This document shows, piece by piece, positions 1 to 64,000 of a DNA stretch of 64,000 bases. Below the pieces are notes generated by a model, which saw only the letters and a program-made list of their open reading frames with translations, was not told where the DNA came from and did no database searches. A program made the translations under genes and the position numbers. The stretch is from Halichondria panicea. Its lineage: Eukaryota; Porifera; Demospongiae; Suberitida; Halichondriidae. How positions within the stretch are numbered: the first letter of the stretch is position 1; every line of letters begins with the position of its first letter. The DNA lies in assembly GCF_963675165.1 (NCBI RefSeq), contig NC_087389.1:3134001-3198000 (forward strand). Reading direction: 5' to 3'.

Positions 1-887
1 TAGCAGGCGAACACGGCCGGAATAAAGGCCTCGTGTACACTGGGCAGCACCTTCGGATTTTTAACGCATTTCGGGAATTAAGAATTAACTCCTCACAGCA
101 CTAGATGACTTTATGATGTATCGGATTAGATGGGGATGATCTGGAAGGAGGCCTGGTAGTACTCTTGAGAGCTTTGGGGAGGATTTAGTATATCTTTTGG
201 TAACAATGGCAATAAGCATACAAATAAAAGGAACGTACTTTTCTTGCAAGGTAGCACCTGTTTTCAAGAAGAGACTTGGATAGGGTTTGGTCGATTTCCC
301 TAGCGATAACCTACATGTATGGTAGTGTTTGTATGGTAGTGTTTGCAATGAAATATTAAAAAAATGGGTGCTAACTTCAACGTATACACGTCTCGTAATT
401 GCCGGTGAAACCGCACTTCCTTGTTTGGAAGCGACTAAGTGCTTGCAAACCTGTATTGTGCATAACACGTGTAGGGATTCAACTACTTTTATATGGAAAT
501 GCCAAACGTGGTCAGCCGCTCCTTCTCTTATTTATGGGCTCCTGGTTTTATGCCATACTTTTAACCATGGTTACCTGTATTTCTGTGGTCTGTGGGAGGA
601 GTGGGAGGAGTGTCTCAGGAAACACTATTTGTATTTGAGCAGCATGTTCATGAACAGCTGGGTTTTGCGGCAACTACTATCACCAGGTTCTTTGGTTTGA
701 GGTTCTTTGGTGTTTGGAATCCTTTGGTGTTTGAGAAAGTGTGATATGGTGATATGGCTGCAACTGCTGCAACTGCTGCAACTGGTGAGTAGGGTTTAAA
801 ATTTCGTGCAATTTAATATTATTTTGTCTTCTTTGGAAAATTTCGCGGTATTAAATTTCGTGAAAGTGTGAAAGTTAAATTAAGAGG
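1..887. other. No gene recognised
   Basis: I see no coding motif or element end here. There is a perfect 14-bp tandem duplication at 317-344, a duplicated GGGAGGAGT tract near 598-616, and a CTGCAA-rich short repeat near 757-785. Short open frames on both strands show no recognisable motif. Confidence 0.5.
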
Positions 888-1268
888 GTGTGGCATTGGC
901 ATTTATCTCGCGTAGTTGAGTTCTATCATCATGGATACATTCTCCATAGCATCGATGAGGCTACCATGTCTATCAGGGTACATGGAACATGGAATGCATT
1001 AGTAGGGGAGTGCAAGAGCAGGAACTGCTGTTGTTGTAGGGCATGCTCTCTATTTCTAAGAAGAAGTGGCTCAACAATAACAGCAGAAGATATTCTACAG
1101 ATCTTCCCCAAGGGGGCCCGTGTATGCTCACTTTTTCTGGACAGCGTCAAAATATTAATAAGGTAAAAGCCCTCATTGCTGAGGTGGTACAGGTAGTAGT
1201 AAGAAGGATGCAACAGGTGATATTGATGTGGATATGCCTGCAAAACGGCCAGCCCTATGCAGTGATGT

Positions 1269-1801
1269 TTGGACAAACCTCGAAAATATTACTTTGTATA
1301 TGGAAGACAAACAGACAAACAGAAGATCCTTGGAAATGATCTATTAAATGACGATTATATCACAGCACAGAATTTGTTAAAGAGACAGTTCCCTTCACCA
1401 GTTGGACATACTGTGTACGATAATTGGGTATGCAACAATTTCTCCACTGCCGTGGTAATCACTGGATTACTGTCAGCACGTTAGGATGTGCTAAAGGTGA
1501 AATTAACATTTTTGATTCAATATTCTCTTCACTCGATAAAGATATTCTGAGCAACATTTTCAAAAACAATAGCCTTTGTTTCAAGAACGCTGATGTTCAC
1601 AAACAGAAAGGACTGTGGTCTTTTTGCCATAGCTTTTGCAACGCATCTTGCTATGCTAATGGTACTAGTCCCACCTGTGTTTCATTTGATCAAAGTTCAT
1701 TTGATCAAAGTAGTCATCTTGTATCATGCATTAGCCCATTAGCCTATCAATTTATTTCCTATGCTGTAAAATTGTTGATACCATTCCATCCCAGAACATG
1801 A
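1269..1801 (+). pseudogene. C48 (Ulp1/SENP-like) cysteine peptidase remnant
   Basis: The plus strand carries the landmarks of a Ulp1-type protease in order: an LLNDDYITAQNLLKRQFP segment, HCRGNHW with the catalytic His codon at 1460-1462, IFDSI with the catalytic Asp at 1514-1516, and DCGLFAIAFATHLA with the catalytic Cys at 1614-1616. The family cleaves SUMO-like isopeptide bonds. Many animal members belong to transposons or expanded gene families. The three parts lie in different frames. One break coincides with an 8-bp tandem duplication (ACAAACAG, 1307-1322). Another lies near 1425, and a third between the Asp and the Cys. A 15-bp duplication follows at about 1684-1713. The domain order makes the family call firm; whether it functions is doubtful. 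The 5' part of the gene upstream of about 1269 was not resolved. Confidence 0.72.
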
Positions 1802-1984
1802 TATAAACATAAAACTATTTTATTATTATAAGTCCAGAATTTCTAAATGCAATTGATGATGATTTCAGGATGAGATTCGAATCGATTGCCGTTCAATCAC
1901 ACTTAACCTTAAATCAACAGGTTCCTCGGTTCCACTCTCTAGTTGCTTGCAAACGATATCACCACACCACTCCTGAAATTTATA

Positions 1985-2535
1985 CAGAATAAATACATGT
2001 TTTTCTTTAAAAATCCATATCTTATGAACCATACATTGAAATCACTCGTAACTATTTCCTACAGGTAGCCCAGACCCCGGGGGTACCATGACATCATCAT
2101 CGTTACCTAGCAACTGACCACCCCCAACTAATTAGCGATTGTTTACAAACATTCACAATTATGTACAAAACAATATTATACGAAGTTGTACAAATGCTTA
2201 CCAGATCCAGAAACTTGGTCCAGCTCCTTCAGGCTCCTTATTTTAGCTTGAGGTAGCTTCCTACCTAGCTACGATCCCAGTCACTGTCCTCTCACTCTAC
2301 AAGGCCATAAGCATCGATATATTATCACTGTCTAGCAGCTCTAGAACCCCACTGAGGTTGTACTACGAAGATCTTGAAGTCATCATCAAACGGTCACTTT
2401 TCTTTCGACAGTACTGCACGAAGCGTACCTCGAAGCAAGATGTTGAAAATATCACGTGAAAGAGCAGCTCAATGCGCATGTGCTGGTACCTACAGCGTGC
2501 AAAACATATGTCGTCCAAAGCCGGGAAAGGGTTCA
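1985..2535 (-). repeat. TTAA-family repeat, copy A (5'-truncated, inverted)
   Basis: In reverse complement this matches the repeat at 27,278-28,073. It contains the same stretch around GACCGTTTGAT, the GTTGCTAGGTAACGATGATG stretch and the AGCCGGGAAAGGG end at about 2518-2531. The opposite terminal repeat is missing, so the copy is truncated. The end is followed by TTCA rather than TTAA. It has no intact coding capacity. Confidence 0.6.
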
Positions 2536-2639
2536 ATCAAGTGGTTGAAGCCTGTCAGTACAGTTAGCTGGAATGACCACATACAAAATACAATTTCAAT
2601 TTTCTTCTAACAATCTACTCTACGAACATTGTCAACCAA

Positions 2640-3170
2640 ATGCCCTTTGAATCGGATGATCAGACGCAAGGTTCAATTTAGAACGTGTTTCAGTCACATA
2701 AGGAACTATAATCTTTGTTATATAATCAATCAGGCTGTGCAAGTTATGTGCCAATTTTCAGGAAAATAAATCTTCGGAACCTTGGCTGTAGTGGTAGAAA
2801 CCTTCCAGATAAAGAGCATCCAAACACAGCGGTGATTTGCCTTTTATCACAATTTCGTTCCCAATTAATGCATCTGGGATGTCTTCCATTTTTACTACAC
2901 ACTTCACATCATTGCAAAAGTCGTACATGTACGTTGATATACATGTACGTTGATATCATTATTATTAGCTACTACTATAAAACTACTTGGTGAGCAGCTC
3001 TGTGTCTGTGTCGAGTGTATGGAGGGTCCATGTAATTTCCTTCTCCCCTGGACACCATCGACCCATCGACCGGAGAGTAGCATGAAGTCGTGAGTTTGAA
3101 GGACTATACTGAAGGACTATACTGCAAGCTTATCAAGCCATTCTATGTAGCACTTAGATACATAATAACC
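2640..3170. other. No gene recognised
   Basis: Nothing recognisable. There is a 16-bp tandem duplication (ACATGTACGTTGATAT) near 2924-2956 and a 13-bp one near 3101-3127. Confidence 0.4.
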
Positions 3171-3174
3171 AATG

Positions 3175-3865
3175 TACTTTGCTCCACAGCAGGGAAAGAG
3201 AAAAGTTAGCTTAACTCAATAAAAATTGGAAACAGAGTAAAGACAGAGCTTGTCACTCTCCCAGCTTCTGAGTGAGCTAGAAACAGACACAGAACGATCA
3301 ACCACAACGATAACCACCCACAACGATCAACCACGAAAATATATGAGAGCGCAAAATATAACGCTGACCTTTTACACAGGGGGGCCTGGTCGTTTCCAAT
3401 CCTTACAGACAACAGTAGGAGGGATTGGAAACAAAAATGTTTGCGTGAAACACTCAGCGTTATAGGGTGCTACAAAGGATTATTTTTATAGTCAGCAGGC
3501 TCATTACCTGCTCACTTTGATTTTTCTAAAAAGTAAAGAGAATCTAGCTTGACTAAGCCACTCAGCCACTAAACAAATAAATGCTATAAAAAAAAGAATA
3601 GCTCTTACTATGAACCGTGGTGTGTCTAAAAGTATACTGAAACAGGAGCAAACGTTTATGAACAGTATAGCTTATCCGTCGCCAAGTCAAGCAATGTACT
3701 TTGACATAGAGTAATTAACTCAAAAGATAACGCTAGAGTACCTCCCAGCTTTTGAGTGATCGCTAGTGGATAGGAGCAACCACAAAAATATTTGCGAGCG
3801 CGAAATATAATGCGGAGTGTTCCTTTAACACAGTGGGGCCTGGTCGTTTCAAATCCGGCTTGCTC
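3175..3865. repeat. Two diverged copies of one repeat, with a foldback
   Basis: The segment at about 3175-3400 (CTCCCAGCTTCTGAGTGA ... GGGGCCTGGTCGTTTC) recurs with divergence at about 3690-3862. In the first copy GTTTCCAATCC is followed within about 20 bases by its perfect complement GGATTGGAAAC. The inverted similarity extends outward to AACGCTGA/TCAGCGTT (about 3359-3461). This structure suggests a foldback-type non-autonomous element. No coding motif was seen. Confidence 0.5.
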
Positions 3866-4627
3866 GTGTCTTCATGATCAGGCTCGATCACTGCTCATCT
3901 TTGGTCACTGCTCATCTTTGGCTCCCTTTGTCAGTCCTGCTGACAACACGCCCAAAGAACTTATCGAGTGAGCTACTTCACGACATCATCCCTGTTTTTA
4001 TAGCACTAGTTCCTCAAGAACAAGCCAAGACCCTCTGGTTGAGTACCAAATTTACTTGGGTAATAAGACTTCCCTCCAAATTTACTTGGGTAGGTAACAT
4101 AGCATGATGAGTCACAATGTACCGTGAGCGGCGAGAGTAGAGTGAGGTGGGCCCTACGCAGTGGCAGTGATATGAGGTCTATGAGGTCTTTGAGTATTAA
4201 CTGTGTATAGGGCATACAATATGGCTGAGCACCTACCCCTCTGACTCGAGCGACCTGAACTAGACAGAGATTGACCCGTAGCCGTCTCTCCATTCGTCCC
4301 ATTTGTCCTCGGGGAAGCGTTGCCCGTGGTCCCGGTAAAAAGAATAATCAAGTCCTCAAAGATATCTCAGGAGGAGGAAAAAAGAGAGTGACGGGATCCC
4401 TGTACCGTACTGAGTTGGGTACAAGCATTTAGCCTTTATGCAGCGGTGGCTACTCGTGCTATAAAACGTGCTATAAAATTACGTATGGCTACTCGTTGAT
4501 AGCTATAAAACATCTTTAAGAGGGTGAGAGGAATTTCCCACCAAATTTGGTCTGTCTCCGCAGACACACCTATGAGTTGTGAAATGCGAAATGCAGGTTG
4601 GTGCGAAATGCAGGTTGGTGGTGTGAT

Positions 4628-5057
4628 CATATCAGGACATGGAGGACATTTTTGTCCCTGCAGGATTTATATTGAGAATGAATTAAAACATTGGAAATAC
4701 AGAACAATTGTAACCAACCATCTTATTCTGCATCTTGTTAGCTACGTGCTCATACAAAGTTTGTCTAACTGACATAAAAGCTGTCTCTGCCGTTTTGGAA
4801 ATAAGCATGGGTGATTTTTACTGTACTTTTACCATAGGCTACCACTTCCTAAAAATATTTCTCTAATTACAGGCATGAGGAAACATTTTGTAAGCCTGAA
4901 CATTTTGTAAGCCTGAGTAATATTGAACAGGATATGACCTAAGGGTACAGCAAATCTAGTTTAAGTTTTTGAAGCTGCGTTTACCTGCCGATTGATTTTT
5001 TCTGAGGGAACTAGTATCCAGTGAGCCAGCACGTTTACCTAAGGTGTGAACCAGCTA
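4628..5057. repeat. Dispersed repeat, copy 1 (pairs with 58,161-58,553)
   Basis: About 400 bases match 58,161-58,553 in the same orientation with few differences, from CATATCAGGACATGGAGGAC to GTGTGAACCAGCTAC. This copy has a perfect 17-bp tandem duplication at 4883-4916 where the other copy has one unit (58,418-58,434). I see no coding motif and no terminal inverted repeat. It may be a fragment of a longer transposon. Confidence 0.7.
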
Positions 5058-5274
5058 CCAAAGTGTCAACAATAGTACCATGGACCTATGGACCTCTTAT
5101 CAACAGTTCTATCTCTTTTCTCATCCTCTACCCCCAACCTACACTCATACCTCATCCCAAAGTAAGTAATGGTGTATAGCTAGCTATAATAGCACCATGC
5201 ATCTGATCTGAATCATGAGCTAGTTAAGCAGATGAGTTATTGCTTAAAATGCTCAACTCCTTTCATACAGCCAA

Positions 5275-5880
5275 ATTCTGTTTGACATCGCCAGTGAGTC
5301 CTCAACAAGTCTCAATGAAGGCACTGTTCGTGATTGGCTACTGCAATGTGGAATAACTTCAGACCGACTCGCTACTTTGTTAACCAATAGAGTTAACTAT
5401 GTAGCCCGAAACTCCACACTGCCTGTGGGAAAGAGGAAGCAAATGTGGGAAATGATAATCTTCGTACACCTCTAAGGGAGGTCCAAGCATCGAGTGATTT
5501 GTCTAGGAGGAAGAGGCGAACCGAGCAATATTCTAAGAGGCATGAACGGCGACTCAAGAAGCAGCGGAGTTCAAATGCTCTCACGTTTCTGGGTGATGAA
5601 GGTTTTGTGCCAGTAGGCGTCTCTGTTGTGAACAAAGAAGAACAAAGAAGACGGATCACTACTGAGTGAAGAATTTGTGGGAAAATCAGAAGAAGAACTG
5701 ATACATATGATGCTGTATGTACCACATATCTGGACAAGCATACCATGAGATGGCAGCAATATGTAAACAAAATAATGCCAAGGCACTATAGACTTAAAAA
5801 AATAATCAATGAATTGAACTCGTTGTGGAATCTTTCTCTAACGCCAGAGGGAACCTTTGAGGCCAAACATGCTTGGAAAT
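5275..5880 (+). pseudogene. Unassigned gene fragment with AYHEM and MPRHYRLKK motifs
   Basis: Exon-like plus-strand coding runs from about 5275 (NEGTVRDWLLQCGI, then NYVARNSTLPVGKRKQMWE). It continues one frame over from about 5445 as a very basic stretch (LSRRKRRTEQYSKRHERRLK) with FLGDEGFVPVGVSVVN, and ends near 5710-5880 with ISGQAYHEMAAICK, MPRHYRLKK and LTPEGTF. At least two frameshifts separate these parts. The AYHEM segment recalls the AYHEL segment of the gene at 8.9-11.6 kb, so the two may be distant relatives. I do not recognise a named family and assign no function. Confidence 0.5.
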
Positions 5881-6788
5881 AATGGCGAGAGTTGTAATTA
5901 CATGTCATACAGGTTACACATTTATGTCAATGCATAATTATTTAGATACATGTCATACACGTTACACATGTTTATTTATGTCAATGCAAATGCATAAGTT
6001 ATTTATTAGGAAGAGCCTTAGGAAGGGATTTTAAGTTGTCATAAGTCATATACACACGAGTGTTTTTAGTTATTCCTGATACGCTATCGTAGCGTAGTGG
6101 TTGGTAAATTCAGGAAGTGGTGGAGGTATTCTTAATTGAGTGTTGATTGACGTTCCTTGTTCTAGTTCTAGAATATCATCGCCTCCCTTTGTGTAATATT
6201 TTCAACGTAGGCATAGTTGTTGGAATACATGTCTCATGTCAAAGCCCTCCTCACTTCCTCACTTCGACAAATAAGGAGCGGATTTGTTGTCCCCGATTTT
6301 TACGTTCCGAGTTGAATACATATCTCTCCCAACCAAAGCCAAATGTTCTGTACTCTACGTAGTGTTGTTATTATTGCTTCTGGCAGAGTCAATTTGAAGG
6401 TTCTTTCTCATGGCCAGTAATGAACACACAGTTGCAGACATACCGAATTTACTCTAATATAACAGTTATAAATATATTCATAGTGTTACGTCATTCATTT
6501 CAGTGTCATATCCTGTTTCATGACACAACAGTCATCATAACTATAATTAATAAAGCATCATGTCAAAGAGAGAGAGACCCAGTCAAGGATTCTACACATT
6601 TCTCAACTCTCTTAGCTCTGTAGATACTTCAACTTAGCTTTAGCAGAGTCTCAGAACTACCTCCTGGGGTTTTCCAAGTAGAACATATCTTTCATCATAT
6701 AGAAAAGCCAAGGTATAGAAAAGCCAAGGTATAGTGCAGTCAGTTTGTACATAGATGTATCATGCATGGTTTGTATAAATGTTACAGG
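5881..6788. other. No gene recognised
   Basis: This stretch is AT-rich with no motif. A 16-17-bp tandem duplication (TAGAAAAGCCAAGGTA) lies near 6700-6735. Confidence 0.4.
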
Positions 6789-6919
6789 TTATGAATATTT
6801 CTTATGATATGCATACACGCATGAAACAGAAAGGAACTGAGTATTTAGTCAAGTGGTCAGGCTATCCATTGAGCGAGTCGTCCTGGGTCCCTGTTGAAGA
6901 TCTTAATCTGCCGTTCAGT
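6789..6919 (+). CDS. Chromodomain exon
   Basis: An exon bounded by an acceptor (TTACAG, ending at 6788) and a donor (GTAAGT, just after CTGCCGTTCA) reads VMNISYDMHTRMK, then KGTEYLVKWSGYPLSESSW and VPVEDLNLPF. YLVKWSGY and the following SSWVPVEDL are the core of a chromodomain, with aromatic residues that bind methyl-lysine. Chromodomains occur in chromatin proteins and at the end of some retroelement integrases. I could not find the rest of the gene. A possible following exon begins after the AG near 6998. No integrase motifs lie nearby, so the type of parent gene is open. Confidence 0.65.
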
Positions 6920-6944
6920 AAGTGCAGCAGTGATTCTAACACTT

Positions 6945-7690
6945 ACTATACATTATAATTATTATCTACTCACTCAGATGTTACCTTTATCCACAACCAG
7001 GTCGTGGACGAAAATGTGGGCAGGTTCCTGTTGGAAGTTGTACGCAGTTTAAGTGCCAATTTTCTGTACATTTTAAATTAGATGTTTTAGATACTTATTT
7101 AGTGGTAAAGGTAGAAGTGTGCCACGTACTAGTAGTAAATCATTTGATTTAACAGATTTTTGTTTAGATTTTTTTGTTGGCAATTGGCATACTGTGTACG
7201 ATGCTGTGTGGACTTTCCAATCGTGATGAACTCTAAACTTAGGTATGGACCAAGATGTTATGCAAAAGTGAAGTTGTATGTATGTGTTAATTTGTGCAAG
7301 AAACGTTGTTGATTAAACGATTAATAATAAATTTTTATTGGGAAGGTCAACACACACACAGGTTTTACAGCTAACCATCACAGGTATATAGACCTATATT
7401 ATATGCCACAAAGTGCCTAAATTATTAATTATTCAACCATAACATATAGAGACTGGATCAACACGCGAGGTCCGACTCATAGCTAATCCTTATGTGTCTC
7501 TACAATATTATAGTTGACATGGACAATTAACCTATATGCTCAAATAATACACAATTATATCAACACATACAATTACTTCACTACAAGCATGCATGCCGGT
7601 AACAGATATTAGTCTAATCAAGTTGTTCAATAATTTCCAAAATGCAAGGCCGACTACAACTATGGTACTGAAGACATTGCTTGATTAATA
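6945..7690. other. No gene recognised
   Basis: AT-rich sequence with no coding motif and no element end that I can support. Confidence 0.4.
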
Positions 7691-8721
7691 CACTGACTTG
7701 ATAGTAGCATCCTCTTAAATATTCTTCCTAGAGAAAACATATCACTGCTGATGCTTTGTTTAACTAGACCATCTCTGAGGTCTGGAGCTATCTGGGTATG
7801 GTTTACTTTGTGTTCAGCTCATTCAAGTGGTAGGAACGAGCAGCAGAAACAAAACACGCTTTCCCAAAATCAACTATGTATGGCCCAAGACAATGTTGTC
7901 ATGTTTCAAATCATTATGTAAAATCTTTTTAGAATGAATATATTCCAAAGCTTTTGCGAGGCAAAGTAAGCAATCGATCACTATGTAAGACATAACCAGC
8001 GCTCTCATGTTGATACTAATCCCAAAACAATGTGGGGTAAAGTCACCTGTATTTAACGAAGTCAAGATACTAGTGATTGCATTAATGGATGTAACCGAAT
8101 CAAATTTTTTGACACAAACATCAAAGCGATTCTTGAACACCATACGTGTACACGACCCAAAACGACCACTGCCGATACAAATGTCAGCTGTTGTAGGATT
8201 CTTTAAAGTGACCAATATATGAATGCGGAAAATATATGAATGCGGAAAAACTTCCAGACCGGTTTGGGAGAAATTGAGTGACTAATGGATGCTAGTACTG
8301 GATTGGTCGACTTAATTTTACAAGAACTGGTACTAGCTAGTTTCACTGCTTCACTCTTATTGATCTTCCTGCGATAAAAGAACACATAATTACACATATA
8401 TAGCGTAAGTTAGTTCACCTCTATTTAAGGCAACCCTCTAAATAAGCGACACTTGCCCATAATTATAGCACTATTAATTAATTTTGTGTGTGTACATTAA
8501 AACTGCATGTTGTACTTTTGCAAAACGTTCTTATTTAAACGTTATTATTTAAAAGTGTCGTTTTAAATCGGGTACCTGCGATACTCCAGGGCCTTTCCTC
8601 GCAACTCTTGATACCGTTTCTCAGCTGATCTGTTTAGGTCTTTCTGTATCTTCAATTCTCTCTCCACTCTCAGTGCCTTTGACCTAGACTTAGATGATAA
8701 TGAGCTCTGCTGATCAGTCAT
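7690..8721 (-). pseudogene. Protein kinase gene, two exons, frame-disrupted
   Basis: Exon 1 (8721 down to 8576) starts at ATG and encodes a charged coiled-coil-like N terminus (KALRVERELKIQKDLNRSAE) ending at the donor CGCAG|GTACC. Exon 2 follows the acceptor TTTATCGCAG and starts KINKSEAVKL. The kinase domain then shows the glycine loop IGSGRFGSC, the lysine strand VCVKKFD, the catalytic loop HNDLKHDN (plus-strand 7891-7922), VDFGKACF and an APE-like IAPDL, ending near 7690. The catalytic loop has HND where most kinases have HRD. Three frame breaks are visible: a perfect 17-bp tandem duplication at 8216-8249, one offset before DFG and one before IAPDL. Without them this would be a short receptor-less kinase. 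The substrate cannot be inferred. Confidence 0.72.
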
Positions 8722-8929
8722 TTAAGCTGCCATAGAGGTACTAGGCACCGCCAAAAGCAAGGCCAAAGGTGATCTGAGCTCTGTGGTCAATAAAGCGTGG
8801 GTGTATGAATAGCTCGCCCAGCCCAGCCCACGTTAATTTTAATTGAAAATAATTGCAAAGTTGACCGGCATGGCTGTCTCCAAACAACTTCTCCAGGAAG
8901 ACCCAGATCACAACCTCAAGTTGACATAG

Positions 8930-11560
8930 AGAACCTGTCAGTAACCATTGGTTCCAGTACCACAGACAATATGAAATTTGAAGATTTTAGCGCTGGAGAA
9001 TGTGATGTGCTCTTTACACTTGTGTGCTCTTTACACTAAACCGTCTGCTATACCACTGGCATAAAAATCAAAATGAGCAATTATCAATTATTTACGGAGC
9101 TAGCAAAATTGAGGGTGGTACATCTAGGCTAGCCATAGGTACAGGCAACACTGAACAACGGATCACGGTAGGAGCTAGCAAGCTAATGGGGAGTGTTCGT
9201 AGGGCTAGAGGAGGACGCCAGAGGGAGAGATTGTTGAATGGCAAAAGTAACGAGGCAGAATCGTTTCATGCAATGACTAAAACTACCGGAGAATTAGAAG
9301 ACAAAATTTTCGAGAAGAGCCAGGAAACTCAGCAATTAAAAGAACAACTAAGGGAAAAAGACGAAGAAATTGCGACACTTCTGGAGGAGATGGAAATGGA
9401 ACTTTCATACCCTGACCAACCATCAAACTTCGAAAATAAAGGGAAAAAGATACATGATGTGTCACCTCCAACAAGCCCTCTGGTTTTGTGAGACATTTGG
9501 ATTAACACCAGACTTTATAAACTTAAAGAAAACTGCCACTGGTTCGCCTGTGAAAATGGCGCTCAGCACACCTACATGTACTACTATTACTACTTCTTTG
9601 ACCACAGAAGAAGTCCAAATTTTACCGATTATTCTATTCTCCAATTCCCAAGCTATAGCCTATTATTCTCAGTGATTTAGCCCATTATTCTCATAAAAAA
9701 AATTCATTATTCTTCATTAAAATCACAATAAAAATCATCTTTTGATAAAATAATTGCAACACAAGGAAGTCTCTAGATAATGATATAATAATGTACATAG
9801 TCCTGGAAGAGTATTATCTTGCTGATATGTCTCTACTTGTTGGAACTGGAATTGGCTTCAGTAGGTTCAGTAATCTAATCTCTTCAGATTCCATATAAAG
9901 TACTAGTAGTCTACTATACTGTCTATGGTCTGTCTTTACCGGTAAGGCTAGCTAGCTGCAGTCTAGCCCAGAGTACAATAACAATGGTAATTGTGCTTTA
10001 TTTAGAATGCTAGCCACGTGGCATAATTATTCCCACCCACTCTACCGTTTATTCCCGCATAATTCCTAATGCTCCAAGCTACCTATTATTCTCAATCGCC
10101 GCATCCCTACATACGCATCCCTACATACTAGACAGATTTGCAGTCAGTGATGAAGCTTACCACGAATTAAGTTCTTCATTGGACCTACCACCTTTACATC
10201 ACCTTTACATCATATTAAACGAAAACGATTAGCTCTAAACAGCACAGTTGAAATTCAAAGGTTAGCTGGAATACGGCTTAATACATCAAGGGGCTTATTG
10301 CCCAGTGACGGGAAAAATTTAAGAATGAGTCACAAAAATGGTAATTATAAACATTCAAGAATTGACTTATCAATTTTTACACAGGTATCTGCCGGTAAAA
10401 TAGTTGCCAGTCCAATTGGTGATGGTGCTCGTCTCACTAAATCCTCGGGAGTCATCTTATTGTCTTTCTCCTTTCCGGGCTTGCATGAGAACGGTTCTCT
10501 CTGGACATGGTATTTTCCATAATTAATGTTGTATACTAAATATATTTACCTTGTTCAAAAATTAGGAAACCACACATTTGCTGGGCTGAAGGCAGGAGAG
10601 TCATACGAGAACATTTGCACTGGATTTTCCGAAGTATTCCTCGAATTAAATTCCCTCATAGAAAATCCGGCAGGTGGGACACAGTACAATTTGGAGTTCC
10701 TTCTCGGAGGTGACTATCATAATAATTATATGAAGCTCACATGCATGATTGACAGTTTCTATTACTTATGATGGGGATAAATCAAGCTACTTCCAATCAC
10801 TCCTGTATTTGGTGTAATGTCGTATTTGGTGTAATGTCGACAGGTATGTGAGAACAAAGTAGTGTTAAATACACTTAGCTTATCTCTTTCACAGGTGGAA
10901 TATTGCCGTTGACATAGATACTTACACATCAACCACTCAGCAAGCAAGCACGCACCCACGCACCCTCGATAAAATTAAAAACTGTGCTAAACTTCCCAAA
11001 AACAAACCTACGAGCGAACGATTGGGTGTTCAGCATACTCCAATACTAAATATTGAACCAGACCACACGTAGTTCCAGACGAACTACATCTAACTTTAGC
11101 AGATGTACTGATACGAAATCTTATTAATCACGTAGTAACTAGTATCCGCAAACAACGTAAAGGAACAGACTATACACGAACATACCTTAATAAAGAACAT
11201 ACCTTAATAAAATAGAAAGAGCAGCATCAGAAAGAGCAGCATCAGAATTTGGAATAACATTTTGAATTTGGGAAGCAAAAGGGGCGGATGGCAAACCCTC
11301 GGGCAAGTTTGAATGGACTTCAATCAGAGGGAACGATGTATTGATTCTCCTCCAGTGCCTTCCTGCCAAGTTTGCTGAGTTTGCTGTGGAGGAAATTCAA
11401 GGGAAAATGGCAAGAGTAATGGCAAGAGTATGGATTGTAAGGGATCGCATGTAAAATTACAAATATAATTCATCCTTTCTATTTTCACAGGAGTTTTACC
11501 AACTCTACCGAACAAGTGATGGTGGTAGTTGATGGTAGTAACTGTTGTAATCATTCGTGA
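8930..11560 (+). pseudogene. Unassigned multi-exon gene (AYHEL / GDGAR / GGDY family)
   Basis: I recognise this as a gene family that recurs in sponge and cnidarian genomes, but I know no function for it. Coding parts in order: a coiled coil (LEDKIFEKSQETQQLKEQLR, within 9024-9491); LWFCETFGLTPDFINLKK with TATGSPVK (9450-9650); a non-coding gap of about 470 bases; FAVSDEAYHELSSSLDLPP (10,131-10,340, ending at a GT donor); IVASPIGDGARLTKSSG (from 10,385); then GNHTFAGL, and LEFLLGGDY (10,566-10,771); WNIAVDIDTY (about 10,890); PDELHLTLADV (about 11,070); and KGADGKPSGKFEWTS (about 11,280-11,330). Conserved acidic positions sit in GDGAR, GGDY and DELHL. Tandem duplications disrupt it at 10,189-10,210 (11 bp), near 11,181-11,214 (17 bp) and near 11,218-11,248 (15 bp). 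Confidence 0.6.
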
Positions 11561-11599
11561 GTTTATACTGGTACAGGTACAGACTGTTTATAGTAACCT

Positions 11600-12390
11600 A
11601 CACGACTGCAGAAAGGAAGAGGCTCAAGCATCCAAGATGCAGTGGTGAGAGTTGAGTTGTTACGGGTGTGGCTCATGGGGGCCGAAAGCATCCACAACTG
11701 GGAGGGGAGGGGCACAAATTCTGCATGAGTGACAGTGTGGAGAAGCTTCATTTTATAAATGTTGCTCCACCAGTCATAAAAAAAAGATGTTTATAAACAA
11801 AAAGATCAGATCATTTTCTGATAAAAAATTGTAACCAATTTTTGTTTTAGACATAAACACAGAATAGACATAAACACACATGGGTTATATACCACACAAA
11901 TATTATATACCACACAAACCTACTACCCGACAATCACGATTGAAATATGGTCGGCTCACAGTGATGCGTAGTGTGCATACATGCTGTGCTCACTTTGACA
12001 GCAAGTGTGGGTGCACAAACTTTGACCTCTTGACCAGACCAGAAGAAATGTCTTTGGTGACGCGAGAAACTCCAGTCAAGCTTCATCAAGCACCACTCTA
12101 CTAGTAAAGACTAGTAAAGACAGGTGGACAGGTAGGAACAAAATTAGGAACAAAATTATAATAATAATAAGTATGCCATGCCACAAGTGAGAAGGAAGAG
12201 ACTGGTGGAGGAGAGAGTGCTTTCAGGTGCAGTTTTCTGTTACAGATGCTACAGATGCAGTCAGTCCTGATGAGGTACAATGTAATTAATGCATGACCTT
12301 ATTTCTTTTTCTTCGAAGAATGCTGGGACCCAACATTAAAATTGAGCAGAGGCAGATTCGTATCCTTAATCGCCCGCCCTTAATCGCCCG
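11600..12390. other. No gene recognised
   Basis: I see no supported gene. There are several two-copy tandem duplications (TATACCACACAAA near 11,889-11,920, ACTAGTAAAG near 12,100-12,120, GGAACAAAATTA near 12,136-12,160). Confidence 0.4.
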
Positions 12391-12399
12391 CCCTGTCAT

Positions 12400-12800
12400 C
12401 TTCCTCTTCCCACCCCAATCTCGATCGATGACATAGACATCCCTCTACGTCAGCGCCACTTGTCCTGTGCCATTGATGAAGCCATGTACCAAAACCTCTT
12501 GGACACCTCACCTTCAACCAGGGCTCGTGCTTTGGCAAACTCGTCTGCTCTACCCATGCCATCAGATATGCTTGGCCAGGACAAGGAAGCTGCTTGAGGC
12601 TCGGTATCCCTCTCCACAGTGCCTGCCCAGCATGTCGCACCTCCGCTGACGAGTATGGTGACCATCAAGTGGCGGAAATGGAGACAATCACCCGCCGAGG
12701 TCAGAGATGTCATTTTCTCAGCCGCTCAATCTGCAGCTCTCGGAGGTTTAATCCCCGCTGACCCAACGGATATTCACCCATCTGCCGTACTTCTCTAAGA
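12400..12800 (+). pseudogene. Retroelement C-terminal fragment (putative restriction-like endonuclease region)
   Basis: Plus-strand pieces in changing frames read RLGIPLHSACPACRTSADEY, then GDHQV, GGNGDN and RDVIFSAAQSAAL, ending at a stop near 12,799. The Cys-rich CPAC/GDH stretch followed by RDVIFSAAQSAAL resembles the zinc-binding and endonuclease tail found in some eukaryotic reverse-transcriptase ORFs. Reverse-transcriptase motifs are absent, so this would be a 5'-truncated remnant. A probable further-downstream part of the same kind of protein lies on the minus strand at 61,985-62,443. I am confident that it is a repeat-derived coding fragment, less so of the class. Confidence 0.5.
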
Positions 12801-13700
12801 AAGCCCAAAAAAACGGCAGAGAATACAACCCGAAAAAAGCGATAGCTACCTGGAAACACTATACCGTTAGTAACTGTTCCTTGCTCCCCTCGAAATCGCC
12901 AAGGAGGTTGGCCGTTGGGTAGACCCAAGAACCACTGGCCATCATTGACCACTGGCCATCATTGACCACTGGCCATCATTGTCCACATAAAATCCATATC
13001 TCCATTCTCAACAACGTCTTCGATTGCCCCATCTGCATTGAGATTGTGGAGAAACCATTGTGTGTGGTGATGTGGTGATTGCTTGTGTCAGTGGCTGAAG
13101 ATCTCTTAGTGTGTTTCCTGCCCATGCTGCTTCTCCTCACATCACCTGGATGATTACAGTACCATATCAGTATGGAAGTGACATGCAATCTCTGCACACA
13201 GCTAATTTTAACAAGTACCTACCGAATTCGACCCGAAAAGCTACAGTCAAAGCTGAAAGCTCGCAGCTTGCAGAGTCCAAGTAAGCTCCCCACGAGTCCC
13301 CATTGGAAAAGCTACTCTGCGACGGCAAAGAGTGAGCGCAACGAGTCACAGTCATGTTAGTATACAATGCAGTATGTTGAGGTCAAAGGTCAAGATAGCG
13401 TCAGAGAAAACAATGAGGGTTGCAGCAAAAGTTGACAAAGCTTGCTCTTCTCTTCAAAAGACATCCAACATTCACCCCATCTCCTACACTTGGCAGAAAA
13501 TCTCAGACATGCTAACCTTCAATGATGACTCAGATGACCCTTGGGGGAGGTGGTAGCTTTAAGATGTCCTCACCTGTTAACACATGTGTCTTTGACTTAA
13601 AACTAGGGTTAAACCATGGTCATACATCAACATAGGAAGTTAAAAACTCACTTTTATTACGGGAAAGAAGTTCGGGTGTTCGGTTCCTTTGCCACATATT
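12800..13700. other. Mostly non-coding; one unassigned reading segment
   Basis: A tandem array of 17-bp units (TTGACCACTGGCCATCA) occurs in about 2.5 copies near 12,934-12,982. At about 13,110-13,272 a plus-strand frame reads HAASPHITWMITVPYQYGSD and ends before a possible GTAAGC donor. I cannot assign it to a family. Confidence 0.35.
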
Positions 13701-13704
13701 CGGG

Positions 13705-14440
13705 TTGTCTGGTGCCTCAGGTATGACTTACACTACTGGGCTGTCTGAATACTTGCAAAGAAGCTCCAAGAAAAGTTGCCTCAACCAGTCACGACTTTCA
13801 CCTGTTATGAAAGTAGCAGAAAACATATCCTATGACTTTATACCACAGTGCAGTAATCCTGAGCCGCTTCTCAATGAACTTTGTGAAAAACTTGAAGAAT
13901 GTGATGACTACGAATACCTGCCAGTAGAAAACTTCTTGCCAACAACATCAACCAACAACATCAAGCGGGAAGTACAACTACCTTAAAACATGGAAAGACC
14001 CGCTGCGTATGTTTTTCATTGCTTGTTCTTAAGAGCTATACTTATTCAAGAGCTATACGTATTCACGACATTTAATTAGGTGATGCATCTGCTGCTTCAA
14101 CTCTTGATGAAAAGGTTATTAATGACAGAGTGCAGTTATTTCTCGACATGGAGGACCCTGATGTTGTTCTTGATTTGAGGGCACTTAATAGCGACCAGAA
14201 GACCACATTTTGGGATGAAACTGAGAAGTATCTCCGCGAAGATGTTGGCCTGGCTGCAGAAGAACGAAGGCACTCTGATGTCACTCACATGGCAAGAGTT
14301 ATATCTGTGAGGGATCTGCTAGAGCAAGTCTCCACTCGTTGTCCTCCAGGTATGGCGTGTGTTTTAATTTAACATGCACGTGCATTTACATTGTTACATT
14401 GTTATTTTAATATTTTGCAGGCACTAAAATTCAGGGCCGG
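13705..14440 (+). pseudogene. Unassigned gene (FLDMEDPDVVLDLRALN family), 3' part missing
   Basis: The first exon-like frame (13,705-13,986) holds VMKVAENISYDFIPQCSNPE and an acidic tail. The second (about 14,081-14,354) begins after an AG near 14,080 and reads FLDMEDPDVVLDLRALN, then KTTFWDETEKYLREDVG, ERRHSDVTHMARVISVRDL and CPPG at a GT donor. The next exon starts after TTTTGCAG at 14,420 with TKI and is cut off within about 20 bases. A GGTCAGGTT minisatellite and then the piggyBac-like element at about 14,530 follow. The family recurs in sponge and cnidarian genomes and I know no function for it. The mobile-element insertion probably truncated it. Confidence 0.55.
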
Positions 14441-14447
14441 CGGAACC

Positions 14448-14500
14448 GGTCAGGTTGGTCAGGTTGGTCAGGTTGGTCAGGCCAAAACCTGACCACTTTT
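14448..14500. repeat. GGTCAGGTT minisatellite with hairpin
   Basis: Three full 9-bp units and a partial fourth, followed by GGTCAGG-CCAAAA-CCTGACC, which can fold into a perfect 7-bp stem. Confidence 0.7.
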
Positions 14501-14529
14501 CTCGCGTTCATTTATTTATTTGGTAACAG

Positions 14530-14964
14530 TCCTTTAAGTGAAAGTGTCTGTAAATTCTCTATCGGGCAATAAAATGCCTAGCAACTATATACCAATAGAA
14601 TGCCCAGGAATAAAATGGTGCAACATGTGTTGCCATAACAACCACGATTATTACGCTCACCCGTTTTATCATTTTAAATGCTCGGCCAGCGGTGAGATAA
14701 AATCCAAAATTTTTTTTTATGTCGGCTTGACTAAGCTTGATTTTCACATCAGTAACAGTGCTAACAGTGCTAAGATAATAATTATTACTATATCGGTTAA
14801 CGATCTATGAAATTTACAAGCTCACATAAAGACTGTTCATTACTGCTACTTCTATTTTAGCTATACTATACTCACTACTGATATTCTAGCTATACTATAC
14901 TACTTGCCAGAGTCACACAGTGAGCCCTCTCCTGGTCTTTCACAGTCCTGGTCCATAGCGCTAG
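14530..14964 (-). mobile_element. piggyBac-like element, distal part (split by LTR element)
   Basis: In reverse complement this matches about 53,990-54,340. Shared landmarks are AAAATGGTGCAACATGTGTT, GTGAGATAAAATCCAAAA and TACTCACTACTGATATTCTA. It stops at the CTAG target site (14,961-14,964) and resumes at 20,823 past the LTR retrotransposon. A TTAA occurs near its outer edge (about 14,535). No transposase core is visible here. Confidence 0.65.
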
Positions 14965-15130
14965 TGTAAAGATGTGACACTAACTAGAACACTAACAATT
15001 GATGTACTATTATATCCATGAATGATTTGTGTGGGTGTATGCATTGCCTTACTAATTATGTCATTTAACCATGCGTCATGTTGGCGCATGGCAGTTATTA
15101 ATGAGTTCTTGCTCGTGCAATATAAGACAG
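14965..15130 (+). repeat. 5' LTR
   Basis: It starts TGTAAAGATGTGACACTAAC and matches the 3' LTR through AATATAAGACAG. Beyond 15,130 the two diverge: the 3' LTR ends TTTTACA, while here CAGTGGAGGTCCTG follows. The exact 5' LTR end and the primer-binding site are therefore unresolved. The indels relative to the 3' LTR lie in GCATTGCC, TTATTAATG and TTGCTCG. Confidence 0.85.
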
Positions 15131-15257
15131 CAGTGGAGGTCCTGCCGAGACAATCCATTGTGATCGGGACCTAACGTTCACAAGACTAGTGAGAGAAACT
15201 TTAGAAAACCTCCACTAAACTTTACTGTCGTCGAGCTGTGCTGAGCTGTGCTGAGAA

Positions 15258-16645
15258 GTGATGTCGGGACACGAGGAGGGGATGCTGACTCCTGCCGTGG
15301 AGCAAGTCGTGGTAGAGCTACCCGAGGACTTCTCCTGGGCAAGACCCCTATCGCTGACTTCAAGGAAGATGACTGGACCCCTAGTCAAGGCCATCGCTAC
15401 TGCCGTAGGACTGCCCGACACCGGTTCCAAGGACGAGACTCTCGTGATGGTTGAGGGCAGACTCCAAGAGAAGGGCTATGATTCCCGTAATGTACAGGTC
15501 TCTATAACCGATTCTGAGGGAGACTCAAGTGTGCTGTGCTTGCAGTTGATTGCTGCACAAGGTATATTTCTGCAGGTGGGCCTGAAGAAGGTCGAAGAAA
15601 TGGGAACTGAGGAGTCTGATGAGTTTGAGACCGAGGGGAGTGACCTTGGAGATGGGGCGGAGCGAGAGCAAGACCCGGCTGTGTTGCTGGCCCAAGAGCT
15701 AGAGCTATCTAAAGAAGAGGTTTCTCGGTTGACCGAGACTGTAGATAGCCTAAATGATAATGTTGTGAGATTGAATGTTCGTGTAAATGAATTGTGGCAA
15801 ACCAATTGTGGCAAACCAATTGTTCGTTTGCAAGGGAGTTTTAAACTGCAGTAGCGGAAAAAGATGACGAAATCCTTGAGCTCAAGCGTAAACTCGCAGC
15901 CGCACAATCCGCTCGAACCCCGCTACGACCAGAATCGGTAATTTCAACTCCAGAATCTTTAATTTCAACTCCCACTTCACTGTACCAGACTCCCTGAGAC
16001 CACTGAGACCAGTACCTAGACGAGGCAAAGCGCCTCCTGTTGATTCATTCTCAGGCGAGGATGAGATTTGAGGACTGGCTACCTACTTTAGTCCGGGCCT
16101 CGACGTGGAATGGCTGGAGAGAAGATGATACGCTCATCCAGCTAGCAGGGCACCTTCGAGGGCGTGCTCTGCAAGAATGGAACCTCGTACCAGTTCGTGA
16201 GAGAGGCTCGTATGAGGGGGCAGTGAGTGCCCTACAAGAGAGGCTAGATCCTGGAGGAAGGCTATTAGCAGTCCAGGACTTCCGTCACGCTGCCCAGGAC
16301 GGAGAACCAGTAGCAGACTTCCTCCGTAGGTTAGAACGCTGTTTCCAGGTAGCCTACGGACGAGACGGATTAGGAGAAGAGACTAGAACCACCTTGTTAT
16401 ACAGCCAGATGCAGGAAGGACTTAGGCTAGAACTAATGAGGTCAGCAGCTGTTTCAGGGGCGGGCTCCTATCAGGCTTTGTGTCTAGCCTCCAAGAATGA
16501 GGAACGTCGCCTAGCTGAGCTCACCAAACGCCTACAGTACAGGAAGGCAGCCACGCCTTCAGCCCCACCCTATTCCAGTACTACTGCTCTAGATCCTAAC
16601 AGGAAAATCCCAGGAAAACAATGGAGAGGTTGGGCATTTTGCTAA
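15258..16645 (+). pseudogene. gag: gag, two reading frames
   Basis: The first frame (15,258-15,854) is acidic and ends in a coiled-coil-like segment (ELSKEEVSRLTETVDSLNDN). A perfect 14-bp duplication (15,790-15,817) shifts the frame and leads to a stop. The second frame (from about 16,040 to 16,645) is a retrotransposon gag domain: FEDWLPTLVRASTWNGW, LAGHLRGRALQEWNLV, then VADFLRRLERCFQVAYGRD. This protein would form the intracellular particle. No CCHC zinc knuckle was found between gag and protease. Either it is lost or this lineage lacks it. Confidence 0.85.
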
Positions 16646-16807
16646 TGAACTCCCAAGTCTGAAAGTAGGGGCAAATCCCAGAACAAATATTCCGGTCGCA
16701 GTACCAAGCGAGTCTCTAGCCAAGAAACCCCTAGCCAGCCTCCAGAGGACACAAGTGACCCGCTAGAATACCTCCTGTCCGGCAGTAAAGATGAGGATGA
16801 AGACCGA

Positions 16808-17149
16808 GTGAACACTATACAGCTAGAAGATTCCGGCAGTGTCCCCAAGTGCGTACCTCTATTAGTGCAGGGAGTCCCAGTCACTGGTCTGATTGACACT
16901 GGTGCCGACCTATCCATAATGGGGGGAGAGTTGTTTAAAACTGTGGCTGTAGCTGCTAAACTCCGGAAGAAAGACCTGCACAAGGCTGATAAGACTCCCA
17001 AAACATACGATGGGAAAACCTTCAAACTCCATGGCCGCCTAGACCTGGCTATAGAGTTCGATAGTAAGATCCTGACTACCCCCGTGTACTTGAAGATGGA
17101 CTCCCCAGAAGGGGTATGTAGACAGCTGGGCATCGTACAGTACCATTAA
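16808..17149 (+). CDS. Retroviral-type aspartic protease
   Basis: VPVTGLIDTGADLSIM carries the catalytic DTGA (codons 16,895-16,906) of retropepsin-type proteases, which act as dimers to cleave the polyprotein. GKTFKLHG lies downstream. The frame is continuous from a Ser/Asp/Glu-rich linker after gag, but it stops at 17,149 before the reverse transcriptase. In related elements it would be part of one Pol polyprotein. Confidence 0.85.
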   Translation: MNTIQLEDSGSVPKCVPLLVQGVPVTGLIDTGADLSIMGGELFKTVAVAAKLRKKDLHKADKTPKTYDGKTFKLHGRLDLAIEFDSKILTTPVYLKMDSPEGVCRQLGIVQYH

Positions 17150-17249
17150 GATGTACGCCCAGTTAGTAAGGGTCGTGAGGTGACCGTGGCTTTAGTTAAG
17201 AGCATTAATCTCCTGCCCCATCAGAGCTCAAGTCCAGTGCACTCAGCAG

Positions 17250-18730
17250 ATGACAACCTGCCTCGTTGAGGAAGCCCCAGGACTAGAGAAATTGACTGGT
17301 GTACAGTGTGAAGCGACCCTAGTGCAATCCGATGATGGAGGGTTGGCGAATGTAGTGTTATCGAACACAAATGGCTACTCGTGTTGTGTGAGAGCTGGTC
17401 AAGCCGTAGGAGTAACCCTAGTCGAGCCTGCCTCTGACGATGTCCAATTGCCCCTAGTCGACCCAGCTACAGACGATCCAGCTAATGTGTATGTCGTCAT
17501 GTCACAATCGGAGAGAGGCCAATTACTCAAAGAATCTGTTGGTAAACCTTCGCTTCTTAGTGTGGAGCAGGCTGGCAAGCTACACGAGTTGTTGGATGAG
17601 TTTCACCTGGCCTTCAGTCTAGAAACTGACCTTGTTGAAATGGAAATCCACACCGGTTGCATTTCCTGCAAGGCAAATGCCACTCACCGTTCGCCAGGGA
17701 GTTATCCAGCCATCCCAGAGCCCATGGGCCAGCCCGATCGTGATGGTACGCAAGAAAGACGGCTCACACCGCTTTTGTGTGGATTACAGGCAGTTGAACA
17801 CGGTAACGAAATTGGACACATTCCCATTGCCCCGAGTAGACGACCTACTCGACCAGCCAGGGGACGCACGGTTCTTTACTACCCTCGATTTGGCAAGTGG
17901 TTACTGGCAAATCCGTGTCGCCCCAGGATCTCAAGAGAAGACGGCATTCGTTGTTCCCCATGGCCTGTATGAGTTTCGTGTCATGCCATTTGGCCTGTCT
18001 AATGCCCCAGCGGTATTCCAACGGTTGAGACTCAACCCTGAGGATGGACAAGCCTTTGTCTCTGTATACATCGATGATATTCTTATCTATTCGAGGAGTC
18101 TAGAAGAGCACATTACCCACCTTCGATTGGTGCTCGAGAGGATTAAGGATGCGGGACTGAAACTCAAACTATCTAAGTGTGCGTTCGTTCGCCAAGAAGT
18201 CGAGTACTTAGGCCATGTTCTTACCCCTGAAGGCCTAAAGACCAACCCCAAACTCGTCGAGAGTGTGGCTGACTTCCCTACTCCTCGAGACCTGAAAGAG
18301 CTTCGACAGTTTTTGGGACTGTGTTCCTATTATAGGAGGTTCATAAATCGATTCTCAACAATCGAACAACCTCTACACCAACTCACCAGGAAAGATATTG
18401 CGTTTACCTGGTCAGAAGAATGTCAGACGTCTTTCACAACTCTCAAGCAGCACCTCACAATTACACCGGTGTTAGCTTTCCCAGCTCTTGACAAAGCGTT
18501 TGTGGTGGAGACAGGTTTGTGGTGGAGACAGATGCAAGCATCAAAGGCCTAGGAGCTGTCCTATCTCAACTTCAGGACGATGGACTGTGCCACCCAGTGG
18601 CCTATGCAAGTCGCTCTCTAACAGCAGCAGAACGTACTAGAGACTCTAGCAGTCGTTTGGGCACTCGCTCACTACCACAGCCACCGTGTACACGGACCAC
18701 TCAGCAGTGAAGGCCGTCCTCCTTACACCA
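17250..18730 (+). pseudogene. pol: Reverse transcriptase and RNase H, frame-disrupted
   Basis: RT landmarks run from about 17,670 to 18,400: SPWASPIVMVRKKDGSHRF, VDYRQLN, TTLDLASGYWQI, YEFRVMPFGLSNAP and the catalytic YIDD at 18,067-18,078, then YLGHVLTPEGL and FLGLCSYYRRFI. Between FQRL and LNPEDG a few residues usual in the family appear to be absent. A perfect 17-bp duplication (18,498-18,531) splits RT from RNase H ([16 protein letters not shown]). RNase H then loses frame again near 18,636 and 18,680, where short segments seem deleted, although the [11 protein letters not shown] stretch is still readable. The upstream frame 17,250-17,640 is the protease-RT connection. Confidence 0.88.
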
Positions 18731-18753
18731 AATCCAAGTGGGAAGCACGCTCG

Positions 18754-20514
18754 GTGGTGGACCAAGGTATACGGCTCTGGCATCCGGGACTTGAAAATTG
18801 TGCAGGCAAGCTAATGCCGACTCTGTCGCGTAGCCCGGTATCTCAAGCACCACAAGAAGGCATCGGTGAAGCAGAGTGTCAAGTTGCGGCGATTTCCTCT
18901 CGGTCAGTCAATGTGCGTGACATTTCTTCCTTGTTACAGTCGGAGTTGTCTTCACCCAAACAGACTATCTCCTTCCTGGAAGAGCAGATGAAAGACCCGT
19001 GGCTACAGAAGCTTTTCCGATACCTTGATGATGGTAACCTACCTGTGGACGACATCGAGGCAAGGAGAGTTCTACTGCAGAGCTCTCTCTTCACCGTGTA
19101 CAATGGTATGCTACAGTACACTGATAGTAAGAAGACTCGACTGAGAGTAGTGGTACCAGCTCACCTTGTGCGCAGTGTGATCGATCTGTGCCATCGATCC
19201 CCATGTGGCGGGCACTTCTCGGCTGCTAGGACTCACAAAGTTCTCTCTACCAAGTGGTGGTGGGAGAAGATGTACAGCACGACTGAACGAACTGTGAGAG
19301 CATGCCCAGAGTGTGCAATTGTCTCGGGGACTGGACGACATCGACCTCCACCTCTCGTCCCAATCCCAGTGAAACGACCCTTTCAGATAGTGGGAGTTGA
19401 CGTGATGGATTTGCCGATAACCACCCAAGGCAACAAACATGTAGTTGTCTTCCAGGACTACCTAACGAAGTGGCCTATGGTTTACCCTCTCCCAGACCAA
19501 AAGGCCTACCGAATAGCCAGACTCTTGGTGGATGAGATCATCCCGTTCTATGGTGTACCTGAGAATCTCCTGTCAGACAGAGGAACTAACCTGTTGTCGT
19601 CTCTCATGAAAGACCTCTGTCAGATGCTAGGTATTAAGAAGCTGAACACTACAGCCTATCACCCGGCCTGTGATGGAATGGTCGAGCACTTCAATAGAAC
19701 ACTCAAAGCAATGCTTCGTAAGCACGCTGCACGATTTGGTGGACAGTGGGACCGTTTTCTTCCTGGAGTGTTATATGCCTACCGAAATACACCGCACGAG
19801 AGTACTGGAGAGAACCCCTCTTTTCTGCTGTTTGGGACTGACCTTCGTTCACCCACTGAAGCGTCCTACTTGCCTCCTAGTGAACTGGAGTGGACAGTGC
19901 CTGAAGACTACAGGGAGAAAGTGGTGACCACGCTCTCTTCTGCCCGATCTTTGGCGGTGGAATCCATCAAGAAGGCTCAGTCCACCTACAAACACTATTA
20001 CGATATCAAGACGGAGCAACAGAATCTGAAAGTGGGAGACTTGATGCTAGTTCGTTTCCCACACGAGGAACAGGGAAAATTGCGAAAGCTCTCTAGGCCG
20101 TGGCACGGGCCGTACCGTGTGGTTTCTCGGGACGACCCCGACGTAACCGTGGTCAAGATGTATTTCCCTCAGGAGCCGGCTATCCAAATACACCAGACCC
20201 GAGTATGTCCCTGTCCAGTGGGATTTCCACCTGGGTATTATTGGTACGGTCGAAAACAACACTCCTCAGGCCCACCGAGTTGGGTAGAGGACGTGCTCGA
20301 GAGATGTCTACCGGCCGAACCGGAGGCTGAACTCACTGACAGCACGGAGCAACCCGGGCTGGAGTCAACCGATGAATTGAATGAAGAATTGAATGAAGAA
20401 GTGGAAACGGTGAAGAAGTGGAAACGGACGTACTCGAGCCGAATTGTGATACTATTGACCCAGATTCATGGGCATCCGACTCCGAAGTGGACAGCGAACG
20501 ATCCACGACGCTAG
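18754..20514 (+). CDS. Integrase with C-terminal domain
   Basis: Zinc-binding H2C2 region: HRSPCGGHFSAARTH, then CPECAI. Catalytic core: first Asp in VGVDVMDLP (about 19,395), second in LSDRGTN (about 19,575), Glu in GMVEHFNRTLK (about 19,680). Together they form the DDE triad that joins retroelement DNA to the host. GDLMLVRFPHEEQGKLRKL and the following HGPYRVV form the C-terminal strand-rich domain. No clear chromodomain follows; the tail is acidic and Glu-rich. Tandem duplications of 12 and 17 bp lie near 20,374-20,430. This is the best-preserved part of the element. Confidence 0.9.
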   Translation: MVDQGIRLWHPGLENCAGKLMPTLSRSPVSQAPQEGIGEAECQVAAISSRSVNVRDISSLLQSELSSPKQTISFLEEQMKDPWLQKLFRYLDDGNLPVDDIEARRVLLQSSLFTVYNGMLQYTDSKKTRLRVVVPAHLVRSVIDLCHRSPCGGHFSAARTHKVLSTKWWWEKMYSTTERTVRACPECAIVSGTGRHRPPPLVPIPVKRPFQIVGVDVMDLPITTQGNKHVVVFQDYLTKWPMVYPLPDQKAYRIARLLVDEIIPFYGVPENLLSDRGTNLLSSLMKDLCQMLGIKKLNTTAYHPACDGMVEHFNRTLKAMLRKHAARFGGQWDRFLPGVLYAYRNTPHESTGENPSFLLFGTDLRSPTEASYLPPSELEWTVPEDYREKVVTTLSSARSLAVESIKKAQSTYKHYYDIKTEQQNLKVGDLMLVRFPHEEQGKLRKLSRPWHGPYRVVSRDDPDVTVVKMYFPQEPAIQIHQTRVCPCPVGFPPGYYWYGRKQHSSGPPSWVEDVLERCLPAEPEAELTDSTEQPGLESTDELNEELNEEVETVKKWKRTYSSRIVILLTQIHGHPTPKWTANDPRR

Positions 20515-20650
20515 TAGTAGCACCCCCACCTGAAATGGAAGGTGCTGAACGTAATGTGAAATCTAAGTACTCTTTATGAAGTAGAGTGAAGCCCCCTGAG
20601 AGGTTATGTCGCCTATCGCTCGAGTCGAGCTCTAATTAAGGAGGGGGTGA

Positions 20651-20822
20651 TGTAAAGATGTGACACTAACTAGAACACTAACAATTGATGTACTATTATA
20701 TCCATGAATGATTTGTGTGGGTGTATGCATGCCTTACTAATTATGTCATTTAACCATGCGTCATGTTGGCGCATGGCAGTTATTATTAATGAGTTCTTCG
20801 TGCAATATAAGACAGTTTTACA
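20651..20822 (+). repeat. 3' LTR with preceding purine tract
   Basis: A 172-bp LTR from TGTAAAGATG to CAGTTTTACA, directly preceded by the purine-rich AAGGAGGGGGTGA, the likely plus-strand primer. It is followed by the target duplication CTAG. Confidence 0.9.
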
Positions 20823-20975
20823 CTAGCGTCTAGGTGTCTAGGTCCATGTCATGCGTCCCAGACAGTTCATCAGCGTCTGGCATAAAGCTGGTAGCGGTAT
20901 CCCTCTCCTTCATAGGCACTGTCATCACCAGAGGAGACATCGCCATTGCTGTCCTCAAGCTGTTCAAGCACAAGT
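20823..20975 (-). mobile_element. piggyBac-like element, N-terminal coding part
   Basis: This continues the element interrupted at 14,964. In reverse complement it matches about 53,855-53,985, including the acidic N-terminal coding stretch (LEDSNGDVSSGDDSAYVP in the other copy). Here GTGCCTATG is present once; the copy at 53.9 kb has it twice. Homology fades after about 20,975. Confidence 0.65.
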
Positions 20976-20999
20976 ATTTATTATATTATTTATATTTCT

Positions 21000-21590
21000 T
21001 ACGTATTTTTCCTTTGTGTACTTTGTCCGATTTTATCACTTGCGTAATACTGATAAATATACGAATTATTTCGCGCATGCGCATACAAGGTATACCAGGC
21101 CGCTGTAAAGCGGACTTGAGTCGAGGCTATAGTGCAGTTAGCCACAAATGCCCATTCTAGTGGCTTTTTTTATTGTTTAATATCTCCATGGTGTTTTATC
21201 CTAGACTGTCCAAACTTTGTTGAACTTAAAGGGGGTGGACTGGGCTACATTTTTTATAGCTTCAAATTTGATTTTTTTTGGTTCACCTTTAACCTTAGAG
21301 CTAATATTGTATTTTGTTTAAAAGTGATTTAACTCCAGCCCTGTGTGGTTTCACAAGTCCATATTTGGTATGCAAGGTTTACATTCCATTGCAAACCATA
21401 CTAGGTCACATTAAGTAAGAAGTAGATTCAATAAGTAGATTATTATTTTATTATGGCACCGTTGCAGGAATTGTTTCAACTTTATAAAAATTAATGCAAT
21501 CATGTTAGTATTCATGTTAGTATTATGAAACAGTGCACAAAACAGTACAATAAACTAAGTTAGGTCATTAGAAAGTTCTAGGACAAATTG
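21000..21590. other. No gene recognised
   Basis: AT-rich with no supported feature. A perfect 12-bp duplication (CATGTTAGTATT) lies near 21,502-21,526. Confidence 0.4.
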
Positions 21591-21596
21591 TCGTGG

Positions 21597-23492
21597 TCAC
21601 TCGTGTATTCCAATACGCCTGTGTGACTTCACCGCAGTTTTATACTTTTTAAGTTTCTCATCCAGCTCCTTTCCAGGCACAAGTCCTTCTAGATAGCCAA
21701 ACATGTAGTGTCTAACTTTCCTACAATGGTTTTGAATGTTTTCGTTCGTGATCGATTCGTATGAATTAGGTATGTTTACTCGTAAAGATTGAATGGAATA
21801 ATTACAGTGTGCTCTTGTATATCGCTTCATCTGTGCCCATACAACGTTCAATAGGATTTAATTCTGGGTGAAACTTTGGCAGGAATGTGGGTATATGTGG
21901 GTATATGGCCTTTGTGTGCCTTTGTGTATCAACGTTTTTTCGATCTCACACTTCTCGAATTTGAAATCGATGTGTTGAGACAGAACAGACTGCATCCACT
22001 CTTTATTTCGACCGTCAGTTGAAATACCTCTCTCTTCCAGAACACGCTTCAATCCTTTGGCAACTTTCTGACCATTTACTACAGTGTACATTCTTTGTTC
22101 TTTGCCATTGTAGCTTGTATCTCTTAAGATCCTCTGCTTACCACCGGGAAATACATTCATACGATTAACGTGTAACGCATCGTCAGCCATGGCGTTGTGG
22201 CAGCTACTGTTGTCGAAGATCCAACAAAGCCTCCATTCTTGATCTTTGGGGTACTTTATCTCTGCTATTTTAATAGCTCGGTGCATATGTGCCACAAATC
22301 TTTTTAAGTTCCAGTACCCTTCCTTATTTTCTCCGTATTCTAAAAAGTCTCTTGCATATTTCTTTGCATCAGGATTAGACTGTTTTGCTTGATCATATTC
22401 TTCGTCTGTTAGTGCCAAAAACCCGTTGTGATTGTCAATAAAATCTGATAGCATTATGCCAGCACCTTTACTCTTACTTTTCATTATTTTCTCGCCCTTT
22501 AGACCCCATTTCAATATTTGGTCATCGTTTGAGTGAAATGTAGTTTCGTCATGAAAAATGAACACAGTTTTAGATCGACGATCTTCTGTTGGAGGTTCAA
22601 TATCTACAGGGATTGCTTTAATTGCGTCAGGTGTGGGTCCATTGGTGAAGCTAACATACCCCAACTTGACCATTCTTCTCAAGTACTCGGTGCGGGCTTT
22701 GACGACATCTACCCTTTCGTGACCATCGATAAAAACTCCCTTTCGTGGCGTAATCACTTCAAAACCAAGTGTCAACAACCATTTTCGGCAGGTACTTACC
22801 CCAACTTTTCGAGGGAAGCCTGGTTCTAGAGTAAGGCTCGGTAGAAGAGTTGTATTTACCCACGTACAACAAAAATCGAACGTAGTCGTATTCGGTTTAC
22901 CCTTAATGGAAGAATTATTGCGTACATATTGTGTTGCCATCTTGTTTAGATTCTCATTGTGCCAAAGTACACCCTTCCTTTCGTATCTTCCCTGTTTACT
23001 TTGAGGTAAAACTCCTTTGTTACGTAATACACCAGTCCTCTATCGCCTAACAGTCTTATCATTTTTTCCAACAAAACTAGCAGCAAGCTGAGCAGATTCT
23101 GTCGCTTTCATGCCATGATGTTTGGCAGAAAAATGGCACAGAAGAACAGCCAGAGACTTTTTTTAATCGTTGTCAAGCGTCACCATCCATTCAAGACAAA
23201 AATCTTCTAGAATCTCCTCCTGCGATCACACATCTGGCTCTTCGTTGTCACTAGATTCAGGCTCTGTATCATCAGGCTCTGTATCATCTCCAGATTCTTC
23301 AGAAACTGGTGTTAGGGGAGAAACAGGGGGAAGACTGGGAGGTGTAGGCACAGTTTCGTCTGCTTGTGACTGCGACTGCGACTGCGAGAGAGTTGAGGTA
23401 GCACCACCAATTGCGGATAATCTTCTCTGTTTTTGAACTCCTACAGCTCGAGCTGCACTTGCTTGTAATCTTCTCTTGCTTTTCTTTGGCAT
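21597..23492 (-). pseudogene. IS630/Tc1-type DDE transposase
   Basis: Reading down from 23,492: a basic, then Ser/Pro/acidic N terminus with SQSQSQSQ; a helix-turn-helix-like region (HGMKATESAQLAASF, VGKNDKTVRR) broken by two stops and one frameshift; then an open 360-residue frame (22,940-21,858). Acidic catalytic positions fit IS630/Tc1: FIFHDETTF, WIFDNSSCH and LNPIE (about 21,852-21,866), followed one frame over by VWAQMKRYTRAHCNYS and the C terminus at 21,597. Family transposases cut and paste at TA sites. Two adjacent 10-bp tandem duplications (21,887-21,906 and 21,908-21,927) and a one-base offset after NPIE break the frame. I did not find the terminal inverted repeats. Confidence 0.82.
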
Positions 23493-23840
23493 ATTTAGCT
23501 TCTACAATCACTGCTAGGGCCTCTACAGACACAGTTAGAGATCACAACAGAAAAACATAAAATGCGTTTCCACGGTAACATCAAAAAACGCGTCATCGAT
23601 GACATCACTGGCCACATAATTTTGTATATTTTTGTGGGCAAGTTAATATCTCAACAATGCTTCACTTCTATGAGCTAAAATTTTTTTTAGTGTATTGTTA
23701 TGCAAAAGTACACATACTAACATAATATCAGACAGATATAACCAGTACTTTTTGCTACACAGTTTTGGACATTGATGGTTAACTGCACTATAGTAACTAT
23801 GTTGCTTTAATTTAAATTTATATAGATCTCTGTTGGTATC

Positions 23841-24107
23841 ATGACGAAAAATTGGGTCACGGCAAAACTTATGAAAATAAATTTTGATCGAGAAGAACGG
23901 TACGAGAAGATCATTGAAAAGTGCAAAAGAATTGTAAATGCTAGTAGGCAATTCTATCTTGCTGATGGCTCTGGAACCTGTATTGAGCAACCTCAAAGTC
24001 AATTTGAGGCAACAAGAGGTGCTTCCTTGGACATTAGAAAATTATCTAAAGGTGTCCAATTTGAAGTTTGCATCAAGACATTAGATGACACAGGTGTGTG
24101 TGTGTAG
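23841..24107 (+). CDS. Unassigned short exon
   Basis: The open frame INFDREERYEKIIEKCKRI, then QFYLADGSGTCIEQPQ and ASLDIRKLSKGVQFEVCI ends at a possible GTGTGT donor after LDDTG. The composition looks like real protein, with alternating charged helix and strands. I recognise no family. It is not obviously connected to the transposase genes on either side. Confidence 0.35.
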   Translation: MTKNWVTAKLMKINFDREERYEKIIEKCKRIVNASRQFYLADGSGTCIEQPQSQFEATRGASLDIRKLSKGVQFEVCIKTLDDTGVCV

Positions 24108-24549
24108 TGTGTGCCAATTATTTTCCTGCAGGTGTCAGTGACCCTCCCTCCGCCTGGATATTTTAGTGTTAAATTTGTCTCAAAGACGCTGAGCAGGTAC
24201 TCCGGTCTCTATTCCTTTCGAACAGGAATATCGCAGGTGGATTTACTTTGTAATTTCCTTGATACTGAAAAGGATGACGAAATGGATGTAATGATGAGGT
24301 TCGTCGTCCTCCGGGTACCAGGTTTTAGAGCACAACCCACTGAGCTATGGCTTTTCGATTAGTGAAGGTATATGTTTGTAAACTTTGTTTCCTTGTGATT
24401 ATTATTGTGCGGCATCTAGGTGACACTGTGGAAACCTTTGTTGAGGCATATGGGTCACCTACTGAAGGTGTAGTGTAGTGTATGTGTGCCATTAATTTTT
24501 GGTTTCCACTGCAGCAGCTTGGATGTGTGTGTTAAGTGTTTTGCCTCTC

Positions 24550-26290
24550 AAGAGGATGGGAGGGTGGTGCTTGCTGTTATGGCCATGAATGGGTACCACA
24601 GCACTGCTTCGTACCAATGGCTGCACAATAAGACACTACTTAAGCACAACAAAACACCACTCCTATATACATCTAGGACGGACACAATTACATCTTCATT
24701 GAACAGAAGGACAGCTAAGACAGCTAAGTTAGCAGAAAGTGGTTTTGCTTGCATGAATCCATATAGTGCTATTAAAACTTTCGTTTTGATTCTGGGTGGC
24801 ACCCAAGGTGCACCTTTCAAGCAGATCCCTGTGAGCCAGGCGTTGATAAACAGGCTTGATATACTTTGCCGGAATTAACGGTGGGTGTTTGTGTTTTGGC
24901 ATCGGCTCATTGCTGTATTTAGCTACCATAAACTTGCACCAGCTAGGGTTGTCTGGAGGTTTATATTTAGGGCATTTTCGTGTGAACTGAATACGTATCT
25001 GTTGACATAGAATGTAAAAAAGAGGCATCAATATCATTCATCATGCCGTCAATGCTGCCTGTATTATTGCGGATGGCACCACCGTAGTATACATTGAGTG
25101 CCTTTATAGAATTGTCAGTCAGTCTCCCTTTGAATTTCACAGGCATACCATTATCATCCGTAGCACCCCCTTTCTTTAGCTTTCTGAGTGCAGTTCCCAT
25201 GCGTTTTTGTACGTGGCCTACGCATTCGTGTTTGGTTAATTTTACACCATCACCATAAGGCTTTAGCACAACCAGATTAGCAAAAGCTTTAGAATCTCCA
25301 TCACCGATATAAGTAGTAAATCGTAGGTTTAGATCCGCCACAGAGCGCTTCCAAATTCTTTCAACGCCTTCCATTTCCATGGCATTGGAGGATCCCTATC
25401 ACAAACATCTTTACCATTCCTCATACTCATCTTCTTCCATATCTGAGACTTGTTTCATTTTACATGCTTGACAATGCTTAGACAGGACCTCTATAGCCAG
25501 CACTTGACCAGTAAGCCATGACATGACTACCAAACAATGAAGTACGACCACGCTTTTGCCAAGTTCCGTCTACTGTTACAGTTGCATCGGTTACAGGCAT
25601 ACCCATTTTCATATGTAACTGCCTAGAAGCCTCCAAAAAACATTCCTTCGCTACTTCACTAGCAACACCAGCAAGTTTCTTATTATGGAGTGACCAGAAG
25701 GCGCTGTTAGAGATGGTAAGCATGCAGACAGTTCATTCAATGCACCATGCCCTAAACCAGCCAAGCGCATGCCCAATATGGACGCATCATTGATGGCAGC
25801 GTCCTCAGCAATGTGGTGATCAGAGATGGAGGCTGTTTCTGAACAGTGAACGCATTCAATTTTTAAGCTTGATACCAACCCCTTTCGATGAGAAAATGAC
25901 TCCTTCAATATGAGAGCTGAGTGGCAAATCTTACATACTGCTATTTCACTACTTTCCCGGCAATTGACTCATCTGTGGCTGTTGATATGGTGTTCGGGTC
26001 AGGAATGGAAGCAGAAGATGAAAGGGCAAACTTCTTTCTGGAGCCGACACAGCTACAGGTGAAGTCACAGTAGTAGATGTAGCTGATGGTCCAGGACTAG
26101 GTCCCTATGGGATATATAGTGTAAAGCTAAATAGCTCAGGCACAGAGTGAACTTACTGTAGAGCGAGGGGTGGTTAGAGGAAGGGTGGTAGTCCCATGTG
26201 GTCCACTCATAGACTTCTTATGATTACATCGTGCGCATGGAATTTGGTAATGGTCAGCTTTCAATAAGCTACATTTTGGTACAAGTCTCT
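24550..26290 (-). pseudogene. Mutator-like (MULE) transposase
   Basis: Parts in order on the minus strand: an exon near 26,290-26,160 with a zinc-like motif (YQIPCARCNHKKSMSG); a Ser/Pro linker; CKICHSALIL and SLKIECVHC (zinc ribbon); MRLAGLGHGALNE; VTVDGTWQKRG with the first Asp at 25,568-25,570; LSKHCQACK; YIGDGDSKAFAN with the second Asp (about 25,300); ECVGHVQKRMGTALRKLKK; and QNQNESFNSTIW with the Glu near 24,780. These are the D-D-E landmarks of the Mutator-like transposase domain. At least four frame breaks exist, so I call it a pseudogene. Terminal inverted repeats were not found. Confidence 0.82.
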
Positions 26291-26299
26291 AGCATAAAC

Positions 26300-27277
26300 A
26301 GTAAACAGTTTCAAATCTATGTATGTTGGAAGGTAGTCTTGTTGAGTCTTGATTCTTCTTCTGAATCAAATGGTTTCTTGGGTGTATAAAAATGGCTATA
26401 GGTTCATAATGGAGCCTTCAATTCAACTGAAAGTTGAAATCTGACTTGTCCAATGATGTTTCATTGTTTAGAAAAAAAAAAGATAGTGATGGATCGATGC
26501 TATTATTTTCATTTTTTAGCTTTATTCCCCCCTTAATTAAAACATAAATACACCCAGACCCCGGGGGTATCTATTTTGTTGCATACAGGAATGTCAGCTG
26601 GGGGCACCTGTGTTTTGACAACATGTTGCGGTCATCCATTATCCAGCGTCTGCAAAAATGAGGGGTGCAGAAGCGCATAATAGCGGTGACAATTCGGTAG
26701 ATGTCCACTTTCGCCTACCTCTGCTTTGTCACTGCTTTGTCAATTCCATCGACTGATTTGGCATGGGCGATGCCGTTCACTACATACGAACTGTTAATGG
26801 TGTCGTGGTGGTGGCTTCCAACTTTAAGGGTACAGGATTACATACTTCTGTAGGTGAGGTGATAATACGGGGGGGTGAATAACTAAATGGCGCCAGCATA
26901 TTGGCACAGCTCGCCGTAGCTACATGTTCAGGGGGAAGGGTTAGGGTTCTCTTATTAGTGAAGTCATCTGCATAGTTGGGTCATCTGCGCGTGACCTTTG
27001 TCCATCTCGATTGGGCAGCACAGACTCATGATAAGTATTGACAAGGGGCAGCATCTGGAGTTGGGAAGTCTCTTGGATGTGCAGTCCTTCATTGAGTGCA
27101 GTCCTTCATTAATTATGACATTCATCACGCTGGCCCCATGGCGCCCTAGTAGACTATGTGATAGTACTTAATTAATTAATTGGAGCAGAGCTTTGGCTTG
27201 AAATTGAATAGTTTGCGCCTGAGAGTGAATGGGTAGTAGAACGTTCAAAGATGGTCGTTTGGTGTGTTTGCAGTTAA
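26300..27277. other. No gene recognised
   Basis: I see no coding motif. A short stretch near 26,555-26,575 (CCCAGACCCCGGGGGTA) is shared with the TTAA-family repeats at about 2,070 and 41,185, probably a small fragment of that family. Confidence 0.4.
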
Positions 27278-28073
27278 CCCTTTCCCGGCTTTAGCCGTCA
27301 TATGACGGCAGCAGTAGTAATAATTTAAAAAAAATCGTTGTGGGCGCTATGTTGGAGCTATACACACACTATAGGTACCAGCACATGCGCATTGAGCTCA
27401 CGTGGTATTTTTAATATCTTGCCTCGAGGTACGCTTTGTTCAGTACGGTCAAAAGAAAAGTGACCGTTTGATAATGGCTTCGTAGTACAACCTCAGCGAG
27501 GTTCTAGGGCAGCTAGACAGTGACAATAACGATGCTTATGGAGTTGTTGAGTAAGATGACAGTGACTGGGATCATACCAAGAGAGAAAACTACTTTTCAG
27601 AGGTCAAGCTATAAATATAGAGCCTGAAGAGCCGGAGGAAGAAGCTCCTGAGAGCATGGACCAAAATCGTGGACCTTGTAAGTTACTATGGATTATTATA
27701 TGTAGTCTGGATAGCTTCAGTATGGTATGCTTATCTAGTTAGTGCACAAGTGGACATCATGAGCTGTGTGTAGGTGAAGAAAATGTTTCCCGGGAAAGTT
27801 TCTGCTGATCCTGATTGAACCATGTCACCGTGAGAACACTTACTTAGTGTCTTTAGTTAATTCATGTACATAATTGTGAAATGTGTAAAAAAATCGTTAA
27901 TTAGTGGTAAGTTGCTAGGTAACGATGATGATTTCATGGTACCCCCAGGATCTGGGCTACCTGTAGGAAATAGTTGCAAGTGATCACAATGCATGGTTCA
28001 TGAGATAAGTATTTTTAAAGAAAAATGTGTATTATTCTGTATTTTGTTTTTTTCAATTAAAGCCGGGAAAGGG
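27274..28073 (+). mobile_element. TTAA-family element, copy B, with 16-bp terminal inverted repeats
   Basis: TTAA (27,274-27,277) is followed by CCCTTTCCCGGCTTTA, and the perfect reverse complement lies at 28,058-28,073, giving a 796-bp element. TTAA plus CCC...GGG ends suggest piggyBac-type mobility, although the right flank is GATT, not TTAA. Inside, a stop-riddled frame near 27,475-27,600 (LSEVLGQLDSDNN, then DDSDWDHTKRENYF) resembles the acidic N terminus of piggyBac transposases. It is a degenerate or non-autonomous copy. Confidence 0.65.
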
Positions 28074-28079
28074 GATTCT

Positions 28080-28980
28080 CCACTTATTTTTGAATATAGC
28101 ACAAATTCGATTCGTGCCCTTTTCCTAACATGAAGCCAGACCAAGTAAGGACTGACTCCGAGGTAGTTGCATCGTGCCAAATATTTATAATCAAATCAGC
28201 GAAGAAAGTTGATGTTGTCAGCTGATGTTCCCGTAGGAACATGTCGACTGATACCACATGTCGACTGATACCAGTAATCATTTATCAAGACCCAAACGTT
28301 ATTCCTTTTACGTAATTAAGGCGGTAACGTAATTAAGGCGGTAATTAAGGCGATTTGTAAAGATGTGCAATGAACTATGAACTATTTTCTTTACTAGCTA
28401 GCTACACTAATTGCGTCTTTCAGATGTTGTGGTCAATTTGAGGCGTAGCGTACCTCAAATGGTTTGAGAAGGACATGCCCATCGGTAACCCATGCAGTAG
28501 ATTTCTGTATTTGTTCAGCATGTAGCGACTACATTCCCATATGAAACTATCTCAAGATATGGCTATGCCTTAACCACACTGAGTAGTGGAGTTGTACTGT
28601 CGACTCAATAACTTACTGAAGGAGGAGCTCGTAATGCGTAAGCGGCATGATTTTGGAGAAATTTTAAGGAGCTTTCACGTTGACGTTGAGAAAGCCGGTT
28701 CTCTAGCTTTATGGAGGGAAACCTCTGTTCACGTACGAAATATTAAATACGTGTGTAAAGTGTTAAGTGTATTGGGCTAACACACACACACACTCAACGT
28801 GGCTAAATTAATATTCACAAAGAGTGTATACATGATAACACATGATAACAGGCTGTTGCCGGTGTTTAATTTGTGTGTAAGTGTATTGGGTACTTCGGCA
28901 ACAGCGATGTATCATCTTTCGTCAGGTGGCCCGTGTTCCTTGTGTCAGCTGGGGAAGAGAGAGACACACAACGATCTATC
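28080..28980. other. No gene recognised
   Basis: No supported coding region. A 17-bp tandem duplication (CATGTCGACTGATACCA) lies near 28,238-28,273, and an ACGTAATTAAGGCGGTA duplication follows near 28,311-28,345. Confidence 0.4.
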
Positions 28981-29420
28981 TTAACACTTTCCCCGTCATA
29001 TGCGGTAGTTTTTCAAAAAATTAATCGTTGTGGGCACAGTGTTGGACCTATGCGCACGCTGTAGGTACCAACACATGCACGTGATATCTTGCCTCACGCT
29101 TCGTGCAGGACTGTCAAAAGAAAAGTGACCGTTTGATACCGTTTGATGAGGTTCTAGAATAACGACAGTGACTGGGATCATACCAAGAGAGGAAACTACT
29201 TTTCAGAGGTCAAGCTATAAATATAGAAGAAGCTCCTGCAAAGAACTAATATGTAGTCTGGATAAGTGTAGAGCGTCTGCCTCGCAGAGAAGTTTCTGCT
29301 GATCTTGATTGAACGTGAGAACACTTACTTGGTTACTTCATGCCGGGTGGTCAGTTGCTAGGTAACGATGGATCTGGGTTACAATATTTATTCTGTATTG
29401 TATTTTGTTTTGTTTTTGGG
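28981..29420 (+). repeat. TTAA-family repeat, copy C (degenerate)
   Basis: Starts TTAACACTTTCCCCGTCATATG and follows copy B with internal deletions. Shared landmarks are ATCGTTGTGGGC, AAAAGAAAAGTGACCGTTTGAT and CAGTGACTGGGATCATACCA. It has an extra local duplication, ACCGTTTGATACCGTTTGAT, where copy B has one unit. The right end is not recognisable. Confidence 0.6.
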
Positions 29421-30570
29421 TTAAAGCAAGACAACCATGTACACTGGAATTGCCATTCGAGCCGGTTCACATGGAGTGGGGTAATTTACAATGAGGTTGT
29501 ATTTATCACCATCGCTATAACTACACCCACAAACGCAGTGTCAGGTGAACTGGATGCGATGACAATGACACTGTAGGAGATTTATTATTGCCAGACATAT
29601 TCACAGGAGACGATGTCAGCAAATATACCATTGGCTGGCCTGGACCTTCTTGAAAAGTGACATTTTCAATTAGCAAACGTCAAAGCATGCAGGAATATTG
29701 GAATATCATTGCTAGCAGCTAACAAGCTAGTGCTAATTTCAATCAAGTAAGCTTTTAACACACTGTAGTAGAGTGCTCAAGCACCCAAATGTTGGGGAAC
29801 TTAAAAGTTGCTTTCGAATTCGGAACAACAGTGGTTTTATCTTCTGTTGTCAGTTTCTACATTTCAATATTGGTATTGAAGCTCGCCCTTGTTAAAATTC
29901 TGAGAATTCAGTACGGGAAACTAAGTTCTTGGTTTGAGTGGCCTTTAGCCCATCAGATTGCAGGATTATGGCTAACATTATCTAAAAGCTTTCTTTTATA
30001 TGTCCCCAGCTCGTTCTATGGCAACTTGTACAATCTGATTCATCCCAGGGTGGTAGTTATTTGGTAGTTATTTGGTAGCACGTCCTGAAAGACATCCTTG
30101 ATGGCAGCATAAGCGGACATAAAGGTCACTCTTTCTTTGTAGCAAGAACAGTGTAGCAAACAAGAACAGACTTCTCAAACAGTTCCTTTTCCATCTTCAG
30201 ATCACTTGGGCATGCAGTATGGAAGACATGGTGGCACGCAAAAGCTACCCTGGGGTAAAGTTCCACAACTTCCCTTACCCGGTTCCTCACCCCTACGTAT
30301 ATATAAGCTTCCAGTATAAGTCACCCCGGGATAGCTTACCCCGGGATATGGTTGATCGTCACCCCTGTTACACTTGGCTTGCTCATTGTGCTCTTTCCTC
30401 ACGTACATTGTCATGAGTACTTCTTTGAATAATATTCATAATATTTGGTAACTATAATAAACAATATATTATGCCCAGGCCAAAAATATGGCCTGTATTT
30501 CTGTACAACTTGTCTAGTTGTTGTCTATAACTAGTTGTTGTCTATAACTGTAGTGCTGTATACTGTCTGT
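29421..30570. other. No gene recognised
   Basis: A 92-residue hydrophobic open frame (29,789-30,067) exists, but nothing supports its being coding. Tandem duplications include GTAGTTATTTGGTA-type (near 30,053-30,078) and a 17-bp unit (CTAGTTGTTGTCTATAA) near 30,513-30,548. Confidence 0.4.
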
Positions 30571-30575
30571 CATGT

Positions 30576-31575
30576 ATCCGACTAGAAAAACATTTGCAAT
30601 GTGAAAAATTGCTAGGATTGGCCCAAGGGAAACCTTTAAAAAGCGTGGAAACAAGAAATTCGGCGAGTGCATAACTCCAATCCGTTACAACGTCATTCAC
30701 ATGTACTAATTCCCGAAATGTATTAGGTCTGATCTATTATGTTATTTTGTTTACTGTATGTTATTTTGTTTGCTAGTATAGGGTAAGTTGAATGATTGGA
30801 ATGTTTACATAGTATTACATAATCATATTGAAACTTTGTGATACAAGGTATGTGTTTTAGTTTTGTGATACCCCCTTTACAGTTTTGAGCAAAGACAGTG
30901 CCAAGTAAAGAGCCAAAGATCTAGAGGAAAGACAGTCCCAATAGAAAGAGCAAAGACAGTCCAGGCCATTCATTGATGCATGAAGTATGATAATGATTTC
31001 ATGACAGAACAATAGCCTCAGGGCTATACTAGCTACTGGGCTATACTAAGACAGTGCCAAGTATAAAGAGCCAAATAAAGACAAAGATCTAGAAGAAAGA
31101 CAGTCCCAATAGAAAGAGCAAAGACAGTCCAGACAATGCATTGATGCATGAAGTATGATAATGATTTGATAACAGACAATAGCCTCAGGGCTACTATATA
31201 GCTACTGGGCTATACTTTTCAACAAAGAGCTAAAAGGGACACACTGTGACAGTGCATGTGTATATACTGTGCATGTGTATATACTGTCAGTGTATAGACA
31301 ATCAAACAAACTAGATGTGATGGCCAAAGACTGCTCAATTTGCCACAACCTGTATTTAATGATCCTATAATTGAAAGATTGTTAATCTGTTACTGCACTA
31401 TTGTGATGCTATTTTTATTATGATACAAGTTATCAGCACTAGCTGTACATGTTCATGACGTTGTAACGGATTGGAGTTATGCACTCGCCGAATTTCTTGT
31501 TTCCACGCTTTTTAAAGGTTTCCCTTGGGCCAATCCTAGCAATTTTTCACATTGCAAATGTTTTTCTAGTCGGAT
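30576..31575. mobile_element. 1,000-bp non-autonomous element with 131-bp terminal inverted repeats
   Basis: The ends 30,576-30,706 and 31,445-31,575 are reverse complements over 131 bp with two mismatches, starting ATCCGACTAG. The inside holds two tandem copies of a unit of about 160 bp (30,892-31,047 and 31,048-31,216; AAGACAGTGCCAAG ... GGGCTATACT). It has no coding capacity. Long inverted repeats suggest a Mutator-like or foldback derivative, but I see no target-site duplication. Confidence 0.82.
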
Positions 31576-31619
31576 TCCCTTTCTTTTTTATTACAGTAGT
31601 ATTTAAATTTAATAGTGTA

Positions 31620-32010
31620 TTATAAGTGACAAAGTGTGACGCAAGCTAGTGAAAGAGTAACGTCCATGGAGTTCGACCCACCGTCTGTACTATAGCTGTA
31701 CTATAGGAATATAGGAATATTTGGATTATAGCCATCTTGATAGAGTACTTCGAAGGTGAGTAGTCATTCAATATTTATGTAGACCACCTGTATACATGTG
31801 CACATGTGTGTGTGCGTACGCGTATGTGAACATGGGAAAAGGTAAGATCTGATATTTGCGTTGACAACCTTTGAAGTTTGTATGTGAATGGGGAAAATTC
31901 GCGAGCACTATATAAAGCAGTTCCCAATGCTTTTTTCATCTAAACAAAGCTTAATACGTATATGGTAAGTGATTTTTTTTGTGGTTGCTTTGCTTACCAG
32001 TTTGTATAAC
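31620..32010. other. Possible 5' region of the RGG gene
   Basis: A possible first exon ATGGGAAAAG followed by GTAAGA lies near 31,829. Otherwise nothing is supported. Confidence 0.25.
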
Positions 32011-32020
32011 TGTGATACAG

Positions 32021-32551
32021 AATAGCAACTCCTGATCCTGAACAACAAACACATCAGCGTCCAGCCAGGACCCCTGTTCCAGTCACTCCTTCTCCAATCC
32101 CAAGGCCTGTCTCTAGCTCTCCTCTCAGTGATCCTGCAGTGCAAGGTATTAAAGTACTTCCTCTCTCCATCTCACTTTAACTGACACTGAATTCTTTCCC
32201 AATGGAGACAGATCCAATGGAGACAGATTCATACGAATCTTCTAGTGATGAAGACTACGTGCCTCCTGCTCCTACTCCACAGCGAGGTAGAGGCAGGGGC
32301 CGGGGTCGTGGCCGTGGTGGGGGTGGTGCGGGTGGTGCAGGAGGCAGAAGTGTCTACGTAAGTATTGAAGTTTTATTATTAATTAATAATTAATTAATAG
32401 TATTGTTTGAACTTACCATAATTTCCTCCATCTGCAGATATTCAATGCACCAGTGACAATAAATCAGCAGAAATAAAGTAGTACTCTTGAACTCTAGCTC
32501 TTGAATGTATTATAACAATTCTATGTAAAACCTTCTGGTTTTACTAATAAA
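32021..32551 (+). CDS. Small spliced Pro-rich / RGG-box protein
   Basis: Three consistent exons. 32,021-about 32,145, after acceptor GATACAG, reads ATPDPEQQTHQRPARTPVPV and is rich in Pro and Ser. About 32,206-32,357 reads METDSYESSSDEDYVPPAPT followed by an Arg-Gly-rich RGRGRGRG tract, and ends at GTAAGT. 32,438-32,476, after CTGCAG, reads IFNAPVTINQQK and a stop. AATAAA at 32,546-32,551 fits a polyadenylation signal. RGG tracts bind RNA or mediate protein contacts. The acidic SSSDEDYVP segment recalls N termini of piggyBac-type proteins, but no transposase follows. An in-phase GGAGACAGATCCAAT-type duplication lies at about 32,202-32,229. Confidence 0.55.
32525..32544. repeat. GTAAAACC hairpin, left copy
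   Basis: A perfect 8-bp stem GTAAAACC / GGTTTTAC with a 4-base loop. A 29-base version with one mismatch recurs in the same orientation at 40,918-40,946, on the other side of the Helitron. Confidence 0.6.
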
Positions 32552-32654
32552 ATGTGAATAAAATAATGTGAATTGCAATTGTACAACAAATTAATAATGA
32601 CTAGCCTCGAGACCACCCAGATTAGTATTTCAATCGTCATCACTAGCTCCTTCA

Positions 32655-32690
32655 CTAGCTCCTTCACAAGGCCTCAATACAGTGAGGCCT
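32655..32690 (-). other. Helitron 3' terminus: hairpin plus CTAG
   Basis: Stem of 8 bp with a 6-base loop at 32,669-32,690, a 10-base spacer, then CTAG. In Helitrons this end defines where the transferred strand stops. Confidence 0.75.
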
Positions 32691-33177
32691 GTAATAGAGG
32701 CTATCATAATTATTACATGCCTGTCTAAGTAAATTCTTAATCAAACAAATAAATTTTTCGCCACAAACAGCTGCAAAGTGGGAGTGCCAAATGAGCATTA
32801 AATAGAAGAAATAAATAGCAAAACATGTATATAATAATTATGAGTTAGTGTTTTGTTTTTCCCTTTTCAAAATGGTTTTTTTCGTTTCATTCGGCCGGTT
32901 TCCAAGACACCTTTGAGGTACGGCCTTCATCTCGTTTTTCGTTGTTTTCGAGGGATTCGCCTAGAGCCCTATACACCCCGTTCACATCACATGTCTTTGT
33001 TATTGGGACACTGCAGGGGATAAACACACAGTAACATTGAATGCTCACAATAGTCTTCACTCACCGTATTGACGCTCAAAAGAAATGTTTTAATGAAAAG
33101 AAATTATGGTTGCCCATTTGTTGGTTTGTTTGTTAGCTCTAAGGTCTCTTGGACCAAGTGTGCTCAGAGACACAAAT

Positions 33178-33522
33178 GGAAGGAATACTTTTAGCCACAC
33201 ATTCAATGAACGGGCAGTAAACCGTTTGACATAAGTCTCCATGAACAAACAACAATAGGCAACCTACGCACAGAGTGCGTGTGAAACATTGAACAATTAA
33301 GTTCTACACTTAGAGTCAATTACTTTAAGTAATAACAGAAAGAAAAGGTGGTTACCCATATTATGTTGATGGAAGGAATCTTTTAGCCACACATTCAATG
33401 AACGGGCAGTAAACCGTTTGACGTAAGTCTCCATGTATAACAATAATGGGCAACCCACGCACAGAGTACGTGTGAAACATTGAACGGGAGGGACGTAAGT
33501 TCTACACGTAGAGTCACTTACT
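33178..33522. repeat. Tandem 150-bp repeat in the Helitron 3' region
   Basis: The unit at 33,178-33,323 (GGAAGGAAT...TTTAGCCACACATTC...AACCGTTTGAC) recurs at 33,371-33,522 with about 90 percent similarity by eye. It lies between the OTU stop codon and the 3' end, so it is non-coding. A transcribed 3' region or subterminal repeat is possible. Confidence 0.75.
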
Positions 33523-36031
33523 TTGTCACAGATGTCACTACTTTGTAGTGGTCACCCGTGTGATAAATATACAAACCCTTTTTGTCCCGAGGAGGGGGGA
33601 TGTTGGGGTCTATTTTGCTCGGACAGTGACACAGCCAGGCATTTCCAGCCATTCTCGAGTAGACGAACACCCTTCGCTCGAGCAGATGGGACAGTGCAAA
33701 GATCTCCAAGTGAGTTCCCCAGGTACGTGTTTGGTCCATTTGCGTGCCCCTGACGTAGGAGATCATGTCCGGGTAACCTGCATCGATCAACCAATGTTTA
33801 CCATTAAACAAATGTTGAAAATCACACATGTGCTTTACAATGGCTCGCCTGACAGTAATGTGTTGACGTTGATAGCCGGTAATGACCACAGACATTGCCC
33901 TGAACATGCACGCTCCATCCCCCATCGTGTCAACGAGCGAGGGTAAATGGGGCGGAGTCAGGGCAATGTTTGGTCCGCCGGCGGTGACAATATTTCTGCG
34001 GTGATTAATTTTCAGCAGCAAACACGCCGATTTCTGTTCAACCTCGTCCAGAGGGTTGAAGCAGAACGATTCACCGTGATTGCTACCACGATTCTCTGGG
34101 TCTTCAACTATATGGCAATCACCAGCAGAGGTGACTGCCTCGTTTAGTTTCTTAACTGGGGGTTTGTCAACATTGCTGGGGACTTTCCTTTCAAGGTTAC
34201 ATTGCCGTTTGGCTGGCGGGAAGACCGCAGGCGTCCTTTCCTTTCGTTTCTTAATTGGGGGTTTACTCCCTTCAACCGTACACTGCCGTTTGGCTGGCGG
34301 GACAATCGCAGCTGTCATTTTCCTTTTTCTGTTTTGTTTAACGGGCAATTCGTACGCTGCCAAGTCTGGCCTGAATGCTAGCCTGAGCCTGTTACACTCC
34401 TCCACGCACGTTCTAGAGGCCATGATGGAGTCAGGTGTAAAGGACGTCAGGTGTACACCGTCTATGGACCTGACTCTGGACAACGCCACGTACGCCATGC
34501 CCTCACCAAACACGCTGTCAGATAGGTCGATGATGGCACAGTCGAGCGAGAGTCCTTGGCTCTTGTGTATGGTGACGGCATAAGCGACTATTAGAGGGAA
34601 CTGGTTCCTTGAAATATAGAATTTTTTCAGGACACAGAACCGGTTAGCGACTCTGGTCACTTTGTACGGTTCTGCCACACGGTCGAACTTAACAGTCACG
34701 TGTTTAGATTCTATTTCAAGAACAGTGCCTACGGCTCCGTTTACTAGACCGTCTTCGGTGGACAGGTTTCGTCTCAACATGACGCGAGCATTAACGGCCA
34801 GGTGGAGCACTTCTTCCAGACCAGCCGTCAAGCTGCTGTCTTTGTTCATTTCTGTCAGACGCTTTTCGGCCTGTTTGTTCCACTCTCCGTTGGCGCAGGC
34901 ACCCTCGTCTATGACGTCTCTACAACGCAGTGGTATTATCTTACTGTCTAGAGTGTTTAAAAGATCAGAGTTAACTGTTGCACATGCTTTTCTAGTCGAG
35001 AAAAGGCATATGGGTTTTTTACCCTCGCGTTTAAGTTGCTCGTACTTTTCTAGTACGGGCACATCAAAGACGCGTTCTGTCAGGAGAGAGACTGCCTGTT
35101 CGCTAGGAAATCCCCTCCTGACGCCGTCGAGTATTTCAGTGTACAATTTGTCCCCTTTTTGTCTTTCGTTAATGGTAAGCTCGTCGTACACTACTGTGCT
35201 TTTCCAAATGTTTGCGGACCCTATGCAACCTATTCTGAGCGATAGCACTTTAGTGGGAACGCTTTGGAACACCGGTGCACCGTTAACGGGTGGTAGCTGG
35301 AGGATGTCGCCCACAAAGAGCATTGTTTTACCCCCAAACCATTCTGCCCCCCCGTAAATCTCGTCAAGTCTCAAATGTATGTACGTTAGATTGAGACTTG
35401 ACACCATGGACACCTCGTTAATTATGAACACCTTTACGTTCATTAGTTGTTGCCTGAGGTATTTGAGCGTTTGTTTGGGCAGTTCCCAGTACGATGCAGT
35501 TTTACTGTCGTGCTCTTATCGGCAACTGAAAGAGCTGGTAGGTGGTAACACCGTTTACATTACAAGCTGCTAGGCCCGTGGGGGCGGCTACTGCACTTGA
35601 ATTGGGTATATCCGGCCACGTGGCTTTGACAAACGCTCTAAGCGCCTGAATGAGGAAGGACTTGCCCGTTCCCCCCACACCACTAACGAACATTTGCAAA
35701 GGTTTGATGTCTGTGCATTTACAGGCTCCTTTTTCGTGGTCTAATTCGTGCAACAAATGCCCAGTGATTTTTTTGTAAACCCGGCTTTGGTCGTCGTTTA
35801 GCATGGACAGTCTCCTGTCCAGCGTTATGGGGTCTACGTCGAGGTCTAACTCGAGATGGCGATCCAAGTGTGATTTAGCCATGCCCTGGAGCAGAAGGTT
35901 GACGTCGTCTTCGTCGTCTTCCTCCTCCTCCTCCACCTCTTTTTTCTGACGTTTCGACCTTCTGGCGTTTGAGATTTCCCGCGATCTCTTATTGACGTCC
36001 AACATCTTCTGGAGCTTGTCGTGGTGAGCAA
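33518..36031 (-). pseudogene. Helitron Pif1-type helicase with C-terminal OTU protease
   Basis: The Walker A motif VSGVGGTGKSFLIQAL (plus about 35,645-35,692) and AAPTGLAACNV lie in the frame ending at 35,502. A one-base offset near 35,515 moves the rest into the next frame (35,443-33,518). That frame has the Walker B region FIINEVSMVSS, then GGKTMLFVGDILQLPPV, VTIHKSQGLSLD and AYVALSRVRS, all standard Pif1 motifs. The Walker B aspartate is replaced by Asn (codon 35,417-35,419), which should impair ATP hydrolysis if real. The C terminus is an OTU-type cysteine protease: GDGACMFRAMSV with Asp and Cys, and a final HTGDHYKVV with His. In Helitrons the helicase unwinds donor DNA; the OTU role is unknown. 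Confidence 0.88.
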
Positions 36032-38016
36032 GGAGGGCCTTCGTTCAGCCTCCTCTCGAACGCCATTTTAGGCGACTCTCCGTCGAGGAGGAGGTCACCC
36101 TCGTCAACGAACGGGACAAAGGGCAGAATGAGGCAGTAGTAGTACTCTTGCTCCTGTTCTTTTCTGTTGGTGTCGTACGTGGGGTGACTGATAACGCGAG
36201 GTTTGACGAGCCTCCTGTACGTTTTCTCACCCTGGCGGTCCCTAGCGTACCAGTCAATGTGTGAAGCGAAGTCGTGCAAGCACATGGAGGACAGTCTGTC
36301 TGGCCTGTTTGGATAGTGAACGTCTATCAGGCTAGGGGCGTACAGGTCAGTACTTTTCGCGTTCATTTTTAAGAGCTGAGTGTAGTTTTTGAGCTTTCTA
36401 TTGCGTTTGTACGGTAGCGAAGCATTCACGTAGTAAACATCGTTTGACTTCTCGTTAAAGTGGTCACCTGTAACATGGTCGTACCCCTCGTGCTGCCCTA
36501 ATTCTCGGGTTTTAAAGGTACTTAAAGCAAACTTCCACAACTTCTTGTAGAGAGTAGTGCCCGTGCTAGACAGGCTAGACAGTTCCGCAAACGTGTCTTG
36601 CATGGCGCTTTTCTCTGCTTTTGTGACGTACGCCGTAATGTAACCGGTGAGCGCCATGCTGGTCTCGGCTATGTACTGGACGTCAACGTTAGCTTTCCAA
36701 AGGTGCAGCAGCAAGGGATTGTAATCGTTGATTCTGGCTTCTTGGCCGTTTCTGGGAAGATCGTACACTCTCTGCCTAGTATTGGTTTTTTCCATGGCGT
36801 TTAAAGAGGCCGTGGCCGTCGCTATTCTGGGAAAGTTGAATCTACACCTTTTAATGTACTTTCCCTTACCAACGTGTCTAGGCCTAGAACAGTAGTTGTT
36901 GCACCGATGCATCTGATATTTCATGACCAAGGCGTACAGTTCCGGGTCAGTTTCTTTGTCTGGGATGTTACACGTGATTCTCTCCTGTATCCAGGCGAGA
37001 ACCACGTGATCGGGGTCGACCCCCATCACGGGGGCTCCCTTTATCCAAAGCATGACGTGGTAATGCGGTGCACCTCTGTCCTGAAACTCTTTTTTGATAA
37101 AATAGCACACCACCTCGCCAAACAACTTGCCACGCATAATTACAATTCGGAACATCGCGTGGAATTTGTGCGAAAACTGCTTGGACACCGAGGCGGGGTC
37201 GTCATTGCACATTTTAGAGATATTTACTTTTGAGCCGGGATCGTAGTCGCCGAGTAGCTTAAGGAACTCCAAAATGTCTGGTGAGCTATATTCTGCACAG
37301 CTTAGCGTCATGAAAATGGTAGCTGGACCGTTCTCCCTAACTAGAGCATTCAATTCACCGGCAGTTTTATGCCAGTACTGCTTGGTTCCACGCACACTAC
37401 GCATGATTGTGGAGAGGTTTCCCTCTAGCTCGCCGTCTTTTTTTTCTAGCTGTTTCAGCAGGTCTTTGACACTGGAATGTCTGTTTGTGGTGTTTTTAAG
37501 CACGTTGAAAATGCCCGCCTTGATCTCTCTCAAGAGTGTTTGGTGCGTGAGGTAGAACAGGTACTCGCTACTTTTTCTGTACCTAGAGTCTTTGTTGTTT
37601 AGACGCGACTTTACGTACTCGCTGAAACTCAGGTGCTCGTCGCGAGGGTGGAACTCGCCGAATCTACCTGTTGGGAAAAGGTTTGGGAAGCACATGACGT
37701 CTAAATGCTCCTGGCTACTTTTTAACGGATATTCGTCTACCTTGAGCATTTTAATTTTAAACTGGTCTATGTCGGCAACGTTGGGTTTGAACGTGTCTAA
37801 ACTACGTACCGTGTAAGCTTGAATGCCGGCCACGTATCCCGACTTGTCGGTCACCTTTTCGAGCATGGTGCTGGTTGCACTGTTTGCAACCTGTATGACT
37901 ACGTCTTCCATGGACTGTTCTACTTTTCCTGGTTGCACGTCTACGTACACCAGTTGATTTCTTTGAGTTTTGTCAAAGCTCCTTCGATTTTGTTTATGTC
38001 GACGAACTTCCGCCAA
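35989..38016 (-). pseudogene. Helitron Rep (HUH endonuclease) region
   Basis: Helitron_like_N begins with MCFPNLFPTGRFGEFHPRD. The HUH motif is in RGAPHYHVMLW (plus 37,039-37,077, about residue 318). The Tyr motif is GYITAYVTKAE (plus 36,609-36,644, about residue 462), with the two Tyr spaced as in two-tyrosine Rep proteins. The enzyme nicks and joins single strands during rolling-circle transposition. It is joined upstream to the next segment across a perfect 13-bp duplication (38,044-38,069), and downstream to the helicase by a one-base offset near 36,030. The catalytic residues are present. Confidence 0.88.
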
Positions 38017-38049
38017 AGAACGTTTTTCTTTGTGGGAACCCCGTCGACT

Positions 38050-38373
38050 TTAACGTTCGACTTTAACGTACAGCTGCGGTTTAGGCAGTCCGCATTCGTT
38101 CAGAGCTAGCGTTTCAGCCGTGTTTGCCATGGGCAATGGCAGAATGAACATGTTACCGCGGCACGCTTTGAGACAATTGTACGAAGGAACTTTCTTCGAA
38201 TACGGATGCAACCTGATGACAGTTTGAAACGTTTTCGCTAGTTGAATCAATTGCAAGCTAAAGGCGTCGAGCCCCTTTAGTTCGTCTGGCAGGGGTGCCG
38301 TTTCTAGACCGTTCACTACGGCCCTAGGTGGAATTATGTCCAACTTTATCTTTGGTTTACAGTGGTTACACAT
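38050..38373 (-). pseudogene. DUF6570-like segment of the Helitron polyprotein
   Basis: PPRAVVNGLETAPLPDELKG followed by LQLIQLAKTFQTVIRL matches the conserved segment found before the Rep domain in many animal Helitrons. CNHCKPK at its start pairs with a CMCC segment in the neighbouring frame as a likely zinc site. A one-base offset near 38,370 separates it from the N-terminal frame. Confidence 0.75.
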
Positions 38374-40226
38374 GTAACGGTTAACCAGGCAAAACTATCG
38401 GGAAGGCTCTCGGGGGCCACCACAGTGCACTGAGCACGTCGGAAGAGTTGGTCGCAACACATGCACGGGTGTATCGCATAGTCGCGGACTTTTTTCTCGT
38501 ACTGCTGAATTAATTTAGCGTACTTAGACATGAGCAAAGCTTCTAGATGTTTAACTCTAAAGGGTGTGTCTAGCGTATCGCTACATTTACTGGCATCCTG
38601 TGGTTCTACGCAATTGCGATCAAACAGCTTGTCGAAAGTTAGTTCGCAAGCTTCTAGGAGCAGCTGATAGTCGTGGTTTTTAATGCCAGCGTCTAGCTTT
38701 GATATTTTGTTGCTCTTTCTTATTGCCTCGTACACTTGCCCTTGTAACTTGGACAGGGCGGGATAGTGCACGAGAGCGTTTCTGAGAATCCTCAACTGAT
38801 TGTCACAAACGCTCCCGAACAAGTGACAAACGTGGGGATGGCCCATCCTCAAATTGCCCGCCTTTGATTCAAAATCTGGAATTTCGGGGTCGAGCGGGAC
38901 TTCCCATTCCTGTATGTGCGTGTGCACATACGGACACGTGTGGAGGCCGTCCAGGCGGTCTCTGAGGACTTGAAGGTCCTCGCAAAACATGTCCTGCAAA
39001 TCGGTAATTCTTTCAAACTCTACGTTTGAAACTTGCCTACACCTGGCCGTACAGGCCCACCTTGGTTTGGGCAATTTTTTTTTCTGAGGGGTTTTTTCAG
39101 ACACGATAGGTTTGTGGTCTGCTAGCATGCACTCACCGGTCGTTTTCACCTGTATCGGAGTGGGCAGTTTGTGCACTGGCTCCTCGATACTGGGTATGCC
39201 ACTAGTGTACGTACATTCAGGCAGGTGGTCGTGGGTGTAACCAGCTTCGTAAAAGTAAGGCTCTCTACAATCTGTATGGCACTTAAGGCCAAAGTCCTTA
39301 ATGCACGTGAAACGTTGGTCCATGACGTCTCTCTTGACCCCTAGGAGGCAAGCTACAGCTTTTCTGCGATCGGCTAGGCTGAGCCTCACTAAATGACTGG
39401 CAGCAAGCTTACATGCAGTGAACTTTTGGGCTGCTTTGTTTTTGCCGTCCTTCCAGTTCGGAATTTTTGCTAAACCTTCGAGAATGCATTTTGTAAGGAC
39501 CTTGCTTTTCGTGAAAACGTCCTCTAGGCTTGTCCTAAGGGAGTGCATTACTTGGTCGTTTGGTTCAGCTAGCGGGTATTTTTGCTTCCTTCTCGCGTTA
39601 AAAGCCTTCGCACGTCGTTTGTACGACGCTCTAGAGGTTTGAGAAGACTTTTTGCGGAGAACAAATAATTGCTTCATATAGCTCCGCGCAGTAGAGGTCC
39701 GTGAGAGAGCTCTACTGCGTTGAGTGTTTTTGCGGTAGTGGGTCGAAACCGACTGCCGGGATTGAAGCGCACTTTTCTCAGGATTCAGATACCGATATTT
39801 TGACACAGCCCTCCTTGTGGAGGCCTTGTCGGGCTTTGAATTCCTGTACTTGGACACAGCCCTCCTTGTGGAGGCTGTGGCCTTGTCGGGCTTTGAATTC
39901 CTGTACTTGGACACAGCACTCTTTGTGGAGGCTGTGGCCTTGTCGGGATCAGAATTTCGCCACTTGACCGTAGCACTCCTTGTGGAGGCTTTGGCCTTTT
40001 CAGGGTGTAAACCCCTATGCTTGGATACAGCTCTCCTTGTGGAGGCTGTGGCTTTCTCAACATTTTGGGAACGATAATGTAAAGCTTTTTTAATAACAAT
40101 GTCCCGATGAGATTTGTAATAGTCAGTACCAGATGATTTCTGAGTGTCTGAAAGGTTTTGGTATCGTGTTTTGCGCTTTTTACGGTTTATGAGTTTGCTG
40201 CTTTTGAAAGGCATGCTAACAAACAA
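38346..40226 (-). CDS. Helitron N-terminal region with Lys/Arg-rich repeats
   Basis: 626 residues. Near residues 45-150 a unit of about 23 residues (KATASTRRAVSKYRNSKPD) is repeated five to six times, with one shortened unit. The units are strongly basic, suggesting nucleic-acid or nucleolar binding. Cys/His clusters (CLLGVKRDVMDQRFTCI, CHTDCREPYFYEAGYTHDH, and a C-terminal CMCCDQLFRRAQC) look like zinc sites. This region is normally one polyprotein with the Rep, helicase and OTU parts. The Met within MPFKSSKLINRKKRK is a plausible start. Confidence 0.75.
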   Translation of the reverse strand: MFVSMPFKSSKLINRKKRKTRYQNLSDTQKSSGTDYYKSHRDIVIKKALHYRSQNVEKATASTRRAVSKHRGLHPEKAKASTRSATVKWRNSDPDKATASTKSAVSKYRNSKPDKATASTRRAVSKYRNSKPDKASTRRAVSKYRYLNPEKSALQSRQSVSTHYRKNTQRSRALSRTSTARSYMKQLFVLRKKSSQTSRASYKRRAKAFNARRKQKYPLAEPNDQVMHSLRTSLEDVFTKSKVLTKCILEGLAKIPNWKDGKNKAAQKFTACKLAASHLVRLSLADRRKAVACLLGVKRDVMDQRFTCIKDFGLKCHTDCREPYFYEAGYTHDHLPECTYTSGIPSIEEPVHKLPTPIQVKTTGECMLADHKPIVSEKTPQKKKLPKPRWACTARCRQVSNVEFERITDLQDMFCEDLQVLRDRLDGLHTCPYVHTHIQEWEVPLDPEIPDFESKAGNLRMGHPHVCHLFGSVCDNQLRILRNALVHYPALSKLQGQVYEAIRKSNKISKLDAGIKNHDYQLLLEACELTFDKLFDRNCVEPQDASKCSDTLDTPFRVKHLEALLMSKYAKLIQQYEKKVRDYAIHPCMCCDQLFRRAQCTVVAPESLPDSFAWLTVTCVTTVNQR

Positions 40227-40229
40227 ACC

Positions 40230-40917
40230 ATTTATAATAATTAAGAATACAACACTTATCAGTTGATTGTAGAGGTAACTTTAAATGCTCTTAGTCAACA
40301 GAACAAGTGCAGCAAGCAGTCCAAGTGTAACTGTAATAATATAAAGTCATTCAAATATATATAAAGATGTAAGTAACTCACCTAAGAAATTAGCTGATGC
40401 GTCTTCCTTATAGCATGAACCACGAGGTTCTGTTGCACAGGAGCCACCTGTATATTATTGCTGTGGCTTGTACACGCATGCGTATAATGAAAATGGCGGA
40501 ATTTTCTTGGTTGGAAAATTGTTGTAAAGAGAGGTCAGGTGCATTTTGAAATCGATCGCAAATCTGAGGAACTGCTTTTTAATCCAAGTTGTGTTAGTTT
40601 GGAAAAGCTATGCACAATGTCCTGGAGATGGCTGTACTTGGAGAAAATGATGGGCAAGAAACTTACTCACTTACTTACTTAGTCAGTCAGACAAAGTGCG
40701 GTGAAATGTGGAAATAGTGCAATTTTTAAAATGACAATATTAATTCATTAAAAGGTTCATGGATAATAAAATGAGAGATATAAACAGAGAAAAGGCTAAA
40801 TAAACTATCTGTCCATTCACTTTCTTGATGTGGCCTTTCCCTGCAGAGATAGAACAGTTTGAACATGAGTCAAAATAAGTGAAATTTTGCTAAATACGGG
40901 CAGACCCAATGCCAATC
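40230..40917. other. Upstream of the Helitron ORF
   Basis: This should contain the Helitron promoter and 5' TC terminus on the minus strand. I cannot point to either. Confidence 0.3.
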
Positions 40918-40946
40918 CTATGTAAAACCTACTGGTTTTACTAATA
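40918..40946. repeat. GTAAAACC hairpin, right copy
   Basis: CTATGTAAAACC-TACT-GGTTTTAC and following ACTAATA-type bases match the left copy at 32,521-32,549 with one mismatch in the loop, in the same orientation. Confidence 0.6.
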
Positions 40947-41094
40947 CTGTCTGTCATTGTAAAGCTTGGATCCTGCACGTACTTGCCTGCTACCTTTAGT
41001 GCGGTCAATGCGGTCAACTCAACTAGCGAAGGCTCAACTAGCGATCACGCAAACAGCGAAGCGATCAACTACCAAGGTGAGAACTCTAGTTGTA

Positions 41095-41245
41095 ATCATT
41101 TATAAAACATTAAACATAAAAAAACATTAAACATAAAAATTCGTATCTGAAATCAGAAATCACTCGTAACTGTTTCCCACAGGTACCCCGGGGTATCTTG
41201 ACACCATCATCGTTACCTAGCAACTGACTAATTAGTGATACAATG
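41095..41245 (-). repeat. TTAA-family repeat, copy D (fragment)
   Basis: Similar to copy A in the same orientation around ATCACTCGTAACTGTTTCC, ACCCCGGGGTA and CATCGTTACCTAGCAACTGA. It is a fragment without ends. Confidence 0.55.
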
Positions 41246-41474
41246 TATACGGTCAATGTTCTCATGGTTCACCTACACTTTATAGTGGGAAAACTTCAGG
41301 TGGTAATGCACATCATGACATAGATCTAATTATAATTATAGAGAGAAAAAGGGTTATTAAACCCGGAAGGCCGCCGTTTCGAAACCAAAAAATATAATTA
41401 TTGCTTAATATGCTTAATATAACATGCGCAAGTTCCATGCATGCATTGATTGTATTCATTGATTATTATTATTT

Positions 41475-41790
41475 TTAGAAACGCTCTATCAGGTTCCGGA
41501 TGTTGTCGCTTTGGAAAGCTCTGTCTCCAGTGATTCAGAGATCCTGGTTATCCGATGTTTGAGGTAATATATAATTATAGTAATAGCTACCCATGTCCTG
41601 TAGCGTAATATATACGTATACTTTTATACTGAGTCAGAATAATCATGTTATTACAGGCTTGAAGCTTGAAGTTTTGGTAAAAAAACAGGACGATGTGTTG
41701 AAGCAGCCCGCAGCACATATATGTCCTAGTGTGAAAGCTGCAGCAATTATACCAGCCACTCCCTCAACTTTTCCGCACTCAAAGAATTGA
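41475..41790 (+). CDS. Two possible exons of an unassigned gene
   Basis: 41,480-about 41,565, after an acceptor TTTTTAG, reads TLYQVPDVVALESSVSSDSE and ends at GTAATA. 41,658-41,790 after TTACAG reads EVLVKKQDDVLKQPAAHICP to a stop. The splice signals are plausible; I recognise no family. Confidence 0.35.
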
Positions 41791-41799
41791 CCATCAGCA

Positions 41800-42239
41800 A
41801 TTGACCATCAGCTCATGCCAACTGGTTAATTTTTACGGCAATGATAACATCATCAGTAGGGTGTGTTGGTGCACTGTGTTGGTGCACAGTGTTTCCTTTG
41901 ATCTGCCCACTGTATAATTCATTGTATCATGCATCTCATGACCAGACCACCATTAATTCATCATTATGATCAATATTATTATCGTGACTTATTGTATAAG
42001 CAATTAATAATTAATTATAATTAATTATATTGCACGATTATCTAACAAGATCATCTTGCAAGATCATCACTATGATGATGCCAACCTCTGGTAGACTAGT
42101 ATGTAGACTAGCCTGTGGAGGAAGGGATGATAGAGAGCATAAGATTTGCTATGATTATATGACCTTGCAAGAAGACTCTTGAATGCAAGAACATGGACCA
42201 TTTTGTACAATTCATGCAAGAATTACACGTGCACGTTCT
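41800..42239. other. No gene recognised
   Basis: AT-rich. A TGTTGGTGCAC duplication lies near 41,864-41,890 and inverted TTAATTATAATTAATTA tracts near 42,003-42,030. Confidence 0.4.
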
Positions 42240-42520
42240 GGGTAAGATCAAGCTTCAAAAATAGCCTACCTCTAGACTGGCTGTCAGATTTCCTCAGCTG
42301 GAAACATGACGTACTCTATCTTTTAAGGGCCTAAACAAGTAGCCCACCGCATACATTAAATGTTGGCAATGAATAAGTTATCAGTGCAAGTTATCAGTGC
42401 CTGACCCAGAGTACCCAGAGTAAGAAAGCCATTAATGGAATGCAAAACCTGTGCTGACCCAGAGTAACAAAGCCAATTTCCTTAATGGAATGCAAAACCT
42501 GTAGGTGCTGTATCAGTACA
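42240..42520. repeat. Dispersed repeat fragment (related to 63,215-63,510)
   Basis: AAATAGCCTACCTCTAGACTGGCTGTCA, CTATCTTTTAAGGGCCTAAACA and AAATGTTGGCAATGAATAA recur in the same order at 63,215-63,500 with divergence. No coding motif was seen. The copy has its own short tandem duplications (AGTTATCAGTGCA). Confidence 0.55.
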
Positions 42521-43552
42521 GTACGTCTTTGTGAAAGGTGAAATTGATGCTCCATTGATGCCAGCTCAGAAGACGGTATAGAAAGTGTAAGAGATTCCTT
42601 TTGGCTGACCTCAAGATTTGGTATTTGGGGCAGTTTCAGTAATTTAATTGTACATAATTATGTATACATATCCAATAATTTTACTGCGGAAGCTGTGTTG
42701 GAAAGATATTAGTTGTAACGCGGTGGGTGGGCGTAAATTACCTGCGGTGTCGATTAGGGTGGCCTTATTGGTTATTTATTTTCAATGTTATTCATGAAGG
42801 TAAAATGTTATGTTGAACTCAAGAGACGAAGGCCTTTATTTTATGTGTTATTAGCACAGTGCAACTTATCTTTGTCATAGTTTTAAAAGTACCCACAGGA
42901 TTTCATAGGATTTTTAGGGGGATTGAGGGGGGTCTGGGGGTCCTCCCCTGGACAATTTTTGAGCAAATGGTTGTTGGTACGAAGTCAAACTTCACTTTTC
43001 ACAAATGTGACGTACAGCAGCCATTGGATGAGACTAAACAAAGAACTATAATTATTATACAAACACCCATGAACAAAGTCTACACAGTACGTATTACATA
43101 TTGAATAATCGTTGTGATACACATTGTGATACACATGCACCACAGCCATCATTCAGTCATTAAGCAACAAAAGTATGCAGTCGTAAAAAAGAACAGGAGC
43201 CACCACTGCGGATACTGAAGGATGGGAAGCGGCAAACTAATGTCCAGTGTGGCAGATGACAGGGGAAGAGTTAAGACACATAGCAATGGCTAATGCAAGT
43301 TGTATAAGTATACTGTAATTATACTGTAATTGGTTTCGTATGTGTTCCTATAATAATTATTGTATGCACGCATGTTGTTATGCACGTTACACACATGCCA
43401 CTTTCATGCTGTCATGTTTGATACTATTACTTGGTCCGTCTCAAGAGCTCGTACTTATTAAATATTCTGCACATGTGGGGTCAAGTTTCTCGCATGCGCA
43501 GAAGAGTCCTCGGACAACTAACATGACAAGAGTAATCTCTGATTCACTTCTG
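42521..43552. other. No gene recognised
   Basis: I see no supported gene or element end. Short duplications occur near 43,112-43,138 and 43,308-43,332. Confidence 0.4.
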
Positions 43553-43561
43553 AGCAAAATT

Positions 43562-43706
43562 TAGCCTCCTTCGCAGCCTCTCCTTTTTCTGTTCTTTGTC
43601 ATAGTTCAATAAGATAAAATACGGGGCTAATTGGAGGAACAAAGAAAGAAAGAAGGAAGAGACTAAGAAAAAGGAGAGCCTGCCTTGCTAAGTCGCGTGA
43701 CGGTAG
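43562..43706 (+). repeat. Left terminal inverted repeat of the DUF6589-RecQ element
   Basis: Begins TAGCCTCCTTCGCAGCCTCT and ends GAGCCTGCCTTGCTAAG. Its reverse complement aligns along its length with 49,557-49,703. The block is itself partly self-complementary at its two edges. Confidence 0.7.
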
Positions 43707-44089
43707 ACGAGTGGTAGACGAGTGAAAATGAACGTGGGCAGTCAGACCAACAAGCCACAGCATGCCTACGCATTCCGCCTTTGCTTTAGCCAAAAAGTCT
43801 TGGAAACAATTTACTTTGGTCCTGTGTACCTACGTACGTGTAGCTAGCTAGCTCCAATTTTTTTATCCATGAAATACACTGTTATGATAATAATTTATTA
43901 TGCCTCAAGTTGTCTCAGCCTCTGGAAACTAACCATGCACTGCACTTTGGTCTCATCTATCTATGGTCTCATGCACATTAATTAATTCAGTACAACTTAG
44001 CACAAAACACGACGTACAGAACAACTGTTACTAGACTATATAAGTATAATAGTGACATTTAGCAATGACTATGCCATTATAGTCTAGAT

Positions 44090-46973
44090 ATGGGAAAAAA
44101 CATAAAACTGTACCAAAATAGTAACAATGATGTCAGTGACACAGCAAACCAATCACAGACAATAATGGAAAAAATTACACAAGAAGAGTGGCTCAAGGCA
44201 CACTACAACGAATCACCATCGGAAGGGCCCCCAGCGAAACGAGTGAAGTTTGAGGATGTGTACAATGATATCAGCTCAGCTTTTCCACGAACAAAATTTT
44301 AGCTTCCAAATGGTCTCAGATACTATCACGTCTGTTTTCCCTCAATCCTTTTCAAAACGTTTCGGAAAAAGCCGCAAGGCACACATAGCCGCAAGGCACA
44401 CATAGTTGGTATTGAGCCGAAAGACCAGACGACAATTCCGCAGAACAACTCAAGAGATCGATTGATACAAACAGCCAACTTAGGCAACAAGTGAAAGCGC
44501 TGGAAGATAGGGTTAGTGAACTAGAGCAAGCCAATCAAAGATCGCTAGTCAGGCAAATTAACACATTAACAACCTCCTCCCACTCTGCCTCTCATGGACC
44601 TGACAATTCGTCACTTCCAAGAGTTTACGATGGACCAACTTCTCAAGGAATTTGAACAGTATGCTCCAGATGTACTTCAACTTCTTAAGGCTCTTGGTGA
44701 TGTCCAGACGACTGGTGCCGATGAGGTGGCCCCTACACAAAACGGCAAGGTGGTGGTAGCTATGTGAACACTCATGAGAAGCAGGACAAGAAGGGTGCTC
44801 GGTCTCCAATTGCTGATTAGCTTCATGCTGGTGGCTAGGTCCACAAACTCCCAGGTACTGTAACGTGTGGGAAAACAATGTTAATTATACATGATGCATA
44901 TAATTATAAAAATTTAACAACACTATATAGGTTCTAAATTGCCTAAATCATGCCGGGATATGCGTGTCGTACCAAACCACCTGGAAATATCTTAAACAGC
45001 TCACTGTACAATCACGATACACTGAACTATTACGTGAAGGCCACTGGTTGTGGGTGTTCGACAACTTGAACATTCACCAAAAAGTTCGCCATGAACGTGA
45101 CGGTAATAGATTGTATGTACAGTATTATTGTTTTCAATGGAAACTTACCTTCTACAGAAACTTACCTTCTACAGATTATCACTCTAGCATGCTGAACATC
45201 ACATCACGCATAGCTGTGCGTATCAAAAATCTTCCAGATTGGCCATTTGAATGGAGTGATACTACACCACAACGCTCGATTGAATCACTCACACCGTCTG
45301 ATTTTCTACCGAGTGAAGATGACGCAAAGGAGTTGAAGACAAGAGCTGTCAGGTACATGGTGCGCTTCTTAGTGAAAGAGTTCAGCAGCCTTGCTGACCT
45401 ACGAGGTTTCATTCCAGAGGAGACACATCATCCAAAACATCCATCTGAAGTTGTACCTATGAAAGTTCTTTTCAAAGATGAGAAGTACACAGCGGAAACC
45501 ATCGACATCCTTGCTCAACTAGCAGTAGATGCAGACTTGACTGATGGCGCTCCTCAGGTTAGTGCACAAACCTATACGCAAACATGTGTACATGAATCGT
45601 AGGAGTATACTGAGTTGTATACTAATTAACTTTCGTCAATTTTATGATTACATGCAGGTAGTCGTAGGTGACCAAGCAACATGCAAGACAATTCGGGCAA
45701 GCAAACTGTGGCGTCAAACAGAGATAAGATCAAACAGAGATAAGATCGATCGACACGACACGCTGAAATGGGTCAATGAAACTCCTGGTAAATAGAAATA
45801 ACAAATGTGCCATACATATGCTGGCTGGCCCAAACGGTGTTCCTTATTTAGAATAGTGTTATACACAGCGGTGGTACAATTAACTATATCAATGACGAAT
45901 ATACCAATAATTATAAGCCATATAGCGATCATACACTGAATTTCATACACTGAATTAATTAACTTACCTTTTTAATTCATCAGGTGACTTCCTCCGTATT
46001 CTTATGACTAAGTTTTGGGGAACTCCTGCCCAGTCTGGATCGTTGTGTAATCTACGTGAGGTGATTCGACGAACTAGTGTCGATAAGGGTGTCAAAGTGT
46101 TTAATGTCGGTGATGAATTTCTTATGCACGCCTTTAAAGGTCATCTTATCTCCAGCATTATGACACACCTGAAAATCAAGTCCGTCGATGATAAGATTTC
46201 TCACTGTGTTACGTACGGCTGGTTGCAAGAAATGGCTGAGAAGTTAGTCACCAAAACACTGATGCCTATACAACATTCAACTGATCCTGTATTCAAGATG
46301 CATCGGTCGTGTCTTCACCACGCATTTCTCTACGTCGACCTTAGCGAAGCGATTCGGTGGGAAAACGGATCACAAGTTGTCAGGCATTGGAAATACTGGT
46401 TACCACATTTTCTTGCCGAGGGGTGTACAAATTATTCTACAGAGGCAGTTCATCTCATCTCTAATCTGACAGCCGTGTTCCCAAAGCACATAGCGTACAT
46501 CACAACTCACAACCGAACTGTGAACATGAGTGGGAGGTTAGGACATGCAAAGCCAGTTGATCAGCTTATAGAGCATTACAATCTGTAAGTGTATAAGACG
46601 CAATAATAAATGTATTACCATCATTATAATCACACGCATATATACAGGATATTTAAGCAGACAATCAGGACATCTCAACATACTGAGGATGTGTCTTTGG
46701 CTGTTCTATTCCTAATGGAAGCAGCCAAACGGGCAGATTCCATGCTTGGAGCGAGCGGCAAGACAGACCACAGCACACACCGTACGAGATGCCAGCACAG
46801 ATGTCTTGAAAATGGCCAGAGACCTAATGGAGAAACAAACAACACAAGAAATATCAGTCCGCACTGCTCCAACATTCATCGACAACAGTGATGTGGGTTG
46901 GAAGAAACTGACAACGACGACTTGGCTGAAAGACGTTTTATCTAAAAAATTGGAACAAGAAGAAAGCATATAA
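44090..46973 (+). pseudogene. DUF6589-like gene (putative RNase H-fold transposase)
   Basis: Exon-by-exon: a charged start (from 44,090, KRVKFEDVYNDISSAFP); a coiled coil (LRQQVKALEDRVSELEQANQ, about 44,467-44,526); one frame over, LLKEFEQYAPDVLQLLKALG (about 44,639-44,698); VLGLQLLISFMLVARSTN up to the donor near 44,853; then from about 44,936 LKQLTVQSRYTELL and WLWVFDNLNIHQKVRHERD (donor about 45,103); YHSSMLNITSR through FKDEKYTAETIDILAQLA (45,176-45,557); VVVGDQATCKTIRAS (45,657-45,788); GDFLRILMTKFWGTP through VNMSGRLGHAKP (45,985-46,585); and a tail to 46,973. Candidate catalytic acids are in VFDNLN and VVGDQ. One in-frame stop (about 44,764) and a frame change after the coiled coil remain. 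I know the family as transposon-associated in fungi and animals; its chemistry is inferred. Confidence 0.7.
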
Positions 46974-47195
46974 TTATACATACATGAACAGTGATAGAGA
47001 ATTAGATATAGATTACGAAATTTCTTATGTTCTTTAAATGTGTACATAAAATTTTCAGTACTTGTTTCCCCGGAAGGCATTGCATGATCATAGTTTTGCG
47101 CGAACGCGTGATGTTTGCACAATACTTTTAAATATTTAAATAATGTATAACATAATAATATAACAAGAGAGTGATTATTATGGGATAAAAATCAA

Positions 47196-49015
47196 TTACA
47201 CACGTTGCCTCTTCTTGGCAGGCACTACACTGTCTATTACAGCAAAAAGCTTGTCACACAACTCAGGTCTTAAACTGTAATGTTCTTTAATGTACTCTAC
47301 TGAAGTTATAAATGACACATCTTGACATATTGCACGAATTAAAGCTGATGGGAGAACAAAATCAACACCTATCATTAAAAAAGAGGGGTGACTTGATAAA
47401 AAATTGTCCCGCTCTTCTGTCAATAATTCAACCAATTTTTTCTCTTGCTCACAAGATGCCACTCTAACACGCTTGCGTCTTGTTCTTGTAGGTGGTGGTA
47501 GAAGGGGTTCTAAGCACGCTATGTGATCTGGCAATCCTGGATTACATACATCACAACAGGGGCTATCAGCTGAGGCTATGGTGCTCTCGAGCTCTCTGCT
47601 ACCTAAGATCCTTAACAATCTCCTCCTCCTACAGTTCTCGGTGTCTGTGCAAAAATCTTTCACAAAAGAGTTGATTTTCTTCTGCTTAGGACTGTAGAAG
47701 ACATGGGCACGGGCAGGAGATCTGTCACGTCCAGCACGCCCACACAGCTACGTAAGAAAAACTAATATGAACTTGAAGACGTTATGGGTAATTATTACCT
47801 GATGTAATTCATTAACTCCACCTGGGGCACCATAAACTATAACCAGCCTGATATCCCCAATGTCCATCCCCTATATAGACATGCATACATGCATACAGTG
47901 TTATACAGTGACAAAATGCATACAGTGACAAACTAAAATGAGTGCTATATATACCTACCATTCCAAACGCAACAGTTGCAACAAGGCAACGAAGCTTTGT
48001 ATTGCCCTGAAAATCAGCTCTGATCCTCTCCTTCGTGAAGTGTGTCAGCGATGCGTGATACATCCCAACATAACTATTGCTGAAAGCAGCTGAGATAAGA
48101 CACCCATACACCTTGCACGCCATGTTCTTAGTTTGAACAAACAGAAGTATCTTGGGTATGTCACTTGGACTTGTGCGCTGTAGCATTTTGGCCACTCCAG
48201 CCATGTCTTTCTGTATAATTATGCTTTTGAGAGTTATATCATAATTAATAATTCTTACGGTCAAGGCCTTTATTGGTCCGACAGACATGTAGATATTTGG
48301 CCGGTCAAGAGATTGTGCGACTACTACTGGATTCACTAAATGGAGGGACTTTACAATAACGTCCTGTGTCTCAGCTGAAGCAGTCGCAGTTAAAGCCATA
48401 AAAGGTACATTGGTCAGAGCCCTCAACCCACCAAGCTTCTCAAAGGCAGGCCTGAACGATTCACCCCTATTAAGAACAAATATACTTACAGCCATTAGGA
48501 AGAATTAACCAACCAGTCAGTGATACAGTGAGCCTCATCAACTGCTAACAGGACCAGATGCTTCTTGGCAAATGGTGTTGAAAAAAATCCCCTCCAAGGT
48601 GTTTGTACAGCTATCTCAAGGCACATAAACACTGAAGTGGATTGTTTATTTTAGTACTATGTACAACTCACCAAATCGGTACGTTCCTTGAACAGCAGTG
48701 CCATAATTGCTCTTGGTGGCTATAGTTGCACTGACCCCTATACTATTCAATTGACTGACCTAACATGAATAGCTGTAATTATAAAATATTTGTAACTGTA
48801 CGTCCGGCAACCTACTTGTTGTTCCAGCCATTTAAAGGACTGACAACTACTGCTGCTGCCTCTAAGCTCACGATAAGTGGAGGAAGGAACATACACAATG
48901 ATTTCCCGAGCCTGTTGCCATTCTTACAAACACGTCCTTCCCTTGTAGAATAGGCTCAACTGCTTCAAACTGTCCTGGTCGCAATGTGGAAAAGTGGAAG
49001 TACTTGTACTCTTGA
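47196..49015 (-). pseudogene. RecQ-type DNA helicase
   Basis: Seven exons with GT-AG boundaries. e1 (49,015-48,815): Q-motif-like FHFSTLRPGQFEAV, then Walker A MATGSG. e2 (48,758-48,672). e3 (to 48,527): LLAVDEAHCITDW, the DEAH box. e4 (48,459-48,261): GESFRPAFEKLGGLRAL and LTATAS. e5 (48,212-47,961): GMYHASLTHFTKERI, ending VATVAFGM. e6 (47,875-47,804): GMDIGDIRLVIVYGAPGGV. e7 (47,749-47,196): LCGRAGRDRSPARAHVFYS, then a CCDVC zinc-like site and a basic C terminus. These are RecQ motifs I-VI; no HRDC domain is seen. In e1 the Walker A Lys codon lacks one base (near 48,903), and motif Ia is also shifted (near 48,825). RecQ enzymes unwind DNA 3' to 5'; here a role in transposition is inferred. 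Confidence 0.82.
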
Positions 49016-49556
49016 CCTCAGACTACAGCTGGATCTATCTATAGCTAAATCACTGGACATGCTAGCCTAGGTAGAACAAGTTAAGCTGTACTTTGATTTG
49101 CTGCAGTTGCACTCAGTTGCACTCTTTGAATTTGTACTATATATAGAATTTGGTGCTATAATTATTAATTATCATCTATATGTGAGGCGCACCGATTGTA
49201 AGGCCATATCCAGGGAAACAATACACACTTTAGCTATACACTATGTTTATTATATAAAAACCAACTCACTTTTTTGTGGCTTTCTCATCTTTTTTTCATC
49301 AGCTACACCACTTTTTCCAACTAGATCTACTCTAAGTTATTAGCTAGCTTAGTAGGTATATTAAAGCATACCATTGTGAGACTCTATCTGCTGAGATGTC
49401 TAAGAAGTCTTTCAGAAGAAAACATCACAACAACGTGTGCAGTTCCTGGTAAAGGCGCTCCAGTGCTGTGTGGGAGGACAGCTACTGCGGTCATGCTGAG
49501 GTTTTCTTGCACCCACGCTCATTAAAATGTGTATACGTCAGTAGGGGATCACAAGA

Positions 49557-49703
49557 CTTAGCGAGGCAGGCCTTCCTTTTTCTTATAGTGGCTTCCTTTT
49601 TTCTTTCTTTGCTCCCTCCAATTATTCCCGTATGGTGTTAACATTGTGACAAACAACAGAAACAAAATTATAACTGAAAAAGGAAGGCCTGCGAAGGAGG
49701 CTA
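49557..49703 (-). repeat. Right terminal inverted repeat of the DUF6589-RecQ element
   Basis: From CTTAGCGAGGCAGGCCTTCC to GCGAAGGAGGCTA. The last bases before the 9-bp direct repeat are the complement of the first bases of the left block. Confidence 0.7.
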
Positions 49704-49714
49704 AGCAAAATTAG

Positions 49715-50970
49715 CCCCAACCCTTGTACTTGTCCACCCTATTTAATGTGCACCTCAATGCAAGTGCAATTTGGCCAAGCAATTAAGATGTATCGCCAAT
49801 AAATATTAATATATTATTATTCAACCAACAGGCTGGTAGCGATTCCTGAAAGATTATAAGACATTATACATTACCTTGAGACCAGCTTGGTGTTTACCTC
49901 GAGAACAAGCACTCTTATTATAATGGCTATATACACAACAAGTTATTAAGTTATTAGTTTTAAAAAGTGGCTGTTACAGCTTCGTTGTCGTACAAAAGCT
50001 AACTTGCATGTTGCCAAACTCTACATGCTTGAAATTGCACGTTGGCAGTTAGCCTCGTTTCCAGACCGATCCGTATCCAATTGAACGCTAGGTCGACAGC
50101 ACAGCACAGTCTACCGGATTTGACAAAAAACTTAGGATAAAATAATAGGTTTGGACAGTGTTGAGAAAAGTTAAGTTAACTCTTTGGTCTAACCATGATG
50201 AGACAGTGACCTTTTGGTTAATAACCAAAGTAATTCCTTTCAGCCCCCAGCTTATGACAGATTTGGTACAGTTGTAGAGCACAGCCCTATCGTAGTAACG
50301 AAGGAGTTAATATAAATTCCTTACATTCCAATGACGACTTCATGATGAGGTGGAGTCTAGTCAAGCAGTTCAATGGCAGAACACAGAGCTGAAGCCTATG
50401 ATAATGACAAAGAAAGAGATACTAGTTTCCCAGTGTTTACTGTTCGTCTTAGGTATTTAAAATGGCAGTATGTAAAATGGCAGTATGTGGACAGGGATGG
50501 TTGTGACAGATTTTTAATATATAAATCATATAGTCATAGTGCAATTTGAAAGGTCAATAAACACACTTGGAGGATTTACACTGTGTGGCAGTGGGATTGA
50601 CATGTAATCATCCACAACATGTAATCACCCGATAAGGAGTCTGACGGTACACAGCCTAGAAACGAGCACAAATGCCTCATCTTACCCATTCAGTTATGTT
50701 TAGCTTCAAAAAAGCTATGGTGAATGGCAAAGAGTTGTAGAAGAAGTACTTGATGCTGCTATAGAGATAGTGTCAGTAACTTTTGAATGGGTCATACACT
50801 GCATTATACACTGCATCTCATACACCGTTGTCTGATCAGCTAGTGCTAGATATGTTCATTAATTATGTAAAGAAAATTAATTATGTAAAGAAGAATTTGG
50901 GACTGTTTTAAATGTATTTTGAATGCATAATGTACAGTAGTGTTACTGAACAGCAGAGTATGAATGTTCG
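49715..50970. other. No gene recognised
   Basis: I see no supported coding region. AAAATGGCAGTATGT is duplicated near 50,459-50,488 and AATTATGTAAAGAA near 50,861-50,893. Confidence 0.4.
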
Positions 50971-50977
50971 GTAGCCC

Positions 50978-52063
50978 TCAGAGAACCTCGGCCTCTTGTA
51001 GCAACTGAGAGTCTTCTTCCCAGATTAGAAATCTCCTGGGGCGGTTGACGAACATGTGTTTGTGTGCTCGGTGCTCGGTTCTCGGTTCATCAAACCCTGG
51101 CAATGGACCTTCGTAAAACCGATCGCTTGAGGTGTAGTAATAGAATGGAAGGTCTGGATCCAATCGTTTCATGAATTCTATTGACACTTTCCTCCAGGCA
51201 TAGTAATTGTATATACTGTATGGTTTGTGTACAGATAGCGGGTAATTTCATTATTATTTGCCATTATTTGCCATGTATATACCTGTTTCATTGTGAGTAC
51301 GCTGAAGAAGCATTCAACATCGTCCGTTGTGCTCGTTAATTCCCTCGTCTCAATGTTAGCAGCTAATGTGATTAATATTTCCCGAGTAAACCCGTATAAC
51401 ACAGGGAAAATATTTAAATTTCCTGCTACAGTGCAGCCCATAAAATCTGCACATTTCCTGAAGGTGTCCTGCAACCTACTTACAAAGGATAGTTCCTGTA
51501 TAGTTTCCAGTTTCCTTTACTATTCCTGAAGAAGTTCAGGACATGTGTAAGATTCATCAAGGAAAGGAAAGTCTACAGGAGTATAGGAAATTTAGATATT
51601 TTTCCTGTGTAATACATGTACATAAGAACGCATTGTTAGTGTGACCAGTGGGAGGGTAATGAGCACATAAGAAAGGGATTGTGCTCTTGTTCAGAGCACA
51701 GTGCACGAATCCGATTTCGCAATTTTAGTGCATGTAGCTGTCCATGCACAGTTAACCCTGGTAGAATCAGGAAGGCGAATTGTGAAATGAGCATCGTCAT
51801 GCTCCACTAGCATCGGTTTTGTTTTAAAATAATTATTACCTTCTGCCTTCCTGATATCGTCATTTTTAGTCTAGTGATCAACACATACATTATTGTCACC
51901 ACATTTTCAATATACCAAACTAATTGCCAAACTAAGTATCTCCCCATTAGTTTATTGTCAGGCACAATTTAATAACGGCACAATTGCTTACTTTTTTGAT
52001 TTTCTTTGGTGGTTCGATGAAGTTGTAGTCAGAACATTCAGAATCTGAATTATCACGGATAGG
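50978..52063 (-). CDS. Unassigned multi-exon gene (TTDDVECFFSVL / LDPDLPFYYYTS)
   Basis: Exons on the minus strand: 52,063-52,004 after a TTGTGTAG acceptor, NSDSECSDYNFIEPPKKIKK, ending at GTAAGC; 51,474-51,285, CADFMGCTVAGNLNIFPVLY and TTDDVECFFSVLTMK, donor CAG|GTATAT; about 51,199-50,978, WRKVSIEFMKRLDPDLPFYY, then SSDRFYEGPLPGFDEP, to the stop after LLQEAEVL. The splice sites match the reading frames, and the last two exons are undamaged. I recognise the DDVECFFSVL and DPDLPFYY segments as recurring in sponge proteins but know no function. A repeat-derived gene is likely. Confidence 0.55.
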
Positions 52064-52194
52064 CTACACAAGCAGTGAATAATTAATTCTTTTCGTGAAT
52101 ATACACTTGATCTCTCTTGTCCACCATTTCATTTCCATTAGCCACCGACCACCGACACATAAACTGACACCCACAAAATGTTATCAACACACTG

Positions 52195-52620
52195 ACATTT
52201 AGACCGAAATCCGAGTGGATAAGGCCGTCATGAAACGCGAAAGCCGTGTAGCCAAAGCTGGGAAAATGTCCCAAAATTTGAAGGCATGCACCAGAGCGTT
52301 CTTGAAGAGGCACCAAAAAAGTTGGAACTTCCCCGTATTAGTCCATTCTGGAAATACAATCGTACGAATACGAAGGAGACGAACTTCGTTCAGCAACCAT
52401 TACACTACATCACAACCCCTCAACCGCCAAGCGATTCGAGTCGATCAGAGAGTCGATCAGAGAGAGGCAATCGATGAAGCGATTCGAGAGAGGCAATCGA
52501 TCAGAGTGAACCAAGCGACAGAGTGAACCAAGCGATCAGAGTGAGCCAAGCGATTCGAGAGATCACCTACCTGCACCTAAAACAAAACATGCAGCTAGTA
52601 TAGCGAAGCTGTTAGGACCA
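52195..52620 (+). CDS. Possible exon with Ser/Arg/Glu repeats
   Basis: An open frame from about 52,220 reads PKFEGMHQSVLEEAPKKLEL, then PRISPFWKYNRTN and a Ser-Arg-Glu run (SSRSESRSERGNR). Beyond the stop, related imperfect repeats of CGATCAGAGTGAACCAAG continue to about 52,560 in another frame. It could be a simple-sequence tail of a real exon. I do not recognise it. Confidence 0.3.
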
Positions 52621-52629
52621 TGTTAGGAC

Positions 52630-53640
52630 CAATGGCAAAAGTGCTGGATTAGCTACTTGGCACATTAATTTGTGACCATGATCAATCAATTTATGTTACA
52701 TATTATTATTATTGCTGCCTATAAACCTCACTGGACTTGTAACCTTATTAGTTAAAATTATACTCTAAATAACGCACATAAATAACGCACACTTAACGCT
52801 AGCTACATGCATATAGCCACTAATCCAGAAACCATTAATAGTAGCAGTAGTAGCAGAAGCTTAGTAGTAGCAGTAGATAGCTTGGGAATTGTCAAGTGTT
52901 ATTCTTGACATTGCATTCTTGACATTGCAATCAATAACCTTTGAAGCTTAAGACACAGTAAATTAAATTGTCTCCTCCTTGTCATAACCAAACCTACACT
53001 GGTACATAATACATCTACAGGTGGCAAAGTAGTGATAAGGTGTGTCTGACACAAGCTTCGCTTCAGCTTGAAAGGATTAAAGTATGGCTCACCTCACTGC
53101 TACTGTTTTTCACGTATGCCGCCACCTAAAAACACAAAAGTTTGTCATCAGATGAATTACGCTGTGTAGATTCTGATTACATATACAAAATAGTTCTGCG
53201 TTCAGAAAAAGGTGGGTGTTAAATTTCATATCTTACTTGACTTGACTTAGAGGCTCTTGGGTCATTCCATGTGAGATCAACACGAAAATCGGATTACCCC
53301 CTCAGATTTCCTCGAAACTAACTTGATAAACCTTTGGTTGAAGTTTCATGGCTTCGTGGTTATAGTGTGGCAAAAATGTAGCAAAAATGTGAGGTTTCTT
53401 GACCTACCTACATCATGCAAATGTTATTTGATATGCACAAAATGTGGAGGTAATTGGTGAACCTTCGACTCAAGTGTTGAGGTATTTATAATTTTTTTAT
53501 ATTTGTTGTGATAACGCCAATGGGTTTGGGAGATTCGTGGAGATACATAATACGAAGTTTTACAGGCATTGATGAATAAAATGTTAGAATAACAGATTGT
53601 TAATAGATAAATAATTACACAAAAAAGTGCTAATTAGTAG
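52630..53640. other. No gene recognised
   Basis: AT-rich. It has a short TAGCAG/TAGTAG run near 52,840-52,880 and a 14-bp duplication (CATTCTTGACATTG) near 52,902-52,930. No motif was found. Confidence 0.4.
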
Positions 53641-53642
53641 CT

Positions 53643-54343
53643 TTAACCGCCACGGGCCACGATCGTGGCCCGCTTTTTTTGCGAAATTTTAATTCTGCGA
53701 TACTTAGGAAGTAGCTCGAACTACGCACATCCCTGTATACAGGAAGAGCTGTAGAATCACGTGCAATTTAGTCTAGAAATTTCCAAGCCACGTTGCTATG
53801 TTAAAATTTCATTAGCATCTTACCGCACGAAGCTATGGCTAGGTTGTTTACTTGTGCCGATGTGCTTGAACAGCTTGAGGACAGCAATGGCGATGTCTCC
53901 TCTGGTGATGACAGTGCCTATGTGCCTATGAAGGAGTGGGGATAGTAGGATACCTCCCAAGCTTTATGCCAGACGCTGATGAACTGACGCTAGCACTATG
54001 ACCAGGAGACTATGACCAGGAGACAAGTAGTTAGAATATCAGTAGTGAGTATAAAATAGAATTAGCAGTAATGAATTCATAGATCGTTCACCGATATAGT
54101 AATACATGTACGTATTGTGCTAGTACTTATATCTTAGCATTCATATGATGTGAAAATCTAATACCATATGATAGGCTGATCCATAAAAATTTTTTGGATT
54201 TTATCTCACCGCTGGCTGAGCATTTAAAATGATAAAAACGGGTGAGCGTAATAACCGTGGTTTTATGGCAACACATGTTGCACCATTTTATTCCTTGTTG
54301 TATGGGCATAGACATTTCACTTCACTAAGAATCCGACGGTTAA
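53643..54343 (+). mobile_element. piggyBac-like element remnant between TTAA sites
   Basis: TTAA at 53,643-53,646 is followed by CCGCCACGGG; at the other side GACGG is followed by TTAA (54,340-54,343). The left end holds a perfect 20-bp palindrome (53,653-53,672). The interior is homologous, inverted, to 14,530-14,964 plus 20,823-20,975. The end repeats are short (CCGYC), so the exact limits are uncertain, but a second copy of the same interior supports an element. Only the extreme N terminus of a transposase is present. Confidence 0.6.
53835..53945 (+). pseudogene. piggyBac-type transposase, N-terminal stub
   Basis: 36 codons: MARLFTCADVLEQLEDSNGD, then VSSGDDSAYVPMKEWG and a stop. The leucine-containing start followed by an acidic DSDGD/GDDS-like stretch is typical of piggyBac-family N termini. 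An 8-bp tandem duplication (TGCCTATG twice, about 53,916-53,932) shifts the frame just before the stop; the related copy near 20,910 has one unit. No catalytic domain follows. Confidence 0.55.
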
Positions 54344-54538
54344 GTTTGCAGTTTTGTTCTCAGTTTGTTTTAAGGAATACTTGTGGTTCTGGGTTCCACA
54401 AGAGTTAAAACATACAATGTCTGGGTACTTGAAAGATCGACTTGATTGACTTCAGGTCACACATGTCACATATACACATATACCCAGACACCGCTGTATC
54501 TCCATTTCGTTTTTGGAGATACTGGAGAAAGAATACTT

Positions 54539-54935
54539 TTAGTTTCTAGGGTGCAACTTTTCTGAAATCGATTCTCTAGGACAACTTTTTCGCTTGCTCA
54601 ATAGTACGAAGTCGACAGAGCGAATTGCCCATTCGTCCAATTGCAATGGTGTCATTATCTGCTCGTCATACGGTCTTTGCAAACTAGCTCTTGCTGCAAG
54701 GCATTTCACAGTGCCACCAAGACCGTACCCTTCCCGTGAGAAGTGGCAGCCACTGAGCAGGTATCCCGAAGTCAGCTTGGTGGTAACACAGATTCCTACT
54801 CTTTGCATGTCTTTCAGCTGCTCACGTCTGACTGCTAGTGGAGCTGGGATTCTAGAATCGCCGGTGTTGATAGACATGAGACTAAACACAGGCCTGCAAG
54901 GAAAGAACGAAACATACTCCTCTGCTCCTCATTGA
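54539..54935 (-). CDS. Unassigned exon
   Basis: After a TTCCTTGCAG acceptor (about 54,895), an open frame of about 117 codons reads VFSLMSINTGDSRIPAPLAV, then LSGCHFSREGYGLGG and LQLDEWAIRSVDFVLLSKRK, to a stop at 54,539. Length, acceptor and composition suggest a real last exon. No family recognised. Confidence 0.4.
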
Positions 54936-55470
54936 GCAGCGCTTTTCACGTCTACTGGAGGTATCTAGTTGTTCGCTAGCTACCCTGTGCAGCACCGGCT
55001 ACTAAAGTCACCTCAGACACGGTACCCAGACAAGGCATGAGACTCCTCATGCTACTTAAAAATAACCTGATTCAAGGTAACCTTCAGAATTTGAATGCAT
55101 GATCGAGGAAAAATCTGTCTCATATACAGTAGCACAATAAAAATTATATATATCTTTGTGCACTATAGTGTATACTTTATGCGTATACTTTATGCATGAA
55201 ATTTCTGAGAAAATACCAAATTTCTATAGCGTTAAGGGATATTTCATGTGTCATACCGCTGGACCTATAGGAAATGGTAATGGGGACACCAACTTTACTG
55301 TTGAAGGATGCATAATGGAAAACTACTGGAACACACATGAATCCTGCAAACAGGACGGTACTAAAATTTAGATTTTGGACTGTGCATATTTTTTTGTGCA
55401 ACAAGGCCTCTGTGCTGCAAGGTCTATTGGATGGCAGCCTCTCAGACTTATCAGATACAGTAACGACCCC

Positions 55471-55800
55471 ATGGCAGACGGCAGCGACGATGATTTTATG
55501 GACCTGCATGAGGAAGAGGGGTATTCACAACAAAATGTACATACTTATTAATTGCACACACTCCAAGACCATCACCCTCCCCAGGGTCCCCTTCTCACTC
55601 ACATAACACTCACACCATCAGCTGCTGACGTAACTCTCACCTATAGATTTTCACTTTTCACCAGATACACCCCCAGACACATCCTTCTCACCCCCAGACA
55701 CCTCCTTCTTACCCCCAGACACTTCCATCTCGCCCCCAGTCCCTCCACGTTCAACAGCGTTCAACAGCTGACCATGAACCTCCCACGACAAGGTAAAGCA
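55471..55800 (+). CDS. Possible acidic start plus PPDTS repeat region
   Basis: MADGSDDDFMDLHEEEGYSQ begins at about 55,471. About 170 bases later a frame shows PPDTSFSPPDTSFLPPDTSI, encoded by a DNA minisatellite of about 18 bases per unit (about 55,668-55,745). The two frames are not continuous. It may be the N-terminal part of a spliced gene. No domain recognised. Confidence 0.3.
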
Positions 55801-55859
55801 ACTACACAACAGTAGAGTTAATGTTTACAGAGGCAGAGCTAGGTCCACTACTTCTGCAA

Positions 55860-56060
55860 GGTAATTGTACTTACTACTACTGCTACCATCATGCAATTTC
55901 ACCATACTAACCACACATGATTTGTGGAACAGTGGAACAGAGAAGCCAACTTCATAAAGAAGGGTGAGGCCCAAAAAATTAAGTGACCTTTGGAATCCTA
56001 AGAACCTAGTTTATAGTGCATATCACAGAGAACACAAATCCACTAACCTTGGGGTGCATA
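55860..56060. other. No gene recognised
   Basis: Nothing supported. Confidence 0.35.
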
Positions 56061-56285
56061 CTCTGCGCAGTTAAGGCCTGGGTCAGGCACTGATAAGATT
56101 AATTTTATCACCATTTATGGGACTAATTAGCATAATTGAATTAAGCTAATTAGTTTTTTGGAAAAAGAAAACATTGAACTTCATTTTGGATCATTTTGAT
56201 GCAGCATACACTGTATGTTGCAAATAATACAGCAGTATGAACATAGTGTAAATTTTGGTATTGAAATCCTTAAGTGCGCAGAGTC
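56060..56285 (+). repeat. Dispersed repeat, copy 1 (inverted to 62,970-63,530)
   Basis: From CTCTGCGCAGTTAAGGCCTG to AAATTTTGGTATTGAAATC this sequence recurs in reverse complement in two blocks, 62,970-63,100 and 63,480-63,530. About 380 bases of other sequence sit between them there. No coding motif was seen. Confidence 0.65.
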
Positions 56286-56878
56286 TAATAATTATGTAAC
56301 TGTATATCTAAAAAACAACAGCTAAAAAACAACAGCCATCATTGGGAATAATGCACAAGCCAACTAGGGATGCAAATTAATGTGACCTTTGGCCTTTCTA
56401 AAATAATTATGACCCTACATCAATAATAATGTATAACCTTACACATGTAAGAGGTCACATGTAAGAGGTCATCATAATAACATACAGCTTCTCAATGGTC
56501 TATGCAGTACTAATAGAGAGAATTACACAAACAGAAGCCAAAAAAATGTATGCGACCTCTGGCCTGCCTAATTATGAATCTAGAATGATATGTATAATGA
56601 TATGTATAACCTTACACATGTAAGAGGTAATCATAACATACAGCTTCTCTTGCAGTACTAATAGAGAGAGGTACTATCTCACACAAGGTACTATCTCACA
56701 CCGTCTTGCCACCAGATTGACTCCACCAGATTGACTCAACGAGAATCAACTCTATAAATCAGCTATCAGCAGCTTCCAGCGTAGTTATACCAAGGGACTG
56801 TTCAATAACCGGCCGCTTCCAGCGTAGTTACACCAGACTTCCAAGGTTAATATTCTAAGGGGCGCTCTAACGCCTTAA

Positions 56879-56968
56879 TTGGGGGTACTCTTTTTAGTTC
56901 AGTAAGGCTCTTCAGGTCATTATAATATGGAAGAGTTTGTGTACCTAAACTGATAAGAGTACCCCCAA
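56879..56968. repeat. 90-bp foldback with 14-bp inverted repeats
   Basis: TTGGGGGTACTCTT at 56,879-56,892 and its perfect complement at 56,955-56,968. Related AAAAAGTGTACCCC strings occur just downstream and near 61,350-61,382. It has the size and form of a small inverted-repeat element. Confidence 0.6.
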
Positions 56969-57360
56969 GTGATGTTGACACTAAAAAGTGTACCCCTGAA
57001 TGTTTATTTTCTATACCAGTTTACAAAAAGAGCAAAAAGAGTACCCCCTAGATACATATACGTATAATTATACTCACTAATATTGCGCCATAAAAAATCC
57101 TTTCCGTGAATTGTTCCGCATCGTTATGTAGTCGGTTTTGTATCTGAACTGTATCAGTAACTATTCTGTATTTTCAAATAATTGTATCTGAAGCAGATTT
57201 CACAGCCAATTACTGTACTGGTTGATACACAAGTGTACAACGGACAAAACAGGACAGAACAGTATCTGATGTGTTAAGAGATCATGTATCAGACCAGAAG
57301 CTTAAAATAGAGCACATGAGAGAGCGCACATGAGAGAGCACATGTAGTAATAAAAAAAAC

Positions 57361-57380
57361 AAAGCAAAGCAAAGCAAAGC
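57361..57380. repeat. (AAAGC)4 microsatellite
   Basis: Four perfect AAAGC units after an A-rich run. Confidence 0.85.
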
Positions 57381-58160
57381 AAAATGTCTTCCCCAGATAG
57401 CCAGCTCCGATGTAAGATGAGTTAAAAAGTGAGTGTAACTTAGCATGATTATACAGTACATTAATAGACTTACTTTTTCCTCATTGGCATGACTTGTATA
57501 AGTATAATAATATTATAGATCTACTTTGCACCACCTACGATTATTATATATAATTATAGGTTTACAAAAAACTAACAAAGCTAACGAAGTGAGTTACATT
57601 ACATGCGGTGCATCAGCTCATTAAACTCCATGCAGAGACTCCAGGGAAACATTGAGTCAGCAGCACGAGCATATAATTATGCGGAAAGTCTCCCTTCATC
57701 TTCTTGTGTGACTTCGTTGTTGTTGACCATTCACATGCATGATTGCGAACACTACAATTACAATTCATTCAATTCATTCATTTAGTCCCCTGACACTCCG
57801 ATGAAAAGCCATCGTGGGTATGTTTTCATTACATGGTTCACATTATAATTATGGCCCAGGATCTGACCTAGCTGATGGTTGGAAGAGAGAAGTGTGATGC
57901 AGTGTCAATTAATGAGCTATTTTTTTTTGTTTTCCATTTTCTAATTCTATAGCATGAACAAGAAAAATTATTACTGCATGTGATATTATATTATTTACAG
58001 GGAGAATAATGAATTTGCATGTACGTATACCTGCAGGGGAAGCAGGGGAATAATGTAATCATGGCTGATGTAATCATGACTGGATTAATAGTATGCATGG
58101 CTGTACAGCTATTATATGCATGCAGGGGAAAAGATTATGACTGCACAAATCTGCACAAAT
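57381..58160. other. No gene recognised
   Basis: AT-rich. There are several short duplications near 57,765-57,782 and 58,140-58,160. Nothing else is supported. Confidence 0.4.
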
Positions 58161-58553
58161 CATATCAGGACATGGAGGACATTTTTGTCCGTCCCTTCAC
58201 ACTAGCTGCAGGATTTACATTGAGAATGAATTAAAACATTGTAACTTCAGAACAATTGTAACCAACCATCTTATTCTGCATGCTCGTAAAAAGTTTGTCT
58301 AACTGACATAAAAAGCTGTCTCTGCCGTTTTGGAAGTAAGCGTGGGTGATTTTTACTGTACTTTTACCATAGGCTACCACTTCCTGAAAATATTTCTCTA
58401 ATTACAGGCATGAGGAAACATTTTGTAAGCCTGAGTAATATTGAACAGGATATGACCTAAGGGCACAGCAAATCTAAGCTGCGTTTACCTGCCGATTGGA
58501 GGGAACTAGTATCCAGTGAGCCAGCACGTTTACCTAAGGTGTGAACCAGCTAC
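58161..58553. repeat. Dispersed repeat, copy 2 (pairs with 4,628-5,057)
   Basis: Same orientation and close sequence to copy 1. It lacks the 17-bp duplication found in copy 1 and has small deletions relative to it. Confidence 0.7.
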
Positions 58554-58559
58554 ACACTT

Positions 58560-59480
58560 CATTACTTCAAAGGGCACAGTTATTCACACCTCTACAGAAA
58601 TGTCTGATATGTTTAAAGTCGTTGTCACCAGGCATTACTGTTATTCGTAGCAATGGCTCGATCCTAATGGGTATGACGACTGCAACCAAACTTTTGGTGA
58701 AAGGGGCGTCTCTACTTTTAGGCTTCTGTGAAAACATACATTAAAATTACATAATAATAAGTTTTACATCTCATACGGGTATACTATTATTTACCAGGAT
58801 TGCCAAATATTTTTGTTGGTACGTCTCTTTAAGCTCTTGTGGAGCCTTTGTGGAGCCTTCATGTAGTCCATAACATTGTTTGCCTGTGGCCTGCTGACAC
58901 TGTTAAAACTGGGGCGTAAAAAATGCTGTAAACAACAGCCAATTATGGTGTAAAATGGTGAACCCTGGGGTGTAAAATAGTGACAGTCGTATGGCCAGAG
59001 ACCGGAAGTTGCATGTAAAACATAGGGCAGTTACTTAAATATGCATTTCCAATTACGTCATGTTGGGGAGTAAACAAAAAACAGACTCTGACTTTGGAGG
59101 GCTTGACTTGGCATTCAATAGTCACATGATAGCAAGTGACTGTAGAAACATGGAGGGTATCATCTGAGCTACTGATTGATACCAAGTTGAAGGTGTAGAA
59201 TCGTGCTGGAGCGAAGCTACAAGCCAGTATATGGAACAAGGGTGTTGTAGGTGCCTTTCCTCCTGCTTCTGTATCTTTGGTTCCTCAACTGATCACAACT
59301 TTATAGCTGGCTAATGTTGTTCAGGTAGGTCTATTGTATATTATAAATAGCTATCTAGCTGTTCCCATTGTTCATTTAGATTTTATACTACTTGAAAGTG
59401 TCATGTGGTTTTCAGCATGTACATGTGTAATATAGATCATAAAAATCATTGACTAATGAGAGTTAGTGTCTCAGTTTGTG
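58560..59480. other. No gene recognised
   Basis: No coding motif that I can support. Short open frames on both strands lack family features. Confidence 0.35.
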
Positions 59481-59494
59481 TGTTGACTCCTATG

Positions 59495-60833
59495 CTATAA
59501 ATCTTCACCTTCAGAGTCTCCAAAGATATCACACATGAGTTGGTTGACTTCAACGTCCAAGTGACTACCATCGATATCACTGCTGACGTCGGACTGTTCA
59601 TCACTTGCACTTGCACTGTCACTCGCACTGTCAATGTCTTCCTGCTCTGCTGCTAGAGCTTCAACAGGGAGGTTAGTGCATCCTGTACATTTGCAGCCAG
59701 GACCACAGTAACCATTACGTTTCTTGCAGTTACAGCGTGATGAGGAGCATCCTGTTTTACAGCCACAGCCTTTCCGAATCAGCGCTACTTGTTGTCTGAT
59801 TCTAGACACATTGCTTTCACTGTCCCAATCTATCATGAGGGTGTTTGGATCAGGCTTTTTCCAGCCGAAGTCTTCCAGTGGTGGATGGACAATGTTGTTT
59901 GATGCCTGTTTGATGCCGCTTGATTCCAGACAGATGAAACCCAGCTACTCCTCTTCCAATGTCGAAGCAATGCTTCATGCGAGGGTGTCATGTCCTCCTC
60001 GTACTGAATTCTCGCCCATATTCTGTCTCGTATAAGATCAAGCCATTGCTCATGTCGTTGGTGATTGCTAGCTGACTGGACTGAGTTGAACAAGGTCATT
60101 GGAGTTGGAAATGAAGGTAAGAATGCTGACTTGTGCTTCTTAAAATAGGCGCACCCTACTAGCCGCAAGAAAGATAAATACCCGTTGTGCTCATTTGTGA
60201 GTGTACCAGGTGTGCTGGTACATTGTTAGTTCCATCTTCGTTGGAAAAGGTAGCATCGTTGTGCCCCACTGGGAAAAATGGTGTTAATTGTTGTACATCG
60301 ATTAACTTGGTTTTATTGTCAGTGTTCGTACAATTAGGAATATAACATATCAGTTTCATGATACCTGTATTCTTTCTCCATCTAGGTGAGAAGCTAACAT
60401 CATTAACATTGCTCACATCCCTCCTACAAAGCAAGCAGATGCAGCTTTCTGGCTGTACATTGAGAGAAGGCTCAGCGGCTTGGAGTTGCTGCAGCAGGGA
60501 AGGATCTTTCCAGGATTTGGGATGGGAAAACTTGGACAGGTCTTTCTTCTTACACAGAACACATTCTTCGCATGATCGGCCTGGATGTACTGCTGAAGTT
60601 ACATGACGCGACTCTCTTCCAGCATCTCTAGCATCTCTAGCAGATCTCATAAATTTTATGTTGATAGTTTTGTTGTTGTGTGCATTGTTTTTATAGCTTA
60701 CCATAAGTTGGACCAGTGGTGAAGAACTCTTGTAAATACCATGTGGCTGGTGTGTAAAGTACACCCACTTTGACATGCTGTAAAGTAATGAATATACAGT
60801 AGAACAGTCCAATTTTTTGGACATAATACGCAT
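59495..60833 (-). pseudogene. CXC (tesmin/TSO1-like) domain gene, 3' exons
   Basis: Minus-strand order: a Cys-rich segment CEECVLCKKKDLSKFSHPKS with CICLLCRRDV (a likely zinc site, about 60,430-60,580); LVGCAYFKKHKSAFL; LDLIRDRIWARIQYEEDM; EALLRHWKRSSWVSSVW (about 59,935-59,990); then DWDSESNVSRIRQ and the CXC domain GCGCKTGCSSSRCNCKKRNG followed by CGPGCKCTGC; finally an acidic tail. CXC domains bind DNA through clustered cysteines and zinc. An 11-bp tandem duplication (59,896-59,917) breaks the frame between the HWKRS and CXC parts. Similar arrangements recur in animal repeat-derived genes. The 5' part was not found. Confidence 0.65.
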
Positions 60834-60849
60834 CAGCCTTTAAACTATT

Positions 60850-61960
60850 GGTATGCAAACTTTGGAGCTGGTACGGGGTGAGGAACCGTTTTTTACATCG
60901 GCTAATATGCGGGTAGGTCAAAACCGCAAGATATGGTGGCTGCACAAAAATCTCTTGTGTAAAGCAACACTCAGTGTTAAAATTGTGACATACATATTGT
61001 TGCAAAGAGGATGCAATAACAATAAAGAAGATGCAAATATATATTGTATACATGCAAGGAATAAAAAGTTACACTGAGCTAAAGTTAGTGCAGAAATTGA
61101 GCTTTAAACCGCAGGTCCAGATAGACAACAGGAAGTACTTCCCGTTCATGAGGTAAATTTGGCCTTGGCCATTCGACTGGTGAACATAGGTGCTATTTCC
61201 TGACCAGTGCATTTTAATTTCTGGTCGGTAGTCGGTGTCTTTCATCACCTGGACATAATTTTATTTCTATACTTTATGCTGTTAGTTTCCTCTTGTAAAA
61301 GCAGTGCTATCTCATCACATTCAATGAACTGTGTAGCTGTGCTTCAGCAAGTACCCCCAAAAGTGTACCCCCAAAAGTGTACATCTGGTGTACGAAAGAT
61401 CCACCTGGATAAAGAAAAAATCTCAAGGTATTGTTACAAAGCGAGTTGAAAGATCACATAAGTTTGCAGCTAGCTATTGAAGTGGTGGTTGCGCATGCTC
61501 AGTAGCTGTGAAACTCAGAACAAAGACAAAAGACAAGACAGGATTTGTTCACTGTTCACTGCATTACATAAAGTGTAATGCAGTGGATGATGTTACAATG
61601 TACTTCTAATGACAGGTAAGGAACTGTCTATTTTTCAACTTTCTAAGCCACCTTTTTCCTACAGTAAGTAAATGCTAACTGGCATGCTAACTGGCAAGTA
61701 TACATGTCGAGAACAATCTGGTCTGAGCCAGGCGACCTATGAAGTGGTACAGTGGTACAGTGACAAGGTGAGTGTTGTGAAAATAGTTTTCAACCGTGCC
61801 TAGGTATCGTCAAGAGTCTTGCTATACCTGCAAGAAGACTTTGTATTGTCACTGTACAATATTATTTTTGTATTTCCTTCTAACTGTTGTCAGTTTCAAA
61901 ATTAATGTCACTGTTAACAATTTGTCACTGTTAACATTTTTAAGTTGTTCATAACCTACG
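60850..61960. other. No gene recognised
   Basis: I see no supported coding region. AAGTGTACCCCCA is duplicated near 61,350-61,382 and GTCACTGTTAAC repeats near 61,905-61,936. Confidence 0.4.
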
Positions 61961-61984
61961 TAGAGTAGCATTTTTTTTTCAAGG

Positions 61985-62443
61985 TTAAATTAAAAGGTGC
62001 ACTCCATCTCGGGGCGTGAAACAGTAAACAAAGCAAATAAACAAAAAAATAAAAAAAAAGAATTCTTGCAGCATTGATTCCACTGTAGCCAGCTCCGCAG
62101 CGATAACCTCTCTGCCCATCCCTCCAGTAGTAGACATTACCAAGGGGGGACTTACATCGAAGTAGGTCTTTTCCAGTCTGCCTCCCCATACCCCGTTTGC
62201 TGAGATTGCTGAGATGTCTAGACGAGCTGTAGCACACCGGAGTGTTTCTTCAGTAATTGGCTGCAGGTACGGTTCTATGCGAACGTCTTCAGTGAGCAGG
62301 TCCAATTTGTTGGAGTGTTTGTTGTGTTTGTTGGATTCCAGCCATATCTCAATGCTAGGGCATCTTGGAAAGCTCCCTTGTGTAGGGTAAAGCCATGTTC
62401 TGACAGTGGGAGTGCCGTCAGCCATGAGGAATCTCGCTGGCAA
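61985..62443 (-). pseudogene. Retroelement C-terminal fragment (putative nuclease region)
   Basis: On the minus strand the frame reads [40 protein letters not shown] and PPLVMSTTGGMG. The spaced ARLDI and YFDV acids followed by the STTGG segment look like the C-terminal nuclease-like part of reverse-transcriptase proteins I know from sponge and cnidarian genomes. This would follow the kind of segment seen at 12,400-12,800. The stretch between YFDV and PPLV is shorter than I would expect. No reverse-transcriptase core is nearby. Confidence 0.5.
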
Positions 62444-62812
62444 GATCCATTGCTCTTTGCAGAGGAAGTTGATTTAGCTCAGTTATGGTTATTCAATCTC
62501 CTAACATCTTTCTTCTGGGCCAGTTGTGTGTCAAGAGTTTCCAGCAATTGAATTCCATCAATGAGAGGCCGAGCCCTTTCTGCCAGCTTTGCCGCAGTCA
62601 CAATTTGTTGGAGTGTTTGTTGGATTCCTCAATGCTAGGGCATCTTGGAAAGCTCCCTTGTGTAGCGCTGGCAAGATCCATTGCTTGAGAAGTTGATTTA
62701 GCTCAGTGGCTTTTGACTTGTTCTCATGGTTACATCTTTCTTCTGGGCCAGTTGTGTGTCAAGAGTTTCCAATCTATAAGCAATTGAATTCCATCAATGA
62801 GAGGCCCACATA
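62305..62812. repeat. Partial tandem duplication, about 200-270 bp unit
   Basis: TTGTTGGAGTGTTTGTT, CAATGCTAGGGCATCTTGGA, ACATCTTTCTTCTGGGCCAG and CAATTGAATTCCATCAATGA occur in the same order at 62,305-62,575 and 62,605-62,805. The second unit has internal deletions. It lies within and upstream of the retroelement fragment. Confidence 0.75.
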
Positions 62813-62969
62813 TAGCTAGTGAGGATCTTTCTGCCTTCTTCGCCTTCTTCGATGGAATGCTGATGAGTAATACACTCTTTGGGGTACTCGATGTAAACTA
62901 ACTGGTCACCCCTAGAGTTTTAAAGTCCCCATAATTGTAAAATTACACCCCAGTTCTGCCCGAGTCCAG

Positions 62970-63530
62970 ATTTCAATACCAAAATTTACACTATGTTCAT
63001 ATTATTTGCAATATACAGTGTATGCTGCATCAAAATGATCCAAAATGAAGCTCAATGTCAAAAAACTAATTAGCTTAATTGATTAGCTTAATTCAATTAT
63101 GCTGGTGATGACGTCAAGAACGATGCCAAGGGCTAGAATAGCTAGGTACTAGTATCCTTGATGGGAAGAGATCCTTGATGGAAGAGTAGGAGTTATTGTA
63201 TTCTTGAGATACACAAAATAGCCTTACCTCTAGGGTGGCTGTCAAACATTTTTACTTCCCATCAAGGAAACATAATCATAACAACATAATCTATCTTTTG
63301 AGGGCCTAAACAGCTACTCTACCTTGTTTAAGTCCGCCGTATTTGTTGCCAAAGATAATCTCGTTCTAGCAGCTAGCTAAGCAAATACATTGACCTTATG
63401 ACGTCACTTGCAATGAATAACATTAATAAACATTATGAATCTCATTAACACTACATGATCTACATAAAATGTTGGCAATGAATAAAATTAATCTTATCAG
63501 TGCCTGACCCAGGCCTTAACTGCGCAGAGA
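62970..63530 (-). repeat. Dispersed repeat, copy 2, interrupted
   Basis: 62,970-63,100 and 63,480-63,530 are reverse-complement matches to 56,060-56,285. The interrupting part contains sequence related to 42,240-42,520. A 13-bp duplication in the ATTAGCTTAATTG region (about 63,067-63,092) is absent from the copy at 56 kb. Confidence 0.6.
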
Positions 63531-63539
63531 ACAGTGTAT

Positions 63540-64000
63540 ACATAATTATAGACCTGTGTATTATTATACAGATCTTATATAGCGTAACATGGTGCAAAAT
63601 TTCGCGTTTTTCGAAGGCAGAGCATGCAGTAACGCGTGATCCCATGTAGGCTAATTGATGACACTAAGGCTTGAGATCATGCAATCATGCATGCAGGCCC
63701 TGCATGTATACATGCATGCATTAGTTAATTCAGATTTGATATTATGATTTTTGTAATGACGTGTGTTCAATGACCTTTTGGCTATGGTAAATGACATCCA
63801 TAGTGCCTTGCAAAAGTTGGACCTGCACTGGTTGAGCACACTTAGACCAAAAAGCGATAAGTCGATGCACGTATGTGCAGCCAGCTCCTGTTCTAATTCG
63901 AATACTTTTGACCGATTTTCGAACACCCACCAATAGTGTAGTATAGTATAATAGTATGTCTAGTATAGTATATTGATCAGTCACGATACGACACTTTTCT
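63540..64000. other. No gene recognised
   Basis: No supported feature. The end of the window is rich in short GTATAGTATA repeats (about 63,938-63,972). Confidence 0.4.

Follow-up and report, generated by a model that had tools for sequence, protein, structure and literature searches.

Several kinds of DNA transposon invite comparison with the element reported here. Elements of the hAT type combine a hAT transposase with an 8-bp target duplication, as in Hermes; the P element likewise gives 8 bp and RAG1/Transib 5 bp. KolobokH elements have a Kolobok transposase and a TTAA duplication, Helitrons have an HUH nuclease and neither inverted repeats nor a target duplication, and the nuclease of AcademX is of the XPG type. 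AcademH, within the Academ superfamily, reportedly goes back to Kojima in 2020 (Mob DNA 11:15).

According to PMC10045372, AcademH has a helicase and makes duplications of 9 or 10 bp, whereas AcademX has a nuclease and makes duplications of 3 or 4 bp; AcademH is also treated in PMC10799480. Academ is listed among the superfamilies with a DDD/E transposase (PMC9587614), and bivalve Academ elements have a mean length of 5,565 bp (PMC10294476). Academ elements of fungi contain DEAD-helicase and recQ_fam domains, and their genes are a known nuisance when annotated as host genes (PMC6416283).

We analysed a window of 64,000 nucleotides (G000:C13:3134001-3198000) from the 131-Mb genome of the sponge Halichondria panicea. 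It contains what is very probably the decayed copy of an AcademH-type, cut-and-paste DNA transposon, in which a DUF6589 protein would be the DDE transposase and a RecQ-type helicase would assist.

Structure and copies of the window element

The whole transposon (43562..49703, no strand assigned) measures 6,142 bp between two perfect copies of the 9-bp target duplication AGCAAAATT (43553..43561 and 49704..49712, no strand assigned), and its termini are TAGCC...GGCTA. As delimited by end-to-end alignment, a left terminal inverted repeat of about 145 bp (43562..43706, + strand) and a right one of about 148 bp (49556..49703, - strand) are identical at 115 of 129 ungapped columns, in an alignment of 164 columns in all, with a score of 73.5 as compared with 12.5 for the best of 200 shuffles. 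Between them, a DUF6589 gene (+ strand) and a RecQ-type helicase gene (- strand) converge. The perfect 9-bp direct repeats, the alignable inverted end blocks of about 145 bp and the facing genes had been claimed in a first-pass annotation of this DNA and are borne out here, the genes by Pfam matches on opposite strands.

The DUF6589 gene is a remnant (44931..46973, + strand), recognized with Pfam and composed of the open pieces 44931-45602, 45541-45795, 45959-46588 and 46716-46973. Pfam DUF6589 matches 45959-46588 at E 7e-30, above the cut-off, and 44931-45602 at E 2e-4, below it, and the piece 46716-46973 has no such match of its own; three stops interrupt the match, though introns may account for some of them. 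On the - strand lie the C-terminal motor piece of the helicase (47812..48504; Pfam Helicase_C, E 2e-4, below cut-off), 67-78% identical to pieces of two sibling copies, and the RecQ zinc-binding region (47196..47747; Pfam RecQ_Zn_bind, E 2e-4, below cut-off). An N-terminal helicase remnant with approximate borders (48525..48933, - strand) holds motifs recognized by eye, namely a DEAH-box piece (48525-48545) and a Walker A region (48878-48933). The latter is split over two frames, showing that the window copy is decayed.

Interior stretches used as queries led to the same two other places in the genome, on C6 and C1, at 72% identity for DUF6589 and at 68% for RecQ, the RecQ query giving in addition one 59-base match. 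The C1 sibling has the same layout, is 65-81% identical to the window element in matching pieces, and has TAGCC...GGCTA termini flanked by a different perfect 9-bp duplication, ACATCTTGC; the copy on C6 lacks the left part but shares 96.6% identity with the one on C1. Because the C1 sibling repeats the layout with another perfect 9-bp duplication, the arrangement in the window is more than chance.

The left end block occurs at no fewer than 40 places at 96% identity or more (40 of 40 scored, from 756 candidates, self included), and for the right one, scoring of 40 of 129 candidates gave at least 44 matches with identities from 73% upwards, again counting self. This excess over the interior (at least 40 copies vs three, self included) would be in keeping with end blocks that are independent MITEs flanking two unrelated genes by chance, or with a two-MITE composite around host genes. 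We consider such an origin extremely improbable, however: neither block of the window element has a target duplication of its own, 10 of the 14 non-self end-block copies examined are elements of 727-1418 bp with the two blocks inside a perfect outer 9-bp duplication, the C1 sibling joins the same ends to the same genes at 65-81% identity, and the layout is repeated in families of unlike sequence. The remaining four copies (L005, L010, L013, L014) have no exact duplication within the sequence examined, and no solo 150-bp element was demonstrated among the 14. A solo-MITE origin of the end blocks was thus rejected, and the independent 150-bp elements that the first-pass annotation had named as counter-evidence did not emerge among these 14; further copies with such ends, which it had proposed to look for, did, namely the C1 sibling, with another 9-bp duplication (ACATCTTGC), and the 10 short elements.

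Over 183 bp (43562-43744), the left end of the window element is 98-99% identical to two non-autonomous copies of about 0.73 kb (L002, L008). The two-block structure and these shared ends indicate, therefore, that the short copies are non-autonomous derivatives of the window lineage and not independent MITEs, and their closeness to the window left end suggests recent movement. This near-identity exists despite the broken genes of the window copy, and the interior relatives found were two, both diverged.

Sister families and the pairing of DUF6589 with RecQ

Three sister families, H2, H3 and H4, have termini that start with TAG and end with CTA. The two H2 copies (L056, L057; 5,349 bp) are 99.94% identical, with perfect 69-bp ends and the duplications ATATCATAG and TCCACAAAC, and the two H4 copies (L060, L061; 5.6 kb) are 99.6% identical, with the duplications CACTGAACA and GTTCGAAGG. 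H3 comprises a copy of 5,417 bp with the duplication GGCTATACC (L059) and a second one, 99.2% identical to it, with no matching duplication (L058). Overall, seven of the eight copies with both ends located have a 9-bp duplication, and the sister families have been mobile recently. Their terminal inverted repeats span 67-79 bp, as compared with about 145 bp in the window element. H2 has almost no DNA similarity to H3 and H4, which match each other at 63-73%; all three nevertheless have the order of the genes, the 9-bp duplication and the open exons in common. H2 has six places with equal DUF6589 scores, and its helicase exon is open. The H2 helicase piece matches recQ_fam at E 3e-61 (207.6 bits, below the NCBI family cut-off of 219.8) and WRN, BLM and RecQ chains of the PDB at E 1e-36 to 1e-34; upstream of it lies a motif resembling Walker A. 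Full-length ends were also sought in L062, L063 and L064 and not located. Near its DUF6589/RecQ locus, L062 contains a non-autonomous element of 1,083 bp (reverse strand, 5392-6474); its inverted ends are perfect over 85 bp (TAGCCTCGATCCCAGG), and its 9-bp duplication is TGCCCAACC.

When the joined flanks of seven insertions were compared with the genome and 40 of 101 candidates scored, junction-spanning paralogous matches were obtained for four of them: the C1 sibling, H2a (100% identity), H4a (only 84-88%) and H4b. In the one place read for each, the flanks overlap by exactly 9 bp, corresponding to a single target copy; the duplication therefore arises upon insertion. For the window copy, H2b and H3, the same comparison retrieved their own flanks only, with no paralogous empty site among the matches listed (40 of 101 scored). 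That both genes belong to a single mobile unit, as first proposed from the letters alone, is supported by the recurrence of the convergent arrangement in several families, which have 9-bp duplications of their own, and by these paralogous empty sites.

Across the genome, the DUF6589 profile produced at least 92 matches (102 of 106 candidates scored), merged to 63 loci, and the window RecQ exon 28 matches, merged to 26 loci. For 22 of these 26, a DUF6589 locus is found no more than 1.4 kb away, and all 22 are convergent with it, although sequence within 5 kb of such loci makes up 0.5% of the genome. A control with the general recQ_fam model, in which 28 of 512 candidates were scored, gave at least 37 matches that merge to 27 loci; 16 of them are convergent with DUF6589 at a distance of at most 700 bp and 11 are not. 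All four loci above the curated cut-off are among the 11 and look like host RecQ genes. This second list is a lower bound that lacks the window's own helicase, its two siblings, H3 and H4, and both lists combined contain at least 36 loci, 25 of them near DUF6589. The pair recurs within shared ends, contrary to the failure to co-occur elsewhere that would have spoken against the original proposal. XPG_I gave nine matches, the nearest 572 kb from any DUF6589 locus, and an XPG partner was rejected on this ground. Six of the XPG_I matches, with open frames of 588-601 aa, form a cluster within 114 kb, away from DUF6589 (G000:C13:3752339-3866203).

Among the matches listed, 26 of the 63 DUF6589 loci have a nearby RecQ match and 37 do not. 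These 37, and the occurrence of RecQ genes in hosts, would suit a RecQ gene taken up from a host and carried along with no role in transposition, the case for such a role being drawn from sequence. We nonetheless hold this to be unlikely, since the pair is convergent in families so diverged that H2 and H3 or H4 share, over matching exons, 39-41% identity in the helicase and 31-39% in the transposase, and since comparison of the H3 and H4 helicases shows purifying selection (275 codons; dN 0.31, dS 2.8). For the last DUF6589 exon of the same two families, dN was 0.33 and dS saturated.

For a cut-and-paste transposon with an assisting helicase, which is the explanation that we prefer, the DUF6589 transposase would recognize the TAGCC ends, cut them and insert them into the target with a stagger of 9 bp, which would account for the 9-bp duplication. 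The convergent RecQ-type helicase would help, by unwinding either the ends or the intermediate of strand transfer or donor repair; the first-pass annotation had likewise suggested that it may assist excision or repair. We infer both the cut-and-paste, rather than copy-out, chemistry and the step at which the helicase acts. Near-identical sister copies, with an open helicase exon in H2, make the role of a RecQ helicase in a DDE transposon testable.

The DUF6589 protein and a palindrome inside the ends

Two structural models of DUF6589 predict an RNase H-like core with a helical insertion, and their best structural matches were hAT (Hermes), the P element and RAG1/Transib, with 7-12% sequence identity in the aligned rows; plain Foldseek with both models returned no match at E <= 0.001. 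Candidate catalytic residues were located on the + strand of the window copy. DNLN (45060..45071) may contain the first Asp and DQLIEHYN (46559..46582) the Glu, being matched by eye to DNxD and DxxxE of the protein alignment, and GDQAT (45667..45681), with A for L, would provide the second Asp, the corresponding GDQLT being present in 18 of 18 aligned DUF6589 proteins. Model and conserved D, D, E-like motifs make it likely that the DUF6589 protein is a DDD/E transposase, with an all-helical insertion as in hAT, the P element and RAG1. An RNase H-type nuclease, an idea already raised for this protein, is supported by the model comparison. The structural link to the Hermes/P/RAG1 type may be new. 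DUF6589 (PF20231), a Pfam family of unknown function, could thereby be read concretely as a Hermes/P/RAG1-type DDE transposase and be tied to a helicase-bearing kind of transposon.

One protein homology search for DUF6589 scored 7991 candidates, and a further one, with single-sequence and alignment queries, added six proteins and no partner domain. Relatives were sought in phages, viral contigs and bacterial genomes and none was found, and the literature searched yielded no mention of DUF6589 by name. Partial DUF6589 matches restricted to the N-terminal third (profile 9-152), with near-equal scores and open frames of 181-188 aa, occur at G000:C8:5816898, C15:1673207, C9:3268510 and C1:14551816. 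Another locus (L069; G000:C9:1648000-1655000, positions 443-6093) has a 1,732-aa open frame that is flanked by 24-bp inverted repeats and includes DUF6589 in its central part (E 1e-13); no RecQ match or target duplication was found there, and loci with similar scores and also long frames lie on C14 and C3. In the C-terminal part of the L069 frame, the stretches EESDTR and SPDTDV presumably recall the AcademX nuclease; comparisons of this part with Pfam, NCBIfam and the PDB gave no nuclease support.

Each end block also contains an internal inverted repeat, absent from the first-pass annotation. Its outer and inner arms lie at 43573..43590 and 43666..43683 in the left end (+ strand), and at 49676..49692 and 49566..49582 in the right end (- strand), and for both ends 0 of 300 shuffles were as good. 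The repeat starts at nt 10-14 in all ten ends examined, which represent four lineages and include five from the window lineage and one from a non-autonomous element. Eight of the ten were matched by at most 3 of 300 shuffles, and two nearly identical H3 ends by 13 and 6. Fold z was -3.76 for the right window end, -4.9 for H4 and -2.4 for H2, and only -1.63 for the left window end, where 11 of 200 shuffles were as good. The perfect palindromes of the window lineage (right window end, C1 left and C1 right) differ at four positions and, as judged by eye, every change is mirrored in the opposite arm; left-type ends have one mismatch common to their copies, and several copies carry one-sided changes. 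Mirrored changes of this kind may be explained by structure, by binding sites that are paired, or by one arm converting the other. We know of no report of a palindrome inside AcademH-type ends, nothing on the ends of Academ elements having been found in PMC9587614, and this feature may be new. It is a doubtful proposal that these ends keep the palindrome, 10-14 nt from the cut, as a foldable structure and not as a sequence, with the RecQ helicase acting on the hairpin or cruciform. If true, there would be a DDE transposition pathway with end folding and helicase unwinding built in, and DUF6589 would be a further hAT/P/RAG-like transposase branch.

Comparison with Academ and other transposons

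A 9-bp duplication, a RecQ-family helicase and terminal inverted repeats, all AcademH traits, are present in the elements tested. Four other assignments were rejected: AcademX, on the 9-bp duplication and the distance of 572 kb between DUF6589 and the nearest XPG_I; KolobokH, on duplications of 9 bp and varied sequence; Helitron, on inverted ends, 9-bp duplications and no HUH family among the Pfam matches of the pieces scanned; and hAT, on the 9-bp duplication and on the Pfam comparison, which found DUF6589 and nothing of the hAT type in the scanned pieces.

The first-pass annotation had suggested a new superfamily, a claim left unsupported by AcademH (PMC10045372) and by the RecQ-family domains of fungal Academ (PMC6416283), both already in print. 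One could still argue for a separate superfamily, outside Academ, with its own, coincidental pairing of a DUF6589 transposase and a RecQ helicase, in that the likeness to Academ is one of descriptions rather than of directly compared Academ proteins, and in that DUF6589 was not found named in the literature searched. It is nevertheless very unlikely: helicase, 9-bp duplication and RecQ family all fit AcademH/Academ as described, and the bivalve Academ mean of 5,565 bp (PMC10294476) is to be set against 5.3-6.1 kb for the elements here. Compared through published descriptions, the window element fits AcademH in every feature tested.

With hAT (Hermes), the P element and RAG1/Transib, the window element would share the predicted RNase H-like core with helical insertion; these differ from it in having no helicase, in their 7-12% identity to DUF6589 and in their other duplication lengths. 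AcademX (PMC10045372) belongs to the same Academ superfamily, but the window element has a 9-bp duplication and no XPG Pfam match nearby. The fungal Academ elements (PMC6416283) likewise contain a RecQ-family helicase and differ in host. The published AcademH descriptions agree with the window element in the helicase gene, the 9-bp duplication (9-10 in AcademH), the animal host, the terminal inverted repeats and, by model, a putative DDD/E-type transposase, and the difference lies in its internal end palindrome, for which we know of no AcademH counterpart. Helicase-bearing AcademH elements have already been described; what the window element adds to them is the probable reading of DUF6589 as a transposase and the palindrome of the ends.
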